In this document: piece after piece, positions 1-64,000 of the stretch
Layout of the letters: each line of letters begins with the position of its first letter
How positions within the stretch are numbered: the stretch's first letter is position 1
Source of the DNA: Sporosarcina sp. Te-1
GTDB lineage: Bacteria; Bacillota; Bacilli; Bacillales_A; Planococcaceae
NCBI RefSeq assembly: GCF_017498505.1
Contig: NZ_CP071798.1
Location: 2,811,501-2,875,500 of the forward strand
Length of the DNA stretch: 64,000 nt
Direction: 5' to 3'
Notes under the pieces: generated by a model
The model's input: the letters and a program-made list of their open reading frames with translations, nothing else
Databases searched by the model: none
What the model was told of the DNA's origin: nothing
Translations under genes and position numbers: made by a program

Positions 1-265
1 GCAACCGCTTATGTACAATCCCGGCCTCTGCAAAAAGCTTATCAATATCCGAACCCAGAGAGGCTCCCGTATAAACATTCACTTTGAACGATTCCGTTTC
101 TGCCCGTTTGACTAGTGCCATGGGTACCGCTTTGGCATCCCCTGCCCGTGTAAATCCACTGAGCCCCAACGTCATCCCATCCGAAATCCATGACGCCGCC
201 TCTTCGGGAGATACGACCAGTTCTTTTAATCCATCAATCCGAATCCGATCCATTTGCTGCCCCAT
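1..265 (-). CDS. Acetyl-CoA hydrolase / succinate CoA-transferase family protein, N-terminal fragment
   Basis: Partial gene running off the left edge; only about 88 N-terminal residues are present. The family moves CoA between short acyl groups (acetyl-CoA/succinate or propionyl-CoA) or hydrolyses acetyl-CoA in the cytoplasm. The visible stretch contains VVSPEEAASWISDGMTLGLS followed by GFTRAGDAKAVPMAL, typical of the N-terminal domain of this family. I chose the ATG at 265, which has AAAGGGG about 9 bases upstream; an in-frame ATG at 253 is possible but too far from it. The LytTR regulator just upstream on the same strand may control it. The substrate cannot be decided from this fragment. 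Confidence 0.72.
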   Translation of the reverse strand, partial: MGQQMDRIRIDGLKELVVSPEEAASWISDGMTLGLSGFTRAGDAKAVPMALVKRAETESFKVNVYTGASLGSDIDKLFAEAGIVHKRL

Positions 266-480
266 ACCGCCTTGCCCCTTTTCGTAACTTTTCGATAATC
301 GTAAATCTATCGTACCGCAACCGCTTTCACGATAGGGGAATGAGGTGTATTTAAGAGAATATAAAGACGAATCGGAACAAATGTAGGGTCAAGCAGAAGA
401 ATACTGTTTCAAGCAGTTGGTATAGTTTCCTCGGCAATGATTACCCATAGGAAACACTGCCAAGGAAAGACAGTCCGCAT

Positions 481-1125
481 TTAAAAACCGAGCATTTTCC
501 GGAAATAGCTGGAATACGATTGACTGACCGGAATTTTTGCCCCATTTGCCATTCCAAGGACAAATGTAGAATGGGTATCCGGATAGATCTCCTTGATGTG
601 GTGTACGTTCACAATAAACGAGCGGTGGCAGCGGACAAACAAATCACGCGGCAAACTAAACTCGAAGTTTTGAAGGGAGTTTTTATGGGTGCCTGTCAGC
701 TGGTCGGCAATCACATACGTTTTACGATCCTTCACTTCGATGTAATGAACACCAGCAAACGGAACAGGGACCCATCCATCTTGCGTTCGGATCGTGACGA
801 CCGACTTCCCTTCTGTAAATGCCGGATAGATGGCAACCACGCACCCTGCAAGCCGTCCTTCCTGATGGAACGGAACTGCCATCCCTTGATAAGGAACCCC
901 GAAGACATCCCGTTGAATATAATCGGATACCCGCTGGTCCTCATGAAGCGCCTTAAACGCAATCGTACCTTCTTTAACTGGATCGCCCGGTTTTATTTTC
1001 AAATCGACTCGCTTACTCGGCCGGTAATAGACATATTCCTTTGTGTTCGCCACAACGAGGGAAATCTCGTCTGCGAATAATTCTCCCACAATATCGAGCA
1101 GGGCAGAATGATGCAATGTTTCCAT
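481..1125 (-). CDS. LytTR-family DNA-binding regulator with N-terminal sensor-like domain
   Basis: A 214-residue predicted transcription regulator. Residues ~110-214 form a LytTR DNA-binding domain: IEVKDRKTYVI, then LPRDLFVRCHRSFIVNVHHI and the final SQSYSSYFRKMLGF. The N-terminal ~100 residues look like a small PAS/GAF-type sensor rather than a receiver domain, with no phospho-acceptor Asp motif, so it is probably ligand-responsive and not phosphorylated. The longer frame begins at 1158, but the ATG at 1125 has AAAGGAGTT 8 bases upstream and is preferred. It lies upstream of, and co-directional with, the CoA-transferase-like gene, which is a plausible target (inference). Confidence 0.75.
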   Translation of the reverse strand: METLHHSALLDIVGELFADEISLVVANTKEYVYYRPSKRVDLKIKPGDPVKEGTIAFKALHEDQRVSDYIQRDVFGVPYQGMAVPFHQEGRLAGCVVAIYPAFTEGKSVVTIRTQDGWVPVPFAGVHYIEVKDRKTYVIADQLTGTHKNSLQNFEFSLPRDLFVRCHRSFIVNVHHIKEIYPDTHSTFVLGMANGAKIPVSQSYSSYFRKMLGF

Positions 1126-1173
1126 ATGGATAACTCCTTTTCCTGTTAACCTATACAAACAGTATAAATTCGC

Positions 1174-1203
1174 TTGTCAAAGAATCAAGCTCTCACTTAT
1201 AAT
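1174..1203 (+). promoter_or_regulatory. Predicted sigma-A promoter of the CBS-domain gene
   Basis: TTGTCA at 1174-1179 and a perfect TATAAT at 1198-1203, spaced by 18 bases, about 60 bases upstream of the CbpA-like start. Confidence 0.6.
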
Positions 1204-1260
1204 AAAGTTTAATCAATATTTTGATTTAACAGAAATGACTGTAGACGAGGGGGAATCACG

Positions 1261-1890
1261 ATGCATATCCGAGACCTGACGCTGGAACGTTTAGCGGTGG
1301 CAACTGTTTCAATTGAAGAAACCGTGAAAAATGCATTAGACAAAATTAATGAGACGGGGTACCGCTGCATACCGGTTGTAGATCGACAGGATGCCTACAA
1401 AGGAATGCTATACAAGGTAGACTTGATCGAATTTCTGTACGAGGAGAAAGGGGATGAGCAATCACCGATCGATTCTCTCGTCCAGCATTCAGATATTTAT
1501 ATTACAGAAGATGAGTCCTTCTTGAATGCTCTTCTCCAAATCAAAGCATTGCCGTTCATCAGCGTCGTAAAAGACGGGAAGCTATTTGGCATTTTAACAC
1601 ACAACAAAGTTGAAAGCGTACTGGAAGACGCATTTGGACTGAAAACAGGCGGCATCAACATCACCCTCGCATCGACTGAGGCAAAAGGGATGATTAATCG
1701 TCTGACGAAAACCCTTCGTGACGATAATATCGAGGGATTACTGACACTCGATAACGGTTCCGCCCTGGCACGCCGCGTTGTCATCACATTGGAAGATACA
1801 CGAAGTGATGAGGAAGTTGAGAAGCTTCGTGAAAAGCTAGAAAAGAACGGTTTCCGTATTTTACAAGTTTCCAGATTGAATAAAAAATAA
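1261..1890 (+). CDS. cbpA: CBS-domain protein, probable cyclic-di-AMP-binding CbpA
   Basis: A 209-residue cytosolic protein. Residues 1-~130 hold a tandem CBS pair (starting HIRDLTLERLAVATVSIEET and ending GKLFGILTHNKVESVLED). Residues ~135-205 form an ACT-like fold (GGINITLASTEAKGMINRL through LEKNGFRILQV). This CBS+ACT arrangement and length fit the CbpA family, known in Listeria and relatives as a c-di-AMP receptor. The ATG follows GGGGGAATCACG. It has its own promoter and is convergent with the next gene across a shared terminator. The ligand is inferred from family membership, not from visible binding residues. Confidence 0.75.
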   Translation: MHIRDLTLERLAVATVSIEETVKNALDKINETGYRCIPVVDRQDAYKGMLYKVDLIEFLYEEKGDEQSPIDSLVQHSDIYITEDESFLNALLQIKALPFISVVKDGKLFGILTHNKVESVLEDAFGLKTGGINITLASTEAKGMINRLTKTLRDDNIEGLLTLDNGSALARRVVITLEDTRSDEEVEKLREKLEKNGFRILQVSRLNKK

Positions 1891-1898
1891 GCATAGAA

Positions 1899-1932
1899 AA
1901 GCGCCATCCTAATTTTAATTGGAATGGCGCTT
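1899..1932. terminator. Bidirectional terminator
   Basis: Stem AAGCGCCAT / ATGGCGCTT with an AT-rich loop, between two convergent genes. It has A and T runs on its flanks, so it can serve both strands. Confidence 0.8.
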
Positions 1933-1964
1933 CTTTGTCTATTTCTTCTGGTCTTCCAAATCGC

Positions 1965-3227
1965 TTATGCAGCCAATTCCGATTCGGGTTTTGGAACAAG
2001 ATAAAGAATTGTCCCCCCGATGATGAACAAGATGACCAAGCTAAATACACCGTATGCCGAACTGCCTGTCAATTGGGCCGTGACGCCGAGCAATAAGGGA
2101 CCCATAACAGACGCAAATTTACCGAAAATGTTATAGAACCCAAAAAATTCGTTTGCTTTTTCCTTTGGCACAAGTTGCGCATAATAAGAACGGCTCAATG
2201 CCTGAATACCGCCTTGTGACGAAGCAACCAACATGGCAAGAATCCAGAAGTCGAGCGTCGTTTCAAGGAAAAAGGCGTATACACAGACCCCGATGTAAAC
2301 AAAGATGCCAACATAGAGCATCCGTTTCACGGAAAATTTCTTAGCGAGCCGTCCATACAAAATAGCAAATGGGGCCGCAACGACTTGTGTAACAAACAAT
2401 ATGATTAACAGACTTGTAGCATCAATACCTAAGTCCGTCCCATAGGCAGTCGACATCGAGATGATGGTGCCTACCCCGTCGATATAAAAAAAGTAAGCAA
2501 GCAAAAACAAGAAGACCGTCCGATACTTTCGAATCTCTTTGAACGTTAGGCCCAATCGGCGAAAACTCCCCGCGAGCAATCGCGGCTCCCGTTCAATGCC
2601 GTACTGCTGCACGACATGTTTGAGCATCGGAATCGTAAAGCTGAACCACCAGATGCCTGTGATGATAAAGGCAATCCGGCTCGCCATAGACGTGTCGATC
2701 GGCAACACACCTTGTTGCGCCAATAGAATAACAGCGATACTGATGATGAACGGAATAGTACTCCCGATATAGCCCAGCCCAAATCCTCTAGCTGAAACAT
2801 CATCCATTTTATCTTCCGTCGTTACATCCACAAGAAACGCATCGTAGAAAATATTAGCCCCATGAAAGCCCACGGCGGTTATCGTATACAAGACGAGTAA
2901 AGCGAACCAATTATCTCCAGGAACGAACGCCAATGAAATGGTGGAAAGCGATCCTAATAAGAAAAAAGCGAAGAAAAATTTCTTTTTTAACCCTTGGTAA
3001 TCTGCAATCGTTCCAAGTATCGGGCCGATCATGGCCAGGATGAACGTGGCAATCGCCACCGTGTAGCCCAAATAGGCCGTCGAATGGGCCAGGCTCACTC
3101 CTGCATCCGTTGCCACCGCTTTGTAGTACAAAGGAAAAACCGCAGTCGTAATGATGATGGAATATGCCGAGTTAGCCCAATCATAGTACATCCAGCTCTT
3201 TTCCGTTTTCGTATATTTCTTTTTCAC
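1965..3227 (-). CDS. MFS transporter of the Atg22-like (UMF1) family
   Basis: A 420-residue integral membrane protein with about 12 hydrophobic segments. The start (SWMYYDWANSAYSIIITTAV) and the segment GFHGANIFYDAFLVDVT are hallmarks of the Atg22-like/UMF1 branch of the major facilitator superfamily. In fungi the family exports vacuolar amino acids; bacterial members have no firm substrate. The start is GTG at 3227, preceded by AAGGGGGAG at 6 bases. It is convergent with the CbpA-like gene and appears monocistronic. Confidence 0.78.
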   Translation of the reverse strand: MKKKYTKTEKSWMYYDWANSAYSIIITTAVFPLYYKAVATDAGVSLAHSTAYLGYTVAIATFILAMIGPILGTIADYQGLKKKFFFAFFLLGSLSTISLAFVPGDNWFALLVLYTITAVGFHGANIFYDAFLVDVTTEDKMDDVSARGFGLGYIGSTIPFIISIAVILLAQQGVLPIDTSMASRIAFIITGIWWFSFTIPMLKHVVQQYGIEREPRLLAGSFRRLGLTFKEIRKYRTVFLFLLAYFFYIDGVGTIISMSTAYGTDLGIDATSLLIILFVTQVVAAPFAILYGRLAKKFSVKRMLYVGIFVYIGVCVYAFFLETTLDFWILAMLVASSQGGIQALSRSYYAQLVPKEKANEFFGFYNIFGKFASVMGPLLLGVTAQLTGSSAYGVFSLVILFIIGGTILYLVPKPESELAA

Positions 3228-3488
3228 AATGCTCCCCCTTCCCTCCTACTATCAGTTTACAATCAAACCGCCTAGAACAGTAGAAAAAACTAATTTTTCA
3301 TTTGTAAAGATTCCGTCAACCTTTTACGGGACTGCAAGTAGATTACGGGATGGTTAGATGGTATAATCAGTTAAACTCTTAATAAGAAAAAGGTCATTAT
3401 GATTTAATTAAAATTACTTATCGTCTTCGTTATATAGTTCCAAAGAATCAATCTCGTTGTCAGCCACCAACGGAAAGGAATAGAAGCC

Positions 3489-5915
3489 ATGATTATAGAG
3501 GAATTAAAGAAGCATCCGTCTATTTATCTTCTCGTCAATCAAAAATTTTGCATATCCATGGCAGACCGGGACGGCATCCTTCTCCATGTAAATGAAAATT
3601 TTTGTGAGCTCACCCAATATGGTGCTTCTGAATTGATTGGGAAAGATTTTGGTTTTTTGAACCCTGACTATGATAAAGACATGTTCTTTGCCGAGATGAA
3701 CGAAGCTTTTCAGAACAACCAATACTGGCATCACAAAATTAGAAGTAAGGCCAAGGACGGTTCCCCCTATTGGGTAGAGGCGATCATCTCCCCCGTTTAC
3801 AATGAGCAAGGAGAATTTGACGGGTTTATTTCCGTAGATACAGACGTGACGGCATCGGAGCTGACGAGCAAACAATATATTGATATAGTTGAAAATCTAC
3901 GGAATATCGAAAATGCCCTCGATCATTCTTCCGTCGTTGCCATTACCGATCCAAAGGGTGTCATTACGTATGTGAACGAGAAGTTTTGCGAGCTCTCACA
4001 ATACGCGGCGACTGAACTGATTGGCAAAACACACCGTGTCGTCAACTCAGGGTACCATCCGAAAAGTTTCTTCCGAGAGATGTGGAAAACAATCGGAAAC
4101 GGAAACGTTTGGCAAGGAGATATTCAAAATCGGGCGAAGGACGGTTCACTCTACTGGGTAGCAACTACTATCGTTCCCTTCCTAGACAAAGAAGGGAAAC
4201 CGATTCAATATGTTGCGATCCGCCATGATATCACTGGGCGAAAACAAGCGGAGACGTCGCTTGAAATCGCATTGCGCCATGATTTCAGACAAACTGTAAA
4301 AAACTTGCAAAACGCCATTTTTAAATATAAATCGGATGACACCGGGTCCATCCAATTCACATTAGTGGAAGGAAAGACGGCAGAAAAATTAGGGATTACA
4401 GCTGCTTCTCTAAACAACGGGAAACTCAATGAGGAATACAGGCCGGAAGATCTTAACCGACTCGCCCCGTTTTTCCACCAAGCACTCGCTGGCGAGACGG
4501 TCCAATTCGAGCTTACCTATTCATCCATGACCTTTCTCGTTTACCTCTCCCCCATCTTCAGGGAGGGGCAAGTAGACGAAGTTGTCGGTACAGCCATCGA
4601 CATTACGGAACGAATGGAAGCAAAGAGGGTCATTGAACATATGGCCTATTACGATTACTTGACCGGGTTGCCAAATCGGCGGCTGCTGCAGGAAAAAGTG
4701 ACGGATTGGATCCAAGTGGATGACGCCCCATTCGCTTTGCTCTTCATGGACTTGGATCGGTTTAAAACGATCAATGATACGATGGGACACCATGTTGGGG
4801 ACGAATTATTGAAAGCAGTTGGCGAAAGATTATCCCTCTCCGTCCGGGAAGATGATTTTGTCGCCCGGCTGAGCGGAGATGAATTCGTCGTACTCGTCCG
4901 TTCAAGGGATCGTTCCGACGTTCAGGCTGTTGCCGAACGGATTGTGGAAGACCTGTCTTATCCGTACCGTTTGGGACAGCACGAAGTCTTCGTAGCGCCA
5001 AGCATCGGGATTAATTTCTACCCGGCGGACGCCACGGATTATAACACCCTTATGAGAAACGCGGATTCCGCGATGTACTTGGCAAAAGAATCCGGCCGGG
5101 GCACCTATCAATTTTTCACCAAACAATTGCATGACGAATTAGTAGAGCAGACTATGGTGGAGATGGAATTACGGCAAGCCTTGCAGCGCAATCAATTATC
5201 TCTCGTCTATCAACCACAATTCGATTTAAAAACGGGTAAGATGAAAGGAATGGAAGCCCTGCTCCGCTGGTATCATCCGATACGCGGATTTATCTCTCCC
5301 GCTTATCTCATACCGATTGCGGAGGACACGGGATTAATACTGCCTATCGGCCAATGGGTGCTGAAAACCGCATGCCAAGACGCAAAAGAATGGCAACGAC
5401 AAGGCTTACCACCCATGCGGATCAGCGTCAACGTATCCATTCGGCAATTCCGTCAACCCTCCTTCGTTTCAGATGTGAAAGCCATTTTGGAGGAAACCGG
5501 CCTTGAACCACAATATTTGAACTTGGAAATTACCGAAAGCATCATGTCTGATGTCCACCATTGCAAGCTGATTTTGCAAGAACTGCGCGGCCTGGGGGTC
5601 AACGCAAGCATCGACGACTTCGGAACAGGCTACTCATCCTTGATCTACTTAAGTAAATTTCCACTCACCCACTTAAAAATAGATCAAGCCTTCATTAGCG
5701 AACTGGACGAAAATAATACTATGATTGTCAAAGCTATTATTGACCTTGCCAGAAACCTGAATTTAAAAGTCGTCGCAGAAGGCGTCGAGACCGAAGATCA
5801 AGCACGGTTCCTCAACCAGCTTCATTGCGACGAAGTGCAAGGCTACCTTTATGCAAAACCCCTTTCCAAAGCTGATTTCACCCTCTTGTTGGAAGAACAA
5901 AAAAATGAGACGTGA
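3489..5915 (+). CDS. Multi-PAS GGDEF-EAL protein (cyclic-di-GMP turnover)
   Basis: An 808-residue protein with no membrane segment. Two clear PAS domains (residues ~15-125 and ~137-258, each ending in a DxT motif) are followed by a weaker third PAS (~260-375), GGDEF (~385-545) and EAL (~560-800). The EAL half keeps its catalytic signatures: MEALLRW (E589), ITES, IDDFGTGYSSL and VAEGVET, so phosphodiesterase activity is likely. The cyclase signature reads SGDEF (462-466), a first-position change that some active cyclases tolerate. The start ATG follows AAAGGAA. The gene stands alone and ends in a strong terminator, followed by a long tandem-repeat field. Confidence 0.88.
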   Translation: MIIEELKKHPSIYLLVNQKFCISMADRDGILLHVNENFCELTQYGASELIGKDFGFLNPDYDKDMFFAEMNEAFQNNQYWHHKIRSKAKDGSPYWVEAIISPVYNEQGEFDGFISVDTDVTASELTSKQYIDIVENLRNIENALDHSSVVAITDPKGVITYVNEKFCELSQYAATELIGKTHRVVNSGYHPKSFFREMWKTIGNGNVWQGDIQNRAKDGSLYWVATTIVPFLDKEGKPIQYVAIRHDITGRKQAETSLEIALRHDFRQTVKNLQNAIFKYKSDDTGSIQFTLVEGKTAEKLGITAASLNNGKLNEEYRPEDLNRLAPFFHQALAGETVQFELTYSSMTFLVYLSPIFREGQVDEVVGTAIDITERMEAKRVIEHMAYYDYLTGLPNRRLLQEKVTDWIQVDDAPFALLFMDLDRFKTINDTMGHHVGDELLKAVGERLSLSVREDDFVARLSGDEFVVLVRSRDRSDVQAVAERIVEDLSYPYRLGQHEVFVAPSIGINFYPADATDYNTLMRNADSAMYLAKESGRGTYQFFTKQLHDELVEQTMVEMELRQALQRNQLSLVYQPQFDLKTGKMKGMEALLRWYHPIRGFISPAYLIPIAEDTGLILPIGQWVLKTACQDAKEWQRQGLPPMRISVNVSIRQFRQPSFVSDVKAILEETGLEPQYLNLEITESIMSDVHHCKLILQELRGLGVNASIDDFGTGYSSLIYLSKFPLTHLKIDQAFISELDENNTMIVKAIIDLARNLNLKVVAEGVETEDQARFLNQLHCDEVQGYLYAKPLSKADFTLLLEEQKNET

Positions 5916-5949
5916 GCCGCGCCCTGTAACAGAGGGGCGGCTTTTTTTG
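5915..5949 (+). terminator. Terminator after GGDEF-EAL gene
   Basis: Stem AGCCGCGCCC / GGGGCGGCT (one bulge) followed by seven T, directly after the stop codon. Confidence 0.8.
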
Positions 5950-5992
5950 TAGATTTGGCGGCTCGGCGGTTGGACCAAGCGGGGCTGAGGCA

Positions 5993-6362
5993 GTTACGAG
6001 CGATGTGGAAGGAGATACGAGCGATGCGAGAGCAAATATGAGCGGTTCGCGGAATGATATGAGAGTTTTGGAAGCTGATACGAGCGGTTTGCCGAATGAT
6101 ATGAGAGATTCGGAGCAATACGAGCGGTTTGCCGAATGATATGAGAGATTCGGAGCAGATACGAGCGGTTCGCGGAATGATATGAGAGATTCGGAAGCAG
6201 ATACGAGCGGCTTGCCGAATGATATGAGAGATTCGGAAGCAGATACGAGCGGTTCGGGAATGATATGAGAGGAAAGCAGATACGAGCGGGACACTGGGCG
6301 ATATGAGCGGTTCCGAAGCTGATGGGAGCGGGACACAGGATGATACGAGCGATTCAAACAAG
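5993..6362. repeat. 21-bp tandem repeat array (18 degenerate units)
   Basis: Units begin near 5993, 6014, 6035, 6056, 6077, 6098, 6117, 6138, 6158, 6179, 6200, 6221, 6242, 6262, 6279, 6300, 6321 and 6342. Of 17 intervals, 13 are exactly 21 bases. The unit consensus is about GATAYGAGMGRTTCSGAANCA. Two sub-types alternate in the middle (GATACGAGCGGTT and GATATGAGAGATT), giving a 42-base higher-order repeat. Because 21 is divisible by three, long spurious frames open on the minus strand. The array starts about 45 bases after the terminator of the GGDEF-EAL gene. No function is known to me. Confidence 0.9.
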
Positions 6363-6530
6363 ATAGTCGATCAGCTATGCAACATGCTTGGATTGTCCTT
6401 GTTATGAACGGTGGACGAAGGTGGCGGATTCGCGGAAGGCCAACAAGTCGTTGAACACTCCATTTCGCGCTGAATGCTTTTGACAATCTATGGTTGGTTT
6501 CATGGGGAATACTTGATTTGAGAAATGAGT

Positions 6531-6593
6531 TTATGCGCAGGACTCGAGTCGTTATGCGCGGAGACAGGCACTTTATGGGCAGGTCAAAATACG
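6531..6593. repeat. Short 21-bp periodic repeat (3 units)
   Basis: Cores TTATGCGCAG, TTATGCGCGG and TTATGGGCAG begin at 6531, 6552 and 6573, exactly 21 bases apart, with unrelated sequence between. The period matches the larger array about 170 bases upstream but the core differs. The intervening sequence (6363-6530) shows nothing recognisable. Confidence 0.55.
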
Positions 6594-6740
6594 AGCATTT
6601 AGCAGGGGGTATCCATGATAAACACGAGCAGTCCCAGGACTGTAACAGCACTTTCATTAACAGCAATACAACTCAACCAGCATGATGGAGCACCCCTCAA
6701 CCCCAATTTAACTGAACCTTCCAATTTATCTTTTATTATA

Positions 6741-6770
6741 TAGTCAGATAGAATGTTTTTATGGTATAGT
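6741..6770 (+). promoter_or_regulatory. Possible promoter of the NCS2 permease gene
   Basis: TAGTCA at 6741-6746 and TATAGT at 6765-6770 with an 18-base spacer, about 60 bases before the start codon. There is no room for a purine riboswitch in this leader and I see none. Confidence 0.4.
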
Positions 6771-6830
6771 AGCACCTAATTGATCGTTTCGTAACCTAGA
6801 GTAAGAGCCTTGGGGAGGTTGGTGTTATGA

Positions 6831-8132
6831 ATGAGGTCTAGTCAAACCATTACGTTGTTGGCCGGGTTCCAATGGTTGTTTTTCATGTTTGCGAATACGG
6901 TGGTCATCCCAATCTCGGTGGGCAGTGCATTTGATTTGGAGCAGGTGGAAATTGTGTCGGCGATTCAACGGTCGTTCATTTTAACCGGGCTTGCTTGTGT
7001 GCTGCAAGGTTTGATTGGCCATCGGCTGCCGCTCATGGAAGGACAGTCGGGGCTTTGGTGGGGTGTGATCTTAAGTTTGGCGGCAACCGCGGATGCACTT
7101 GGGATGGATTTGGCGACTGTCGGCGGCAGTATTGCAGTGGGCGCCATGATATCGGGTGCGCTCGTGTCGGTTTTCGGTCTGTTGGGCGTCGGAGAACTGT
7201 TGAAGAAATGGTTTACGCCTGCCGTCATGTTTGTTTTTCTTTTATTGCTGGCCAATCAATTGATATCCATTTTTCTAAAAGGGATGGTCGGTTTGAATGA
7301 AGGGACTGCCATCGATTTGAAGATGGCCGGCTTTTCCTTTCTGCTCGCTGCCTTCACTATTCTCATCCATGTAAAGGGCAAAGGTCTCTTTAGCCGCTTA
7401 AATCTTTTGATTGGCATGGTGCTCGGCTGGATTGCTTCCTCTCTACTATTTCCAGAGGAAGCGGTGGAAGCCATACATACAACACCATTCCTGCAGTGGT
7501 TTCCATGGGGAGAGCCAACATTGCAGTGGGGCATTGTCCTAACTGTCATTATGACCGGTTTGCTGAATACTACAAATACGGTCGCTACATTGAAAGAATC
7601 GGAGGATCTGTTTGGAAAAGTGACGACCCGCTATCAATATAAATTCTCTTTCTTTTTAACCGGCATTTTAACAACCTTATCCGGAATGCTTGGTCTTGTC
7701 CCCTTTGCACCCTACGCCTCTTCTCTCGGTTTTCTCCAGTCGACCGGCATTCGTGAACGTACTCCTTTTTTCCTGGGGGCCGCCTTGTTCGTTATACTTG
7801 GTCTTTCCCCTTCGTTGACAGCCTTTTTTTCAACCATACCGCACAGCGTCGGCAATACCGTCTTGTTTGTCGCTTATTTGCAATTATTCCGGTCTACGCT
7901 CCGTAATATCGAGGGACTTTCATTTGATCCGAAAACGGTGTATCGGGTCGCTTTGCCCGCACTCGTTGGCTTAGCCGTTATGACCTTCCCGACATCTGTG
8001 TTCTCCTCCTTGCCGGAACTCATCCAGCCACTGTTATCGAATGGTTTGCTGATGGGCATCATGACCGCTTTAATGATGGAACTCTTCTACTGGTTTGGCC
8101 CGCGGATCAGGCACTTGCCAGCCAGAAAATGA
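6831..8132 (+). CDS. NCS2-family nucleobase permease (uracil/xanthine type)
   Basis: A 433-residue membrane protein with about 12-14 hydrophobic segments. The start (TLLAGFQWLFFMFANTVVIP) and the conserved QSGLWWGVILSLAAT region match nucleobase:cation symporters of the NCS2 family, which import purines or pyrimidines; which base is not decidable here. GGGGAGG lies 12 bases before the ATG at 6831. A better-spaced ATG at 6827 opens only a four-codon frame (MNEV, then TAG), so initiation may be inefficient or coupled. The gene ends about 40 bases before the Tet(M)-like gene and may be co-transcribed with it. Confidence 0.82.
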   Translation: MRSSQTITLLAGFQWLFFMFANTVVIPISVGSAFDLEQVEIVSAIQRSFILTGLACVLQGLIGHRLPLMEGQSGLWWGVILSLAATADALGMDLATVGGSIAVGAMISGALVSVFGLLGVGELLKKWFTPAVMFVFLLLLANQLISIFLKGMVGLNEGTAIDLKMAGFSFLLAAFTILIHVKGKGLFSRLNLLIGMVLGWIASSLLFPEEAVEAIHTTPFLQWFPWGEPTLQWGIVLTVIMTGLLNTTNTVATLKESEDLFGKVTTRYQYKFSFFLTGILTTLSGMLGLVPFAPYASSLGFLQSTGIRERTPFFLGAALFVILGLSPSLTAFFSTIPHSVGNTVLFVAYLQLFRSTLRNIEGLSFDPKTVYRVALPALVGLAVMTFPTSVFSSLPELIQPLLSNGLLMGIMTALMMELFYWFGPRIRHLPARK

Positions 8133-8171
8133 GTTATAATGGTGGGAAGCTGAAACAACGAGGTGTACACG

Positions 8172-10109
8172 ATGTTTAAAACAATAGGAATCCTTGCTCA
8201 TGTCGATGCCGGAAAGACGACATTTTCCGAGCAGTTGCTCTTTCACACGAACAGCATCCGGACGCGTGGTCGGGTCGATCATCAGGATGCTTTCCTCGAC
8301 AATCACGAAATCGAACGGAATCGGGGCATCACCATCTTTGCAGAGCAGGGGAATTTCACATACAACGGTTCCACATATACGATCATCGACACGCCGGGCC
8401 ATGTCGATTTTTCGCCAGAGATGGAACGGGCCATTCAAGTGATGGATTATGCGATTGTCCTGATCAGTGCAGCGGATGGCGTGGAAGGACATACGGAAAC
8501 GGTTTGGCAACTCTTGCAGAAACATCGGATACCAACCTTCTTCTTTCTAAATAAAATGGATCGTGAGGGCACGGATCTTCCCGGCATTTTGAATGAAATG
8601 CGTATGTCCTTTTCAACAGAACTTATGGACGTATCTCAATTAAAAGAGGGAGCATTGTCCGACGAACTGATTGAGTTTATTGCGGAAAGGGATGAAGAGT
8701 TACTGGAGCGGTATATGGAGGGGGATTATGATGAGGATGCCTGGAGGAGCGCAATCAGACGCATGATCCAGGAACTCCAAGTTTTCCCATACGGCTGTGG
8801 CTCCGCTTTGAAAGATATCGGCATTAACGAATTTTTGGACGCTTTCGATCGCCTGACCGTGACAGATTATTGTAAGGAAAGTGATTTGGCGGCCCGGGTC
8901 TATAAAATTAGGCACGACGAAAACGGCAACCGGGTAACATTTCTGAAATTAATGAGCGGCACGTTACGTGTGCGACATGAAATCCATACGGGGACGACAG
9001 TTGAAAAAGTAACCCAGCTGAGACGCTACAATGGGAAGAAATATACGACGGTTGATCATGCGGTGGCGGGTGAATTGATTGCCGTGACAGGGCTCGCTGA
9101 AGCCGCCATCGGAGATGGAATCGGTGCATTGCCAGGCGGCGCCGCCTATGATTTAATTCCCACGCTGCGTTCGAGCGTCCGTTTTGATTCATCCATTCCT
9201 CTGAAAGATATGCTTCACGCCTTTCGGACACTGGATGCGGAGGATCCATCCTTGCAAGTGGTTTGGGATGAGCATGTTCAAGAAGTGCATGTCCATGTGA
9301 TGGGTGTCATCCAGCTTGAAGTGTTGAAGCAAGTGGTGCGCGACCGGTTCGGCTACGACATTGAATTCGGCCAGCCGACTATTCTTTATAAAGAAACAAT
9401 CTCAGCACCAGTGAACGGGTACGGTCATTTTGAACCACTCAAGCATTACGCAGAAGTGCATCTACGGATTGAACCGGCCGAACGGGGTGCAGGCATTACC
9501 TTTGCGAATGAATGCCACGCGAATGACTTATCCATTGGCAATCAAAACCTGATTAAGCATCATATCTTTGAACAGGATCATCATGGTTTATTGACAGGCT
9601 CGGCGCTCACCGACGTGAAAATCACGTTATTGACCGGAAGAGGACATAATGAACATACGTCTGGCGGCGATTTTCGGGAAGCAACGTTCCGCGCCTTGCG
9701 ACAAGGGCTTGAGAAAACAGACAATGTCCTGCTTGAGCCTTACTATGATGTGAAAGTAAAAATTGACATGGATCACATCGGGCGTGTCCTTTCGGATATT
9801 CAACAGGCACACGGCACGTTCGACCCTCCTGAAACAATTGGTGAAAAGACCGTCATTACAGGCAGGGTCCCTGTTGCCACTTTCATGGAGTACAGCACAA
9901 TATTCGCTTCGTTTACAAATGGCAAAGGAGCGATGACGCTGCGGTTCAGCGGCTACGACGTCTGCCACAATCCAGAAGAAGTCATCGAACGGATCGGCTA
10001 TAACAAAGATGCCGATCCTGAATATACGTCTACATCGATTTTCTGCGCTAAAGGGAAAGGCTATGCCGTCCCATGGAATGAAGCAGAGGAAGCGATGCAC
10101 TTACTATGA
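8172..10109 (+). CDS. EF-G-like GTPase of the Tet(M)/Tet(O) ribosomal-protection family
   Basis: A 645-residue cytoplasmic translational GTPase. G motifs are intact: AHVDAGKTT near the N-terminus, RGIT, DTPGH and NKMD. The length and domain layout (G domain, domain II, then EF-G-like C-terminal domains) match ribosomal-protection proteins that displace tetracycline from the 30S A-site. Chromosomal members in Bacillota are often distant from the mobile Tet(M) group and their resistance role is unproven. The frame extends to a GTG at 8163, but that lies inside GAGGTG; the ATG at 8172 has ideal spacing. No mobile-element signs are nearby. Confidence 0.82.
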   Translation: MFKTIGILAHVDAGKTTFSEQLLFHTNSIRTRGRVDHQDAFLDNHEIERNRGITIFAEQGNFTYNGSTYTIIDTPGHVDFSPEMERAIQVMDYAIVLISAADGVEGHTETVWQLLQKHRIPTFFFLNKMDREGTDLPGILNEMRMSFSTELMDVSQLKEGALSDELIEFIAERDEELLERYMEGDYDEDAWRSAIRRMIQELQVFPYGCGSALKDIGINEFLDAFDRLTVTDYCKESDLAARVYKIRHDENGNRVTFLKLMSGTLRVRHEIHTGTTVEKVTQLRRYNGKKYTTVDHAVAGELIAVTGLAEAAIGDGIGALPGGAAYDLIPTLRSSVRFDSSIPLKDMLHAFRTLDAEDPSLQVVWDEHVQEVHVHVMGVIQLEVLKQVVRDRFGYDIEFGQPTILYKETISAPVNGYGHFEPLKHYAEVHLRIEPAERGAGITFANECHANDLSIGNQNLIKHHIFEQDHHGLLTGSALTDVKITLLTGRGHNEHTSGGDFREATFRALRQGLEKTDNVLLEPYYDVKVKIDMDHIGRVLSDIQQAHGTFDPPETIGEKTVITGRVPVATFMEYSTIFASFTNGKGAMTLRFSGYDVCHNPEEVIERIGYNKDADPEYTSTSIFCAKGKGYAVPWNEAEEAMHLL

Positions 10110-10113
10110 AAGG

Positions 10114-10144
10114 CAGGCCACCTGGAGAATGGGTGGTCTTTCTT
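10114..10144 (+). terminator. Probable terminator after the Tet(M)-like gene
   Basis: Short stem CCACC / GGGTGG with an 8-base loop, followed by TCTTTCTT. Confidence 0.55.
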
Positions 10145-10195
10145 CATTGATTAAAAGGAACAAGTGTTCTAAGATATAGAAAAGGAGGCGGGTTT

Positions 10196-10801
10196 ATGAG
10201 ACCTATTTTAAATAAAGATCTTTCAGTTCAAGATTTTCTCGACTATTACTGGTTAAAGGCAGAGCTTCAGACGTTTTGCAGAGGAAACGGGCTAAGCGCC
10301 GCTGGATCGAAGGGGGAAATAACAGACCGTATCTGTACATTCTTAGAGACCGGAAAGATTATGAAGCCACTCCGCCGGGCAACCGCTCGGACAAAGCAGA
10401 AGACACAAAAAGAATTGAACCTCGAAACGGTCATTACGGCAGACCATCGATGCAGCCAAGATGTACGAGCCTTTTTCAAGACCGTCATTCCTACGTTTCA
10501 CTTTTCGACCTTTATTCAAAATTATTTTAAGCAAAACATCGGCAAAACGTATCGGGATGCTGTATCGGCCTGGCATGAAGAGGAGAAACGGAAAAAAGAT
10601 CCCGCATACATAAGGGAGATCGCTCCCCAGTTTGAATATAACCGGTTCATTCGAGACTTCTTCGCCGACCCAAACAACAAAGGCAAAAGCCGGGCAGAAG
10701 CGATTGAAGCCTGGGATACATGCAAACGGCTCCCAGGAAGCCGTGAATACCGGCCAGATAGAGTGCCCTCTCCAAGCGTCAGGCATGAAGCCGATAAATA
10801 A
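10196..10801 (+). CDS. SAP-domain protein with C-terminal DUF6434-like region
   Basis: A 201-residue basic cytosolic protein. Residues ~18-52 form a SAP-like helix-extended-helix motif (LKAELQTFCRGNGLSAAGSK), usually a nucleic-acid-binding module. Residues ~92-186 carry two related segments (HFSTFIQNYFKQNIGKTYRD and YNRFIRDFFADPNNKGKSRA), each followed by an AW motif, which fits DUF6434. Start ATG after AAAAGGAGGCGGG. The 3' end overlaps the convergent methyltransferase by 23 bases. Function unknown; a DNA/RNA-binding role is inference. Confidence 0.7.
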   Translation: MRPILNKDLSVQDFLDYYWLKAELQTFCRGNGLSAAGSKGEITDRICTFLETGKIMKPLRRATARTKQKTQKELNLETVITADHRCSQDVRAFFKTVIPTFHFSTFIQNYFKQNIGKTYRDAVSAWHEEEKRKKDPAYIREIAPQFEYNRFIRDFFADPNNKGKSRAEAIEAWDTCKRLPGSREYRPDRVPSPSVRHEADK

Positions 10802-11390
10802 GGAACCGTTCATCTTCGTTGCTTTCATAGATTCCGCCCAATTTAATTTCCTGTACTAACTCGAAGGCGGTTTTGGTTTCAAGGTATTGGATATAATCCA
10901 ACGAAGGGTAATATAAAATGAGATCGACCGGCCGCCTGTAGTCAGCAACAGATTCCAATATGCGGCCGGCGACCTTGATGAAGACTTGCACGGAGAACGG
11001 ATTGAAGAAATAGAAGCGGTTATCGGTTGGCTCTACTTCATACGTTTCGGCATAGCAGCGTTCAAAACGCAGCAACCCCTCCTTTTTTCTGCGGGCCTTG
11101 CCGTGGTAATGCAATAAATTTGTCAAAGCATCGTCGTACAATCGCCCATTCATTTCAATTCCGGTTACCGTACACCGAAACCGATTATGGACGTAGAAAG
11201 AGACCCGTCCCTTCCCACATCCGTAATCAATGAAACCATCTTCCTTCTGAAGCTCGTAGGTGCGGAACAGCATGTCCATCGCTTCATACGGGGTGGCTTC
11301 ATACCGATTATAATGTGGCGACTGACTTAACAACTCAAGCGTCCCCTCTGTTTTGATGCGCAGTTGATTGTCCATTTCCTTGGCATTCAT
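10779..11390 (-). CDS. Class I SAM-dependent methyltransferase
   Basis: A 203-residue cytosolic enzyme. The SAM-binding motif I is clear (FIDYGCGKGRVSFYV), followed by the acidic motif II (VTGIEMNGRLYDDA) and an NPF motif (YFFNPFSVQVF) where many methyltransferases place their catalytic or substrate loop. The substrate is unknown. ATG at 11390 follows AAAGGGGAG. It converges with and overlaps the SAP-domain gene, which is unusual for unrelated genes but gives no functional link. Confidence 0.75.
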   Translation of the reverse strand: MNAKEMDNQLRIKTEGTLELLSQSPHYNRYEATPYEAMDMLFRTYELQKEDGFIDYGCGKGRVSFYVHNRFRCTVTGIEMNGRLYDDALTNLLHYHGKARRKKEGLLRFERCYAETYEVEPTDNRFYFFNPFSVQVFIKVAGRILESVADYRRPVDLILYYPSLDYIQYLETKTAFELVQEIKLGGIYESNEDERFLIYRLHA

Positions 11391-11464
11391 GACGGGCGTC
11401 TCCCCTTTCTTCCTTTCATTTCATTGTACAGATGGAATGGTCTGCCGGTCGAGTCTTGGACAAT

Positions 11465-11500
11465 AAAAAAAGCGTTTGGAACTTTCCATTCCAAACACTT
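11465..11500 (-). terminator. Terminator of the thioredoxin-like gene
   Basis: Stem GTTTGGAA / TTCCAAAC; on the minus strand it is followed by a run of seven T. Confidence 0.8.
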
Positions 11501-11507
11501 CTTTGAA

Positions 11508-11849
11508 TCAAAGGACTTCTTCTAGAAAATCAAGGAAGTCTTGACGATTTAAATAGCCAATAAACGTTTTGACGACTTCACCGTTTTTGAAAAGATACAA
11601 CGATGGGAAAGCGGAGATGTCGTATTTTAATTGTACCGGGTTTGATTTCGCTTCAAAGTCTTCATATGTGACCCAGTGTTTAACAAACTTTACTTTATCG
11701 GATAAATCTTCTGCCACATCTTCTAAAACCGGTTCGAATGCTTGGCATGGGCCACATTCATCTGTAAAGAAATCAACAAATACCGGCAATTCGCTTTCTA
11801 GTACTTCTTTTTGAAAATCTTCTGCTTTAACTGTTAGTACGTGAGACAT
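11508..11849 (-). CDS. Thioredoxin-family protein
   Basis: A 113-residue single-domain thioredoxin fold with the redox motif CGPC (C32-C35) in FFTDECGPCQAFEP and the cis-proline region SAFPSLYLFKNGEVV. It should act as a cytosolic thiol-disulfide reductant, although the ECGPC context differs from classical WCGPC thioredoxin, so it may be a specialised paralogue. The frame extends to 11906, but the ATG at 11849 follows GGGGGAAAT and removes a non-homologous 19-residue tail. Monocistronic with its own terminator. Confidence 0.82.
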   Translation of the reverse strand: MSHVLTVKAEDFQKEVLESELPVFVDFFTDECGPCQAFEPVLEDVAEDLSDKVKFVKHWVTYEDFEAKSNPVQLKYDISAFPSLYLFKNGEVVKTFIGYLNRQDFLDFLEEVL

Positions 11850-12040
11850 TTTATTTCCCCCTATTCCTGGATAGCTTTGAGTGTTTCCTAAATCCGGATT
11901 TCTCAATACTTGTACTTTAACGGGAATTGAAAAGGACTACAATAGAGCGAGTTAAAGTCATCCTTTTTCATGTTTATCCGGTCAAGAAGCACCTAAACAT
12001 CCCATTTGCTTTGGTTCTCATTGATCCTATGTTATATTTG

Positions 12041-12060
12041 AGTTAGTTGTTCGACTAACT
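12041..12060. promoter_or_regulatory. Palindromic operator upstream of TetR gene
   Basis: Inverted repeat AGTTAGT-N6-ACTAACT, 18 bases before the TetR-family start and just after a possible -10 (TATATT, 12033-12038). Its position fits an autoregulatory site. Confidence 0.65.
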
Positions 12061-12077
12061 AATAAAGGAGTTCTATC

Positions 12078-12665
12078 ATGGCAAAGCCGAATGTCAGTAA
12101 CAAAGATTCTTTAATCCAAGCTGCAAAGACATGTATTGCAAGAGATGGGCTTGAAAATTTCACATTGAAAACGGTTGCCGATGAAGGAGGAGTTTCCCAA
12201 GGCACCGTCTATTATCATTTTCGGACAAAGGAGCAATTATTGCTGGAGGTAGTTAAGGAACTATGCGAGTCTTCATGGGAAGGACTGGTCGCCCAAGAGG
12301 AACTGATCATCAAAGAAGCGTTAGCATCCGCCAAAAGCCGTTGTGCTTTCGATTCCTTTTATCACCGGCTTTACTTTACATTGCTCTCTTCCAGTTTGCA
12401 CAACCAGAGAATTCGGGAGCAACTAAAAGAGATCCTTCGTAAGGAAAATGAAGTGCTTTCTCTGCAGGTCGAGAGCATTTGGACGGTCTCGCCTGTCAAC
12501 GGTGTTTCCACTCAAACATGGGGGATCGTATTAAATTCCATAATTGACGGGATTGCTATGCAAGCTTTGCTCGATGAGGAGTTTCCGGTTGATCAAGTTT
12601 ATGCCGAACTGGAACTTATTATTGAGGGGTTAACACAATTTGCGAAAGGAGAGCAAGCAACATGA
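12078..12665 (+). CDS. TetR/AcrR-family transcriptional regulator
   Basis: A 195-residue regulator. The N-terminal helix-turn-helix spans residues ~8-55, with the family signature LKTVADEGGVSQGTVYYHF and FRTKEQLLLEVV. The C-terminal helical part is the ligand and dimer domain. AAAGGAG precedes the ATG. Its stop overlaps the next start by four bases (ATGA), so the two are translationally coupled and the membrane protein is the likely regulated partner. A palindrome in the promoter suggests autorepression. Confidence 0.85.
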   Translation: MAKPNVSNKDSLIQAAKTCIARDGLENFTLKTVADEGGVSQGTVYYHFRTKEQLLLEVVKELCESSWEGLVAQEELIIKEALASAKSRCAFDSFYHRLYFTLLSSSLHNQRIREQLKEILRKENEVLSLQVESIWTVSPVNGVSTQTWGIVLNSIIDGIAMQALLDEEFPVDQVYAELELIIEGLTQFAKGEQAT

Positions 12666-13072
12666 AGTTTGTTTGGTCAGGGATTTTTGGTGTGTCCGTT
12701 TGGCTGATTGCCACCCTGTTTTTTATGTTTCTTGGTGAACATGTCCTCATCCCACCCGGTGCGCCATCTTATTGGGTTCAATTTCTCTTACTGGAGGCTG
12801 CAACCGCAGTGCTGCTTTTCTTCACAACTTTCATTTACATTAAACTTGACCGCACCCCAAAGGCGGCAATACGTTTTGCTGTCGGTGGAACAATAATCGG
12901 TCTTTTCCTGGACTCCCTATCCATCTCGTATCACGCTTTTTTCTTTTCCAGTCTGGATGATGGTCAACTCATCTCTTTTGTTGTATGGCTATGTACTGCT
13001 TATGCGCTTTATTTATTCGTCCCACTCGTCGCAGATAAGCGGTTAAAAAAGAGAGAGCCCGTAACAACATAA
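12662..13072 (+). CDS. Small four-helix membrane protein, TetR-coupled
   Basis: A 136-residue protein with four predicted membrane segments (residues ~5-25, ~40-60, ~72-92, ~100-120). It may belong to a DUF5367-like group, but I am not certain. It overlaps the TetR-family gene by four bases and must be expressed with it. TetR-coupled membrane proteins of this size are often exporters or stress proteins; nothing in the sequence names a substrate. Confidence 0.6.
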   Translation: MKFVWSGIFGVSVWLIATLFFMFLGEHVLIPPGAPSYWVQFLLLEAATAVLLFFTTFIYIKLDRTPKAAIRFAVGGTIIGLFLDSLSISYHAFFFSSLDDGQLISFVVWLCTAYALYLFVPLVADKRLKKREPVTT

Positions 13073-13131
13073 CGCTTTTACTTACTAATTCTCCTCCGCT
13101 AATAAAATCAATACTCTACTATACCGAAAAT

Positions 13132-13163
13132 ACCCCTTCCTGCGAACCATCACAAGAAGGGGT
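13132..13163. terminator. Probable bidirectional terminator
   Basis: Stem ACCCCTTC / GAAGGGGT with a 16-base loop between two convergent genes. The T-run is weak on both sides. Confidence 0.55.
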
Positions 13164-13182
13164 CGTGAGACTTATCAGATCG

Positions 13183-16100
13183 TTATTTTACAAATTCCGG
13201 CACAACTTCCGATAAAGTTTTCTTTGCGACCTTCTCCGTTTCCTTCTCTACGACCGTACGTCTTGTTACAAGATGGTACACGGCCGGGATTAGCACCAAT
13301 GTGATGATGGTCGCAAAGAGCAGGCCAGCGATTAGCACGGTTGCGAGAGGCGCCTGGTAGTTGCCGGATGCGCCGGATGCTAAGGCGAGTGGCAGCATGC
13401 CGCCGACCGTTGTCAACGTCGTCATGAAAATAGGACGGATCCGCTGCTTCCCAGCCGCGATGAGGGCTTCTTCCACTTGCATACCTTCCCGCCGTAATTG
13501 GTTCGTCCGGTCAATGAGCAGGATGGCATTGTTGAGGACGATGCCAATGAGCATGATAACGCCCATGCCAGATAATAGGTTGAGCTCCCGCTGCGTCAGG
13601 AAGAGACCGACAATGACTCCGATAATGGCCATTGGTATGACGGACATGACGATGAGCGGATGGCCCAAGTGATTGAATTGAACTGCCATGACAAAGTAGA
13701 CAAGGAACATGGCGATGCCCAGAACAATTGCCATCTCTATCATCAACTGCTGTTGTTGCTCAATATCTCCGCCTGCATCGATCGCATAGCCTGCTGGCAG
13801 ATCGAATGCATTGATGATTTTTTGGACGTCTCGATTGACTGCCCCTAAATCTCTACTTTCGATATCAGCACCCACTGAGATGAAACGCTCTCCATCGATG
13901 TGCGCAATCTCTTTCGGAGTTTGGATGGATTTTAATTCAATTAATGATGATAGCTTCACATCTCCTGTTACTGTCGGAATGTCCATCTGTAGAACATCAC
14001 TCGGCGAATTTGCTTTTGTTGCCCACCTGACCATTAGTGGAATTTGTTCCTCGTTATAGGCCATTTCACCGATTGGCATATCAATAAACGCTTGTTGAAG
14101 AAATTGTTTTACTTGAATCGTTGTTAATCCCGCCTCTTCAATGGCGGTTTCCTTCAAAACGACCTGTTGCTGCGTCTGGCTATTCTCCATTGAATCTGTG
14201 ATGCCGACAAGCCCTTCAACAGATGCGAGCTTTTTGGAAAAATCCTTTCCAATCGTCTGCAGCTCAGTAAAATTTTCTCCTTTAATCATGACTTGGACAG
14301 GTGCTCCGCCGAGACCATCCATCGCACTTTGGACAGTCTTGATTGGCGATCGTTCTGCCAGTCCTCGCAGTGTTTTTAAAATTTCCTCATTCACTTCTTT
14401 TTGTGCTGTCCGGATCTCATCACCTTTTGTCATATTAATGATTCCAACGAGCAGATTCCCATTGTCGATGATAAACGTGGAATCCACGTCCTCAATGGTG
14501 CCTAACTGATCCACTACTTTCTGTACAACTTTCTCTTTCTCTTTTCCTTCAACACCTGGTTCCAATTCAATGAGGATTTCTGAATATCGATTAAAAATAT
14601 CCGGCATGACGGTCATCGGTATTTTATTCACTAGTGTAAGCGACCCGCCAAACAAAAGGATGAATAGTACGATCACTAATCCACTTCTCCATTTTTTTGC
14701 GACAACCCAGGAAATGGAGGCGCCGTATTGCTTCATGACCTTGCCCTCTGTCCGTTCTTTCTTCGGTTTTCGGTAGCGCAAGAACCTCTCCGAAAGCGTC
14801 GGAATAATCGTGAAAGCGACGAGGACAGAGCTGATCAACGTTACCGCCACGACAATGGATAAGATAATCATGAACTGTCCCATGTCTCCTCCGATGAAAC
14901 CGATCGGCAGGAACACGACGATTGTTGTCAACATGGAGGAGACAACAGCTCCTGCCACCTCTTTCGTCCCGACGAGAACCGCATCAAGTTTGCCGAGACC
15001 CAGCTCCTTCTGTCGATAAATGGATTCCAATATAACAATCGAGGAATCGACCATCATGCCGATACCAAGACCTAGACCAATAAGCGTCAGCATATTTAAG
15101 CTATAGCCAAGTAGATAGACCGTCAGAAACGTTAGTAAGACAGATGTAGGGATGGATATGCCGATGATCAGCGTAGCACGGACGTTTCGGAGGAATAACA
15201 ACAAAATTGCTACAGCTACAATACTCCCAATCAAAATATTATCTGTCACGCCATCAATGGATTCTTGAACAAAATCGGCTTGCGCCACCATTTCATTCAA
15301 CTCGAAGTCTTTGACTAGCCCTTCGTCTTGGATTTTTTCCACTTCCGCTCGAACGGCCTTTGCCATATCGAGCTGGGTTACGCCGGTTGCCCTGCTAATT
15401 TGAATAAAAATCAAATCTTTGTTACCGTTCTTCCATACGTACGATGCGTTTGCAAGTGGCTCGACGGATACGGATGCGATGTCACTAAGTGTGATGATTC
15501 CATCGGCAGTTGGTATTTCCACTTTGCGTAACGCATCTACATCCTCCACTTTTGTATGCCATCGAAGCAAGGATCCATTCTTTTCTTCGGAGGCAAGCTC
15601 CCCAAGCGTCATTTCCGAATTCGATTCTGAGATGTTGCCCATAACTTGGGAGATGTCAAGGCCGAGCTCTGCCACCTTTTGGCGATCCAACTGAATGGAC
15701 ACTTCATGCTCCACCATGCCGGATATATTGACCTCTTGCACTTCTTTCAAGTTTTCCAATCTTGGTTTTAAGACATGCCGGCCGAAAGAGGACATCTTCT
15801 CCATTTCTCCACCTGAAGCTTCCATGAAGAACTCAGACCCTCCGCGCACCCCATATTGGCCTGTGTATGCTTCTTTGATCTCCGGATGTTGCGATTGAAT
15901 GCTGTTCACAACGCGTTCAACTTCTTCAATGGCTTCTGACCCTTTCCCTCTGGCGAAAACCATATCTAACTGGGTGCCTCCGAGAATTGTCGAAGATTGA
16001 ACCTTCTCCACATCCTCGAGCGCCAGCAATTTCTGTTCCAACGTATTTGTAATCCGTTCTTCTACGTCAATCGCCGCCATATCCCCCGCCTCGATGACGA

Positions 16101-16239
16101 CATACCCTCCGTCTGCTCCGACAGATGGCATGATTTCCTTGCCGAGCCTAAAAACCGCCAAGACCCCTAACAAAATGATCATGACTGATAATAAGCCGAC
16201 CAACACCTTTTTCTTTACGATGCTTTCTAAAATCTTCAC
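13183..16239 (-). CDS. RND-family efflux transporter (AcrB/SwrC-like)
   Basis: A 1018-residue membrane transporter with the RND layout: TM1 at residues ~10-30, a large extracytoplasmic loop, six TMs including GIGMMVDSSIVILESI, a second large loop, and a last block with GIVLNNAILLIDRTNQLR. In Bacillota such single proteins (SwrC/YerP type) export lipopeptides or drugs using the proton gradient without an outer-membrane partner. The frame reaches 16266, but GTG at 16239 follows GGAAGGGG and gives the natural start MKILESIVKKKVLVG. No membrane-fusion protein gene is adjacent. The AraC regulator is divergent. Confidence 0.85.
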   Translation of the reverse strand: MKILESIVKKKVLVGLLSVMIILLGVLAVFRLGKEIMPSVGADGGYVVIEAGDMAAIDVEERITNTLEQKLLALEDVEKVQSSTILGGTQLDMVFARGKGSEAIEEVERVVNSIQSQHPEIKEAYTGQYGVRGGSEFFMEASGGEMEKMSSFGRHVLKPRLENLKEVQEVNISGMVEHEVSIQLDRQKVAELGLDISQVMGNISESNSEMTLGELASEEKNGSLLRWHTKVEDVDALRKVEIPTADGIITLSDIASVSVEPLANASYVWKNGNKDLIFIQISRATGVTQLDMAKAVRAEVEKIQDEGLVKDFELNEMVAQADFVQESIDGVTDNILIGSIVAVAILLLFLRNVRATLIIGISIPTSVLLTFLTVYLLGYSLNMLTLIGLGLGIGMMVDSSIVILESIYRQKELGLGKLDAVLVGTKEVAGAVVSSMLTTIVVFLPIGFIGGDMGQFMIILSIVVAVTLISSVLVAFTIIPTLSERFLRYRKPKKERTEGKVMKQYGASISWVVAKKWRSGLVIVLFILLFGGSLTLVNKIPMTVMPDIFNRYSEILIELEPGVEGKEKEKVVQKVVDQLGTIEDVDSTFIIDNGNLLVGIINMTKGDEIRTAQKEVNEEILKTLRGLAERSPIKTVQSAMDGLGGAPVQVMIKGENFTELQTIGKDFSKKLASVEGLVGITDSMENSQTQQQVVLKETAIEEAGLTTIQVKQFLQQAFIDMPIGEMAYNEEQIPLMVRWATKANSPSDVLQMDIPTVTGDVKLSSLIELKSIQTPKEIAHIDGERFISVGADIESRDLGAVNRDVQKIINAFDLPAGYAIDAGGDIEQQQQLMIEMAIVLGIAMFLVYFVMAVQFNHLGHPLIVMSVIPMAIIGVIVGLFLTQRELNLLSGMGVIMLIGIVLNNAILLIDRTNQLRREGMQVEEALIAAGKQRIRPIFMTTLTTVGGMLPLALASGASGNYQAPLATVLIAGLLFATIITLVLIPAVYHLVTRRTVVEKETEKVAKKTLSEVVPEFVK

Positions 16240-16433
16240 AAGTAAACCCCTTCCATTCATAATCAACTGACTGACATAACCGTACCACCTGCGGTTACCG
16301 CCCTTAAACGAGCTCCCGTCCGATTTCGTATTCAGCCTTTGGTCGTAGATTCAGACAATAAACAGTTCTTTGCATAATGGGTCTACTCAGAAAGATGTTT
16401 TCCATTTAAGATTAGGAAAAGGAGGGGGTTGCG

Positions 16434-16520
16434 ATGGAAATGGATTGTGGAAAAGTGGGAAGTTATGCGCGATCCAGAAATGATCTGCCGGCTGAGCATA
16501 GGTTGGTGCCTGCCTCATGA
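16434..16520 (+). CDS. 28-codon upstream ORF (putative leader peptide) overlapping the AraC start
   Basis: ATG at 16434 follows a near-ideal AAAAGGAGGGGG and opens a 28-codon frame (begins MEMDCGKVGSYARSR). Its TGA stop overlaps the ATG of the AraC-family gene in the sequence ATGA. The AraC gene itself has no good ribosome-binding site, and a stop codon at 16499 forbids an upstream extension. Translation of the regulator therefore probably depends on ribosomes finishing this ORF. Whether the peptide itself acts is unknown. Confidence 0.6.
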   Translation: MEMDCGKVGSYARSRNDLPAEHRLVPAS

Positions 16521-17386
16521 AAAAAGACAAGTCCCCCAATTTCATTCTTCATGCCAAAAGCGATGAATTCCATTGGGAAGGAGTTGGACAATTGTCTATT
16601 AAAACCTTCTCAGGCGGACGGGCACTTTACAAGACGAATAAAGGATTTTTCGCTGTGGAGGAGAATAGATATTTAGTATTGAATGAAGGGGACTATACGA
16701 TCGCCATTGACGAAGTGCAAGAGGTCGAGTCCTTTTGCCTCTTCTTCCATCACGGCTTTGCTGAAGAAGTCTATCGGACGCTCACTGATACATCTGATCA
16801 GCTATTGACCGATCCAGATCGAGACAAAGAATCGTTAGGATTTTTCGAGAAAACATACGAAATGAGTCCAGGCCTGTTCACACTGCTCCAAAATATGAAG
16901 CAGCAATATCCAGATAAGAAACACGATCGGCTTTGGCTGGAGGAGCAATTTCATCAAACCATGCAGCACCTCTTATCCGCACACCAGCTTGCAGGGCAAG
17001 AGATGGAACCCATCCAAATGTTGCGAAGCTCCACAAAGGAAGAATTGTACAGGCGGGTTGCCATCGCCGATGAGTTCATTCGCGCATTCTACAAAGTGCA
17101 GATCCAATTGAAGGATATTGCCCAGACGGCATGCATGTCGACGAATCACCTCTTGCGCTGTTACAAACAAGTATATGGAAAAACACCCCATCAACAACTA
17201 GCCGAATTACGAATGTTGGAAGCTAAAAAACAATTGGCAAACGTTGAATGGACTATCACCGATATTGGCCTTACACTCGGTTTCCAGTCTCCCGCTTCCT
17301 TCAGCAAGGCCTTTAAACTGGCCACGGGAACATCACCTCTCGACTATCGAAAAAAGGTGATTTTGGACAAGAAGAGTTCAACATAA
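16517..17386 (+). CDS. AraC-family transcriptional regulator
   Basis: A 289-residue regulator. The N-terminal ~170 residues form a cupin-like sensor region (GRALYKTNKGFFAVEENRYL, LNEGDYTIAID). The C-terminal ~100 residues carry the two-helix AraC DNA-binding domain (IQLKDIAQTACMSTNHLLRC, YGKTPHQQLAELRMLEAKK, ITDIGLTLGFQSPASFSKAF). Its ATG overlaps the stop of a strong-SD upstream ORF, implying translational coupling. It is divergent from the RND exporter and directly upstream of a VOC-domain gene; both are plausible targets. Confidence 0.82.
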   Translation: MKKDKSPNFILHAKSDEFHWEGVGQLSIKTFSGGRALYKTNKGFFAVEENRYLVLNEGDYTIAIDEVQEVESFCLFFHHGFAEEVYRTLTDTSDQLLTDPDRDKESLGFFEKTYEMSPGLFTLLQNMKQQYPDKKHDRLWLEEQFHQTMQHLLSAHQLAGQEMEPIQMLRSSTKEELYRRVAIADEFIRAFYKVQIQLKDIAQTACMSTNHLLRCYKQVYGKTPHQQLAELRMLEAKKQLANVEWTITDIGLTLGFQSPASFSKAFKLATGTSPLDYRKKVILDKKSST

Positions 17387-17425
17387 CTGTGTAAGATGAA
17401 CGTAATAAGGAAAGGAGAGACGAAA

Positions 17426-17806
17426 TTGAATCATTCTATCAACAAAATCGGACAAATCGCTGTACCGGTCAAAAACTTTGAAAGAGCGGTATCCTTCTAC
17501 GAAACCGTTCTCGAAGTGCCGAAACTATTTGAGGCTGGCCAACTAGCATTTTTTGATTGCGGAGGCGTTCGTTTGTTGCTGAGCCCGCCAGAAAAAGAGG
17601 AATTTGCGACAGCCAGCTCGGTCATTTATTTTCACGTGAAACATATTGAAGAGGCGTATACTGCTTTTAAGGAAAAGGGAGTTCGTTTTACGGATGAACC
17701 GCATTTGATCGCCAAAATGGGGCAAACCGAAACCTGGATGGTATTTTTTACAGATTCAGAAGACAATACACTAGCCTTAATGAGTGAAAAGATTGCAGCT
17801 GAATAA
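17426..17806 (+). CDS. VOC (glyoxalase/dioxygenase fold) family protein
   Basis: A 126-residue protein with the paired beta-alpha-beta-beta-beta VOC fold: IGQIAVPVKNFERAVSFYET and WMVFFTDSEDNTLALM. The family includes glyoxalases, dioxygenases and antibiotic-binding proteins, so no reaction can be assigned. TTG at 17426 with AAAGGAG upstream is preferred over the ATG at 17396, which has no ribosome-binding site. It follows the AraC gene by about 40 bases and is probably in the same transcript. Confidence 0.72.
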   Translation: MNHSINKIGQIAVPVKNFERAVSFYETVLEVPKLFEAGQLAFFDCGGVRLLLSPPEKEEFATASSVIYFHVKHIEEAYTAFKEKGVRFTDEPHLIAKMGQTETWMVFFTDSEDNTLALMSEKIAAE

Positions 17807-17807
17807 A

Positions 17808-17843
17808 TCAAAAGGAGCCCGATCGCTGGATGGGCTCCTTTTT
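17808..17843. terminator. Bidirectional terminator
   Basis: Stem AAAAGGAGCCC / GGGCTCCTTTT, A- and T-flanked, between convergent genes. Confidence 0.85.
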
Positions 17844-17849
17844 GCTTGC

Positions 17850-19121
17850 TTATGCTTCTTCCGTAGTCTGGAAGTATGTCTTTTGTTTTTGCTCATCAAA
17901 ACGGCCTTCCCATTTCGACATAACAACAGATGCCAACGAGTTACCGACCACATTGACGACGGTTCTTGCCATGTCAAGAATCCGGTCGATTCCCGCAATG
18001 AACGCCAAGCCTTCGAGTGGAATACCGACTGTGCCGAGCGTCGCGAGCAAGACGACAAACGAAACACCTGGAACACCTGCGATTCCCTTCGATGTGATCA
18101 TCAAGACGAGAACGAGTGTAATCTGCTGCATGATGCTCAGATCAATATTGTACATTTGCGCAATGAAGATTGCCGCGATCGCCTGATACAATGTTGAACC
18201 ATCTAGATTGAACGAATAGCCTGTCGGCACAACAAAGGACACAACATCCTTTGGACAACCGATTTTTTCCATCTTCTCAAGCACCTTCGGCAAGACTGTT
18301 TCCGAACTCGATGTCGAATAGGCCAAAATCAGTTCGTCCTTCAACACTTTAAAGAGGAAGAAAATGTTGAAACCGACAAGTTTCGCTATGCCGCCAAGGA
18401 CAACAATGATAAAGAACGCCATGGCCGCATAAACCAAAATAAGCAACTTTCCAAGTGGCAACAATGAAGATAAACCGAATTTCGAAATCGTGACGCCAAT
18501 CAAGGCAAACACGCCGAATGGAGCAAATTTCATGATTAAGTTCGTCACCCAGAACATCGTATCTGCTACGCCAGAGAAGAATGCCAGCACCGGTTTCCCT
18601 TTTTCCCCGATTGCTGCTACGCCAAGTCCAAAGAGGACAGAGAAGAAAATGATGGACAGCATATTGCCTTCTGCCATCGCTTGAATAACGTTGCTTGGTA
18701 CAATATTGACAAGCACATCCAAGAAGCTTTCATGCTGCACTTGTTCCGTCGTCTGGACGTATTGGTCAATATTCCCCTTGGAAAGGGCTGACATATCGAC
18801 CCCGACACCTGGTTTGACAATATTTGCAGCCAACAGGCCGACCACAATTGCAACGGTTGTAACAAGCTCAAAATAAATCAGCGTTTTTCCGCCCAATTTC
18901 CCAAGTTGCTTAATATCTCCGGTTCCAGCAACACCGAGAATGAGCGTTGAAATGATGATCGGTACAACAATCATCTTGATCATATTAATAAACATCTTAC
19001 CAATTGGATCTAAATATGTCTCTACAGCTGGATTTCCGTAAAATATGGCACCTACTATGATACCTAACACGAGACCGATTAAGATCTGATACGCCAGTGG
19101 AAGTTTGAATAACTTTTTCAT
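17850..19121 (-). CDS. Glutamate/dicarboxylate:cation symporter (GltP/GltT, DAACS family)
   Basis: A 423-residue membrane symporter taking up glutamate, aspartate or C4-dicarboxylates with H+ or Na+. Diagnostic motifs are the serine-rich hairpin (AYSTSSSETVLPKVLE), the TM7 motif (PTGYSFNLDGSTLYQ) and a C-terminal GIPLEGLAFIAGIDRILDMA. ATG follows GAAAGAGGTG. The gene lies directly downstream of a GlnK/GlnL-type pair on the same strand, separated by a terminator, which suggests it is their target. A cre-like site sits 22 bases upstream of the start. Confidence 0.88.
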   Translation of the reverse strand: MKKLFKLPLAYQILIGLVLGIIVGAIFYGNPAVETYLDPIGKMFINMIKMIVVPIIISTLILGVAGTGDIKQLGKLGGKTLIYFELVTTVAIVVGLLAANIVKPGVGVDMSALSKGNIDQYVQTTEQVQHESFLDVLVNIVPSNVIQAMAEGNMLSIIFFSVLFGLGVAAIGEKGKPVLAFFSGVADTMFWVTNLIMKFAPFGVFALIGVTISKFGLSSLLPLGKLLILVYAAMAFFIIVVLGGIAKLVGFNIFFLFKVLKDELILAYSTSSSETVLPKVLEKMEKIGCPKDVVSFVVPTGYSFNLDGSTLYQAIAAIFIAQMYNIDLSIMQQITLVLVLMITSKGIAGVPGVSFVVLLATLGTVGIPLEGLAFIAGIDRILDMARTVVNVVGNSLASVVMSKWEGRFDEQKQKTYFQTTEEA

Positions 19122-19142
19122 TGATAGGTCACCTCTTTCGTT

Positions 19143-19156
19143 TGCAAGCGCTTTCT
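19143..19156. promoter_or_regulatory. cre-like site (CcpA) upstream of the symporter
   Basis: TGCAAGCGCTTTCT matches the cre consensus TGNAARCGNWWNCA at all positions but the last. It lies between a TTGACA element and the start codon, so CcpA bound here would block transcription. Confidence 0.55.
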
Positions 19157-19194
19157 TTTCAAAAGAACCTTATAAACAACTATAATGTCAACCT

Positions 19195-19235
19195 ACAAAA
19201 AACGACGTAATCCGACAAAACGGGATTACGTCGTT
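19195..19235 (-). terminator. Terminator of the two-component operon
   Basis: Stem AACGACGTAATCCG / CGGGATTACGTCGTT; on the minus strand it is followed by TTTTTT. It separates the sensor operon from the symporter gene. Confidence 0.85.
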
Positions 19236-19237
19236 AC

Positions 19238-20143
19238 TCATATTTTTTCAAATCGAGAGGCGCCACTTTGTTTTTCCATCGCTTCAATATATAACACTTG
19301 TATGAATTTCTTGCTGTTCACTTTAATTTTCGGGAGAGGATCATTCTCTTCCATGGCCGTTACGAGCAGTCGGATATCCTGCAAGTCGAAATAGCGGGGA
19401 CCGTAATATTCGAACTCGGGAAGAGTGTAATCGAGTGCCGCAAGCGAAGCGATATGCTCCATCGCCGCAAGGACAGCTCGTCGGATGCGCTGTTCCATCG
19501 CTTTGCTCTCTTTGTGCAGCCCTTCTCCTTCATATCCTTTTTGGCGGGCGGCTTGTTCGTATAAATCCTTCAATGGCGGCAACGATGCGCTGGATTCTTT
19601 GCTGGAAGTTATCAGTTCCACTAATGATATTAGATCTTCACTCCCTGCTTCTCCGGCGATCCCCATATCTTTTAAGATGGATAGAACGGTTCCTCTAAGA
19701 GAGATCGGTTTGTCAGAACCTTGGTTGGCGCCCAGATGTGAGAGTGATTGTTGAATCGTCAGCAAAGAGTGTTTTAGCTTCGCTTGCTCTGCTGTCTTTT
19801 TTAAGACGCTTTGCACCTCGACTCGATTGATCGGCTTATGGATAAAAAACTCAATGCCGAGTTGATAAGCCTGGCCGACCATCTCTTTATTATCCACCTG
19901 GGATATCATGATGAACTGCCCCGTGTAGCCCAGTTCCTGCAAGCGTTCGATTGTTTCCAAACCATCCATATCAGGCATGAGCAAGTCGATCAATACGATA
20001 TCGGGGCGAAGCGTCATCACCGTTTGGATGGTGGATGGACCACCGCTTTCTTCCCCAATGACCATGCCGAGACCGCCTTCTATAATAATTTGCTTCAACA
20101 TGGCACAGCTCGCCCGGTCATCATCAATAATGAAATAACGCAT
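19238..20143 (-). CDS. Response regulator with YcbB-type output domain (GlnL-like)
   Basis: A 301-residue response regulator. Receiver domain at residues 1-~120 with acidic pocket DDD near residue 8, phospho-acceptor in DIVLIDLLMPDMDG, and lysine in FFIHKPINRVE. The C-terminal ~170 residues resemble the YcbB DNA-binding domain of Bacillus GlnL, which with GlnK senses glutamine and activates glutaminase/transport genes. The start lies 3 bases after the kinase stop, with GGTGGAG inside the kinase tail. The likely target is the adjacent symporter. The signal could be glutamine, glutamate or a dicarboxylate. Confidence 0.82.
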   Translation of the reverse strand: MRYFIIDDDRASCAMLKQIIIEGGLGMVIGEESGGPSTIQTVMTLRPDIVLIDLLMPDMDGLETIERLQELGYTGQFIMISQVDNKEMVGQAYQLGIEFFIHKPINRVEVQSVLKKTAEQAKLKHSLLTIQQSLSHLGANQGSDKPISLRGTVLSILKDMGIAGEAGSEDLISLVELITSSKESSASLPPLKDLYEQAARQKGYEGEGLHKESKAMEQRIRRAVLAAMEHIASLAALDYTLPEFEYYGPRYFDLQDIRLLVTAMEENDPLPKIKVNSKKFIQVLYIEAMEKQSGASRFEKI

Positions 20144-20146
20144 TGT

Positions 20147-21415
20147 CTACTCCACCCGTTTCTGAATGTTTTTACAAGGTAATGCTATAGTAAAGACGGT
20201 CCCTTGTCCATTTGATCGTACTTCCATTGTCCCCTCTAATGATTTGACGATATCTTTAACGTGGGAGAGACCGATTCCAGTTGCCGCCACACCTTGCTCG
20301 TTGTATTTTGTCGTAAACCCCGGCTCAAAGATAATCGGCAGCAAATCTTCCGGGATTCCTTTCCCTGTATCCCGCACCAGAATGATCAGCCGCCCGTCCT
20401 CACCGTCTGTCGAAATATCAATTCGTCCTTCAGAAAGCAACGCTTCCACCGCATTTGCCACCACGTTATTAATGAGAGCGAGCAAGGCTGTTGCCGACTC
20501 CGTCTCCATATCCATGGACACATCCACATGGAACGATACCTGTTTGTGGAGATATTCGGCGTATGTTTCGTTTGCGGTGACGACAAAGCCGAGCAGTTCT
20601 GACAACCGATACATATTCCTACTATCCGGCCGGTTTAATTTAGTCAATCCAGTTAATACCCGTTGCGCATCCTTTTTCACCTCATGGATTTCCTGGGCGA
20701 TGGACAGCGCCTGCCTGCTGTACTCCAATAGTCCGTCCGATTTCAATTTGCGATATAAATCATGACTCGCCAATGTCACTTGTTCAATATGTTTCATCGA
20801 CTTTTCAATATACAATGTTTCCGTGTAAAGGCCGGAACTCAATTCCATCATCTCTTGGATCCGTTTTTTCTGTTCATTAACGATTACCGCACTGTAAAGT
20901 CCGATCGCAAAGTAATTCCGGATAATAGCAACACCGATCAGCAATGACCATTCTTGCACGCCGAATTCATAATGCGCTACCCATACAGAGCGGATCAGGT
21001 GCTCGGTCGTGTTGCCCGTCAATTCAATAAAAGCAGCTAACGCGCCTACTAACAAAGGAGTCGTTTGTTGGGACTTTACGTTCAATAAATGGAGCCCTGT
21101 CGCATAAATGACGTAGAACGCGAAGGCAGGCAAATGCTCTCTCATGCTTTCCGCGAACACCAAATCGCCGAACAACCCATCTCCTGACACCCGCAACAAA
21201 ACGACAACCACCCCGGTCAAGATTCCTGTTTGAATCAATAACCGGGGAGGCCGTATAAGAACGTATAGGAAAAATGCAATGCTGCCCAGCCCGAACCTGA
21301 ACAGTTCCCCATTGAATGGAATGACTTTAATTTCACTAGCAAATGCAGTTAATAAAGCGATGACAGCCATCTGCATAATCTCTTCTCTTCGGGTTGGCCG
21401 TGCAATACTACTCAT
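20147..21415 (-). CDS. Membrane sensor histidine kinase (GlnK-like)
   Basis: A 422-residue kinase. The N-terminal half has about six hydrophobic segments (residues ~15-200) as the sensor. A coiled linker and a dimerisation region follow without a classical H-box signature. The ATPase domain has N box LINNVVANAVEALL, G1 VRDTGKGIPEDLL, and G2 GVAATGIGLSHVKDI. This architecture matches GlnK/YcbA-type kinases of the SpoOB-like group. ATG at 21415 with AGGTG six bases upstream is preferred over GTG at 21424. Probable operon with the response regulator (3-base gap). Confidence 0.82.
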   Translation of the reverse strand: MSSIARPTRREEIMQMAVIALLTAFASEIKVIPFNGELFRFGLGSIAFFLYVLIRPPRLLIQTGILTGVVVVLLRVSGDGLFGDLVFAESMREHLPAFAFYVIYATGLHLLNVKSQQTTPLLVGALAAFIELTGNTTEHLIRSVWVAHYEFGVQEWSLLIGVAIIRNYFAIGLYSAVIVNEQKKRIQEMMELSSGLYTETLYIEKSMKHIEQVTLASHDLYRKLKSDGLLEYSRQALSIAQEIHEVKKDAQRVLTGLTKLNRPDSRNMYRLSELLGFVVTANETYAEYLHKQVSFHVDVSMDMETESATALLALINNVVANAVEALLSEGRIDISTDGEDGRLIILVRDTGKGIPEDLLPIIFEPGFTTKYNEQGVAATGIGLSHVKDIVKSLEGTMEVRSNGQGTVFTIALPCKNIQKRVE

Positions 21416-21446
21416 GTTGTTCACCTATCTATCGTAGATTGGACAC

Positions 21447-22628
21447 TTATTGCTCCACTTCCATCGTACCTTTTCCACGTTTCCCGAACAACAAAACAAA
21501 TACAAACAAGGAAAGCAGAACAACGGCAGTCAAGACCATGTACATGCCGCTATAGCCAGTATGAGGGATTACCTGGCCTAAAAAATAAGGGCCGAAGCCG
21601 AAACCACAATCCAAAAAGATATAGAAGGTCGATGTGGCTACACCAATACGATCAATTTCTATCCCTTTCAAAGCGATGGCTTGGGCGCATGACTGGAAGT
21701 TTCCGAAGCCCAGACCGATAATCGCGCCAGCTGCTAGCAACATAAATCCATTATGCGCCTGGCTCAACAGCAATAGACCTCCGGCAAACAGGATCAAAGC
21801 AGGATAGACGATAAACTTCGCTCCCTTTTCATCCAATAGCTTGCCCGAAAAAGGACGCGACAGCAAGACAACAAATGCATAAACGAGGAAGAAGAAGCTT
21901 GCCGCTTGAACGACATTAATCTCTTTCGCATAAAACGAAAGGAACGAAAGGACGCCCGAATAGGATAATCCTACAAATAATGTAATGATTGAGATAGGCA
22001 ACGCTCTTTTTTCAATAAATTTGGAATGACTTTTTTCATTCACACGAACAGTAGCCGGAGCCGTTTCCTCTTCTCTGACGAAGAAGAACATCAGCATATT
22101 AACAATACTCAGCACGAGGCAAAGCCAGAATAACACTTGGAACGGATAATGCTGGCTCATGAAAATTCCGAGGAACGGGCCAATCGCTGTGGAAAGAACC
22201 GTACTCATACTGAAATAGCCGATCCCCTCCCCACGACGGGTAGGCGGAATGATTTTCGCCACCATCGTCCCGGTCGCTGTCGAGGCAAATCCGAGCCCGA
22301 TTCCATGAATTAGACGCGCGGCCAGAAGAAGAGGCAGCGAAACAGCACCAAAATAAAGGACAGTACCAATTAAAAAAACTACTAATCCGATGAATAGCAG
22401 TTTCTTGCTGCCGATTTTGGCAATCAAATTCCCTGAACCAATCCTTGCAATCAATGTTCCGATAATAAAAATCCCCGACACTAGACCCGCTGTACTTGTC
22501 GAAGCACCAAACTCCTCTACGGCGTAAGGCGCAATGGTCACCATCAGCAAATACATGACAAGCATTATAAAAAAATTGATGATCGAAATAATAATAAAAT
22601 CCTTTGTCCATAAACTTTGTTTTTCCAT
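21447..22628 (-). CDS. MFS transporter, MarR-linked
   Basis: A 393-residue, 12-TM major facilitator protein. The loop 2-3 motif GSGNLIAKIGSKKLLFIG and the motif-C-like TVLSTAIGPFLGIF are typical of drug:H+ antiporters. The last residues are charged and cytoplasmic. It follows the MarR gene on the same strand after 15 bases and is probably its regulated efflux partner. Substrate unknown. It sits between the MarR gene and a histidine-kinase gene, both on the minus strand. Confidence 0.78.
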   Translation of the reverse strand: MEKQSLWTKDFIIISIINFFIMLVMYLLMVTIAPYAVEEFGASTSTAGLVSGIFIIGTLIARIGSGNLIAKIGSKKLLFIGLVVFLIGTVLYFGAVSLPLLLAARLIHGIGLGFASTATGTMVAKIIPPTRRGEGIGYFSMSTVLSTAIGPFLGIFMSQHYPFQVLFWLCLVLSIVNMLMFFFVREEETAPATVRVNEKSHSKFIEKRALPISIITLFVGLSYSGVLSFLSFYAKEINVVQAASFFFLVYAFVVLLSRPFSGKLLDEKGAKFIVYPALILFAGGLLLLSQAHNGFMLLAAGAIIGLGFGNFQSCAQAIALKGIEIDRIGVATSTFYIFLDCGFGFGPYFLGQVIPHTGYSGMYMVLTAVVLLSLFVFVLLFGKRGKGTMEVEQ

Positions 22629-22643
22629 CGACTCACTCTTTCG

Positions 22644-23069
22644 TTATTTAAGATTTTCTTGGATGTGTGTCAAGACAGCCGTGGCAATTTCAATATTTTC
22701 GGCAGGTACGCCCTTCAAAAAAACTTTGTACAATGCATCCAGTTTGCCCATGATGTCATGGCATACGGTATGACCGGATTCCGTCAATCGAATCCATTTT
22801 TCACGCCTGTCCTCTCCCGGGCGCACCTCGATATATGTCAACTCTTCCAGGCGCTGCAAGATTTTAGTCACACTCGGCTTTTCCACCTGCTGTTTCGTTG
22901 CAATCTCCGCCGGCGTCATGTCGCCATCTTGGAAAAGTAGCTTTAGGATGGTCCATTGTGAATTAAATAATCTATATTCCGCTAGGACGGCATTTATTTC
23001 ATTCAACATCGGACGATGAACCTTGGCATATTGGCCAAAAAACTGCAATTCCCTTGTTGTGATATCCAA
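22644..23069 (-). CDS. MarR-family transcriptional regulator
   Basis: A 141-residue winged-helix regulator: LFNSQWTILKLLFQDGDMTP, recognition helix region QQVEKPSVTKILQRLEELTY, and wing EVRPGEDRREKWIRLTESG. The proposed start is TTG at 23069; GGGAGG is only 2 bases upstream, which is unusually close, and an in-frame stop lies just before it. The true start could be a later codon. Upstream is an inverted repeat suited to autoregulation. First gene of a probable two-gene operon with the MFS transporter. Confidence 0.8.
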   Translation of the reverse strand: MDITTRELQFFGQYAKVHRPMLNEINAVLAEYRLFNSQWTILKLLFQDGDMTPAEIATKQQVEKPSVTKILQRLEELTYIEVRPGEDRREKWIRLTESGHTVCHDIMGKLDALYKVFLKGVPAENIEIATAVLTHIQENLK

Positions 23070-23089
23070 CGCCTCCCATCAATTTTTAT

Positions 23090-23108
23090 TAGTTAGCCTA
23101 ATTAACTA
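23090..23108. promoter_or_regulatory. Inverted repeat, probable MarR operator
   Basis: TAGTTA-N7-TAACTA about 20 bases upstream of the MarR start. Confidence 0.55.
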
Positions 23109-23191
23109 TATTATTGAATCATAAAACGAATGAAATGTCTAGTCATGTCTTCCCTCATAAAAAAGATTTTAGATACTTTTATATTTCCTTA

Positions 23192-23220
23192 TTGACAAAA
23201 CGCATTTATCCCATTACTTT
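23192..23220 (+). promoter_or_regulatory. Probable promoter of the Mn transporter operon
   Basis: Perfect TTGACA at 23192-23197, 17-base spacer, TACTTT at 23215-23220. It implies a leader of about 320 bases before mntA. Apart from the MntR-like palindrome I see no recognisable RNA element in that leader. Confidence 0.5.
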
Positions 23221-23232
23221 TAAATTACTGAT

Positions 23233-23250
23233 AGTTTCCCTAGGGAAACT
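23233..23250. promoter_or_regulatory. MntR-like operator (perfect 18-bp palindrome)
   Basis: AGTTTCCCTAGGGAAACT, a perfect palindrome 12 bases after the -10 element. Its layout resembles Bacillus MntR sites (TTTGCCTTAAGGNAAA type), and it precedes a Mn-type ABC operon. A related half-site, GAGGGAAACACT, occurs near 23509. Confidence 0.65.
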
Positions 23251-23545
23251 TTCTCTCTGCTCAGAAAGGAATGATGCGTATTCAGTTAGCAAAAAGACTT
23301 CATGAACATCTTTGAAACGATCTGCTGGCTAAAAAGAGCTCTACAATTTCACTTTGGCTTTTCACAACTCCCCATATTCCGACATATAGTAGAGACAGTC
23401 ATTACAAACGTGGAGGTCGTAGTGTACCTTGGTTCTATGCTGTCATTTGCTACGATGAAATTCAATTTCTGCAGAGCTAAAATTTTTTTATCTAATTTGT
23501 TGCACGAGGGAAACACTATTTCCATCGATTTGAGGAGGAATTGAA

Positions 23546-24490
23546 ATGAAAAAAAAGAAATACGGCGCTTTATTAACCGTTCTACTCTCTGGATTGGTTA
23601 TGTTAGGCGCTTGTGCAGAGAATAAAGCGGAAGTCATTGATACGGAGGGTAAAATTCATATCGTCACAACGATCGCGCAAATTGCAGAGCCTCTCTCTAT
23701 TATTGGTGGCGACCATGTCGCTGTTGAAAGCTTGATGGGACCCGGTGTCGATCCGCATTTATATAAAGCAACGCAAGGTGACATTAAAAAGCTGGAAGGC
23801 AGTGACATCGTGCTGTACAGCGGCTTGAATTTGGAAGGCAACATGATAGAGGCATTTGAGAAAATCGGCAAAAAGAAGCCTGTACTTGCTATATCCGAAG
23901 CCATTCCGAAAGAAAAGTTATTACATGATGAAAACGGAGCTATCGACCCCCACGTATGGTTTGATCTAGCACTATGGAAGCTTTCGTTGGAATCTGCCAC
24001 AGAGGAACTGAAGACATATGCTCCAGAATACGCGGACGACTTTGAAGCTAATAAAGAAAAATACTTTACTGAATTAGATGAACTGCTCGACCAATCCAAA
24101 GGAAAGCTCTCCGAAATTTCGAAAGAAAAACGAGTGCTCGTAACAGCTCATGACGCCTTCGGCTATTTTGGCAGAGCCTATGATATGGAAGTAGTCGGTT
24201 TACAAGGGCTAAGTACGGAGGATGAAATCGGCATTTCGGACATCGACGATACAATTGGCATCCTGCTTGAGTATAAGATACCAGCGGTCTTTGTTGAAAG
24301 CAGCATCAATCAGAACTCCATCAAAGCCGTTATTGAAGGGGCTGAGAAAAAGGGGCTTGATGTCAAACTTGGCGGAGAACTGTATTCCGACGCAATGGGG
24401 GATGCAGGGACGGTAGAAGGCACGTATATCGGGATGTACCAGCATAACGTCAACACAATTCACAAAGCACTCTTAGGGGAGGGGAACTGA
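23546..24490 (+). CDS. mntA: Manganese ABC transporter substrate-binding lipoprotein
   Basis: A 314-residue secreted lipoprotein with lipobox LGAC (C23). It belongs to the cluster A-I metal-binding proteins. Family landmarks match Bacillus subtilis MntA closely: SLMGPGVDPHLYKATQGD, DPHVWFD, LVTAHDAFGYFG and GGELYSDAMGD. Probable metal ligands are H71, H136, H202 and D282. Position 202 is His, as in B. subtilis MntA, where many pneumococcal-type Mn proteins have Glu, so zinc binding cannot be excluded. GGAGGAATTGAA precedes the start. First gene of mntABCD behind an MntR-like site. Confidence 0.88.
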   Translation: MKKKKYGALLTVLLSGLVMLGACAENKAEVIDTEGKIHIVTTIAQIAEPLSIIGGDHVAVESLMGPGVDPHLYKATQGDIKKLEGSDIVLYSGLNLEGNMIEAFEKIGKKKPVLAISEAIPKEKLLHDENGAIDPHVWFDLALWKLSLESATEELKTYAPEYADDFEANKEKYFTELDELLDQSKGKLSEISKEKRVLVTAHDAFGYFGRAYDMEVVGLQGLSTEDEIGISDIDDTIGILLEYKIPAVFVESSINQNSIKAVIEGAEKKGLDVKLGGELYSDAMGDAGTVEGTYIGMYQHNVNTIHKALLGEGN

Positions 24491-25218
24491 TGTCAGTCCT
24501 AAAGGTGGAAGATTTATCTGCTTCCTATCGCAAAAACAAAGTGTTATATGATGTGAATTTTAATGTAAAGCCCGGCTCACTAACCGGAATCGTCGGTCCG
24601 AACGGCGCAGGGAAATCGACATTGCTAAAGGTGATGCTGGAATTGCATCCCTCATTATCAGGCAAGGTATCTTTTTTTGATTCGACGCTTGCTAAGACGA
24701 AGACGAGAGTCGGCTATGTCCCGCAAAGGGGCTCCGTTGACTGGGATTTTCCAACGAATGCCCTTGATGTCGTGTTAATGGGGTTGTATGGAAAGATTGG
24801 CTGGTTCAAGTGGCCCTCTAAAGCAGACAAGGCGCTGGCAATGGAATCGCTGGCCCAAATGGGGATGGCCGATTATGCCGACCGCCAGATCAGCCAATTG
24901 TCGGGCGGCCAGCAACAGCGGGTCTTTCTAGCCCGGGCGCTCGTCCAGGACGCCGACCTTTACTTTATGGATGAACCGTTGGTCGGTGTCGATGCAGCGA
25001 CTGAAACGGCTATTATGACGACATTGAAGCGTTTGAAATCAGCGGGCAAAACGGTCATGGTCGTCCATCATGATTTATTGACAGTGGAGGATTATTTCGA
25101 TCACGTCATGCTACTGAATCGGACGATTGTGGAATATGGCAAAACCGATGATGTCTTCACAAAGGAAAATGTCCAAAGAACATACGGTGGATCTTTACGC
25201 TGGATGAAGGAGGCCTGA
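24490..25218 (+). CDS. mntB: Manganese ABC transporter ATPase
   Basis: A 242-residue ABC ATPase: Walker A GPNGAGKS, signature LSGGQQQRVFLARAL, Walker B LYFMDEPLVGVD, H-loop VVHHD. Typical of the metal (MZT) importer family, with the conserved VPQRGSVDWDFP Q-loop region. The start overlaps the mntA stop by one base (TGATG), ensuring coupled translation. It powers uptake through MntC/MntD. Confidence 0.88.
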   Translation: MSVLKVEDLSASYRKNKVLYDVNFNVKPGSLTGIVGPNGAGKSTLLKVMLELHPSLSGKVSFFDSTLAKTKTRVGYVPQRGSVDWDFPTNALDVVLMGLYGKIGWFKWPSKADKALAMESLAQMGMADYADRQISQLSGGQQQRVFLARALVQDADLYFMDEPLVGVDAATETAIMTTLKRLKSAGKTVMVVHHDLLTVEDYFDHVMLLNRTIVEYGKTDDVFTKENVQRTYGGSLRWMKEA

Positions 25219-25220
25219 CT

Positions 25221-26147
25221 ATGCTGGACATTTTTTTATCTCCCAACGCACAATGGGTTCTTTTTAGCACATTGATACTCGGAACAGCAGCCGGCATGGT
25301 CGGGTGTCTGGCGTATTGGAAACGGCAAAGCTTGATGAGCGACGCCTTGTCCCATGCGGCCCTTCCTGGCGTTGTCATCGCCTTTTCCATTCTGGGATAC
25401 AAACATTTGCCGTTCATGATTTTCGGCGCCACAGTCAGCGCGTTCATCGGCGCCTGGCTCATCCAGTGGATTCGTTCCTCCAGCCGGGTGAAGGAAGATG
25501 CCGCAATGGGGCTCATCTTGTCCGTCTTTTTTGGATTAGGCATCATGCTGTTGACGGTAGTCAGCCGGAAAGGCGGTGGGAATCAGGCGGGGCTGGATAG
25601 CTTTATCTTCGGGCAAGCGGCTTCGATGGTGCGGACAGATGTGTATACAATGATGGCAGTAGCGATCGTCATCATCGCGGTGGTCATTGTCGGGTTCAAG
25701 GAATGGAAGCTATTTCTGTTTGATCCGAACTTTGCAAGGGGGCTTGGACTGTCGAGCCGACTCATGGATGGAATCTATTTGGCGATGCTCGTCCTCGTTA
25801 TTGTGATCGGCATTCAGGCGGTTGGTGTCATCTTGATGGCTGCCTTGCTCATTATTCCTGCCGTCAGTGCACATTATTGGACGCTATCGTTCAAACGAAT
25901 GCTGGTGCTTTCCGCTATCTTCGGCGGGGGCTCGGGCATGGCGGGCACGCTGATCAGCACAATGGGGAAAGGTTGGCCGACCGGGCCTTTCATCGTCATA
26001 GCGTCGGCTTCAATATTTTTATTATCGGTAATAGCGGGCACCCAACGCGGTTTATTAGTCCGGGCCTTTCAATTACAACTGCAACGGAAACAACATCAGT
26101 CCGAAAGCCGGCCAATCCCGTCCCAAACCGTCAAGGAGGGGAAATAA
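25221..26147 (+). CDS. mntC: Manganese ABC transporter permease
   Basis: A 308-residue inner-membrane permease of the ABC-3 family with 8-9 hydrophobic segments. Family landmarks are RQSLMSDALSHAALPGVV near the N-terminus and GVILMAALLIIPAVSAHYWT later. It starts 2 bases after mntB with AGGAGG inside the mntB end. The C-terminal ~30 residues are a polar cytoplasmic tail (Q- and K-rich), longer than in its neighbour. Pairs with MntD. Confidence 0.85.
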   Translation: MLDIFLSPNAQWVLFSTLILGTAAGMVGCLAYWKRQSLMSDALSHAALPGVVIAFSILGYKHLPFMIFGATVSAFIGAWLIQWIRSSSRVKEDAAMGLILSVFFGLGIMLLTVVSRKGGGNQAGLDSFIFGQAASMVRTDVYTMMAVAIVIIAVVIVGFKEWKLFLFDPNFARGLGLSSRLMDGIYLAMLVLVIVIGIQAVGVILMAALLIIPAVSAHYWTLSFKRMLVLSAIFGGGSGMAGTLISTMGKGWPTGPFIVIASASIFLLSVIAGTQRGLLVRAFQLQLQRKQHQSESRPIPSQTVKEGK

Positions 26148-26148
26148 T

Positions 26149-27027
26149 ATGAGCTATGAAGGATGGATTTTACTCACCGCTTCCTTAGTCGGAATATCGT
26201 GCGGGATTATGGGGGTCTTCCTAATTTTGCGTCGCATGGCGATGATGGCGGATGCCATCAGCCATACCGTCCTGCTCGGAATCGTCACCGCCTATTTGAT
26301 CACCCGCGAGCTGAGTGGATGGCATATGCTCGTCGGTGCTATCATCGCAGGGTTGTTAACCGCGGTATTGGTGCAATGGCTTCACTCGCTCGGTGTGCAG
26401 CAAGATGCGTCTATCGGTGTTGTCTTCACGACCTTGTTTGCCATTGGTGTCATTCTGATCGCGACCAAAACGGGCAACGTCCACTTGGATGTGCAACACG
26501 CCTTAATGGGAGAAATCACGTTTGTTCCTTGGCAGACCATGGACGTTCCGCTGCTTGGCGAAATGCCTCAAGCAACTTTTATTTTATGCATAGTTCTCGC
26601 CATCGTACTGGTAATGATCCTCGCTTTCTATAAAGAATGGAAGATCACGACCTTCGATGCAGCATTAGCGGCAAGTCTTGGCATCCCCGTTCTGTTGATG
26701 CATTACGTTTTCATGACGCTTGTCTCTATTACAACCGTCGCATCCTTCGATGCAGTCGGCGCTATCATGGTCGTCGCCATGCTGATCACACCTGCAGCAG
26801 CCGCTTATCTTTGGACAGATAAATTGGCGGTCATGCTTGTTCTTAGTGCCCTCTTCGGTGTCATTTCCGCAATCGGCGGGTATTACATCGCCTCCTGGAT
26901 CGATACATCCATTTCCGGCTCGATGGCCTTTGCGACCGGCATCCTATTCCTCATCAGTTTTATCGGATCGCCACGTCATGGATTCATCTCCCGTTACGCT
27001 CGTCCTGTCACATTGGCGAAAGAATAA
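26149..27027 (+). CDS. mntD: Manganese ABC transporter permease
   Basis: A 292-residue ABC-3 permease paralogous to MntC, with MMADAISHTVLLGIV and GAIMVVAMLITPAAAAYLWT. One base separates it from the mntC stop, and GGAGGGGAAATAAT overlaps the mntC end. Two different permeases in one operon match the Bacillus MntABCD arrangement. The last gene before a strong bidirectional terminator. Confidence 0.85.
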   Translation: MSYEGWILLTASLVGISCGIMGVFLILRRMAMMADAISHTVLLGIVTAYLITRELSGWHMLVGAIIAGLLTAVLVQWLHSLGVQQDASIGVVFTTLFAIGVILIATKTGNVHLDVQHALMGEITFVPWQTMDVPLLGEMPQATFILCIVLAIVLVMILAFYKEWKITTFDAALAASLGIPVLLMHYVFMTLVSITTVASFDAVGAIMVVAMLITPAAAAYLWTDKLAVMLVLSALFGVISAIGGYYIASWIDTSISGSMAFATGILFLISFIGSPRHGFISRYARPVTLAKE

Positions 27028-27065
27028 AAAGAGGAAGGGGGGCTTGACCCACTCCCTTCCTCTTT
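27028..27065. terminator. Bidirectional terminator
   Basis: Stem AAAGAGGAAGGG / CCCTTCCTCTTT between mntD and a convergent gene. Confidence 0.85.
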
Positions 27066-27071
27066 AATGTA

Positions 27072-27518
27072 TTACTGGCAAGCGGATCCATCCGATTCAC
27101 ACAATTCCTTATATGCTAACGCTTTTAGTGCAAGCAATTCCTCTTCGGACAGACGGCTTTGAAGTTTGTTCAACAATTGTTGCTGTTGGTCCGCGGTCAT
27201 CCCTCTTCTCGCTTGGCTTTGCAGTTCGTTCAGCTCGGATACGTCGAATTTCTTTAGGAGTGCGCGAGTGGCCTCTTCCTTCGTTTGGAACGGCAACTTG
27301 GATGAATCCGCGTTTTTTCCTTCTTCAATGAACGCCTGCAGTTCCGGGTCGTTTTTCACTTCCTGCCTGATAGCGTCCAATTGGCCGCTTGCCTCCAGTT
27401 CTGTGGTCACCTTTTCCATCACCTGATCGGCAATCAGGTTCGTGCCGACATAATACACACCAACGGCGAGAAGACCTAATATGATGACGGTAGCAATGAG
27501 GGATTTTAGAAATCTCAT
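27072..27518 (-). CDS. Uncharacterised membrane-anchored protein
   Basis: A 148-residue protein with one N-terminal membrane segment (residues ~5-26) and a mostly helical, Gln/Glu-rich extracellular or cytosolic domain. Segments such as LLKKFDVSELNELQSQAR and MTADQQQQLLNKLQSRLSEE suggest a helical bundle. The last residues (CESDGSACQ) contain two cysteines that could pair. AAAGGAG precedes the ATG. It begins 24 bases after the helicase stop and is probably co-transcribed with it. I do not recognise the family. Confidence 0.6.
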   Translation of the reverse strand: MRFLKSLIATVIILGLLAVGVYYVGTNLIADQVMEKVTTELEASGQLDAIRQEVKNDPELQAFIEEGKNADSSKLPFQTKEEATRALLKKFDVSELNELQSQARRGMTADQQQQLLNKLQSRLSEEELLALKALAYKELCESDGSACQ

Positions 27519-27542
27519 ATCCGTTCTCCTTTAGCACGTTAT

Positions 27543-30500
27543 TCAAGTTAATAATTCCACAATGTCTTCCTCGGTTAAGGAGGTCAACGAATTCTCCCGG
27601 GAATCAATAATCTCCTCAATCAAGTTTCGTTTTTTCTCCTGCAGTTCATTCATCTTATCCTCTATCGTACCGCGAGCAACGAGTTTAATCACTTGGACCA
27701 CCTGCTCCTGACCGATCCGGTGGGCTCGGTCGGCCGCTTGTTCTTCCACTGCCGGGTTCCACCATAAATCATACAAAATAACGGTATCGGCCCCGGTCAA
27801 ATTGAGGCCTGTTCCACCTGCTTTTAAGGAAATCAAAAACAGATCACGCTCCCCATCATTGAACCGTTGGCATAGTTCCAGCCGTTCCTCTGCAGGCGTT
27901 TGGCCATCCAGATAGAAAAACGGCACCCCTTGGAACGCAAGGTCTCTGCCGATCAAATCTAACATTTTGGTGAACTGGGAGAAGATTAAAACGCGCCGCC
28001 CGGCTAGTTGGGAATCCTGGATAATCCGCTTTAGCTGTTCGAATTTCGCCGAGCTCCCTTTATAGCCATCGATAAATAAAGCGGGATGGCAGCAAATTTG
28101 CCGCAATCTCGTCAAGCCGGCGAGAATCCTTATTTTATTTTTGCGGATCGTTTCCTTATCCAAGTACTTCAAGGTGTCATGCCGCAATTTTGCCAAGTAG
28201 GCCGCATACAGCTTTTTTTGCTCAGGCAAAAGCTCAGCAGAATCGATCATTTCGATTTTCTCTGGCAACTCCTGTACAACCTCCCGTTTCATACGGCGAA
28301 GAAGGAATGGACGGATTCGCCGCGCCACCTCCTGTCGCCGTAGCTCACTGAACTCCCGCAATCCCCCGAACAATTCGGGCAGGATGACATGATAAATGGA
28401 CCAAAGCTCCTCCAGCGCATTTTCCACCGGTGTTCCCGTCAAAGCAAAACGATGGGCCGCCCGAATTTTTTTCACAGACCTTGCAGTCAGGGTGATGGGA
28501 TTTTTGATTGCCTGTGCTTCATCCAAAAATAACGCATGGAACGTCATTTTCTCAATCCATTGGATATCCCTTCGCACAAGGGGGTACGAGGTGATGAGGA
28601 CGTCAGCCTCTTGGTCACTTTGCCATAACTTCATCCTCTTTTTACGATCCCCGTCCACAATGACGGCTTTCAAGGAAGGAGCGAACTTCGCCAATTCCTG
28701 TTGCCAGTTATATGTCAACGAGGACGGACAGACAATGAGGACAGGCTGTTTGGCACGCCGGATGGCTTTTTGCTCAGACAGGATAAATGCAATGCTTTGC
28801 ACGGTTTTTCCAAGCCCCATATCATCTGCCAAAATACCGCCCAGCCCAAACGAGGCCAACGTTTTCATCCAACGGTACCCTTGCTTTTGGTACGGCCGTA
28901 AAACAGCAGCCAATAGTTCAGGAACCTCTATGCTCACATCTGGATTTTGCAGTTTTTCGAGGAACGCCCGTGCAGAATCCTCTACTGAAAAAGCCGCCTC
29001 CCCTTCACCGGAATGCAGCAACCGGATCCCTCGAATAAAAGGAACCGTTAGCCCTTTCTCCAAGTCTTCCAGGCTTTCCGGCAGTTCATTCATCATCTGC
29101 TGCAACCGCTCAAATTCCTTTGTTTCCAATGAAAGAAGCGTACCGTCCCGCAACCGGTAGTATTTCCGCTTTTCTTCAAGAGCTGCTAGCAAAGCGCGTA
29201 TATCCCGATCTGCAATTCCGTCCATCTCAAATTTGAATTCCAGCCAATTTGTCCGGTCCTCGAAGGCCTTCACACGGATTCTCGGTTGTGGATGCCCCTT
29301 AAAAATCCGGTTTCGGATAGCCGTTGTCGCATACACCCGAACATGCTGCTGCAGCTTCGGCAGGATATGATAGAGAAATGCATACTCCAATTCTTCATTG
29401 TGCAAAAAATAACCTTCATCCGTTTCAGCAAACTGACTCTCTTCCATGAGTTGTAAAATAGCTGTTTCCTTTTCGATATCCCGTAATATTGTCGCCTTTT
29501 TCGGCAATTCCCGATCAGCTACAGGGTTAATGACGACATGGCCATATTGAAACTCCAAGCTCGCCAGCAGGCGGTTATTTAACCGATCGATATACAGTTT
29601 TGCCACTAAGGGCGATTGGACCAAACGGTTCGTAACAGACGGATCGATATCGACCTCGCCAATGTTTCGAAGACCGGGAACGACCTTCTCTAAGAAAAAT
29701 CCGACTTGTTCATCCGGTATGGCAATATGCTTCGCTTGTGACATTCTAAGCATCCGTGCTAAATCCGCAAGCCGTTTGCAATCTTCCGGTGCAAGCCGAA
29801 AGACATCCCCTTTCTGCACGACCGTCCGGTATGCTTCCAAAATCACCACTTCAGCCAAGCCGCTTATTTCCAACAGATGGCCATCAGTTTTTGAAAGACC
29901 AAAATGGAAGTCGATTGGCAACGTGCCTTCCTTTCGCTGAAATGGGGAGCTGGCTCCTGCTGACTCTAGTTGAACATCTGCGTTCTCCAATAGTGGAAGC
30001 AACGCATCCCATGAATAAGGAGGAATGACCAGCATGGAATCCGGAATGGTAATGTCCTCGTGTTGGTCCATCTGGATCGCAACGAGCTGTTGCAAAACGG
30101 CATCCGTCTCTGCCAGGAAACAATGGAGATAAGGGTCGTGAAACTCACTCGGCTGACCTCTGTCCAGTTGACGAAGGAAGCGTCTGATCGGTTCCACCTT
30201 ACGAGCATCGAACCAAATTTCCAGCCCGATCTGCGGTCCTTGGCTTGTCACGATTGGCTTCAGAACAAACTGCAACGACTGCACCAGGCGTTTTTCAAAG
30301 TGCCGCTGATGTTTGCTTGAAGGGACGGCAGGTTCTTTGAAAAGAGTCAGCAATTCATCCGCCAACCTAGCGCCATGCCCTTCCTGTTGCATGATTGCAA
30401 GAAGGACTGCTGCGACATGCTGGCATTCATACTTATAGGAAGCTCCAAGTGAAGGGCAGCTGCACGCTGTTTTTATTTCATCTCCGGCAACGAATTCGAT

Positions 30501-30659
30501 CCTCACTTGGAATGGTTCGTTGCCGTGTACAACCGCCTCACATTGATCGCGTTCCAATAAGGAAATGGAGACCTTGCCCGTTTGGACATACGACTTCCCT
30601 CTTCGATAAGAAACCGTGCCACACAAATCCGTAATCATTTTATCTGTAATGACTGGCAT
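27543..30659 (-). CDS. SNF2-family DNA-dependent ATPase/helicase with SWIM zinc finger
   Basis: A 1038-residue SWI2/SNF2-type protein. Near residues 63-90 is a SWIM-type zinc finger (ACSCPS...ECQHVAA). The middle contains a bacterial SNF2-associated region. The ATPase core starts near residue 600 with Walker A ADDMGLGKTVQS, then DEAQ box FLDEAQAIKNP, GTPVENALEELWS, and C-terminal lobe motifs LISLKAGGTGLNLTGADTV and DRAHRIGQ. Such proteins translocate on duplex DNA or remodel protein-DNA complexes; in Bacillota the precise role is unclear. The start ATG follows GGGGGAAGAG. Full length for the family. Confidence 0.85.
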   Translation of the reverse strand: MPVITDKMITDLCGTVSYRRGKSYVQTGKVSISLLERDQCEAVVHGNEPFQVRIEFVAGDEIKTACSCPSLGASYKYECQHVAAVLLAIMQQEGHGARLADELLTLFKEPAVPSSKHQRHFEKRLVQSLQFVLKPIVTSQGPQIGLEIWFDARKVEPIRRFLRQLDRGQPSEFHDPYLHCFLAETDAVLQQLVAIQMDQHEDITIPDSMLVIPPYSWDALLPLLENADVQLESAGASSPFQRKEGTLPIDFHFGLSKTDGHLLEISGLAEVVILEAYRTVVQKGDVFRLAPEDCKRLADLARMLRMSQAKHIAIPDEQVGFFLEKVVPGLRNIGEVDIDPSVTNRLVQSPLVAKLYIDRLNNRLLASLEFQYGHVVINPVADRELPKKATILRDIEKETAILQLMEESQFAETDEGYFLHNEELEYAFLYHILPKLQQHVRVYATTAIRNRIFKGHPQPRIRVKAFEDRTNWLEFKFEMDGIADRDIRALLAALEEKRKYYRLRDGTLLSLETKEFERLQQMMNELPESLEDLEKGLTVPFIRGIRLLHSGEGEAAFSVEDSARAFLEKLQNPDVSIEVPELLAAVLRPYQKQGYRWMKTLASFGLGGILADDMGLGKTVQSIAFILSEQKAIRRAKQPVLIVCPSSLTYNWQQELAKFAPSLKAVIVDGDRKKRMKLWQSDQEADVLITSYPLVRRDIQWIEKMTFHALFLDEAQAIKNPITLTARSVKKIRAAHRFALTGTPVENALEELWSIYHVILPELFGGLREFSELRRQEVARRIRPFLLRRMKREVVQELPEKIEMIDSAELLPEQKKLYAAYLAKLRHDTLKYLDKETIRKNKIRILAGLTRLRQICCHPALFIDGYKGSSAKFEQLKRIIQDSQLAGRRVLIFSQFTKMLDLIGRDLAFQGVPFFYLDGQTPAEERLELCQRFNDGERDLFLISLKAGGTGLNLTGADTVILYDLWWNPAVEEQAADRAHRIGQEQVVQVIKLVARGTIEDKMNELQEKKRNLIEEIIDSRENSLTSLTEEDIVELLT

Positions 30660-30752
30660 TAAACTCTTCCCCCATTTTCCGTCCTATTTCGGTATCCTTC
30701 ATTATAAGGGAACGAAGGCTTCCTTCACAGCCCGGAGAATAAGGCAGACGTC

Positions 30753-32384
30753 TCACTGACTCGCAGATCTCTTACGGAATACGAAATGCCATGTGATAAC
30801 AGTAGCCACAAGCAGCAGGGCAATATAAACATAGATTCCGAAGGCAAAACGATTGACGAACGTGTGCGCAGCAACAAATAACAGAGTAAGCAAACCAATC
30901 AAAAACGTCTTAAACGAACCGCCGTCCTGTGCGAATTGAAAGGACATCGTGAAAGGAAACGAATCCCGGTCCATCAACTTATAAACAATCGCGGTAAACA
31001 GCACGCCTCCTAGGGCAACCGCAATGAGGTCAGGAACGACAGAGATTGAGAAGATCCCGATGAAAATAGCCGATAGAAATAGAAACACTGGCGCATACAT
31101 TGTTGTCAAAAACGCCTTCAATGTCCCGCTAAATACAATTTGTGGCTGATCAATCGGCGCCGCTTTGAAAATCCAGCCGCCTTTATAGCTGCCCGAATAT
31201 TGAAGCATATGGACGACGGTCGGGATTATGAAATTGAGGAAATAGATAAACAGGAACATGCTTCCTGTTCCGATGTCTGAAAGAGACCGGTCCCTGAGCT
31301 CCATAATGATAAAAATGAAAGGAAACACAATTCCCATTGCCAGCACCGGATAGACTTTCAGTTTGAATTCCCTTTCCTGGCGCATCATCAATGTGGCAAA
31401 TCGGAAAAAGACCCTTTCCTCCTTGGAGCGGCACGTCAGATTGGCCAGAAACGCAACGATCCGATGGGGCTTCCTTTTCCGTTCCTTCGCCACACCCATC
31501 AATTTATCAAGACTCCGCTCAAAAGCGGGCATAAGTCGGATATACAAAAACACAGCCAGAATCGGCACGAGTACCCCGAGAATTGAACCGAGGACAATGC
31601 CTGTAGAGTAATTTCCATTAACCAGCATTTCAAATGTGGATCCATACCATAAAGGCGGCAGCAATAGATGCCACCAGCTGAACGTATATGAGATGTCAAA
31701 ATTAACAATATCGAAGGAACGGGCCACAACCTGATAGCCGATAACCGTCCCAACAGATAGAAGGATCTGTACATAATTGATAATATCCTTTAGCCGTTCC
31801 CCATCGAAAAATCGCAACACGACCAAATAAAGCAACGATGTAAGGACAATGACAAGCGCGGTGGTCAACCCGATATCAACGAGAAACAACAAGGTGAACA
31901 AAATGCCTTTTTTAAAGAGACTGACCAAAATCGGCAACAGGAGGAGCGAGCCGCTGACGAAAAACATGTAAATTAGAATATGCAATATTTTGGCTGCATT
32001 GATTGTCTTGCTGTCAACCGGTTTCGTATGCAAAATGTTTTTATCCCGGATATCCAGCAATACGGAAGAGAAATCCGCGATCATGGTCGTGGATAATATG
32101 AAAATGATAATGGCGAAGCTGATGCCCATTTGAAAGACTAATTGATTCCCCAAAAATAAAAAAGGAGTGATCAACAGACCGTACAGTGCATAAATCCATA
32201 GTGATTTCAGGAACTGGTTGCCTTCCTTCTTCGTACGCGCATCATTGAAAATCGTCGGCACTCTTCTGCCATCCATCGTCAATTTCATTCGCAAGATGAT
32301 CAGGAGCGCCTCATAGTCGACTCCCAGTTTTAAGAACAAAGGCTTAAACAACGAAATGACTTGAAGTGATCGGTACTCACGCAT
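30753..32384 (-). CDS. ABC-2-like exporter permease (YthQ-like)
   Basis: A 543-residue membrane protein with two hydrophobic blocks of about six segments each, separated by a basic cytosolic loop (KERKRKPHRIVAFLA). The organisation resembles Bacillus YthQ-type exporter permeases. It partners the ATPase just upstream, overlapping it by 8 bases. The ATG at 32384 was chosen because GGGG lies 6 bases before it; an ATG at 32396 is an alternative, and the frame itself extends to 32435 inside the ATPase gene. Substrate unknown. Confidence 0.72.
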   Translation of the reverse strand: MREYRSLQVISLFKPLFLKLGVDYEALLIILRMKLTMDGRRVPTIFNDARTKKEGNQFLKSLWIYALYGLLITPFLFLGNQLVFQMGISFAIIIFILSTTMIADFSSVLLDIRDKNILHTKPVDSKTINAAKILHILIYMFFVSGSLLLLPILVSLFKKGILFTLLFLVDIGLTTALVIVLTSLLYLVVLRFFDGERLKDIINYVQILLSVGTVIGYQVVARSFDIVNFDISYTFSWWHLLLPPLWYGSTFEMLVNGNYSTGIVLGSILGVLVPILAVFLYIRLMPAFERSLDKLMGVAKERKRKPHRIVAFLANLTCRSKEERVFFRFATLMMRQEREFKLKVYPVLAMGIVFPFIFIIMELRDRSLSDIGTGSMFLFIYFLNFIIPTVVHMLQYSGSYKGGWIFKAAPIDQPQIVFSGTLKAFLTTMYAPVFLFLSAIFIGIFSISVVPDLIAVALGGVLFTAIVYKLMDRDSFPFTMSFQFAQDGGSFKTFLIGLLTLLFVAAHTFVNRFAFGIYVYIALLLVATVITWHFVFRKRSASQ

Positions 32385-33174
32385 CGGCATCCCCATCCTG
32401 CATAATAGAGATAAACCGGGACGCCCGTTCCCCATGATCTGTGAAACCCGTCAATTGATTGAAAATACCGGACAAGGTGCCTTCCTGGCTCAATTCCTGC
32501 AGCTCTTCAAATGTCCCATCCGCGACTACCTCACCTTTGACGAGAAGAACAATCCGGTTGCTGATCTTTTCAACGACATCCATAATATGAGACGAATAAA
32601 AAATCGTTTTTCCTTGTTCAGCGAGCTGCGCCAGCATTTCCCGGATGATCATCATGCTGTTGGCATCTAAGCCGCTTAACGGCTCGTCTAGAAATAACAG
32701 ATCGGGATTATGCAGTAAACTCGATGTAATGAGCACCTTCTGCTTCATTCCTTTTGAAAAGGAAGAAAGTCTCGAATCCATCACACCGGTGAGATCGAAT
32801 TCCTTCAATAGCTTCTCAGCCTTCTGCTCCGCGTATTGGCGTTCCAACCCATAGAGCTCCCCTGTAAACACCAAAAACTCCATCGCCGTCAAATTATCGT
32901 AAAGCTCCGCCTGTTCTGGCACATAGCCGATGCGACGCTTATATGAAATAACCCCTTGTGATATATCCTGGCCGAACAGCTCAACTGTTCCCTGGTAGTT
33001 CTGGATCAAACCAAGCATGATCTTAACTGTCGTACTCTTCCCTGCCCCGTTCGGTCCGATATACCCGATAATCTGGCCACGCTTCACTTCCAGATTTACT
33101 CGGTTTAGCACCAGCTTCCCGCCATAATCCATAGTTAAATCGCGAAGGACTAGTACATTCTCAGTCGTTTCCAT
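32377..33174 (-). CDS. ABC exporter ATPase (YthP-like)
   Basis: A 265-residue ABC ATPase of the exporter type: Walker A GPNGAGKST, signature FSKGMKQKVLITSSLL, Walker B LLFLDEPLSGLD, H-loop SSHIMD. The LSGGQ position reads FSKGM, common in this exporter subgroup. The frame extends to 33324, but ATG at 33174 follows GGGGTGGG and starts METTENVL. It feeds the overlapping permease gene. The promoter must lie in 33175-33340, which it shares with the divergent secreted-protein gene. Confidence 0.8.
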   Translation of the reverse strand: METTENVLVLRDLTMDYGGKLVLNRVNLEVKRGQIIGYIGPNGAGKSTTVKIMLGLIQNYQGTVELFGQDISQGVISYKRRIGYVPEQAELYDNLTAMEFLVFTGELYGLERQYAEQKAEKLLKEFDLTGVMDSRLSSFSKGMKQKVLITSSLLHNPDLLFLDEPLSGLDANSMMIIREMLAQLAEQGKTIFYSSHIMDVVEKISNRIVLLVKGEVVADGTFEELQELSQEGTLSGIFNQLTGFTDHGERASRFISIMQDGDADA

Positions 33175-33348
33175 ACGCCCACCCCATTCCAAAAGATTTC
33201 TTTCTTGCTCTTTTATACGAACGAAATTGGAAATGGTTCCCTGAGGAAATGATGAGAAACTTCTTATGAAACTCTCATTTTTCTCACAGAGTCCTCTAAA
33301 AATGCGGAGGTATGATAAGGACATACCAAAACAAAGGAGACGATGAAC

Positions 33349-34293
33349 ATGAACAAACTACTAGCAACTACACTAAGCGCAGCACTATTATCAGCAGGAG
33401 GATTCAGCGCAGCGAACGTCCTGCACACGGACAAAGTGGAAGCGGCACAAACACATGAAGTAACACACGCATCCCAATACGGATCCAACTACCAATTGCA
33501 AATTGCAGCTGACACGCTTACACAACTTCCAGAATACGCAACAGTAGCAAGCAAAGTCGATGTTTCCGGCCTGCAAGCGAAAATTACAGAGGACTCCAAC
33601 TACAAGCGCGTGATTCTATTCAAGGAAGCGAACGGACAAGGCAAATTCAAATCTATTTTCGTCAAGAATACAAACAAGTTGGAAATCATTGATCTCAAAG
33701 CAGGACAAGTATTCTACGGCACAATCACAACGGAAGACACAACACCAGCACCTGAAGCAAAACCGGAACAACCGGCCCAAAGCGCCGTTAGCTCACTTCC
33801 GGAATATGCAACACTCGCTTCCAAAGTCGATGTCGCCCACTACAGCGCAACTGTCGTGGAAGATAACTTGAACAAGCGCGTGATCGTCTTGAAAGACGAA
33901 AATAAACGCGAACAATTTAAATCCATCTTTGTGAAAGACACGAACACATTGAAAATCATTAACACAAAAGGCGGACAAATCTTCTACGGCGTGGTCACTG
34001 CCGAATCAACACCGAGCGCGGTTCAACCGGCTGCTGCCAAACCACAAGTGAAGCAACAGGCAGCTCCTGCAGCCAGCAGCATAAGTTCACTACCAGAGTA
34101 CAACAAGCTTGCTTCTGTGGTGGACGTCGCTAGCTACACTGCACAAATCGCGGAAGACAACAACAACACACGCACCATTCTATTGAAGAATGCGAATGGC
34201 AGCGTCCAATACAAATCCATCTTCGTTAAGCGGACTAACACGCTAAAGGTCATCAACACACGCGGCGGTATGGTATATTACGGATCCCTATAA
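33349..34293 (+). CDS. Secreted protein of three 67-residue repeats
   Basis: A 314-residue exported protein. Signal peptide at residues 1-~34 (cleavage likely after VEA or EAA). Three gap-free repeats of exactly 67 residues follow at 60-126, 150-216 and 248-314. Each begins SLPEY or QLPEY and holds KSIFVK-TNTLK-I-GG-IFYG. Linkers between repeats are Pro/Ala/Gln-rich, like cell-wall spacers. No LPXTG, LysM or S-layer motif is visible. ATG at 33349 is 9 bases from AAAGGAG, better than the ATG at 33343. Codons are rich in AAC, AAA and ACA, suggesting high expression. I do not recognise the domain. Confidence 0.75.
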   Translation: MNKLLATTLSAALLSAGGFSAANVLHTDKVEAAQTHEVTHASQYGSNYQLQIAADTLTQLPEYATVASKVDVSGLQAKITEDSNYKRVILFKEANGQGKFKSIFVKNTNKLEIIDLKAGQVFYGTITTEDTTPAPEAKPEQPAQSAVSSLPEYATLASKVDVAHYSATVVEDNLNKRVIVLKDENKREQFKSIFVKDTNTLKIINTKGGQIFYGVVTAESTPSAVQPAAAKPQVKQQAAPAASSISSLPEYNKLASVVDVASYTAQIAEDNNNTRTILLKNANGSVQYKSIFVKRTNTLKVINTRGGMVYYGSL

Positions 34294-34302
34294 GGAAATT
34301 TG

Positions 34303-34339
34303 ACAACAAGCAGGCGCTTTACAGGCGTCTGCTTGTTGT
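34303..34339 (+). terminator. Terminator after the triple-repeat secreted protein
   Basis: Stem ACAACAAGCAGGCGC / GCGTCTGCTTGTTGT with one mismatch, then a T-rich tract. Confidence 0.8.
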
Positions 34340-34401
34340 TTGTTTGCAAGTCGCAGATGGGAAGATCGTTAATTTTAATCAAACTGCTGATCAATCGGGG
34401 T

Positions 34402-34485
34402 TTATCGGTCACTTGCAACTGGTTATCGATCAGTTGGTTGTCTCTATCGATCACTTTTCTAAATTTATCGGTCACCTTTGGAGTG
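34402..34485. repeat. 21-bp periodic array, TTATCGATCA type
   Basis: Units begin at 34402, 34423, 34444 and 34465, exactly 21 bases apart, with cores TTATCGGTCA, TTATCGATCA, CTATCGATCA and TTATCGGTCA. The remaining ~10 bases of each unit differ. Weak further copies may flank it (GATCGTTAAT near 34364 and GATTGTTGC near 34485). It lies about 60 bases after the terminator of the secreted-protein gene. The rest of 34340-34643 shows nothing else. Confidence 0.8.
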
Positions 34486-34643
34486 ATTGTTGCTAAAAGA
34501 TCTTTATCTCCATTTTTATGACCCAAAGAAACGGCACATCCTTCCAGTTTTGATTCCAACCATTCGGGTAATGAAGGATTACAAGATTGATTGTCTCTGT
34601 GTCTCTGTAGCTTTACAAATTTTTACGTAGAGGAGGTAGGCAT

Positions 34644-34904
34644 ATGGCGGATAAACAGAAGCGTGATCAAGATGAGTATTTCGAGGATCGGGCTGGTACG
34701 GATGATGCCCGTTTCCATGTTGTTCCGCATGACGAGGACGGCTGGGCTGTGAAGAAAGAAGGCAACGATGATCCGGCGTATACGTCCGGGTCGCGTGATG
34801 AAGCTGTCGATGAAGCAAAGCGTATGGCAGAAAAAGCTGGAACAATGGTCTATATTCACGGTGATGATGGCAAGATTGAGAAACAGCTGGAATATGGAGA
34901 TTGA
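34644..34904 (+). CDS. DUF2188-family small protein
   Basis: An 86-residue very acidic cytosolic protein. The DUF2188 pattern is visible: FHVVPHDEDGWAVKKEGND, then SRDEAVDEAKRMAEKAGT and VYIHGDDGKIEKQLEYG. The family is widespread and uncharacterised, often seen with stress genes. AGAGGAGGTAGGCAT precedes the ATG. It ends directly before a long perfect hairpin. Confidence 0.78.
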   Translation: MADKQKRDQDEYFEDRAGTDDARFHVVPHDEDGWAVKKEGNDDPAYTSGSRDEAVDEAKRMAEKAGTMVYIHGDDGKIEKQLEYGD

Positions 34905-34906
34905 TG

Positions 34907-34952
34907 CCAATGAAAATGCCCAAGGAGTATGCTCCTTGGGCATTTTCATTGG
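34907..34952. terminator. Long perfect hairpin between convergent small genes
   Basis: 21-base-pair perfect stem with a 4-base loop (34928-34931). Left arm begins CCAATGAAAATGCCC. It begins 2 bases after the DUF2188 stop and ends 1 base before the stop codon of the opposite-strand 59-residue gene. It likely terminates both, although T-runs are short. Confidence 0.75.
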
Positions 34953-34953
34953 T

Positions 34954-35133
34954 TTATGGCAAGTCCTGATAGTCTTTCATGAACCGGCCGCCGTCTTTTA
35001 CGTCGGAATGGTATAGCGCCTTTAAGGCAAAGCTTCGTTCTAACTCATGCTCCTTCATGATTTCCTTTAGCCGTTTCGTCAACTCGGCATTGTTTTTTAC
35101 GAGACGCTCCATTTTGGGTTTGGAATATTGCAT
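34954..35133 (-). CDS. Small charged protein, 59 residues
   Basis: Sequence starts MQYSKPKMERLVKNNAELTK and continues as a highly charged helix (RLKEIMKEHELERSF) to an end KDGGRFMKDYQDLP. The codons look genuine and AGGAGGGATGCTGA precedes the ATG. It is convergent with the DUF2188 gene across a hairpin. Soluble, probably helical; I do not recognise the family. Function unknown. Confidence 0.65.
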   Translation of the reverse strand: MQYSKPKMERLVKNNAELTKRLKEIMKEHELERSFALKALYHSDVKDGGRFMKDYQDLP

Positions 35134-35204
35134 TCAGCATCCCTCCTACTGCTTACTGTACCATGTTCTTCTCATTATAAACCCACTGCACGTCTCAAAA
35201 GAGT

Positions 35205-35290
35205 CGACAATCCTTCGCTTTCAGCCAAAGCCAGACATACATATTATTGAAGTGCAGCAAAATACGTATGAAACGAAAGTGAGTAAATAA
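35205..35290 (+). pseudogene. Possible 3' remnant of a lost gene
   Basis: The frame ending TAA at 35290 reads like protein at its end (QPKPDIHIIEVQQNTYETK), but upstream it runs into sequence antisense to the neighbouring small gene. A terminator 35 bases downstream has no other gene to serve. This suggests the tail of a deleted gene. Weak evidence. Confidence 0.25.
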
Positions 35291-35325
35291 GCAAGCTGTT
35301 CCTAAACGAGTAAACTATTTGGAAA

Positions 35326-35369
35326 GAGGATTTCTCCATTTATTGATTTTGGAGAAGTTCTTTTTTTTA
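35326..35369 (+). terminator. Orphan terminator
   Basis: Stem GGATTTCTCC / GGAGAAGTTC (imperfect) followed by eight T. No intact plus-strand gene ends before it. Confidence 0.6.
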
Positions 35370-35483
35370 TCTTCAAAGGAGCAATAAAAAAACGAAGATG
35401 AATCTTATAGAAATCTGACCTTCTGAAACCTAAAACCAAATCCTTCCGTCTAATGGCTGACTTGTTCTAGGGGGTGAGGAAAA

Positions 35484-36023
35484 ATGGTAAATAATCAGTC
35501 GAGTTCGGATGCACTATTTGAGGACCTGGTAACTCAATATGGCGAATCTCTAATGCGATTGGCGTATACATATGTTAAAAACCGCCAAGTGGCTGAAGAT
35601 ATTGTTCAAGATGTGTTTTTAAAGGCATTTGAGAAACAACATGATTTCAGGGGAATCGAGCTATAAAACGTATTTATATCGATTAACCGTCAATCGCAGC
35701 TATGATTATTTTAGAAGTTGGTCTTATAAAAACTTATTGCTTACTGATAAGATATCAAAACTTGTTAAGCACGATGATCCTGCCGATTTATTCGTTTTTA
35801 TTAAAAATGAAAATTATTTACTAGGCGAGAAAATATTATCCCTCCCATTAAAATACGTGAAGTCATCATTCTGCACTACTATAGCGACTACAGTATAGAT
35901 GAAATATCCTTCATTTTAGGCAGTTCCCCGAATACGATAAAAACGAGTTTGCGAAGGGGACGCCAGAAGCTTAAAGGATTTTTAGAAACAATGGAGGAAG
36001 ATCCATATGGAACAGAAGGTTAA
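35484..36023 (+). pseudogene. ECF-type sigma-70 factor, broken by two compensating indels
   Basis: Three overlapping frames together give one ECF sigma factor of about 178 residues. Frame one has region 2 (ESLMRLAYTYVKNRQVAEDI and VQDVFLKAFEKQ). Frame two continues with SSYKTYLYRLTVNRSYDYFR. Frame three holds region 4 (IREVIILHYYSDYSIDEISF and SPNTIKTSLRRGRQKLKGFL). The first break is one extra G in GGGG near 35649. The second is one missing A in AAAA near 35855. The last frame runs 17 bases into the next gene as an intact operon would. Sequencing error, recent decay or phase variation are all possible. Confidence 0.8.
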
Positions 36024-36765
36024 AGAAGCTGTTAATGCCATTATCGGTGAAGAACCAGAATTGAAACGTAGAATCACTTCCAATCAAACAAAACAGAATA
36101 GAAAAAGCAGGCTTGTATCCAACCGTTTTAATCCAGTTGTTATCGCATTCCTTCTTATTGTCGGATCCGTCTCTTTCTATTTCCTATCTGCTTTACCAGA
36201 TCGTGCAGCTGATGGTGAGGATACCCCCGTCTTAATTGAAAAGGAAGCTACTATCGAAAGAAAACTACTTGAGGATTCAGCAGCTATTTTCTCCTACTTG
36301 GAAAATAATGAATTGGCTAAGCTAGCTGAAAAAGTAGATCCAATTGAAGGAGTTACATTCACTATTTTTGCTGACTTCACAAAAACCAATAATTATGGAG
36401 GAACTCCCGTCACCTTAACAAGGGATGAATTAGTGCGTGCTCTTGACAAACAATTTGTTTGGGGGCATGATGACAGCGAGCAAACATTAGAGGCAACTTT
36501 TAGAGATTATGTGCACGAATATTTATTAAAAAGACAAGGCGATACCATCAACTACGAAACAATAACGTTTAATGAATCTGCTTTTGTTTTTCCAGGTGTG
36601 TTAAATACGATCCATAAAAATTATCCAAAAGCAATATATGTAGAATACTATGCGCCAGGAGAGAACGAAGATGAGCGTTTATTTCAATCCATACGCTTTG
36701 TTTTTCAAGAACGAGATGGTACATGGTATCTAATTGGAATTGTTAGAGACGTTGCAACGGGATAA
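36007..36765 (+). CDS. Membrane-anchored partner of the ECF sigma factor (probable anti-sigma)
   Basis: A 252-residue type II membrane protein: cytosolic residues 1-~42, one membrane segment (VVIAFLLIVGSVSFYFLS), and a ~190-residue extracytoplasmic domain. GGAGGAAG precedes the ATG, and it overlaps the sigma gene end by 17 bases. The position directly after an ECF sigma gene and the topology fit an anti-sigma factor, but the short N-terminal part has no clear zinc-binding anti-sigma motif. The outer domain (GTPVTLTRDELVRALDKQF) is unfamiliar. Confidence 0.6.
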   Translation: MEQKVKEAVNAIIGEEPELKRRITSNQTKQNRKSRLVSNRFNPVVIAFLLIVGSVSFYFLSALPDRAADGEDTPVLIEKEATIERKLLEDSAAIFSYLENNELAKLAEKVDPIEGVTFTIFADFTKTNNYGGTPVTLTRDELVRALDKQFVWGHDDSEQTLEATFRDYVHEYLLKRQGDTINYETITFNESAFVFPGVLNTIHKNYPKAIYVEYYAPGENEDERLFQSIRFVFQERDGTWYLIGIVRDVATG

Positions 36766-36781
36766 CTCCAGAGTAATGAAT

Positions 36782-36836
36782 GTACCCTCGATAGGAACAC
36801 TTTTGTAAGCGTCCGCTATTGAGGGTACAGTATTTT
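36782..36836. terminator. Bidirectional terminator
   Basis: Stem GTACCCTCGATAG / CTATTGAGGGTAC, large loop, then TATTTTTG; between convergent genes. Confidence 0.7.
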
Positions 36837-36838
36837 TG

Positions 36839-38080
36839 TTAATCAATAAATACCGTCTTCAACGCAGCATCCCAGCGTACAGTTCCATTGTACGACTCCT
36901 CAACTAGCTGAAGCGGAATCATCACATTTCCGTTGATCAATTTAGGTGCCGCCGGTAATGTAATCGTCTTCCCTCCGACAGAAGCGGTCTTTGAGTTGAT
37001 GGTTACCTTGACGGCCGGGTTGGAGATGCTAATAACATCCCCTTTTTTCGTCAGCTTCATCTCAGGATTGATGGTTTCGAAAACCGCTCTTACCGGGACG
37101 AACACCACATTGTTTTGAACGACCGGCTGCTGTGGTAGCGCGAGCCATTTCCCATTCATCATCATTTGCGGTTCTCCTAGATCCGGTATAAGCGGACTAA
37201 TTGAAATGCCTTCCCCAAAGTAGTCTTTGCGTGTATCGGAAATTTCCTGTAACGTCTTTTGACGTTGCTCCAAAATACCGTTGACCGTCTTGGATTTTTG
37301 CGTCAGGATATCATTCGATGTGGTGGAACTAATTGTATGAATATCTTTTTTCGTCTTATCTGCAATCGTTTGAATGGATTTCGTTTCTTTCTTCAGTATA
37401 GAGCGCCATTCGGCAAGCGCCTGCTTTTGTGTCAGCTTGCCATGTTTATATTTTTGCATCACGCTTGCTAGTGAAGTCGGATTGCTTTGGTGTCGCAATT
37501 CGGACATCGGACTGGCCAAGCTGACAGCGCTCACTGCTTGACGATAAAAACTCATTGGGCTGGCCAAGGATATTTCGTTTACGGCATTTCTGTATTTCAT
37601 CATCGGACTCGCCAAGGAAACTTCATTGATTGCACTTTTATAATTCGACATTAAGCTCGCTAACGAGGTCGGATTGATACTTTGCGCGTAGTTTTGCATC
37701 GGGCTGCTCAATGAACTGGCATTGATCTTACTCTTATAAGTCCGAAGCTTAGATGAATATTCTTTATTGGAGCCGAATTGGACTTCCAACTTCGCCACAT
37801 CCGCTTCGAATGCCTGTTTTAGCTGCGACAAGTCATTACTCGTCTGTTTCACAAAAGTGTCGAATGAGGCTTGTTCCTTGTCCCGGTAGGCCTGGTACTC
37901 TTTATTCGTATCATCCCGGTACTTCTCATAAGCTTTGACCGCCTTCTTTTCAAAGGAGGTATATTCATTTCGCACCTGATCCAGCACCTTGTTATTGGAA
38001 GCAGCAGATGCGTTAGCTGTCAATCCAAGAAATAAAGTGCATGCCAAAACAAGGCTAGATGCCTTACGGATGCCTTTCAT
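36839..38080 (-). CDS. Secreted coiled-coil protein with six 16-residue SLASPM repeats and a copper-amine-oxidase-N domain
   Basis: A 413-residue exported protein. Signal peptide at 1-26 (ANASA cleavage). Residues ~30-112 are a charged coiled coil. Residues 119-214 are six consecutive 16-residue repeats of the form INxxSLASPMxxYxxA. A second coiled coil (~220-295) is rich in K, T and S. The C-terminal ~110 residues are a copper_amine_oxidase_N-type (stalk) domain: VVFVPVRAVFETI and NGNVMIPLQLVEESYNG. The last domain is common in extracellular proteins of Bacillota and is not itself an oxidase. AAGGAGATGGTAAG precedes the ATG. Probably cell-surface; role unknown. Confidence 0.75.
   Translation of the reverse strand: MKGIRKASSLVLACTLFLGLTANASAASNNKVLDQVRNEYTSFEKKAVKAYEKYRDDTNKEYQAYRDKEQASFDTFVKQTSNDLSQLKQAFEADVAKLEVQFGSNKEYSSKLRTYKSKINASSLSSPMQNYAQSINPTSLASLMSNYKSAINEVSLASPMMKYRNAVNEISLASPMSFYRQAVSAVSLASPMSELRHQSNPTSLASVMQKYKHGKLTQKQALAEWRSILKKETKSIQTIADKTKKDIHTISSTTSNDILTQKSKTVNGILEQRQKTLQEISDTRKDYFGEGISISPLIPDLGEPQMMMNGKWLALPQQPVVQNNVVFVPVRAVFETINPEMKLTKKGDVISISNPAVKVTINSKTASVGGKTITLPAAPKLINGNVMIPLQLVEESYNGTVRWDAALKTVFID
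37439..37726 (-). repeat. Six 48-bp in-frame coding repeats
   Basis: DNA encoding the six 16-residue SLASPM units (residues 119-214) of the secreted protein, with no gaps between units. The nucleotide units have diverged although the SLAS core is kept, which suggests selection on protein and not recent slippage. Confidence 0.8.
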
Positions 38081-38195
38081 CTTACCATCTCCTTACCAAT
38101 GATTTACTATTAAGAATAAAGGAACGCTTCCTCGTTTGGAATATGTAGGAAGGACTAATCGCCACCCTATGTTTTTCGTCTCATATGAAACGTTA

Positions 38196-38222
38196 AAATG
38201 CCCGCCTTATGTGTAGGCGAGC
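38196..38222 (-). terminator. Terminator of the GNAT gene
   Basis: Minus-strand stem GCTCGCCT / AGGCGGGC followed by ATTTT. Confidence 0.65.
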
Positions 38223-38229
38223 ATGTTTG

Positions 38230-38790
38230 TCATGGCGTATTCCATTCAGTTTGCAGTAAAGCATACATAAAGACATCTTCGAACTTGTTCCCAGTCCGCT
38301 CATATTTGCGCAGCAAACCTTCCCGAACAAAACCAAACTTCTCAACAAGCTTCTGGGAACCCACATTTGCAGGGTCAATCAATCCTTGGATCCGCATCAA
38401 ATTCATTTCCTTAAAGCCAAATTCTAAGACCGCCTTAAAAGCTTCCGACATGACTCCGGTCCTCCAGTGCTCCTTTGTGAGTTCCGCCCCAATTTCCGTG
38501 CGGGCGTGCCGCTGGGCATAGGCCAAGAACCCACAACTGCCGATCACTTGATCCGGCTGGCTCTTCAAAGTAATCCCCCAGCGGATGCCTGTTCCATTTT
38601 CAAAGATGGAACGATACCACTCGATTTCTTCTTCTGCCTCGCTGACCTGCGTGAATGGCAGCAAACCGTAATATTTCATCACTTCTTCATCCGACAGATA
38701 ACGAAATATAGCCGGAGCATCCTCTTTTGTCACTTCGCGTAATAAAAGCCGTTCCGTTTCTAGTACAGGAAACTGTTTAACGTTCATCAT
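38230..38790 (-). CDS. GNAT-family N-acetyltransferase (RimJ/RimL type)
   Basis: A 186-residue acetyl-CoA-dependent acyltransferase: N-terminal TERLLLREVTKEDAPAIFRY, core GSCGFLAYAQRHARTEIGAE, and acetyl-CoA loop region WRTGVMSEAFKAVLEFGF, ending VEKFGFVREG. The group acetylates protein N-termini or small amines. GGAG is 7 bases before the ATG. Three other GNAT-like genes or remnants lie in this window, but they are not close relatives of each other. Substrate unknown. Confidence 0.8.
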   Translation of the reverse strand: MMNVKQFPVLETERLLLREVTKEDAPAIFRYLSDEEVMKYYGLLPFTQVSEAEEEIEWYRSIFENGTGIRWGITLKSQPDQVIGSCGFLAYAQRHARTEIGAELTKEHWRTGVMSEAFKAVLEFGFKEMNLMRIQGLIDPANVGSQKLVEKFGFVREGLLRKYERTGNKFEDVFMYALLQTEWNTP

Positions 38791-38805
38791 TTCTCCACTC
38801 CGAAC

Positions 38806-39147
38806 TTATATCTTTTTCACAAATTCCGTCTTTAATTGCATCGGACCAAAGCCGTCAATTTTGCAGTCGATGTCATGATCTCCATCGACGAGACGGATGT
38901 TTTTCACTTTCGTCCCCATCTTCACTACAGACGAACTTCCTTTTACTTTCAAGTCTTTAATGACTGTGACTGTATCTCCGTCTTGCAAAACATTTCCGTT
39001 TGCATCTTTGTACACTTTCTCTTCTTCCTGCTCGGCCCCTTCCACGACAGGCATCCATTCATAGGCACATTCTGGACAAACCAATTGATTTCCATCTTCG
39101 TATGTATATTCCGAGTTGCATTTCGGACAGTTTGGCAATGTATTCAT
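38806..39147 (-). CDS. Zinc-ribbon protein YjdM/PhnA family
   Basis: A 113-residue protein with an N-terminal zinc ribbon (CPKC...CPEC, residues ~7-29) and a C-terminal SH3-like domain ([35 protein letters not shown]). This matches PhnA/YjdM. Despite the name the family is not established as part of phosphonate breakdown. The frame reaches 39180, but ATG at 39147 with AGGGGG upstream starts the conserved [10 protein letters not shown]. Short distance (15 bases) to the GNAT gene downstream suggests co-transcription. Confidence 0.85.
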
Positions 39148-39209
39148 GCCATATTCCCCCTCTACTATATATGGCCCCATCGTACCATGTTCCTTTGGCT
39201 TGGTCTACT

Positions 39210-40046
39210 TCACGTCAGAGAGAACCACTTTTGAATGACATGAGCTACAACCTGTTGCAAACCTGGCGCCTGATGATTCATTTTCAAAGCAAAGTATAAC
39301 GTCTTCATGAACTGAAGCGTGTTTGTCCTTGCCTGGAAAAGCGATCGGCTGTACCCCTTTCGAGTCCTCTCCAACTCGAGCCGATCAAACACTTGCTCAA
39401 TCCACTCCACAAGCACTTCTTCAGGATATCCTCGTTTCACCAACGCCATAATGACCGCAACGAGACGCTCGTCCTCATCATCCGTATAGACAGGCCCTTT
39501 CCAAAAGCTGTCGCTCACGCCTTGTAACAGAACCGGTATAAGCCGTTTCTCTGCAAGCGGATGCCCCGCAATTACCGCAGCGAGGTCGGCCCCATGCGCA
39601 ATGCTATGCGCCCATCCCTTTTCCTCTACGAAACCCCGGACATCCCGTTCCTGTTGCAAATAGGTTGCACTTCGCTCCATTACTACATGTCTCACAGTTT
39701 CTTCTAAATAGGAAGTCTCTCGATCGATCGCGAGCAATCCAGCTAACCATAGGGCTGAGAAGGAGCGTGTAAAGACGCTGTCTGTATCCATCTCACCTAT
39801 GGACCAAAACAATCGACGGTCACTGATCAATTCGATTGCCAAGTTCTCCATCACTTCATTTTCTATCAAATGCTCGGTTAGCAAAGTGATGATTAGCCGG
39901 TAAATCTGCTCATCGCGCAGAACGGGATCAATGGATCCAATTTCCTCTAGCATTTGTCCTATCAATTGTCCGCCATTTTCTTGTATATGCTCCATCCGTT
40001 CTTCCGGACTCATGTCTATCACTTGTTGTAATGTTGTCTTTATCAT
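39210..40046 (-). CDS. DUF2785-family protein
   Basis: A 278-residue soluble, helical protein. The conserved core is GWAHSIAHGADLAAVIAGHP, plus DRETSYLEETVRHVVME, which define DUF2785. Family function is unknown; the Trp-Ala-His-Ser...His-Gly-Ala-Asp pattern could form a catalytic or metal site (inference). GGAAAGGGG precedes the ATG. It is upstream of the YjdM gene on the same strand, with 62 bases between them. Confidence 0.75.
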   Translation of the reverse strand: MIKTTLQQVIDMSPEERMEHIQENGGQLIGQMLEEIGSIDPVLRDEQIYRLIITLLTEHLIENEVMENLAIELISDRRLFWSIGEMDTDSVFTRSFSALWLAGLLAIDRETSYLEETVRHVVMERSATYLQQERDVRGFVEEKGWAHSIAHGADLAAVIAGHPLAEKRLIPVLLQGVSDSFWKGPVYTDDEDERLVAVIMALVKRGYPEEVLVEWIEQVFDRLELERTRKGYSRSLFQARTNTLQFMKTLYFALKMNHQAPGLQQVVAHVIQKWFSLT

Positions 40047-40132
40047 CTCTCCAACCCCTTTCCCATCCTATTATAGTCTTTGTCTATCAGCAGGTGTAAG
40101 AATTTTCAACAAGTGTTTCATCGGGAAAACGG

Positions 40133-40161
40133 TTGACTTCAGTTGCAAAATGATGTAAATT
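40133..40161 (+). promoter_or_regulatory. Predicted promoter of guaC
   Basis: TTGACT at 40133-40138, 17-base spacer, TAAATT at 40156-40161; about 60 bases before the guaC start. Confidence 0.5.
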
Positions 40162-40222
40162 ACAAAAGTACGAACATTACTTATAAAAACTAAAATAATA
40201 TTCGCCTTTAGGAGTGTTATAT

Positions 40223-41206
40223 ATGGATGCAGTATTCGATTATGAAGATATTCAATTGATTCCCGCAAAATGTATTGTCAATAGTCGTTCAGAATGTGAT
40301 ACATCCGTCACACTAGGAAAGCATACATTCGTGTTGCCGGTCGTTCCTGCGAATATGCAGACAATCATTGATGAAAAGATCGCATTGCAGCTAGCTGAAA
40401 ACGGTTACTTCTATATTATGCATCGTTTTAACCCAGAAACGCGGGCAGCCTTTGTGAAAGACATGCACGACAGAGGATTGATCGCATCGATCAGTGTCGG
40501 CGTGAAAGAAGAGGAGTACGGATTTGTAGAACAGCTTGCTGCGGATGGTTTGGTTCCTGATTATATTACAATCGACATTGCTCATGGGCATTCCAATGCG
40601 GTCATCCGGATGATCCAGCATATTAAGAAACATCTTCCAGAAACATTTGTTATCGCAGGAAATGTCGGTACGCCGGAAGCTGTCCGTGAACTTGAAAATG
40701 CGGGAGCAGACGCAACAAAAGTCGGCATTGGTCCCGGAAAAGTATGCATCACGAAAATCAAAACCGGTTTTGGTACAGGCGGCTGGCAGTTGGCTGCATT
40801 ACGCTGGTGTGCCAAGGCTGCTTCCAAGCCAATTATAGCGGACGGCGGGATTCGGACTCACGGGGATATCGCCAAGTCTGTCCGGTTCGGCGCATCGATG
40901 GTGATGATCGGGTCCCTCTTTGCGGGACATGATGAGTCTCCTGGCCAAACAATCGAGAAGGACGGCAAGCTGTACAAGGAATATTTCGGCTCCGCTTCAG
41001 AATTCCAAAAAGGCGAGAAGAAGAATGTAGAAGGCAAAAAAATGTATGTCGAGCACAAAGGTAAGTTGCAAGACACCTTGACTGAAATGCAACAGGATTT
41101 GCAGTCATCCATCTCCTATGCAGGCGGCACGAAGCTTGACGCCATCCGCACAGTTGATTATGTCATCGTGAAAAACTCCATCTTCAACGGAGATAAAGTA
41201 TATTGA
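40223..41206 (+). CDS. guaC: GMP reductase
   Basis: A 327-residue TIM-barrel enzyme converting GMP to IMP and ammonia with NADPH, linking guanine to adenine nucleotide pools. The catalytic loop [15 protein letters not shown] contains the nucleophile C175. Other landmarks are [23 protein letters not shown] and the C-terminal [20 protein letters not shown] characteristic of GMP reductase rather than IMP dehydrogenase (no CBS domains). Length matches the family. The frame extends to GTG 40214, which is part of the ribosome-binding site TAGGAGTG; ATG at 40223 is the start. Confidence 0.93.
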
Positions 41207-41212
41207 TATGGG

Positions 41213-41240
41213 AACTGCCTTTTTTGGGCAGTTTTCTTTT
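41213..41240 (+). terminator. guaC terminator
   Basis: Stem AACTGCC / GGCAGTT followed by TTCTTTTT. Confidence 0.75.
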
Positions 41241-41254
41241 TACGTAAAAAAGTA

Positions 41255-41283
41255 AAAAGGCAGAGGGGGACCCCTCCGCCTAC
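41255..41283 (-). terminator. Terminator of the diguanylate cyclase gene
   Basis: Minus-strand stem AGGCGGAGGGG / CCCTCTGCCT followed by TTTTTACTTTTT. Confidence 0.75.
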
Positions 41284-41286
41284 TTC

Positions 41287-42855
41287 TTATTCGCTTAGTT
41301 TTCCTTGTACTATTGTTCGGTTCCGCCCGGTCCTCTTGGCTTCATATAGGGATTGATCAGCGAGTTCGAGCAATTCGGCGGGATGCAGCGCATGTTCCGG
41401 GAAAGCTGCCACACCAGATGAAATAGTAACAATTTCACCGCACGGACTGACGGTCGACTCCATTCTTTTCCGAAGCCGCTCGGCCGCTTGATAAGCGCCT
41501 GCAGCATCTGTTTCAGGCAGCAGAAGAACGAATTCCTCTCCGCCAAACCGGCAGCAACGATCTTGCTCACGGGAGACGGCTTTCATTTCGAAAGCCAGAA
41601 ATTTCAGCACCTCATCACCCGTTGCATGACCATACGTATCGTTGACCCGTTTGAACTTATCCATATCCAAAATGATCATCGCATACGGTGTTCCCTGTTC
41701 CGTCCATTTTTTCATATATTCGTCCATCGTCCGACGGTTCCAAACTTTCGTCAGCGGATCAGTCGTGGATTGATGGATGAAGAAATTCACCCGATCTTGA
41801 AAGAAATTCAAACTGTAATTCAACGCTTTCTTCAATTGACTCGCTTCGTAATACCACGTTCTTACTTGATTAATCTTCTCTTCCTGGCTGTTTTCCGTAC
41901 TCGTTTCCGTGTAGTACGCAAGCTTCTGAAGCGGAAGGGCGATCTGTTTGGAAACCATGAACAATATTATGAGCACGACAAGTAGGAAAGGGAGCGTCTT
42001 TCTAATCATTTCATTTGTCATCGAGACGGATGGCGCGATAGCAGACTTTTTCTCCTTCTGGGACACCACACCCCATTTTGCCGTAGGAATGGTCGCATAG
42101 CCCGCGAGCATCACTTTATCCTGAGAGTTCGTCACTTCCATCGCTCCATCGAACCCGGCCATCAATTCTTTAATTACTTTGTTGTCATCAATGACCTCGT
42201 TGACTCTCTTCGGATCCGGATGATAAATGATCCGCCCTGACTGATCGACCACGTAGACGTATGATCCATCTTTATAGAAATGTTCCCCAAGAACGGTCTG
42301 TAATATATTTTCTTCCTTAAGATAAATCGTGCCCCCCACTAATCCAAGATACAGGCCCTTCTCATCGAAGATCGGCTGGGAGATGAATATAATGAGTCTG
42401 CCGGTCAATGATGTATACGGTTGGGAAATGAAGGCATCCCTTTTTTCCAATGCCTCTTTACCACCAACCGAAACTAGCTTCTGCCCTTTTAATCCCAATG
42501 TTTGAGGGGAAGTTGCCAAAATCTCGGCATCTTTATTCACAATTAGCACAGAGTTAAACGTATCCGTCTGCTTTTTTAAACGGTCCGCTTCCGCGGCAAG
42601 CGCATTTTCGCTACCTGTTTCCTGAATAAGGGGCGACAGGCTCTCTGCACTTGTCTCCAGAATTTGCAGCGTCATCGTTAAGTATGTTTCGGTCGAATTG
42701 GCCAGTTTATCCGCGTACGCTTGATTCGTTGCCAGTGTACTGTTGACGAGCGTCTGTTTACTCACCCGATATCCCGAATAGATACTGCTTACCAGCGTAA
42801 GGATCACCGACATCAATGCAACCGACAAGATCAAATATTTCAAAGATAGCCTCAT
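41287..42855 (-). CDS. Membrane Cache-domain diguanylate cyclase
   Basis: A 522-residue membrane sensor. TM1 at ~8-28, an extracellular dCache-type ligand domain (~35-275, with VYVVDQSGRIIYHPDPKRV), TM2 at ~287-305, a short linker, then GGDEF (~360-520). The active-site motif is intact GGEEF (438-442), and the inhibitory I-site RxxD is present nine residues before it (R429-D432). This should make c-di-GMP and be product-inhibited. AGAAGGAG is 14 bases before the ATG, which is long; a CTG at 42861 would fit better but is unlikely. Together with the PAS-GGDEF-EAL protein it shows active c-di-GMP signalling. Confidence 0.88.
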   Translation of the reverse strand: MRLSLKYLILSVALMSVILTLVSSIYSGYRVSKQTLVNSTLATNQAYADKLANSTETYLTMTLQILETSAESLSPLIQETGSENALAAEADRLKKQTDTFNSVLIVNKDAEILATSPQTLGLKGQKLVSVGGKEALEKRDAFISQPYTSLTGRLIIFISQPIFDEKGLYLGLVGGTIYLKEENILQTVLGEHFYKDGSYVYVVDQSGRIIYHPDPKRVNEVIDDNKVIKELMAGFDGAMEVTNSQDKVMLAGYATIPTAKWGVVSQKEKKSAIAPSVSMTNEMIRKTLPFLLVVLIILFMVSKQIALPLQKLAYYTETSTENSQEEKINQVRTWYYEASQLKKALNYSLNFFQDRVNFFIHQSTTDPLTKVWNRRTMDEYMKKWTEQGTPYAMIILDMDKFKRVNDTYGHATGDEVLKFLAFEMKAVSREQDRCCRFGGEEFVLLLPETDAAGAYQAAERLRKRMESTVSPCGEIVTISSGVAAFPEHALHPAELLELADQSLYEAKRTGRNRTIVQGKLSE

Positions 42856-42952
42856 GGCCAGCTGTTATCTCCTTCTATATCAAAAATCGCATAATGAAAC
42901 TACTATACCATTGATTTTCCTATTTTACAGTACTTTTTTGCCAGAATAAAAG

Positions 42953-42984
42953 AATCCTCTTCTGATCATTTCCAGAAGAGGACT
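42953..42984 (-). terminator. Terminator
   Basis: Stem TCCTCTTCTG / CAGAAGAGGA just after the stop of the 103-residue gene, with T-rich sequence beyond on the minus strand. Confidence 0.75.
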
Positions 42985-42990
42985 ATTTAT

Positions 42991-43302
42991 TTATGCTACT
43001 TGCACTTCTACTTTCATTTCCAATTCGCACATTTTAAAGTAGTTGGCAAACCTTCTTGCTAAGGTGTTTTCCAATTCCTCGCCGGTTTCATCCGAAAAAG
43101 ATTTTTGGGTAAACGCTTGAACGCCGCAGAAACAATCTTCCACTGGATTCAGTGCGATTCCTTCTGGAGCTTCCCCCTTGCTGACAACAATTAGCGATAT
43201 GGTCATAGCCGTCATATGAACGACTGTCACATCCAGTATCTTTTGTGTCTGTTCATCCAATCCCACTTGATCATACACTTTCACGGTAACACTTTGCTTC
43301 AT
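42991..43302 (-). CDS. Uncharacterised 103-residue protein
   Basis: A small soluble protein with an alternating beta/alpha pattern. It starts MKQSVTVKVYDQVGLDEQTQ and includes EDCFCGVQAFTQKSF and a helical ETGEELENTLARRFANYFK, ending in a beta strand ELEMKVEVQVA. The two cysteines (CFC) could bind metal. AAAAGGGGACG precedes the ATG, and it has its own terminator. I do not recognise the family, and the divergent ABC1 kinase gene gives no clue. Confidence 0.6.
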   Translation of the reverse strand: MKQSVTVKVYDQVGLDEQTQKILDVTVVHMTAMTISLIVVSKGEAPEGIALNPVEDCFCGVQAFTQKSFSDETGEELENTLARRFANYFKMCELEMKVEVQVA

Positions 43303-43467
43303 TTATTCGTCCCCTTTTACTTGAAATCAATTCCAATTATTACGTACATCACCAGTAAACGCAATCATTTTCGGTATTTTCATTTATTTAATAGATTGCA
43401 GTTTAGGAGTCAGCAACCTGGTGTCAGGGTATACACAACCTACTGACACATGTTGGAGGGATAATAA

Positions 43468-45135
43468 ATGTTCAAAAATAAACTCAGACACTCAAAACGG
43501 CTGCAAGAGATTATAAATGTATTTTTGAAAAATGGACTGAGTCACTTTCTATTCAGACTTGGTTTAACGAAACAAGATTCGATGGATAGTGAACCGGTGG
43601 AGCATGTGAACCTACATGACATTGGCGTGAAATTAAGGCAGGCGTTGCAGGAGCTTGGCCCCACTTTCATTAAACTTGGCCAGATTGCAAGCACCCGGCG
43701 TGATCTCGTGCCCCCAGAAATTTCGATCGAACTCGCGAAACTGCAGGATCACGTTACACCATTCCCTTTTGAACAAGTGAAAGAGATTATTGAATATGAG
43801 CTAGGAGCACCGATCAGCCAAGTGTTTTCCTATTTCAATCCAGAACCATTGGCCACCGCCTCCATTGGACAAGTGCATGAAGCGCAGCTGCCCAGTGGAG
43901 AACAGGTCGCTGTCAAAGTGCAACGCCCGAATATCCGGCCTATTGTCGATACAGACCTTTCCATCTTGGCTGATGTGGCACGCTTTCTGGAAGATAACAC
44001 AGATTGGGCGGAAACCTATCATCTTCGTGACATGATGGACGAATTTTCTTCAACCCTGACGGATGAGCTGGACTACCGGATTGAAGGACGCAATGGGGAA
44101 CGGATTGCAAAACAATTTGCCGGCCAGCCTGACATCCATATACCCGCTGTCTATTGGGACTTCTCAACAGATAAAGTGCTGACTGCCGAGATGTTGCAAG
44201 GCATCAAATCCAATGACGTCCAGCGGCTGGATGCCGAGGGATATGACCGGCGCCTGATCGCCCAGCGGATTGTAGATTCGATGTTCTTTCAAGTACTGGA
44301 GATGGGCTTTTTCCACGGCGATCCTCACCCCGGAAATATATCCATTCAATCAGGAAACATCATTTCGTATATGGATTTTGGCATGGTCGGACGCCTGCCC
44401 GATGAGTTGAAATTCCATTTCGCTTCCCTCATTGTCAACATGCGAAACGGCGATACGGATGGAATGATTGATACATTTGATGAGATGGGCATCTTACCGG
44501 ATGATCTGGATATGCGTATGTTTAAGCGGGACTTGGATACATTACAGACCAAATATTACGATGTTTCCTTAAATGAAATCCACATGGGTGCCATTTTCAT
44601 GGAACTGTTTCAAGTCGCCTATCGTCATCACATCCTTATCCCTTCCGAAATATCAATACTGGGAAAAGCCATTTTGACTCTAGAGGGACTCATCTCTGAA
44701 CTCGATCCGAAATTCAGCATTATGAAAGCCGTAGAACCGTTCGGGGAAAAACTCATGAAAGAGCGTTATAACCCACTAAATTTAGCACAGGAGTCCATTA
44801 AACAGTGGATGGAAAACTATCAAATTCTCACTCATTTGCCAAAGGATTTAAAAGATATTACGAGGACGATAAAAAAGGGCAAGCTGCAACTCGATATAAA
44901 CGTAAAGCAAACCCATACTTTCTTGAATCGGCTCGACCAGATTAGCAATCGACTTTCCTTTAGCATCATCCTGTTGTCTTTCAGCATTCTCATGGTCGGC
45001 GTCATCATTGGTTCCGCCATTGCGGGGGAACGGAATTTATTATGGGATTTGCCAGTCATCGAAGCTGGTTCAATCATTGCGGGGCTTATGTTTCTCTTCT
45101 TGCTGTACCGTATTTTCCGTTCTGGGAAAATGTAA
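43468..45135 (+). CDS. ABC1/UbiB/AarF family atypical kinase
   Basis: A 555-residue protein with the UbiB-specific KxGQ motif (FIKLGQIAS, residues 67-75), a nucleotide-binding lysine in VAVKVQRP, HGDPHPGN catalytic loop and MDFGMVG metal motif. Two membrane segments close the C-terminus (~490-550). The family supports quinone biosynthesis or lipid homeostasis through ATPase/kinase-like activity; menaquinone is the likely quinone here. TTGGAGGG precedes the ATG. It stands upstream of an APC permease on the same strand, 87 bases apart, with no evident terminator between. Confidence 0.87.
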   Translation: MFKNKLRHSKRLQEIINVFLKNGLSHFLFRLGLTKQDSMDSEPVEHVNLHDIGVKLRQALQELGPTFIKLGQIASTRRDLVPPEISIELAKLQDHVTPFPFEQVKEIIEYELGAPISQVFSYFNPEPLATASIGQVHEAQLPSGEQVAVKVQRPNIRPIVDTDLSILADVARFLEDNTDWAETYHLRDMMDEFSSTLTDELDYRIEGRNGERIAKQFAGQPDIHIPAVYWDFSTDKVLTAEMLQGIKSNDVQRLDAEGYDRRLIAQRIVDSMFFQVLEMGFFHGDPHPGNISIQSGNIISYMDFGMVGRLPDELKFHFASLIVNMRNGDTDGMIDTFDEMGILPDDLDMRMFKRDLDTLQTKYYDVSLNEIHMGAIFMELFQVAYRHHILIPSEISILGKAILTLEGLISELDPKFSIMKAVEPFGEKLMKERYNPLNLAQESIKQWMENYQILTHLPKDLKDITRTIKKGKLQLDINVKQTHTFLNRLDQISNRLSFSIILLSFSILMVGVIIGSAIAGERNLLWDLPVIEAGSIIAGLMFLFLLYRIFRSGKM

Positions 45136-45222
45136 GGGCTTTCTATTTCAATAGGTTACTAGGTTTCGTTATGTTGATATAGGGAATGAAAGACCTAACT
45201 AATTAACTAGGGGGAACCTACA

Positions 45223-46749
45223 TTGGAGACAACTGAACCACCACGAAGGAAAAAGCTGCAGAAGACACTTAAACCATCATGGGTGTTTGCGATAGCACTC
45301 GGCTCGTCAGTCGGCTGGGGCGCGTTTATTTTACCGGGAGATTGGATTAAAGAATCGGGACCTCTCGGGGCAATTCTCGGACTATTGATTGGTGCAATCA
45401 TCATGATGATTATTGCTTCCAGTTATGGCGTCATGATAAAAAAATTCCCTGTCTCCGGCGGTGGATTCACATACGCCTTTATTGCCGCCGGGAAAATATG
45501 GGCTTTTATATGCGGTTGGTTTTTGTCACTCGGTTACATGTCCATTGTCGCCTTAAATGCATCCGCTTTCACGCTCTTACTGAAATTTCTGGCTCCCGGG
45601 TTTATGAAGCAAGGCTTCCTGTATTCGATCGCGGGTTGGGATGTCTATTTGCCAGAAGTGCTTATCGCTTCTCTTCTCATCCTCCTGTTTGCATTCATTA
45701 ATTCAACCGGGACGAGCGTGTCAGGAAGGATTCAGTTCTATTTCTGCGTCCTGCTCATCGGGGGCGTTGTGTTGTTGGGTATGTTTACATATGGATTTGC
45801 GGATCAGCCGCTTGAAAATTTGAAACCATTATTCAGCGGTTCACAGTCGATCTTGACATCAATTTTAGTTATCGTCGCCATTGCGCCATGGGCATATGTG
45901 GGGTTTGATAATGTACCGCAGGCAGCTGAAGAATTTAAATTTTCACCACGCAAGGCAACGGTATTGATTGTCGCTTCACTGTTTACGTCCTTTCTGATCT
46001 ATGCCATTATGATTGGTTTGACCGCATGGACTTTTCCAAGTTCAGCAAAAATCGGGGAAAGCAATCTTTGGCTCACCGGAGATGTCATATATTCTGCTCT
46101 TGGCATGGCTGGTCTCGTGATCATGGCGGTCGCCATCATGATGGGCATCTTTACCGGATTGAATGGGTTTTTTATGTCTTCAAGCCGACTGTTGTTTTCA
46201 ATGGCCCGTGCAAGGGCATTGCCGAATGGATTCCGATCGATATCCAAAAAGCATAATACACCGGTTTGGGGCATTTGGTTCGTCGCTTTGATCACGCTTC
46301 CTATGCCGTGGTTTGGCAGACAAGCATTGACGTGGATTGTCGATATGTCGTCAACCGGCGTTTCAGTCGCCTACCTGTTCACATGTCTCGCTGCCTATCG
46401 GGTGCTCGCATGGCGGTCAGAACAAGCCGGCGGTGAAATTGCACCGCTCAAGAAGGCGTTGGCGCTAATTGGAATAATTGCAAGTGCATCGTTCCTTGCA
46501 TTATTGCTAATCCCAAATTCCCCTGCTGCATTATCGACGCCTTCCTATTTACTGCTATTAGCATGGGCAGTTACAGGATCCGTCTTTTATATGGCTATGC
46601 GAAAAAAATATAACAGCTTAACACAAGAAGAAACCGAGTATTACTTGCTTGGGAAATCCATCGAGTCAGAAGTGCATAGTGGGGAAAATGAAGAAGAGCA
46701 ACCCAAAACCCAAATCCCAGTTGATTCGTTGTCCATAAATAAAAGTTAG
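45223..46749 (+). CDS. APC-superfamily amino-acid permease
   Basis: A 508-residue transporter with ~12 membrane segments. TM1 contains LGSSVGWGAFILPGDWI and TM6 contains APWAYVGFDNVPQAAEEF, both typical of APC family amino acid/polyamine exchangers. A ~45-residue polar tail (EESE-rich, ending SLSINKS) follows the last TM. The start is TTG at 45223 with AGGGGG 8 bases upstream. Substrate not assignable. It precedes two tRNA-Asn genes. Confidence 0.8.
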   Translation: METTEPPRRKKLQKTLKPSWVFAIALGSSVGWGAFILPGDWIKESGPLGAILGLLIGAIIMMIIASSYGVMIKKFPVSGGGFTYAFIAAGKIWAFICGWFLSLGYMSIVALNASAFTLLLKFLAPGFMKQGFLYSIAGWDVYLPEVLIASLLILLFAFINSTGTSVSGRIQFYFCVLLIGGVVLLGMFTYGFADQPLENLKPLFSGSQSILTSILVIVAIAPWAYVGFDNVPQAAEEFKFSPRKATVLIVASLFTSFLIYAIMIGLTAWTFPSSAKIGESNLWLTGDVIYSALGMAGLVIMAVAIMMGIFTGLNGFFMSSSRLLFSMARARALPNGFRSISKKHNTPVWGIWFVALITLPMPWFGRQALTWIVDMSSTGVSVAYLFTCLAAYRVLAWRSEQAGGEIAPLKKALALIGIIASASFLALLLIPNSPAALSTPSYLLLLAWAVTGSVFYMAMRKKYNSLTQEETEYYLLGKSIESEVHSGENEEEQPKTQIPVDSLSINKS

Positions 46750-46837
46750 GATGGACAGCCAAATTGGTGCTTTAACAAAATTTCTTTAACGACAAGGTAT
46801 AGACTTTGGAAATTCGTCCACGATAATAGGGCATCCT

Positions 46838-46909
46838 TCCGAAATAGCTCAGCGGTAGAGCAATCGGCTGTTAACCGATAGGTCGTAGGTTCGAATCCTA
46901 CTTTCGGAG
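46838..46909 (+). tRNA. tRNA-Asn (GTT)
   Basis: 72 bases. Acceptor TCCGAAA/TTTCGGA, D-arm GCTC-AGCGGTA-GAGC, anticodon arm ATCGG-CTGTTAA-CCGAT with anticodon GTT, T-arm GTAGG-TTCGAATCC-TAC. CCA is not encoded. The element CCACGATAATAG, containing a GATAAT -10, ends 8 bases before it. Confidence 0.95.
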
Positions 46910-47020
46910 TTCCCCGGCTTCATTTTTCCGGAGGAATTACTGCCATAGTTCTTATGTGGTCGCGTATTACAATGCAATGTATAGTTCTTGAAAAACGGGC
47001 CACGATAATAGTACAACTTT

Positions 47021-47092
47021 CCGGAATAGCTCAGCGGTAGAGCAATCGGCTGTTAACCGATAGGTCGTAGGTTCGAATCCTACTTTCGGAGT
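47021..47092 (+). tRNA. tRNA-Asn (GTT), second copy
   Basis: Identical to the first copy except at two adjoining acceptor-arm positions (TCCGGAA instead of TCCGAAA), giving a G-U pair. It lies 183 bases downstream of the first with the same CCACGATAATAG element at the same offset, so the unit is a tandem duplication including promoter. Confidence 0.95.
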
Positions 47093-47123
47093 TCCCCCGG
47101 CCTCTCCTTTCGAGTGAGGCAAA

Positions 47124-47167
47124 ACAGGCTGTCCCGGTTGCAAAGGCAACTTGCGGGACAGCCTTTT
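47124..47167 (+). terminator. Terminator after the second tRNA-Asn
   Basis: Stem AGGCTGTCCCG / CGGGACAGCCT, loop of 17 bases, then TTTTC. Confidence 0.8.
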
Positions 47168-47195
47168 CTAGTACAACTACAGTGGAGGGTTCAAT

Positions 47196-48869
47196 GTGGA
47201 GACAACCGAAAAAATAGTATCCGTGTTCGCGTTAGGCGGTGTAAATGAAATCGGGAAGAATATGTATGTCATTCAGTACGGAGACGATATGATTGTCGTC
47301 GATTGCGGCTCTAAATTTCCCGATGAAACATTATTAGGCGTTGATTTGATTATCCAGGACATCTCTTATTTGCTTGCGCATCGCGACAAAGTACGCGGCC
47401 TGATCGTCACTCATGGCCACGAAGACCATATCGGCGGCATTCCCTATTTCCTGAAGCAACTAAATGTCCCCGTTTATGCTTCCCGATTGACGCTTGGATT
47501 GATTGAATTGCGATTGAAGGAACACGGGCTGCTGCGGGATACCGAGCGGGTGATGATCGACACAGAAACGACACTACGTCTCGGGGAGATTGACCTATCC
47601 TTCTTCCGAATTAATCACAGCATTCCGGACTGTGTCGGAATCGCCTTTGACACGCCGGCGGGCACGGTCGTCCATACAGGGGATTTTAAGTTCGACTTGA
47701 CGCCGATCCATGATGAATATGCGGACTTCCATAAAATAACCGATATCGGGAGAAAAGGCGTTCTGCTTCTACTATCCGAAAGCACCAATGCCGAACGGCC
47801 CGGCTTTACCCAATCGGAACGGATTGTCGGCGAACGAATCATGGAGGAATTCAGGAAAGCCGAGCAAAAGATCTTCATCTCGACGTTCGCATCCAATGTC
47901 CATCGGGTCCAGCAAATCATCGATGCGGCACGGATGACCCACCGGAAAATCGCCTTGGTCGGTCGAAGCATGGTGAATGTCGTGTCGGTATCCGAGGAAC
48001 TCGGCTATCTCCAGATTCCCGAAGATTTATTAATTGACGTAAAAGAGATTGACCGGCTCCCTGCAGAGAATGTCGCAATCATTTGTACCGGAAGCCAAGG
48101 TGAACCGATGGCGGCCCTTTCCCGTTTGTCCAGCTCGTCATACCGTGATGTGACCGTCCATCCGGGAGACACCATCATCTTTTCCTCAAGTCCGATTCCC
48201 GGAAATGAAAAAAGCGTCTCCCGAATCGTCGATAATTTCTATCGGCTCGGCGCTCGTGTCGTCTATGGTTCCGGCGGTACAACCGGTCTCCATGTGTCTG
48301 GACACGCCTTCCAGGAAGAACTGAAACTGATGCTCACTTTGTTGAAGCCGACCTACTTTATTCCGATCCACGGAGAATATCGGATGCTGGTGAAGCATAA
48401 GGAACTGGCAGAATCGGTCGGCGTAAAAGGAGAAAATATCTTCATCATCTCAAACGGGGATGTGGTGGATATTAAAGAAGGAGTTGCCATGCAGACAAGG
48501 CAAGTGGATGCAGGCAATGTATTTGTCGACGGCCTTGGAATAGGGGATGTCGGCAAAATCGTCTTACGCGACCGGAAAGTGCTGTCCGAGGAAGGCATGC
48601 TCGTCATTGTCGTGTCAATCAATAAAACAGACGGCCAGTTGATCACTGAACCGGCCACCCTTTCCCGCGGCTTCGTCTTCGAACGCGATGCGGAAGCCTT
48701 ATATGATGAAGTCAACCAGCTCGTGAAAGAAACCGTCCAAGCAGCGCAACCTTCCAGCCGGCGTCAACGGAACGACGTGAAACACGACATCCGAAAATCA
48801 GTCGAAAAATTGTTATATGCCCGGACGAAGCGCAGGCCGATGATTTTACCGTTCTTGATTGAAATTTAA
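47196..48869 (+). CDS. Ribonuclease J-family metallo-beta-lactamase RNase
   Basis: A 557-residue enzyme with the RNase J layout: beta-lactamase domain with THGHEDHIGG metal motif (H73-H78), LSESTNAERPGFT, a beta-CASP insert with FISTFASNVHRVQQII, GSQGEPMAALSRL, and the C-terminal HGEYRMLVKHKELA. It should degrade RNA 5'-to-3' and cut internally. Both metal-site histidines and the aspartate are intact, so this resembles J1 rather than degenerate J2. The neighbourhood (tRNA genes) is not the usual rnjA or rnjB locus, so it may be a third paralogue. GTG at 47196 with GGAGGG upstream is the start. Confidence 0.9.
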   Translation: METTEKIVSVFALGGVNEIGKNMYVIQYGDDMIVVDCGSKFPDETLLGVDLIIQDISYLLAHRDKVRGLIVTHGHEDHIGGIPYFLKQLNVPVYASRLTLGLIELRLKEHGLLRDTERVMIDTETTLRLGEIDLSFFRINHSIPDCVGIAFDTPAGTVVHTGDFKFDLTPIHDEYADFHKITDIGRKGVLLLLSESTNAERPGFTQSERIVGERIMEEFRKAEQKIFISTFASNVHRVQQIIDAARMTHRKIALVGRSMVNVVSVSEELGYLQIPEDLLIDVKEIDRLPAENVAIICTGSQGEPMAALSRLSSSSYRDVTVHPGDTIIFSSSPIPGNEKSVSRIVDNFYRLGARVVYGSGGTTGLHVSGHAFQEELKLMLTLLKPTYFIPIHGEYRMLVKHKELAESVGVKGENIFIISNGDVVDIKEGVAMQTRQVDAGNVFVDGLGIGDVGKIVLRDRKVLSEEGMLVIVVSINKTDGQLITEPATLSRGFVFERDAEALYDEVNQLVKETVQAAQPSSRRQRNDVKHDIRKSVEKLLYARTKRRPMILPFLIEI

Positions 48870-48876
48870 ACTAGCG

Positions 48877-48913
48877 ATGCAGGTGGAGATGAATTTCTCT
48901 AGCCTGCATTTTT
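48877..48913 (+). terminator. Terminator of the RNase J gene
   Basis: Stem ATGCAGG / CCTGCAT with inner pairing, followed by TTTTTAT. Confidence 0.7.
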
Positions 48914-48919
48914 ATGTTC

Positions 48920-49108
48920 TTATTCATTTTTCATTTCTTGTTTTGATAGGACAAAACAACTGATAAAGACAATAAAAAACAGTAAAATTTTTCTTGCTTC
49001 AAAGAAAGACGACGTTTCTTTGGTGAATACAAATTGAACTATACCATGCACCACTACAACTAACAAAGACGTTATTATACTACCAACCAAAATTTTTACA
49101 TTTCCCAA
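48920..49108 (-). CDS. Small two-helix membrane protein
   Basis: A 62-residue protein with two hydrophobic segments (residues ~5-27 and ~40-55) joined by a short charged loop, ending KQEMKNE. TTG at 49108 has GGAGGTG 6-7 bases upstream, a good site. It converges on the RNase J terminator and is divergent from the AraC-type regulator, with a large inverted repeat between them. Function unknown. Confidence 0.55.
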   Translation of the reverse strand: MGNVKILVGSIITSLLVVVVHGIVQFVFTKETSSFFEARKILLFFIVFISCFVLSKQEMKNE

Positions 49109-49154
49109 TTCGACACCTCCAATACCTTAACAATAAAGCTATTCTAAGGCTCAG

Positions 49155-49204
49155 TTTTGATCAAATGTGCGGTCATGGAAACAACACCGCACATTTGATC
49201 AAAA
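49155..49204. repeat. Perfect 19-bp inverted repeat between divergent genes
   Basis: Arms TTTTGATCAAATGTGCGGT and its exact complement, 12-base spacer (49174-49185). Each arm itself contains the palindrome TTTGATCAAA. It sits 20 bases before a TATAAT at 49224-49229 for the AraC-type gene. It could be an operator pair, a terminator (T8 follows 10 bases later) or a small mobile remnant. Confidence 0.7.
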
Positions 49205-49254
49205 TCTTATTTGTTTTTTTTACTATAATTAGATTAGACAGGAGGAAGGATATC

Positions 49255-50139
49255 TTGGAAAAGGAGCAAACTACAGTTACAGTTCAACGAACGGTTGAAT
49301 GGATTGAAGAAAATTTACATCTCGACATCCAACTTGAAGATGCAGCAAACTTTGCCGGCTATTCCAGATTCCATTTTCATCGAATATTTCAATCCATCTT
49401 AAATATGAGTGTGGATCAATATGTGCGTACACGTCGTCTAGCGGCGGCAGCTGTTTTGTTAATCCACACCGACGAACGGATTATCGATATTGCCTTGCTT
49501 TCCTTATTCAATTCCCAAGAGGCGTTCAGCCGGTCCTTTAAAAGTACATATCATTTACCACCAGGTGAGTATCGAAGAGTGATGAGAAGCATTATTTCTA
49601 AACAGGAGGAGGAGCTCTTTATGCGAGAAATGAAAGGTTGGTTTTTAAGTGGAAGTCATCCTGATCATTATAGGATGGGAATCGACAGACAAGTCATCCA
49701 TACAAGAAATGCTTCCGGATATCTTGAATCCGTATTCGTTGCAGAACCCGATGAATTCGCAACAGTGATGCAGCAATTTAAAGCAGATAAGCATCTAGGT
49801 AAACGATTGAAATTATCTTGTTTTCTCAAATGTGAGGATGTCACGCAGTTTGCAGGGGCATGGATGCGTATCGACAATCAGGCGGGAGATGTACTACAGT
49901 TTGATAATATGAGCAACCGTCCACTTAAAGGAAACATCGACTGGAATTATTATTCACTAATATTGAAGGTGCCCGAGGAAAGTAAGGTTATATCCTTCGG
50001 AATCCTCTTACAAGGGAAAGGGAAGCTATGGGTGAATCATTTTCAGTTTGAAGAAGTCTCAAGTACTTGTTCGACTACAAATTTGGAACTAGTACCTGAG
50101 TTGTTAGATGAACCTGTGAATTTATCTTTCGAGGAATAA
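49255..50139 (+). CDS. AraC-type regulator with N-terminal HTH and beta-rich C-terminal domain
   Basis: A 294-residue regulator. Unusually for the family the DNA-binding domain is N-terminal (residues ~10-110: IQLEDAANFAGYSRFHFHRI, then DIALLSLFNSQEAFSRSFKS and THLPPGEYRR-like end). The C-terminal ~165 residues look like a beta-sandwich ligand domain (FAGAWMRIDNQAGDVLQFDN, GILLQGKGKLWVNHFQFEEV). TTG at 49255 with GGAGGAAGG upstream is preferred; the frame runs to 49165 into the inverted repeat. No neighbouring target gene is obvious. Confidence 0.78.
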   Translation: MEKEQTTVTVQRTVEWIEENLHLDIQLEDAANFAGYSRFHFHRIFQSILNMSVDQYVRTRRLAAAAVLLIHTDERIIDIALLSLFNSQEAFSRSFKSTYHLPPGEYRRVMRSIISKQEEELFMREMKGWFLSGSHPDHYRMGIDRQVIHTRNASGYLESVFVAEPDEFATVMQQFKADKHLGKRLKLSCFLKCEDVTQFAGAWMRIDNQAGDVLQFDNMSNRPLKGNIDWNYYSLILKVPEESKVISFGILLQGKGKLWVNHFQFEEVSSTCSTTNLELVPELLDEPVNLSFEE

Positions 50140-50144
50140 AAAGG

Positions 50145-50177
50145 AAAAAACGAACCTCATACAAGGTTCGTTTTTCC
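50145..50177. terminator. Bidirectional terminator
   Basis: Stem AAAAACGAACCT / AGGTTCGTTTTT between convergent AraC and LysR genes. Confidence 0.85.
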
Positions 50178-50184
50178 AGACCCC

Positions 50185-51069
50185 TTACATCCTTTCAATT
50201 AACTCCACAAACTTCGTCGATGCAGGAGAAAGAGGAACGCTTTTCAAAGAACAGACACCAATGCTCCGATGAGGAATTTGTTCCGACAGTTGGACTTCCC
50301 GGAGGATTCCTCTTTCTAAATAATCCTCTGTAAATTCCTTTGTCACGCAGGCAATTCCCATATTGATCCGTGCAAATTCCACAACAAGATCGTGGGAACC
50401 GAGCTCGAATTCCGGCTCTATTTTCACCCCTTTGGCAAGCAAAAATTCTTCAACGTACTTCCGTGAATTCGAACTTGGCTCCAGGAAAATCAATGGCAGC
50501 TTTGCAAGCTCATGAAAATCAATGGGTCTCGCAAGCAACTTCTGGTACTTCTCCCCGTAGACAAATGTGTCATGAATATCTAGACATGGCGTGACATGCA
50601 GCGAAGCGTCATGAATCGGTAAATTGCAGATGCCGATATCGACCTCGCCAGACTTTAGAAACGAAATGAGTTCATCTGTCGTCCCGTTAACAATTTTCAA
50701 TTTAAGACTCGGGTATCGATTGCGGAAGGCTTCCAGCTTAGGCAGCAAAAAATATTTCGAGATCGTATCGCCAACACCGACTCGCAGTTCGCCTATCGTC
50801 AGATTTTTAAATTCGGCCATCTTTTCTTCACCAATCTCGATTAAATTGATGGCAGAGTTAACATACTCCAAAAGAAGGGTTCCTTCCGTCGTAGGCGTCA
50901 CTCCTTTAGGCGTCCGGTTAAACAGTCTTGTGCTAAGTTCGTTTTCAAGTTGCATGATGGCTTGGCTCACTGCCGGCTGTGACATAAATAGCACCCGCGC
51001 CGCCTTGGAAAAGCTCTGATTCTTGCCGACGATGCTAAAAATACGGTAGAGATCCAATTTACTTACCAT
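50185..51069 (-). CDS. LysR-family transcriptional regulator
   Basis: A 294-residue regulator with N-terminal winged HTH (FSKAARVLFMSQPAVSQAIM, LENELSTRLFNRTPKGVTPT) and a two-lobed effector domain (LRVGVGDTISKYFLLPKL, VDIGICNLPIHDASL). ATG at 51069 with AAGGGGTG upstream is preferred to 51096. It is divergent from the F420-ligase-like gene, 108 bases apart, the classic LysR-target layout. The intergenic region is AT-rich with loosely symmetric TATAT/ATATA stretches. Confidence 0.85.
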   Translation of the reverse strand: MVSKLDLYRIFSIVGKNQSFSKAARVLFMSQPAVSQAIMQLENELSTRLFNRTPKGVTPTTEGTLLLEYVNSAINLIEIGEEKMAEFKNLTIGELRVGVGDTISKYFLLPKLEAFRNRYPSLKLKIVNGTTDELISFLKSGEVDIGICNLPIHDASLHVTPCLDIHDTFVYGEKYQKLLARPIDFHELAKLPLIFLEPSSNSRKYVEEFLLAKGVKIEPEFELGSHDLVVEFARINMGIACVTKEFTEDYLERGILREVQLSEQIPHRSIGVCSLKSVPLSPASTKFVELIERM

Positions 51070-51177
51070 ATAAACACCCCTTATACCCATTATCATATAT
51101 ATTAATTTTACTTATATCATTAAACATTGTATAGTACAAGTAGATCGAAAATCAAAAAAGCGTTAGGAGCGATTCAA

Positions 51178-52371
51178 GTGGAACGAGTAGTCGGAACGGT
51201 TGTAAGAGGTCTTCGTAGCCCAATCATTAATAAAGGCGATCATATCGAAGAAATCGTAGTAGATACTGTATTAAAAGCTGCAGAAGTCGAAGGAATCACG
51301 ATCCAAGACAAAGATATTGTTACGGTAACAGAATCTATCGTTGCCCGGGCTCAAGGAAATTACGCGACAATCGATCATATTGCTAAAGATGTTCAATCAA
51401 AATTCGGCGATGATACATTCGGGGTCATTTTCCCAATCTTAAGCCGTAACCGTTTCGCTATCGTCCTTCGCGGTATTGCAAAAGGGGCAGCGAAAAAAAT
51501 TGTATTGATGCTTAGCTATCCATCGGACGAAGTCGGCAACCACTTGGTTGATATCGACACGCTTGATGAAAAAGGCATCAACCCTTGGACGGACGTGCTG
51601 ACCGAATCGGAATTTCGTGAGCACTTCGGCTACAATAAACATACATTCACTGGCGTCGATTACATCGACTACTATAAATCCATCGTTGAAGAATATGGTG
51701 TGGAGTGCGAAATCATTTTCTCCAACCATGCCAAAACAATTTTAGACTATACGAAAAATGTCCTCACTTGTGACATCCATTCCCGTTTCAGAACGAAACG
51801 TATTTTAAAAGCGAATGGCGGAGAAAAAGTATACAGCTTGGATAACATCCTCTCCGAATCCATTGACGGCAGCGGATATAATGAAGCATACGGACTGCTG
51901 GGCTCCAACAAATCGACGGAAGACAGCGTCAAGCTCTTCCCTCGCAACTGCCAGCCGGTCGTTGACACAATTCAGTCAGCCATTAAAGAGAAAACAGGCA
52001 AAACCGTCGAAGTCATGATTTATGGAGACGGCGCATTTAAAGATCCAGTCGGCAAGATTTGGGAACTCGCAGACCCTGTCGTCTCTCCAGCTTACACAGC
52101 AGGTCTGGATGGAACGCCAAATGAAATCAAGCTTAAATATTTGGCAGACAACGAATTCGCCAACCTTCGCGGAGAAGAAGCGAAAAAAGCGATTGCTGAA
52201 TACATCGAGAACAAAGAATCCGACCTCGTCGGCTCCATGGCTGCCCAAGGTACAACACCTCGGAAATTAACTGACTTGATCGGTTCACTCTCCGACTTGA
52301 CTTCCGGCAGCGGAGATAAAGGAACGCCAATTATCTTCATTCAAGGGTATTTTGACAACTATACAAAATAA
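51178..52371 (+). CDS. Coenzyme F420-0:L-glutamate ligase-like protein
   Basis: A 397-residue protein of the F420 ligase (CofE-like) family: VVGTVVRGLRSPIINKGDHI, VTVTESIVARAQGNYATI, and MIYGDGAFKDPVGKIWELAD. Characterised CofE adds glutamate to F420-0 using GTP. Bacillota of this type are not known to make F420 and no other F420 gene is seen here, so it probably ligates an amino acid to another acid. GTG at 51178 follows TTAGGAG. Codon choice is biased towards common codons (AAA, GAA, ATC), hinting at high expression. Likely LysR-controlled. Confidence 0.8.
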   Translation: MERVVGTVVRGLRSPIINKGDHIEEIVVDTVLKAAEVEGITIQDKDIVTVTESIVARAQGNYATIDHIAKDVQSKFGDDTFGVIFPILSRNRFAIVLRGIAKGAAKKIVLMLSYPSDEVGNHLVDIDTLDEKGINPWTDVLTESEFREHFGYNKHTFTGVDYIDYYKSIVEEYGVECEIIFSNHAKTILDYTKNVLTCDIHSRFRTKRILKANGGEKVYSLDNILSESIDGSGYNEAYGLLGSNKSTEDSVKLFPRNCQPVVDTIQSAIKEKTGKTVEVMIYGDGAFKDPVGKIWELADPVVSPAYTAGLDGTPNEIKLKYLADNEFANLRGEEAKKAIAEYIENKESDLVGSMAAQGTTPRKLTDLIGSLSDLTSGSGDKGTPIIFIQGYFDNYTK

Positions 52372-52376
52372 GAATT

Positions 52377-52411
52377 AGCCTGCAACCGAAATGTTGGTTG
52401 CAGGCTTTTTT
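52377..52411 (+). terminator. Terminator of the F420-ligase-like gene
   Basis: Perfect stem AGCCTGCAACC / GGTTGCAGGCT then TTTTT. Confidence 0.9.
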
Positions 52412-52460
52412 GATTGAAACGATTCAATGGCGAGAACAACTGGGAGGTCATTAAAATCAG

Positions 52461-52565
52461 ATGAACGATACTATCTAGAAAGTGATCGATAAACTTGAGA
52501 AAACGAACGATAAACCCTTCAAACTGATCGATAACTCACTCTAATTTATTGATTAAACACCTATC
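52461..52565. repeat. 21-bp periodic array, TTATCGATCA type, opposite orientation
   Basis: Cores CGATA, CGATA, CGATA, CGATA and TGATT start at 52466, 52487, 52508, 52529 and 52550, exactly 21 bases apart. Read on the minus strand the second and fourth units give TTTATCGATCAC and TTATCGATCAG, the same core as the array at 34402. It begins 50 bases after a strong plus-strand terminator. Confidence 0.8.
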
Positions 52566-52588
52566 TCACTTATTACACGGCCTCTTCA

Positions 52589-54172
52589 TTAGCTCCTCAA
52601 AGCCATCTTCTTCAAAATCAACAAATCACACACAAGGACAATGATAAGAATGATCGCCGTTGAGAGGCCAATCGGCAAGGCAGTCCATAACAAACAAAAA
52701 TGCAACGCCGATAAGATCAGCAATAAAGGCAGTCCATACAGAAGACTAAAGATCACATTGGGATTCGATTTGATCGCTTCAGAAGGGTTTTTCCATTCAG
52801 TCAATGGATGCTTGCGATCATACAACGGTGCCAGCAGATTATAACTGATCATCAACAAAAGAACCACCGCCGCCAGCATGAGCGAGTGAACTGTAGCGTA
52901 GCCAAATAACAGGAAGATGACAAAGCTGCTGCCAATCGATATTGCTCCGATCAAGGACGAAAACAATACTTTGGTAAGATAGATCTTCCTTTGGTCGAAC
53001 GGCAAGCTTTGCAATAAAGAATAATATTTACCCTCCCTGGAATACGGGGTGCCGCTCGTATTGTTCATGCAGCTTAGGAATAGCACGATATAGGCAAATA
53101 CAATCTCAAGACGCCCGCCCTCAAAGAAGTCCGTCGGCATCCATTGCTTTTGATCGGCCAGCAACAAGCCGATTGAAACCACGGGCGTTAAGATCATGCT
53201 TAGAAGTACCTGAAGCTTAAAATACGGTTCGGACTGAAGGACCCATCGTTCCCTCTGGAAATAGCGGCCCCATTCATTTTCCCCGGCATACGCTTTTGAT
53301 TTTTTGAATGTTGCAGAACCCATCTCAGCCCTGCCATTCTGCAAGTAATTTACTGCCAAGCTTTGAACCGCTCCTTGGTACAACAGAAAACTCACGAACC
53401 AGAACAGGAAGAGCAGGAGTAAAAAACGCAAGGAAATGCCAGAAGAAGTATATGCTGCGATGACTTGCTTCAAGAGCGGTACTTGCCCCGCCGCTGTATA
53501 AATCCGGTCCATCAACGTATTGACTGATTGAACTAGAGAAGAAAACGTATCCATGGAAAAGTCTGACCAAAGGGTCGTCAGTTTTAGTTTTGAACTAGTG
53601 ACGATCCACAAAATAAAGCCAATAGCAATCCCGAGCGAAGCGGCCCCATTCAATAGCAAGGAAGCCATTATCGTCAAATGTTTACGCGAAAGCTGAATCA
53701 AAGAAAGTAGGAATACAAGCAGCATGACTGTAAAAACAAGCAGTGTCGGTAATAACAAAATTGTCTTCAGCAATGCTTCCCACTTCATTCCTAATACTAA
53801 CAAAACCAATACAGGGATTTGAAGAATACTAGTCAAAAGGATAGGAAGCAGTAAACTGCTGATTACTTTAGCACTGACAATCCGTTGCGGTTTGATCGGC
53901 AACGATGCCATCAATCCATATTCACGATAGTTGAACACAACGGAGACGGAGAAGTAAACCGTCAGGAAATAGACAAGGACAATAGAAATCGCCACATTAT
54001 AAAACAGATAGATTGGCAATGCGCTAATGTTGTAGATAGCCACATTCACCATGGCCATTTGAACAACCAAGTAGGCCAAGACAAGAAGCAGCGTGACCCG
54101 GACCGCTATTTGTTTTGGTATGGAATAGGCGGAAGAAGCAAAAAAGAAAGGCAACGGAAATTTATGCTTCAT
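52589..54172 (-). CDS. ABC-2-type exporter permease
   Basis: A 527-residue membrane protein with about 12 hydrophobic segments in two blocks. The central loop (FKKSKAYAGENEWGRYFQRE) is cytosolic. The conserved NNTSGTPYSREGKYYSLLQS and LPFDQRKIYLTKVL regions are typical of large exporter permeases that pair with one ATPase. The start ATG at 54172 overlaps the ATPase gene by 11 bases, with GGAG 10 bases upstream. Last gene of the five-gene operon. Substrate unknown. Confidence 0.72.
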   Translation of the reverse strand: MKHKFPLPFFFASSAYSIPKQIAVRVTLLLVLAYLVVQMAMVNVAIYNISALPIYLFYNVAISIVLVYFLTVYFSVSVVFNYREYGLMASLPIKPQRIVSAKVISSLLLPILLTSILQIPVLVLLVLGMKWEALLKTILLLPTLLVFTVMLLVFLLSLIQLSRKHLTIMASLLLNGAASLGIAIGFILWIVTSSKLKLTTLWSDFSMDTFSSLVQSVNTLMDRIYTAAGQVPLLKQVIAAYTSSGISLRFLLLLFLFWFVSFLLYQGAVQSLAVNYLQNGRAEMGSATFKKSKAYAGENEWGRYFQRERWVLQSEPYFKLQVLLSMILTPVVSIGLLLADQKQWMPTDFFEGGRLEIVFAYIVLFLSCMNNTSGTPYSREGKYYSLLQSLPFDQRKIYLTKVLFSSLIGAISIGSSFVIFLLFGYATVHSLMLAAVVLLLMISYNLLAPLYDRKHPLTEWKNPSEAIKSNPNVIFSLLYGLPLLLILSALHFCLLWTALPIGLSTAIILIIVLVCDLLILKKMALRS

Positions 54173-54863
54173 GTTTCTGCTTCTCCAAGAAAATCGATTC
54201 AAGAGAACCTTGTGCCATCAGTTTGTCGATGTCTTCATGCAAAATGATACGGCCGCCCTTTAAAATGGTGATCGAATTGCAAATTTTCTCGGCCACATCA
54301 AGTAGATGTGTCGAAAAAAAGACAGTCCCTCCGTCTTGCACGTATTCCTTCAGGCAATCTTTAAATGTGACAACCGCATTCGGGTCCAACCCATTCATCG
54401 GCTCATCCATAATGAGGAACGGAGGTTGGATCGTAAATGCCGCAATGAGCGACATTTTATGAAGCATCCCATACGAATAGGACCCCATCGGTTCATGAAT
54501 GGATTTCTCCATGCCAAACCGTTCAATATACATAGTTAACTTGGCTTCATCTCTTTTGTCATACAAAGGCAGCAGGAATTGAATCCAATCATAGCCCGAG
54601 ACATTTTGAAAGACATAAATGGTGTCTGGTATATAATAAAATTGTTTTTTGAACAGAAGTGAGTCCGATTGGGAAACCCCATTAATAGAAACGATTCCGT
54701 CATCCTGTTCTAAAATGCCCGTAATGCAATTGATCGTCGTCGTCTTCCCCGCACCATTGGCACCGACAAAACCTAGAATCTCTCCTTTTTCAACTTTCAG
54801 ATCAACCCCACTCAATATCGTATGAGCTCCGAAGCTTTTTCTAAGATTATCAATCGTTAACAT
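54162..54863 (-). CDS. ABC exporter ATPase
   Basis: A 233-residue ATPase with Walker A GANGAGKTTT, Walker B LIMDEPMNGLD and H-loop STHLLD. The signature motif is degenerate (SYSYGMLHK where LSGGQ is usual), as in several exporter ATPases. It is 15 bases after the preceding permease and overlaps the following one, so it pairs with the 527-residue permease. GAGGGGGATGCAGGT precedes the ATG. Confidence 0.8.
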   Translation of the reverse strand: MLTIDNLRKSFGAHTILSGVDLKVEKGEILGFVGANGAGKTTTINCITGILEQDDGIVSINGVSQSDSLLFKKQFYYIPDTIYVFQNVSGYDWIQFLLPLYDKRDEAKLTMYIERFGMEKSIHEPMGSYSYGMLHKMSLIAAFTIQPPFLIMDEPMNGLDPNAVVTFKDCLKEYVQDGGTVFFSTHLLDVAEKICNSITILKGGRIILHEDIDKLMAQGSLESIFLEKQKHEA

Positions 54864-54878
54864 ACCTGCATCCCCCTC

Positions 54879-55664
54879 TTACTTTTGAAACTTCTTCTTA
54901 GCAATCCAGAAATACGTGACACCTACCGTGAACCCGATCCATAGAATTGTAATGAAAAAACTCCACCCAACATTCGGATCAATCGTACCGGTTGATAGCA
55001 GGGAAATCGCTTGAAGACTCATTCCAGCCGGACTCAACAGCGCGAGAATTGGATGCAGCCCGGCAGTCACCGCACAAAAGAACAAAAAGACAATGCCGAT
55101 CAAAGCGATGATACCTTGGCCGTTACATATCGTACTTACCATGACAACAAAAGAGACGATAAACAGCAACCAGACGAAGTAGAACAGCATGGAAAGAAGA
55201 AATTCACTCCATGGTACGGTAGAAAAAAGAAACGTCGCATACCCGTACGAAGTAAGGAAGCCAAGTGATAAACAGAAAGTCAGAAATACAAATTGCGAGA
55301 ATACTTTACTCCATACAAAAGACAAGGTTGACACCGGCCTCGTCAAAATGAAAGACAGCATCCCATTGGCCTTTTCAGACTGGATGACTCCCATGAGAGA
55401 GACGACAAGGATGATCGTTCCAAGCTGATTGAATTGGGCATCGATCGTCGAGGCCATCACTTCGGCGCCACTTACTTGGGCAACGGAAGGATCAATAGTA
55501 ATACCATCCATCCCCCCTAACCCGTTCAAGATGCTAGGCAAATAATACATCATGATCGGTTGCGTCGCCCCAAGCAGCATAAACACCAATGGAAGCCAAA
55601 TGATTTTAAATTCACGGATTGTCTGCGATAATTCCTTTTTTGCCAATACGGAAAACGTGTTCAT
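54879..55664 (-). CDS. ABC-2 permease, YxlG-like
   Basis: A 261-residue permease with six membrane segments. The loop MGVIQSEKANGMLSFILTRP followed by VWSKVFSQFVFLTF is typical of ABC-2 transporter permeases of the YxlG/NosY type. It overlaps the upstream ATPase by four bases, so the two form one exporter. The order (PLDc_N protein, ATPase, permease) matches Bacillus yxlE-yxlF-yxlG. Confidence 0.8.
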   Translation of the reverse strand: MNTFSVLAKKELSQTIREFKIIWLPLVFMLLGATQPIMMYYLPSILNGLGGMDGITIDPSVAQVSGAEVMASTIDAQFNQLGTIILVVSLMGVIQSEKANGMLSFILTRPVSTLSFVWSKVFSQFVFLTFCLSLGFLTSYGYATFLFSTVPWSEFLLSMLFYFVWLLFIVSFVVMVSTICNGQGIIALIGIVFLFFCAVTAGLHPILALLSPAGMSLQAISLLSTGTIDPNVGWSFFITILWIGFTVGVTYFWIAKKKFQK

Positions 55665-56569
55665 ACTCCCACCACCAAATCTAAAAAGATTTCCTCTATT
55701 GTTTCAGACCCGCCCACTTCAAAATTTCGAATATCAATATGATGCTGCAACGCCTCGCCTAACAACTTGTTTTTATCCAATTCAATATTGTTCACATAGA
55801 TTTGCGCTTTATTCCCGAACACTTTAACCTTTTGTACGTAAGGCAACTGTTTCACATGTTCCCACCACGAATTGTTCCCAGTGCCGATCATCATCTGGAT
55901 CGCCACGTCACGATTACGGTTCAACAAGCCATTCTTTGTCGTGTCTTCAATTTTTTCGCCGTTTTTGATCACGACAAACCGTTCGCATATTTCCTCTGCA
56001 TCATTTAAGATGTGCGTGGAAAAGAGGACGGTCGTTTCCTCCTTGATCGCTTGAATCAAATTCAAAACTTCCCTTCGGCCAATCGGGTCGAGTGCCGAAA
56101 CCGGTTCATCCATTAAAATGAAAGATGGCTTATGCAGCAGTGCCTGGGCAATCCCAAGCCGTTGCTTCATGCCCCCGGAGAATGTTCCGACCTTAGAGTC
56201 TTCTTCACCAGCAAGCCCCACTCGCGTCAATATATCAGGAATGTCTCTTTTCAACTCATGTCTCGTAAGGCCTGACAACTCGCCCATAAAAAACAATGTT
56301 TCCGCAGCGGTCATCCAATGATAGAAATTGGGATATTGCGGCAAATAACCGATTTCCCGCTTCATTGTTGCAATCGGTTTTCCATCCAGCCGGATTTCGC
56401 CGTGATCTGCTTCTAAAATGTCAGCAATGATTTGGATCAATGTCGATTTCCCTGCCCCGTTGGGACCAATCAACCCAACGCATTCCCCCTTTTCAATTGT
56501 CAACGAAAACTGATTGACGGCCTTTTTGGTTTTAAACGTTTTCGTGATATCCGAAATCTCTAGTCTCAT
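55661..56569 (-). CDS. ABC transporter ATPase, YxlF-like
   Basis: A 302-residue ATPase with Walker A GPNGAGKS, signature FSGGMKQRLGIAQALL, Walker B ILMDEPVSALDP and H-loop STHILND. The ~85-residue C-terminal extension after the core is typical of this group. Four-base overlaps with both neighbours show tight coupling. In B. subtilis the YxlEFG set sits in the sigY operon and dampens SigY; no sigY is present here. Confidence 0.85.
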   Translation of the reverse strand: MRLEISDITKTFKTKKAVNQFSLTIEKGECVGLIGPNGAGKSTLIQIIADILEADHGEIRLDGKPIATMKREIGYLPQYPNFYHWMTAAETLFFMGELSGLTRHELKRDIPDILTRVGLAGEEDSKVGTFSGGMKQRLGIAQALLHKPSFILMDEPVSALDPIGRREVLNLIQAIKEETTVLFSTHILNDAEEICERFVVIKNGEKIEDTTKNGLLNRNRDVAIQMMIGTGNNSWWEHVKQLPYVQKVKVFGNKAQIYVNNIELDKNKLLGEALQHHIDIRNFEVGGSETIEEIFLDLVVGV

Positions 56570-56805
56570 ATCCTTCTCCTATCCTTTCTCCCTAAAATGA
56601 AGTATAAAATGGGACCAATTGTATTAAACAGAATAATAATCAATGTCCACATCAGTACGTTTTCTCTACGATGACGATTCCGATACAAGTCAATTAGTGC
56701 AAATAAGATGAGTACTACAGCTATCAGGACAAAAGGCAAAAGTATCGGAATGATGGTCATCCAGTCAATGTCGTTAAAATCATTCCATCCATAATTCAGT
56801 TGCAA
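56566..56805 (-). CDS. PLDc_N-domain small membrane protein, YxlE-like
   Basis: A 79-residue protein with two membrane segments and the phospholipase-D-nuclease N-terminal pattern: ALIDLYRNRHRRENVLMW and FNTIGPILYFILGRKDRR. No nuclease domain follows; such short proteins are accessory membrane proteins. TTG at 56805 is 8 bases after AGGAGG; the longer frame starts on a GTG inside that site. First gene of the five-gene operon, directly downstream of palindromic operators. Confidence 0.75.
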   Translation of the reverse strand: MQLNYGWNDFNDIDWMTIIPILLPFVLIAVVLILFALIDLYRNRHRRENVLMWTLIIILFNTIGPILYFILGRKDRRRI

Positions 56806-56823
56806 AACGAACACCTCCTACAT

Positions 56824-56843
56824 TATCATTATCGATAATGATA
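56824..56843. promoter_or_regulatory. Perfect 20-bp palindrome upstream of the ABC operon
   Basis: TATCATTATCGATAATGATA, 18 bases upstream of the YxlE-like start. It resembles Fur-box words (GATAAT/ATTATC) but in inverted order. It is more likely the operator of the divergent HTH regulator. Confidence 0.65.
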
Positions 56844-56910
56844 TCATAAAAATTATAAAAATCCATGCTATTCGTCAACTTTACATTTTGGAAGTTCTAC
56901 TTTATTATTT

Positions 56911-56924
56911 TTGATAACGTTATC
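56911..56924. promoter_or_regulatory. Perfect 14-bp palindrome, second putative operator
   Basis: TGATAACGTTATCA, 66 bases before the HTH regulator gene. It shares the TGATAA half-word with the first palindrome; centre-to-centre distance is 84 bases, eight helical turns. Confidence 0.6.
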
Positions 56925-56990
56925 ACTTTTATAACTTAATAATTCTTATGACTGATTAGATCACCTTTTAAATGATTTGGAGGAATGGTT

Positions 56991-57524
56991 ATGAGCAGCA
57001 AAGCAGAAATATTAATTCATCCGGTTAGAATGAAAATTGTTTTAGCATTGATGCAGCATCAGGAAGGATTGACAACCAAGGAAATGGTGAAAATCATTCA
57101 AGACGTACCGCAAGCTACACTCTACCGCCATATCCAAGTATTGGCGGATTCAGATGTCATCAAAGTGGTGGAGGAACGGAAAGTGCGGGCAGTGACGGAA
57201 AAGTACTATGGATTGAATGAAGAAGCCGCCCGTTTAAATATGGATGATTGGAGAAACTTGTCCAAAGAGAAAAAACTGAATTACTTTTCTTATTATCAAA
57301 TGTTGTTAATGTCCCGATACCAGAACTACCTAACATTACTTGAACATGACAAATCGAAAGAAGATACGTCCACTTTCTCCCTTTTGGAATTGCGCTTATC
57401 AGAAGACCAACTAAGCGATTTTCAAAATGAGCTGAATGAATTAATGCTCAGATACTATCAGGCAAGCGAAAAAAGTTCTACGACAGCGAGCACTGTTGCT
57501 GTGACGATTTTGCCTCGGATTTAA
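56991..57524 (+). CDS. ArsR-like winged-helix regulator of the divergent ABC operon
   Basis: A 177-residue regulator. The N-terminal winged helix is clear: ILIHPVRMKIVLALMQHQEG, LTTKEMVKIIQDVPQATLYR, HIQVLADSDVIKVVEERKVR. The C-terminal ~100 residues are helical and may bind a ligand or dimerise. ATG at 56991 has GGAGG 7 bases upstream; ATG 56985 is only one base from it. Divergent from the five-gene ABC operon with two palindromes between, so it probably regulates both itself and that operon. Confidence 0.78.
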   Translation: MSSKAEILIHPVRMKIVLALMQHQEGLTTKEMVKIIQDVPQATLYRHIQVLADSDVIKVVEERKVRAVTEKYYGLNEEAARLNMDDWRNLSKEKKLNYFSYYQMLLMSRYQNYLTLLEHDKSKEDTSTFSLLELRLSEDQLSDFQNELNELMLRYYQASEKSSTTASTVAVTILPRI

Positions 57525-57585
57525 GGCTATTCTGTTCTAGAATTTAATTTTCAACATAACCCATTAGCGTCGAATAAAATTAAGT

Positions 57586-57815
57586 TTAAGTTCTCACAGA
57601 TTTTAAACCGACTTTATGAGCAGTAAAAAATCCAATGATAAGAGCAGTTATTATTAAAATAGGAATAGAAATTACGTGGAGCAATGCTAACATTTTAGGA
57701 CCAATTGAAATCCCCGTTATTTCCCTCAGTTTCTCTTACTCGGTTAGATTTGTAAACAATGCGAAGATAATAGGGAACTAATGCAACGGTCCAGCACTCT
57801 TTTTTTCACTATCAT
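57586..57815 (-). pseudogene. Decayed small membrane protein gene
   Basis: One minus-strand frame reads as a membrane protein with two nonsense codons: EKKSAGPLH, TAG, FPIIFALFTNLTE, TAA, then EKLREITGISIGPKMLALLH and a hydrophobic segment (ISIPILIITALIIGFF) to the stop at 57586. A good AAGGAGG site remains at the 5' end, but its ATG (57815) is now in another frame. No parent family recognised. The rest of 57525-58090 shows nothing else I can name. Confidence 0.6.
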
Positions 57816-58090
57816 AAGTAACCTCCTTGATTTAATTTGAAAGTTATTGAATAATGTAACATCATCTCTCTGTTATATTAACAATAGAACAGATTTCAAT
57901 CTAAGTCAATATAGATTTTTAAATTACGTGTATTATTTATACGGAATATAGAGAAGGTTAGATGACATTTGTTATTGAGCATCTTCGATGATAATTATTT
58001 AACAAAGCTCTTGAATCTCCACCCACGTCATCTTCTACGATGAAGAGGAGTTCCTCAGAGGGACTACAATTTGTAGAGGAGACGAATGAA

Positions 58091-58429
58091 TTGGAACAAG
58101 TATCTTTAGGGAAACGATGGCTTGCTGCGGCCATGCATGTCCTTTCCCTCTTTCTCACTTTTTTTCTGCCATTGGTCGTTTATTTTCTAGTCCGGAAGAA
58201 AAGCAGCTACTTTACCTATCACGCGAAAGAAGGTTTGAATCTCCACTTCACTTTTTTTCCGATTTTCATTATATTGACTAGAGTATTGGCAAAGGTCTGG
58301 CCCTTTGCGGCTACCCTCGCCTTGCTGCTCATTTTGCTGGAAACCATTCTCATCCTGGTGGCAGCCATTTTCACCGTGATGGGCAAGAAGTTCTCGTATC
58401 CGGTCATCCGCTATTTCAAGACAGAATAG
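58091..58429 (+). CDS. DUF4870-family membrane protein
   Basis: A 112-residue protein with three to four membrane segments and the DUF4870 core: LPLVVYFLVRKKSSYFTYHA then KEGLNLHFTFF and a final hydrophobic pair. The upstream frame reaches an ATG at 58040 without a ribosome-binding site. TTG at 58091 has AGAGGAG 9 bases before it and is my choice. It ends 12 bases before the MerR gene, so the two probably form an operon. Function unknown. Confidence 0.7.
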   Translation: MEQVSLGKRWLAAAMHVLSLFLTFFLPLVVYFLVRKKSSYFTYHAKEGLNLHFTFFPIFIILTRVLAKVWPFAATLALLLILLETILILVAAIFTVMGKKFSYPVIRYFKTE

Positions 58430-58441
58430 GAGGGGTTTCTT

Positions 58442-59176
58442 TTGGAGACAGTCCTGTACACGATTGGTGAATTCGCAAAAAAGTCGGGCGTCAGCGTCCG
58501 CACACTCCGCTATTATGATAGCATTCATCTCTTGCAGCCGAGCAACTTCACCGAAGGCGGACATCGTCTATATGATACAGACGACTTGCATCGGCTTCAG
58601 CAAATTCAAGCATTAAAATTCTTACGATTTCCCTTAAAGGAAATCAAGGAAATGGTAGAGCAGAAACAAATTGCACGCGACGTCATGGTTGGTTCTATTG
58701 AATATCAACAAAGATCGTTTGAAGCACAGCTTAATGAAATCCAGGAAATCCTTGCAAATCTCGATTATCTTAAAAAAATGGTAGAAGAGGAGCCCACTGT
58801 AGATGTGTCCGTCTTCAGCTCCATGCTTCATATGCTTATTTTGGCAAACGAAACGGATGAATGGCTGAGCAAACACCTGCCGAGCGAAACTTTCGATGAG
58901 CTAGATAAGGGAGAAAAACTCGATCTGGATAAGGAATGGACGAAGGTTTTGACTGCTATCAAAACAGCAGTGCAAGAGGAAATCTCCCCAGATTCTGAGG
59001 AAGCGCAACAAATTGCAACTCGTTTGACATCCATTATGGGAAAAACGATGCAGGGAAAAGCTGAAACTGTTTCCTCCCAAATAAAACAAGCAGAGCCCCT
59101 CGATTTTCCTAATCCTTTCACTGAGAAGGAGCAGCAATTCCTGGAATCGATTATGAATCTCTATGAAAAAGGATAG
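58442..59176 (+). CDS. MerR-family transcriptional regulator
   Basis: A 244-residue regulator. N-terminal MerR HTH (YTIGEFAKKSGVSVRTLRYY, HRLYDTDDLHRLQQI), a coiled-coil dimerisation helix (~80-115), and a C-terminal ~130-residue helical domain that may be TipAS-like (ligand or antibiotic binding). TTG start at 58442 follows AGGAGGGG. Immediately downstream of the DUF4870 gene, and ends in a palindromic terminator overlapping its stop. Confidence 0.82.
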   Translation: METVLYTIGEFAKKSGVSVRTLRYYDSIHLLQPSNFTEGGHRLYDTDDLHRLQQIQALKFLRFPLKEIKEMVEQKQIARDVMVGSIEYQQRSFEAQLNEIQEILANLDYLKKMVEEEPTVDVSVFSSMLHMLILANETDEWLSKHLPSETFDELDKGEKLDLDKEWTKVLTAIKTAVQEEISPDSEEAQQIATRLTSIMGKTMQGKAETVSSQIKQAEPLDFPNPFTEKEQQFLESIMNLYEKG

Positions 59177-59192
59177 CGATCGCTATCCTTTT
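59168..59192 (+). terminator. Terminator overlapping the MerR stop codon
   Basis: Perfect palindrome GGATAGCGATCGCTATCC flanked by A5 and TTTT. Confidence 0.7.
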
Positions 59193-59469
59193 CCTATTAC
59201 ATATGCATGATCCTCGTCATCTCCACACTTTCTCTTCCTGCCTCTTTTACAAAAGTTTGAAGGAACGCATATCCAAATAGCTAGACAATCTAACAGATTT
59301 TATAGGGATTACTATTTATTTATTCGTGATTATTATGTAAGTTCTATCTTTTTTCGGATTAGTTGCTATAATCATTATTGGTTTCATTTGGCATGGATGG
59401 TAATTACAATTTCCATTTCATATGAGCACTACATATTTTTATACCATAGGATCTTGGAGGATTTTTAGC

Positions 59470-60339
59470 ATGAAACGATTGACCGCAATGGTCGCGGCGC
59501 TGTTTATGGTTTGGAGCACAACAGCGGTTGCGGAAACTGATTATGAGTACAACTGGATTGAAGGGGGCACAATCGTAGACTTGGGCAACATTGCATCGGT
59601 TGACCTTGATCCTGATTTTCTCTTCTTGGATGGAGAAGACACGAAGAAAGTGGCGTTGGACTATGGAGAACCCGTTTCCGGTTTTGAAATCGGAAGTATC
59701 TATCCGGTAGATGAAGAACAAACATGGGCCGTCTATTTCGATTATGAAGAGACCGGACACATCAAAGACGATGAAAAAATCGACGCAAAGGCCTTGCTGA
59801 AGAGCTATAAGGCTGGAGCGGAAGAAGCGAACAAAGACCGTCAGCCGGGCGAGCGCTTTTACGTAACAGGTTGGGATATTGAACCGTTTTACGATGAAGA
59901 TACCCATAACTTGACATGGTCTTTATTGCTGGAGGATGAAAACAAGGAAACATTCTTGAACTATAATACGCGAATCTTAACGAGAGAAGGAAATATTTCG
60001 GTTATTCTCGTGACAGACCCTCAAAACAGGGAAGCTGACAAACAGATGCTCCAAAACCAAATCTTATCCCAGCTCGAGATCAAAGACGGGAATAAGTACA
60101 CAGATTTTGATAAGTCCACAGATAAAGTGGCTAACTATGGACTCTCCGCACTAATACTTGGAGGAACCGGTTTAGCGGTGGCAAAGAAAGCTGGATTGCT
60201 TGCAGTTATTTTGGCATTCGCTAAAAAATTCGGCGTCCTGATCATTGCTGGGATTGCTGCTCTCTGGAGTTTCCTCCGGAAGAAGAAGAACAAACCCGCA
60301 ACAGAACCCACTGAACCCGCCGGTCCTTCTGGTGAATAA
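59470..60339 (+). CDS. DUF2167-family membrane-anchored protein
   Basis: A 289-residue exported protein. Signal peptide at 1-~22 (WSTTAVAET), an extracytoplasmic domain with the DUF2167 pattern (ERFYVTGWDIEPFYDEDTHN, then LTWSLLLEDENKETFLNYNT), and two C-terminal membrane segments (~220-270) ending in a basic, Pro-rich tail. ATG at 59470 after TTGGAGGAT is preferred over the longer frame from 59422. A TATAAT at 59373-59378 could be its -10. Function unknown in the family. Confidence 0.8.
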   Translation: MKRLTAMVAALFMVWSTTAVAETDYEYNWIEGGTIVDLGNIASVDLDPDFLFLDGEDTKKVALDYGEPVSGFEIGSIYPVDEEQTWAVYFDYEETGHIKDDEKIDAKALLKSYKAGAEEANKDRQPGERFYVTGWDIEPFYDEDTHNLTWSLLLEDENKETFLNYNTRILTREGNISVILVTDPQNREADKQMLQNQILSQLEIKDGNKYTDFDKSTDKVANYGLSALILGGTGLAVAKKAGLLAVILAFAKKFGVLIIAGIAALWSFLRKKKNKPATEPTEPAGPSGE

Positions 60340-60341
60340 CG

Positions 60342-60379
60342 ATGTTCAGTTCCATCCTACGGTGGATGGAACTGAACAT
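60342..60379. terminator. Bidirectional terminator
   Basis: 16-base-pair perfect stem ATGTTCAGTTCCATCC and complement, 6-base loop, between convergent genes. Confidence 0.8.
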
Positions 60380-60387
60380 TTCACTTA

Positions 60388-60930
60388 TTATGTTAAAGTA
60401 TCCGCTTTGATTCGCCCGAACACTTCATGATCGACAAACTTATCATACAGCCATTCAGCCTGCCGAATGCGGCCTTCCTTTACAAACCCAAGCCGTTCCG
60501 GAATGGCCTTGCTCTTGTGGTTCTCAACGGCCACCCGAATTTCAATCCGATTCAGGTCCAATTCATTGAAACAGTAATCGACGACAGCTTGACAGGATCG
60601 GGTCATCAAGCCTTTCCCCTCAAAGTCTTTTCCAAGCCAATATCCGATAGAGGTTGAGCGGTTTCCCCAATTAATGCCTTGCAAACCGACAACACCTGCC
60701 AACTCCCCTTGATACCAAATACCGGCTTGAAACCCATTGTTCTAACTATATTGTTTCAAGGTGCCCGCAATGAACTTTCTAGAATCCTCAACCGTTTTGT
60801 TGTAGTCCAGCCAAGGCAGCCACTCGCGCAAACTGTCCCGTGAGCTGTTCATAATTCCAAAAAGCTGTTCCGCATGCCGCGCCTCCAGCAGTTTCAATTC
60901 TGTCTCTTCGTTGATTTGATATACAAACAT
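60388..60930 (-). pseudogene. GNAT acetyltransferase (RimL/YdaF-like) interrupted by an amber codon
   Basis: The full frame of about 180 residues is a RimL/YdaF-type acetyltransferase: LLEARHAEQLFGIMNSSRDS, WLPWLDYNKTVEDSRKFI, then GVVGLQGINWGNRSTSIGYW, GKGLMTRSCQAVVDYCFNEL and AIPERLGFVKEGRIRQ. A single in-frame TAG at 60742-60744 splits it after LKQYS; the next codons (NNGFQAGIWYQGELAG) continue the family without a shift. The first half alone cannot bind acetyl-CoA, so this is probably a recent pseudogene, unless the stop is read through or is a sequencing error. Confidence 0.8.
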
Positions 60931-60986
60931 ACAATTCCCCCTAAACTTTCCATATACCTTACCATAAGTGAAACAAAGTTACGTAC

Positions 60987-61703
60987 TTATTTGGCATCCA
61001 ATCGGTAAATCCCTTTCCGATCCCGAAGTGTGGACCCATTCCCCTTGAAAATACGAATCATATTTTCATTGGCTTCGTCCGTACTGCCGACATACGTCGC
61101 AGCTCCCAGACGTTTCAATAAATCCAGCGAAATACGATGCATGGCCGTTCCATACCCTTTCCCCCTGGCCTCAGGAACCGTTCCAAAATAAAACAATCGT
61201 CCCTCATCTTTCGTTCCCTCTTCAATAATCGGAATGCTTAGACCAAGCAGCTCTCCATCCCGCCGGAATGAAAAACAATGTGACCGCCACTCGGGGCCCA
61301 ATTCGTTTTCAAGCGATTCCATCACTTGCGCAATCGTAAATAGATTATTTTTATTCGCCGAATCGCTTCGACAACGCTCATACAGATCGGCAAATTCGTC
61401 GTCTGTCATTTGGCTATCTGCCAAAGACTCCGACTCGATGGCAGAGTCCTGTGAAAAGTCTTCTTCCAACCTACGGGTATACTCTACAACTGTAGATACT
61501 TTTCGAAACCCTTGTTCCATAAGCCAATTCTCGTAAGATGGGTCCATCAAGAGCGACAAGTAGCCGATTTCTCCTTCCTTCCATTCCTCCAGCAAGCTCC
61601 TAAACGCGTCAAGATACGTTGCTTCCGTCACACCATCCTGCTTCATTTGGTCAACAAGCCAGTATTCGCTATCTTTTTTAATGATTGAAAATAACTCCAC
61701 CAT
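60987..61703 (-). CDS. GNAT-family acetyltransferase (two-domain type)
   Basis: A 238-residue protein. The C-terminal ~120 residues are a GNAT domain with acetyl-CoA loop VPEARGKGYGTAMHRISLDL and the end YVGSTDEANENMIRIFKGNG. The N-terminal ~110 residues look like a diverged second GNAT fold (LSLLMDPSYENWLMEQGFRK). ATG at 61703 with GGAG upstream is the start. Substrate unknown. Confidence 0.75.
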   Translation of the reverse strand: MVELFSIIKKDSEYWLVDQMKQDGVTEATYLDAFRSLLEEWKEGEIGYLSLLMDPSYENWLMEQGFRKVSTVVEYTRRLEEDFSQDSAIESESLADSQMTDDEFADLYERCRSDSANKNNLFTIAQVMESLENELGPEWRSHCFSFRRDGELLGLSIPIIEEGTKDEGRLFYFGTVPEARGKGYGTAMHRISLDLLKRLGAATYVGSTDEANENMIRIFKGNGSTLRDRKGIYRLDAK

Positions 61704-61738
61704 ACCCACTCCATTCTTGTTTGCGTGAACTATATAAC

Positions 61739-61771
61739 GAAAATCCCCTAGTTCAAAAACAGGGGATTTTC
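61739..61771 (-). terminator. Terminator of the oxidoreductase gene
   Basis: Stem GAAAATCCCCT / AGGGGATTTTC with A/T flanks. Confidence 0.75.
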
Positions 61772-61778
61772 ATCTATT

Positions 61779-62720
61779 TTATTTCCGTAAAGCCTCCAAC
61801 ACAACCTGAGATTGATAGCCCACCTCGAAATCATAAATCTCAGCAGCTTGTCCTTTCACTGCCTTATCGAGCTCATCAACCAATCGTGGAGCAGCAACAT
61901 CGGCAATGGACATTTCCACTAGCGGCTCACCTGTCTTCCCACCGCGCAGCGTGCCCCAATTTTCGAGAGTAAGGACACCATCTGACCCAAATGCCGTAAA
62001 CCCGATATGTTCCTTGCCTGCCATGCCGCTCATGCCTTCAATCAACACAGGCGTACCGTCCGCAAGTTCTGCAGTCGCGATGATGCCTGTCTCACAATGA
62101 CTTGGATCATCCGGCAACTCCAACCGGGTTTGGATATTGGCTAGATTCCCGAACACCTTCAATGTCTGTTGAATAAAATGGACGCCAACCTCCAAGACGA
62201 AGCCGCCTTGTTCCCGTCCACCGACCCAGTCATTTTTCTGCCAAGCACGCGGCCATTCAGGGAATTGCATCGTCAACTGCAAGCGTCTTAATGGTCCGAC
62301 ATAGCCTTCTCCTATCAACGCGGCAAACTTCGCAGCAGCCTGTCCATAGTTCAACGGGAAGTTCATCGCATGAACAACACCCGCCTCTTTCGCAGCTTGC
62401 ATCATTTCTTCTGCCTCTTCAACAGAGTTCGCTAGCGGCTTCTCGCAAAGGACATGCTTTTTCGCTCGCAGCACATCCATGACAATGGCGTGATGATATT
62501 TTGGCGGCACCGCGACATAAACAAGCTCCACTTTCCCGTCTTCAATCAATCTCTTATAGTCTGTATAAAATTGGATTCCACCTAACTGATTCGCTGTATC
62601 TTTTGCCAGTGAATCCAATTGATCACATACGGCTACTACAGACACACCCTCATGCTCTGAGAATTGTTTGATCAGACGTTGGCCAATTGCCCCTAATCCG
62701 ATAATCCCAATATATATCAT
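61779..62720 (-). CDS. Gfo/Idh/MocA-family NAD(P)-dependent oxidoreductase
   Basis: A 313-residue enzyme. N-terminal Rossmann fold with IGLGAIGQRLIKQF, then the family motif CEKPLANSVEEAEEM, and the C-terminal beta-sheet domain (GGFVLEVGVHFIQQTLKVFG holds the catalytic-type His). Family members oxidise or reduce sugars, inositols or related polyols with NAD(P). AAAAGGAGGATGTTTC precedes the ATG. It is monocistronic, so context does not narrow the substrate. Confidence 0.83.
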   Translation of the reverse strand: MIYIGIIGLGAIGQRLIKQFSEHEGVSVVAVCDQLDSLAKDTANQLGGIQFYTDYKRLIEDGKVELVYVAVPPKYHHAIVMDVLRAKKHVLCEKPLANSVEEAEEMMQAAKEAGVVHAMNFPLNYGQAAAKFAALIGEGYVGPLRRLQLTMQFPEWPRAWQKNDWVGGREQGGFVLEVGVHFIQQTLKVFGNLANIQTRLELPDDPSHCETGIIATAELADGTPVLIEGMSGMAGKEHIGFTAFGSDGVLTLENWGTLRGGKTGEPLVEMSIADVAAPRLVDELDKAVKGQAAEIYDFEVGYQSQVVLEALRK

Positions 62721-62867
62721 GAAACATCCTCCTTTTTTCTATCGTACAATAGAGACTGGATGATTGTCATGGTTTCATTTCTATGGGTTTCGAATAGAAG
62801 ATGAAACTTTTGTCCCTCTTCCCCGTAAGGATACTAACGAGCATTGTATAAGCAGGGAGGGCCCACT

Positions 62868-63362
62868 ATGTATAATCGACCGAAACTCGATATTCCAAAA
62901 ACCTCATTTGAAAAGGTGGCTGATCTGATCGGCGCCATTGTTTTCATTTCATGGATCGGCTATCTTGTCTACGCTTGGGGCCAGCTGCCGGACCAAGTGC
63001 CCAGCCACTACGATGGGGCCGGACAGGTTGACCGTTGGGGGACGAAATGGGGGCTTATCATCTTACCACTCATTGCTGCTCTTTTGACCCCATTCATGGC
63101 TTTTTTGGAAAAGCATCCGGAATGGCACAATTACATGAATTTAAATGAGTCCAATATAGAATTTCAATACAAGAATTCACGTTTGCTGCTAAACACCATG
63201 AAAAATGAAATCCTTCTATTTCTTGCGTATATCAGTTTCAATATCATTCAAGTCTCCTTGGGCCAAGCCGAGTCCCTGGGCATCGCTTTTTTGCCTGTCT
63301 TTATTGGCATCCTTTTCGGTACTATGATTTTCTTTATCGTTCGATCGTTAAGGAAGAAATAA
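62868..63362 (+). CDS. DUF1648-domain membrane protein
   Basis: A 164-residue protein with four membrane segments. The DUF1648 motif is clear: WGQLPDQVPSHYDGAGQVDR followed by WGTKWG. The family includes immunity-like and SdpI-related proteins, but this one lacks the SdpI C-terminal domain. ATG at 62868 with GGGAGGG 6 bases upstream is preferred to the longer frame. Role unknown. Confidence 0.8.
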   Translation: MYNRPKLDIPKTSFEKVADLIGAIVFISWIGYLVYAWGQLPDQVPSHYDGAGQVDRWGTKWGLIILPLIAALLTPFMAFLEKHPEWHNYMNLNESNIEFQYKNSRLLLNTMKNEILLFLAYISFNIIQVSLGQAESLGIAFLPVFIGILFGTMIFFIVRSLRKK

Positions 63363-63388
63363 CATAAGGAAACGGGGATGAATGGACT

Positions 63389-63931
63389 TCATTCATCTCC
63401 CAGCCAGCTTAGAGAATAATACAGATCGCATAATTCATCATGATACCCCCAACCGATCCCCTCACTCATATCAACCACCTCATACAATCGATTTTCAAAG
63501 CTCTTGTATAATGCGTGATCCTTCTCACAAGAATCTACGACCTTTTCATACATTGACAGCATGCTGTTATAAAAAGGCATATCGATATCGCCATAGGTCG
63601 CTGTGAATTTCGTTCCTAACTCTACATAAAACAGCATGAGGTCAGCAGTTCGCACCTCATCCCCAGTCACCTTTTTGAAGTCACTGATTGCCTTTTTGGC
63701 TACAGATAAGCGTAACTTACCATGCCCTCGGTCTGGAAAAAATTCGTTTTGGATTTCTTTTTGCGCCTGTCCAAATAAATCAGCCACCGCAGATTCTCCT
63801 GAAAACTTGACCGCAAAGTAATCTTGGACAGCCTTATTATTTTTATGAATTTCTGTAATCATATTAATTAATTCTTTCTTATCTAGTTCACCCAGTCGCT
63901 TTTTCAAGTCGGATAGTTTTAGTTTTTTCAT
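63389..63931 (-). CDS. DUF6155-like helical protein
   Basis: A 180-residue soluble, mostly helical protein: LSDLKKRLGELDKKELINMI, then FFPDRGHGKLRLSVAKKAIS and GDEVRTADLMLFYVELGTKF, ending SEGIGWGYHDELCDLYYSLS. I place it in DUF6155 with moderate confidence. AAGGGGGCTGGCAA precedes the ATG. Function unknown. A short imperfect hairpin overlaps its stop codon at the convergent junction with the DUF1648 gene. Confidence 0.65.
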   Translation of the reverse strand: MKKLKLSDLKKRLGELDKKELINMITEIHKNNKAVQDYFAVKFSGESAVADLFGQAQKEIQNEFFPDRGHGKLRLSVAKKAISDFKKVTGDEVRTADLMLFYVELGTKFTATYGDIDMPFYNSMLSMYEKVVDSCEKDHALYKSFENRLYEVVDMSEGIGWGYHDELCDLYYSLSWLGDE

Positions 63932-64000
63932 TTGCCAGCCCCCTTGAATTAATAATTTTCCTTTCTATAAAACGTTCTTTAATTACCAAACCCTCAGATA

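Follow-up and report, generated by a model that had tools for sequence, protein, structure and literature searches.

Arrays of short cores at two-turn spacing behind gene ends in Sporosarcina and other Bacillales

The phased array at positions 5994 to 6363 of the window (the whole stretch of 64,000 nucleotides of Sporosarcina sp. Te-1 analysed here) is one copy of a family of arrays with several cores, rather than a lone array. The constant feature of this family is its period of two helical turns, not any single core, and its members occur in Planococcaceae and some other Bacillales. We propose, with moderate confidence, that the arrays are a genome-wide element of double-stranded DNA in which a bending or wrapping protein would occupy the phased cores where transcription units end.

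The window array and its family

The features surrounding the window array are as follows.

3489..5915, + strand: PAS-GGDEF-EAL gene of 808 amino acids, upstream of the array, with its stop at 5915
5920..5948, + strand: terminator-like hairpin (5920-5939) and T-run, separating the array from the stop codon upstream, from a consensus scan
5994..6363, + strand: phased array with core [AT]TA[CT]GAG[CA]G, period 21, alternating GAGCG and GAGAG sub-types and a 42-bp super-period
6531..6580, + strand: three sister-type cores, TTATGCGC, TTATGCGC and TTATGGGC, seen by sequence inspection
6831..8132, + strand: xanthine/uracil permease family gene of 433 amino acids, downstream of the array

A scan for the core [AT]TA[CT]GAG[CA]G, allowing at most one mismatch, located 17 cores, which start at 5994, 6015, 6036, 6057, 6078, 6099, 6118, 6139, 6159, 6180, 6201, 6222, 6243, 6263, 6280, 6301 and 6343; the degenerate unit GATGGGAGC near 6321 brings the array to 18 units. 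Thirteen of the 17 intervals between these units are exactly 21 bp and the remaining four are 17, 19, 20 and 20 bp, which bears out the counts of the preliminary description, made from the sequence alone. Its super-period of 42 bases was recovered by TRF (period 42, 6.4 copies, 88% matches, span 6031-6289), which also reported periods of 83 (twice) and 123. Of 19 occurrences of the motif GATAYGAG in the window, 14 fall inside the array; 100 dinucleotide shuffles of the window gave 3.7 occurrences on average and never more than 10. As first described, the array is intergenic: the PAS-GGDEF-EAL stop at 5915, the hairpin, the array and the permease start at 6831 follow one another in that order. 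The three sister-type cores (6531, 6552 and 6573) stand in the same gap behind the main array, in steps of exactly 21 bp.

Searches among 72,556 plasmid and 50,697 phage records returned no DNA similar to window positions 5900-6830, and Rfam gave no match at its gathering score for positions 5700-7000 (best 15.4 bits against 39); a sub-threshold snoRNA match in this interval was taken as chance. The same gap holds CGCTGAATGCTTTT at 6468-6481, which recurs beside the arrays at the same place in two relatives (L290 and L291) and also at another place of the own genome (L093), perhaps as an additional dispersed repeat.

The own genome, a single contig of 4,297,762 bases, was analysed for pairs of cores 21 bp apart. 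With at most three mismatches in total, the two strands gave 192 and 184 pairs, and a reversed control 33 and 60; a stricter pattern gave 102 and 106 against 1 and 1. Eighteen places were fetched from the core-pair matches listed, and 15 of them contained chains of three or more cores; with the window, this makes 16 arrays of the first core type. The own genome thus holds at least 16 such arrays, ranging from 5 cores (L045) to 36 (L043), with spacers that are mostly array-specific and local higher-order repeats in many. A second, sister core, TTATGCGCG, surfaced through a control pattern and is close to the first, TAYGMGCG being common to both. It forms 26 arrays in 20 fetched regions, of which 15 have seven units (an approximate count, the finder having missed one additional upstream unit in L080 and L097) and the rest 5 to 20. 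The possibility raised at the outset, that the repeat might be unique to this locus, is therefore false, with many arrays in the own genome and in relatives.

Four Rfam matches were obtained at ten array loci, none overlapping an array. A cyclic-di-GMP-II riboswitch lies near the array of one locus (L095 3317-3399), and matches to 6S RNA and a cobalamin riboswitch fall elsewhere in the loci examined (L080 523-705, L094 5657-5844). Closely similar hairpins, AATCAGGTG...GAAAAAC...GTTTTTC...CACCTGA, stand directly behind three of the own-genome arrays (L041, L043 and L048).

A scan blind to the core searched for four copies of a 9-mer at a constant lag, over lags 12-44, in 804,095 bases from three Sporosarcina genomes (an even sample of G000, the window, and contig starts of G013 and G021), with L274 and L277 dropped because of coding repeats. 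It returned 11 matches at lag 21, two of them the window array itself, one each at lags 41 and 42, and zero at other lags; one block-shuffle of the same input gave no match at lag 21. A five-copy variant (lags 13-33, no loci dropped) gave 13 matches at lag 21 and one at 18. The cores recovered in this way were TTACCACCG, CGGTGATAA, GTGCAAGCAAA, AAACGACYAA, AGTTKCCCT, TGAWCGATAA and that of the window array. The period of 21 is genome-wide and is kept under several cores. The genomes G013 and G021 have 0 and 1 matches with the first-core pattern, yet carry phased arrays with other cores. The two loci dropped, L274 and L277 of G013, hold long coding repeats with periods of 36, 27 and 18, collagen-like by reading of the sequence.

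Two further phased arrays lie in the window, with one core type on opposite strands, unlike the core of the window array.

34402..34474, + strand: second phased array, four TTATCGRTCA-like cores in exact 21-bp steps
52462..52534, - strand: third phased array, four TGAWCGATAA cores (as read on the + strand), 21 bp apart

We traced the distribution of the arrays through the class. At least ten first-core matches, both strands summed, occur in 20 of 36 congeners against 1 of 24 other class members, the latter with 10 matches and 3 in its control; ribosomal RNA accounts for a few such matches per genome, and some backwards-pattern controls are contaminated by matches to other core types. A strict three-unit pattern singled out 7 of 398 class genomes, six from the own family and the seventh from another family; in the own genus, 3 of 11 sampled members have it. 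Among the matches of this same pattern that were listed, named GTDB contigs belong to Sporosarcina, Bhargavaea, Ureibacillus, Paenisporosarcina, Lysinibacillus, Metabacillus, Neobacillus, Rossellomorea, Amphibacillus, Salsuginibacillus, Scopulibacillus, Fictibacillus and Bacillus thermotolerans, with single matches in unrelated groups, among them Streptomyces, Nocardia and Treponema (four looked at). One genus (g32) has a core of its own, CGCGAGTAT.

The lag scan of other family members gave five matches at lag 21 and zero at other lags in G234 (140 kb), one at lag 21 in G237 (80 kb), none in G231 (80 kb), and none apart from runs of N in G196 and G217 (69 and 80 kb). Outside the family, G544, G561 and G547 had no lag-21 match in 380 kb, runs of N aside; G561 and G547 together gave three matches, at lags 24, 30 and 36. 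The matches in G196, G217 and G544 that consist of N were rejected as artefact. On many contigs of a further genome (G028), near-identical two-core pieces with TATGAGCG are dispersed as if recently spread, and variants of TATGATCA, likewise dispersed, stand at array ends (L146, L147).

Core constraint and the slippage alternative

The period is held tightly in the shorter arrays. In the 22 sister-core arrays of nine units or fewer, all 128 intervals are 20 or 21 bp, 27 of them 20 bp, as counted by a finder that took intervals of 18-23 bp and whose chains any other interval would break. Spacer identity within these arrays is 36%, against 26% by chance. Sister-core units carry 1.1-1.9 bits at core positions and less than 0.3 bits at 10 of 12 spacer positions. 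These results uphold the near-constant core at two-turn spacing of the preliminary description, with the core conserved and the spacers variable.

Divergence between species follows the same division. In seven orthologous pairs of Bhargavaea elements (G091, G106, G111, G120, G070 and G186, genus label g31, the assignment to Bhargavaea being our inference), 14 of 315 core sites differ (4.4%), 49 of 346 spacer sites (14.2%), 132 of 703 near-flank sites (18.8%) and 335 of 2496 sites further away (core versus spacer, p=1.7e-5), in a count from which L123/L124 and L138 were dropped, in which L121 enters two of the seven pairs and in which one place may be represented by several pairs from different species. 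The cores are constrained between Bhargavaea species, and the rates are those of Bhargavaea elements. At the place of the window array, the two closest relatives tested (L290 and L291), whose permease is 89-90% identical, have arrays too, of 8 and 6 units. Their core is that of the window array, their spacers are different, and each array follows the same gene and terminator. Copy number at this place is thus 17, 8 and 6 in three species. Among the ten loci next in line, L292 has only a weak four-core chain, downstream of the permease, and the other nine (L293-L301) have no chain of four with the window-array core.

These observations bear on the explanation that the arrays are functionless minisatellites, generated by slippage, unequal exchange and occasional seeding, with core similarity reflecting descent. 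Against our main reading and in favour of this one, arrays of the window type are partly homogenised, spacers included; long arrays show local homogenisation and higher-order repeats, copy number changes at one place as slippage gives, and arrays in relatives can be longer, one place having 16 cores in one genome and 29 in another. Slippage would not, however, keep core and period while spacers diverge, would not favour a single lag under unrelated cores, and would not produce a core change rate one third of that of the spacers. We therefore regard a purely neutral origin as unlikely. The preliminary description had named variation by simple slippage alone as grounds for abandoning its view; slippage does add to copy-number change, but period and core are held as spacers diverge.

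Placement at gene ends and mode of action

We compared the gaps that hold arrays with intergenic gaps in general. The 37 array places of the two core types fall in 23 co-directional, 11 convergent and 3 divergent gaps, against 111, 29 and 55 of 195 sampled gaps of at least 100 bp. The convergent excess (p=0.035) and the divergent deficit (p=0.007) come from a modest test with a home-made gene caller, in which the genes called on the left of L041 and L081 are short and doubtful. The array is closer to the upstream stop than to the downstream start in 21 of the 23 co-directional gaps, tested against an even split, and its strand is that of the genes in 14 of the 23. Terminator-like hairpins, seen by eye, adjoin some arrays. 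The arrays thus sit behind gene ends, are rare in divergent gaps and have no strand preference.

The indifference to strand, the two-turn period and the folding of the window array, which as RNA shows no excess over shuffles on either strand (z -0.36 and +0.63), together favour an element that acts as DNA. Three unit sets have a second rise in A/T content at unit positions 11-13; among A/T harmonics, 10.5 bp is strongest in sister-core and Bhargavaea units, and not in units of the window-array type.

Based on these observations, we envisage the following mechanism. Cores of about 9-10 bp, close behind gene ends and terminators, recur in steps of 20-21 bp or two helical turns, a spacing that places all cores on one face of the DNA. 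A sequence-reading or DNA-bending or wrapping protein would occupy the phased cores, a bent or wrapped nucleoprotein patch would form, and this patch would act where transcription units end, on the topology or organisation of the DNA there. The several unrelated cores fit poorly with one binding protein.

An element acting as RNA in read-through or 3'-UTR transcripts, in which spacers or inverted cores pair and the cores are presented as motifs, can be argued from Bhargavaea elements. In 16 of 18 elements of this set (L133, where no array was found, was dropped) the first unit is an inverted core, with pairing at 10-12 of 12 positions; the remaining two elements pair at 5. The inverted copy changes with the core type, and in L122 both arms have changed together at one pair; the inverted first core and this co-change suit a hairpin too, and the unit may be either a dyad protein site or a true hairpin. 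In the 15 seven-unit arrays spacers 2 and 3 are complementary beyond permutation (z -4.2, 21 pairs tested), with weak complementarity between spacers 5-6 and 6-7 (z -2.2 and -2.3); the DNA reading does not account for the complementarity of spacers 2 and 3. Several results argue against the RNA explanation: the window array folds no better than its shuffles, array strand is indifferent to gene strand, adjacent spacers lack regular complementarity array by array, and arrays often lie beyond a terminator-like hairpin, an uncounted impression. A general fold of alternating spacer hairpins, favoured at one stage, is retained only as part of this rival in view of the same irregularity of adjacent spacers, the small number of significant pairs among the 21 and the shuffle-like folding of the window array. 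We consider an RNA element improbable.

As a special case of our main reading, the arrays could be sites that DNA gyrase prefers to wrap, which would relieve positive supercoils where genes end. The length of DNA wrapped by gyrase is about 140 bp (PMC11626157), to which seven 21-bp units come close, and a preprint (PMC12324340; compare the preprint PMC12393610) describes a preference of gyrases for GC periodic at 10-11 bp. The 10.5-bp harmonic in two of three unit sets and the convergent and 3'-end placement would also fit. The specific conserved cores, though, exceed any known requirement of gyrase. Gyrase is moreover universal whereas the arrays are not, as the 380 kb from three other families illustrate with zero lag-21 matches, and Bhargavaea elements have mostly five units while long arrays exceed one wrap. 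We judge this special case quite improbable. A protein-coding heptad repeat (21 bp being seven codons) is scarcely credible: although minus-strand frames of 170 and 262 codons span the window array, units of 17, 19 and 20 bp shift the cores through all three frames, every minus frame of the L290 orthologue is interrupted by stops, Pfam gives no match and 27 of the 128 sister-core intervals are 20 bp, which agrees with the original judgement that the array is not coding and makes such a role very unlikely.

Returning to the proposal of protein-occupied DNA, we tentatively extend it to the possibility that Planococcaceae and some other Bacillales have extragenic elements of a class of their own: two-turn-phased arrays whose cores (TTATGCGCG, WTAYGAGMG, TTAYCACCG, TTATCGATCA, GTGCAAGCAAA and others) have diversified by lineage, perhaps along with co-diversifying wrapping or bending proteins that mark transcription-unit ends. 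If true, the bacterial chromosome would carry positioned, wrapped nucleoprotein patches. Known bacterial extragenic repeats are mostly palindromes, mobile elements or products of slippage; here two-turn spacing is the sole period in excess and is kept under unrelated cores, which, in a family that has received little study, points to a candidate DNA-protein system with an architectural role where transcription units end.

Comparison with known repeat systems

A published description of such arrays was not found among titles and abstracts of the open-licence literature, and an account elsewhere is quite possible; neither there nor in Rfam did we find a named element with the array consensus, the other outcome that the preliminary description had set against itself. 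Resemblances to DnaA boxes and to Chi were considered and set aside.

CRISPR loci consist of near-identical repeats of about 25-40 bp and unique spacers of similar length. The arrays likewise have a constant and a variable part at regular spacing, but with imperfect, variable cores of about 9 bp and variable parts of 11-12 bp; CRISPR was rejected on these sizes, as it had been at first sight. Plasmid iterons and partition-site repeats are direct repeats near two helical turns, with their sites on one face. Our arrays differ in standing at dozens of chromosomal intergenic places, the window array having no adjoining replication or partition gene. Bacterial minisatellites or VNTRs such as MIRU are intergenic tandem repeats with copy-number change. 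In contrast, the arrays hold core and period as spacers diverge, under several unrelated cores, and the whole unit is not homogenised as slippage alone would have it, though long arrays are partly so.

REP and BIME elements of Enterobacteria and other bacteria are bound or cleaved by gyrase, IHF or Pol I. Like them, the arrays are extragenic and multi-copy, lie at gene 3' ends and in convergent gaps, and have lineage-specific sequences. According to two papers, REP/BIME often lie between convergent genes and are bound by gyrase, and their cleavage at gene ends is proposed to relieve supercoils (PMC1525189, PMC3733652). The arrays have a comparable placement, with 11 of 37 convergent, 3 of 37 divergent and 21 of 23 nearer the upstream stop. 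The REP unit itself is a palindrome of 20-40 bp (PMC3733652), whereas the arrays repeat a non-palindromic core in direct orientation every 21 bp, the spacers being free to vary; the 16 first-core arrays are direct repeats with no conserved palindrome, and Bhargavaea elements have one inverted unit only. We infer that the arrays resemble REP/BIME in role and are not members of that group.
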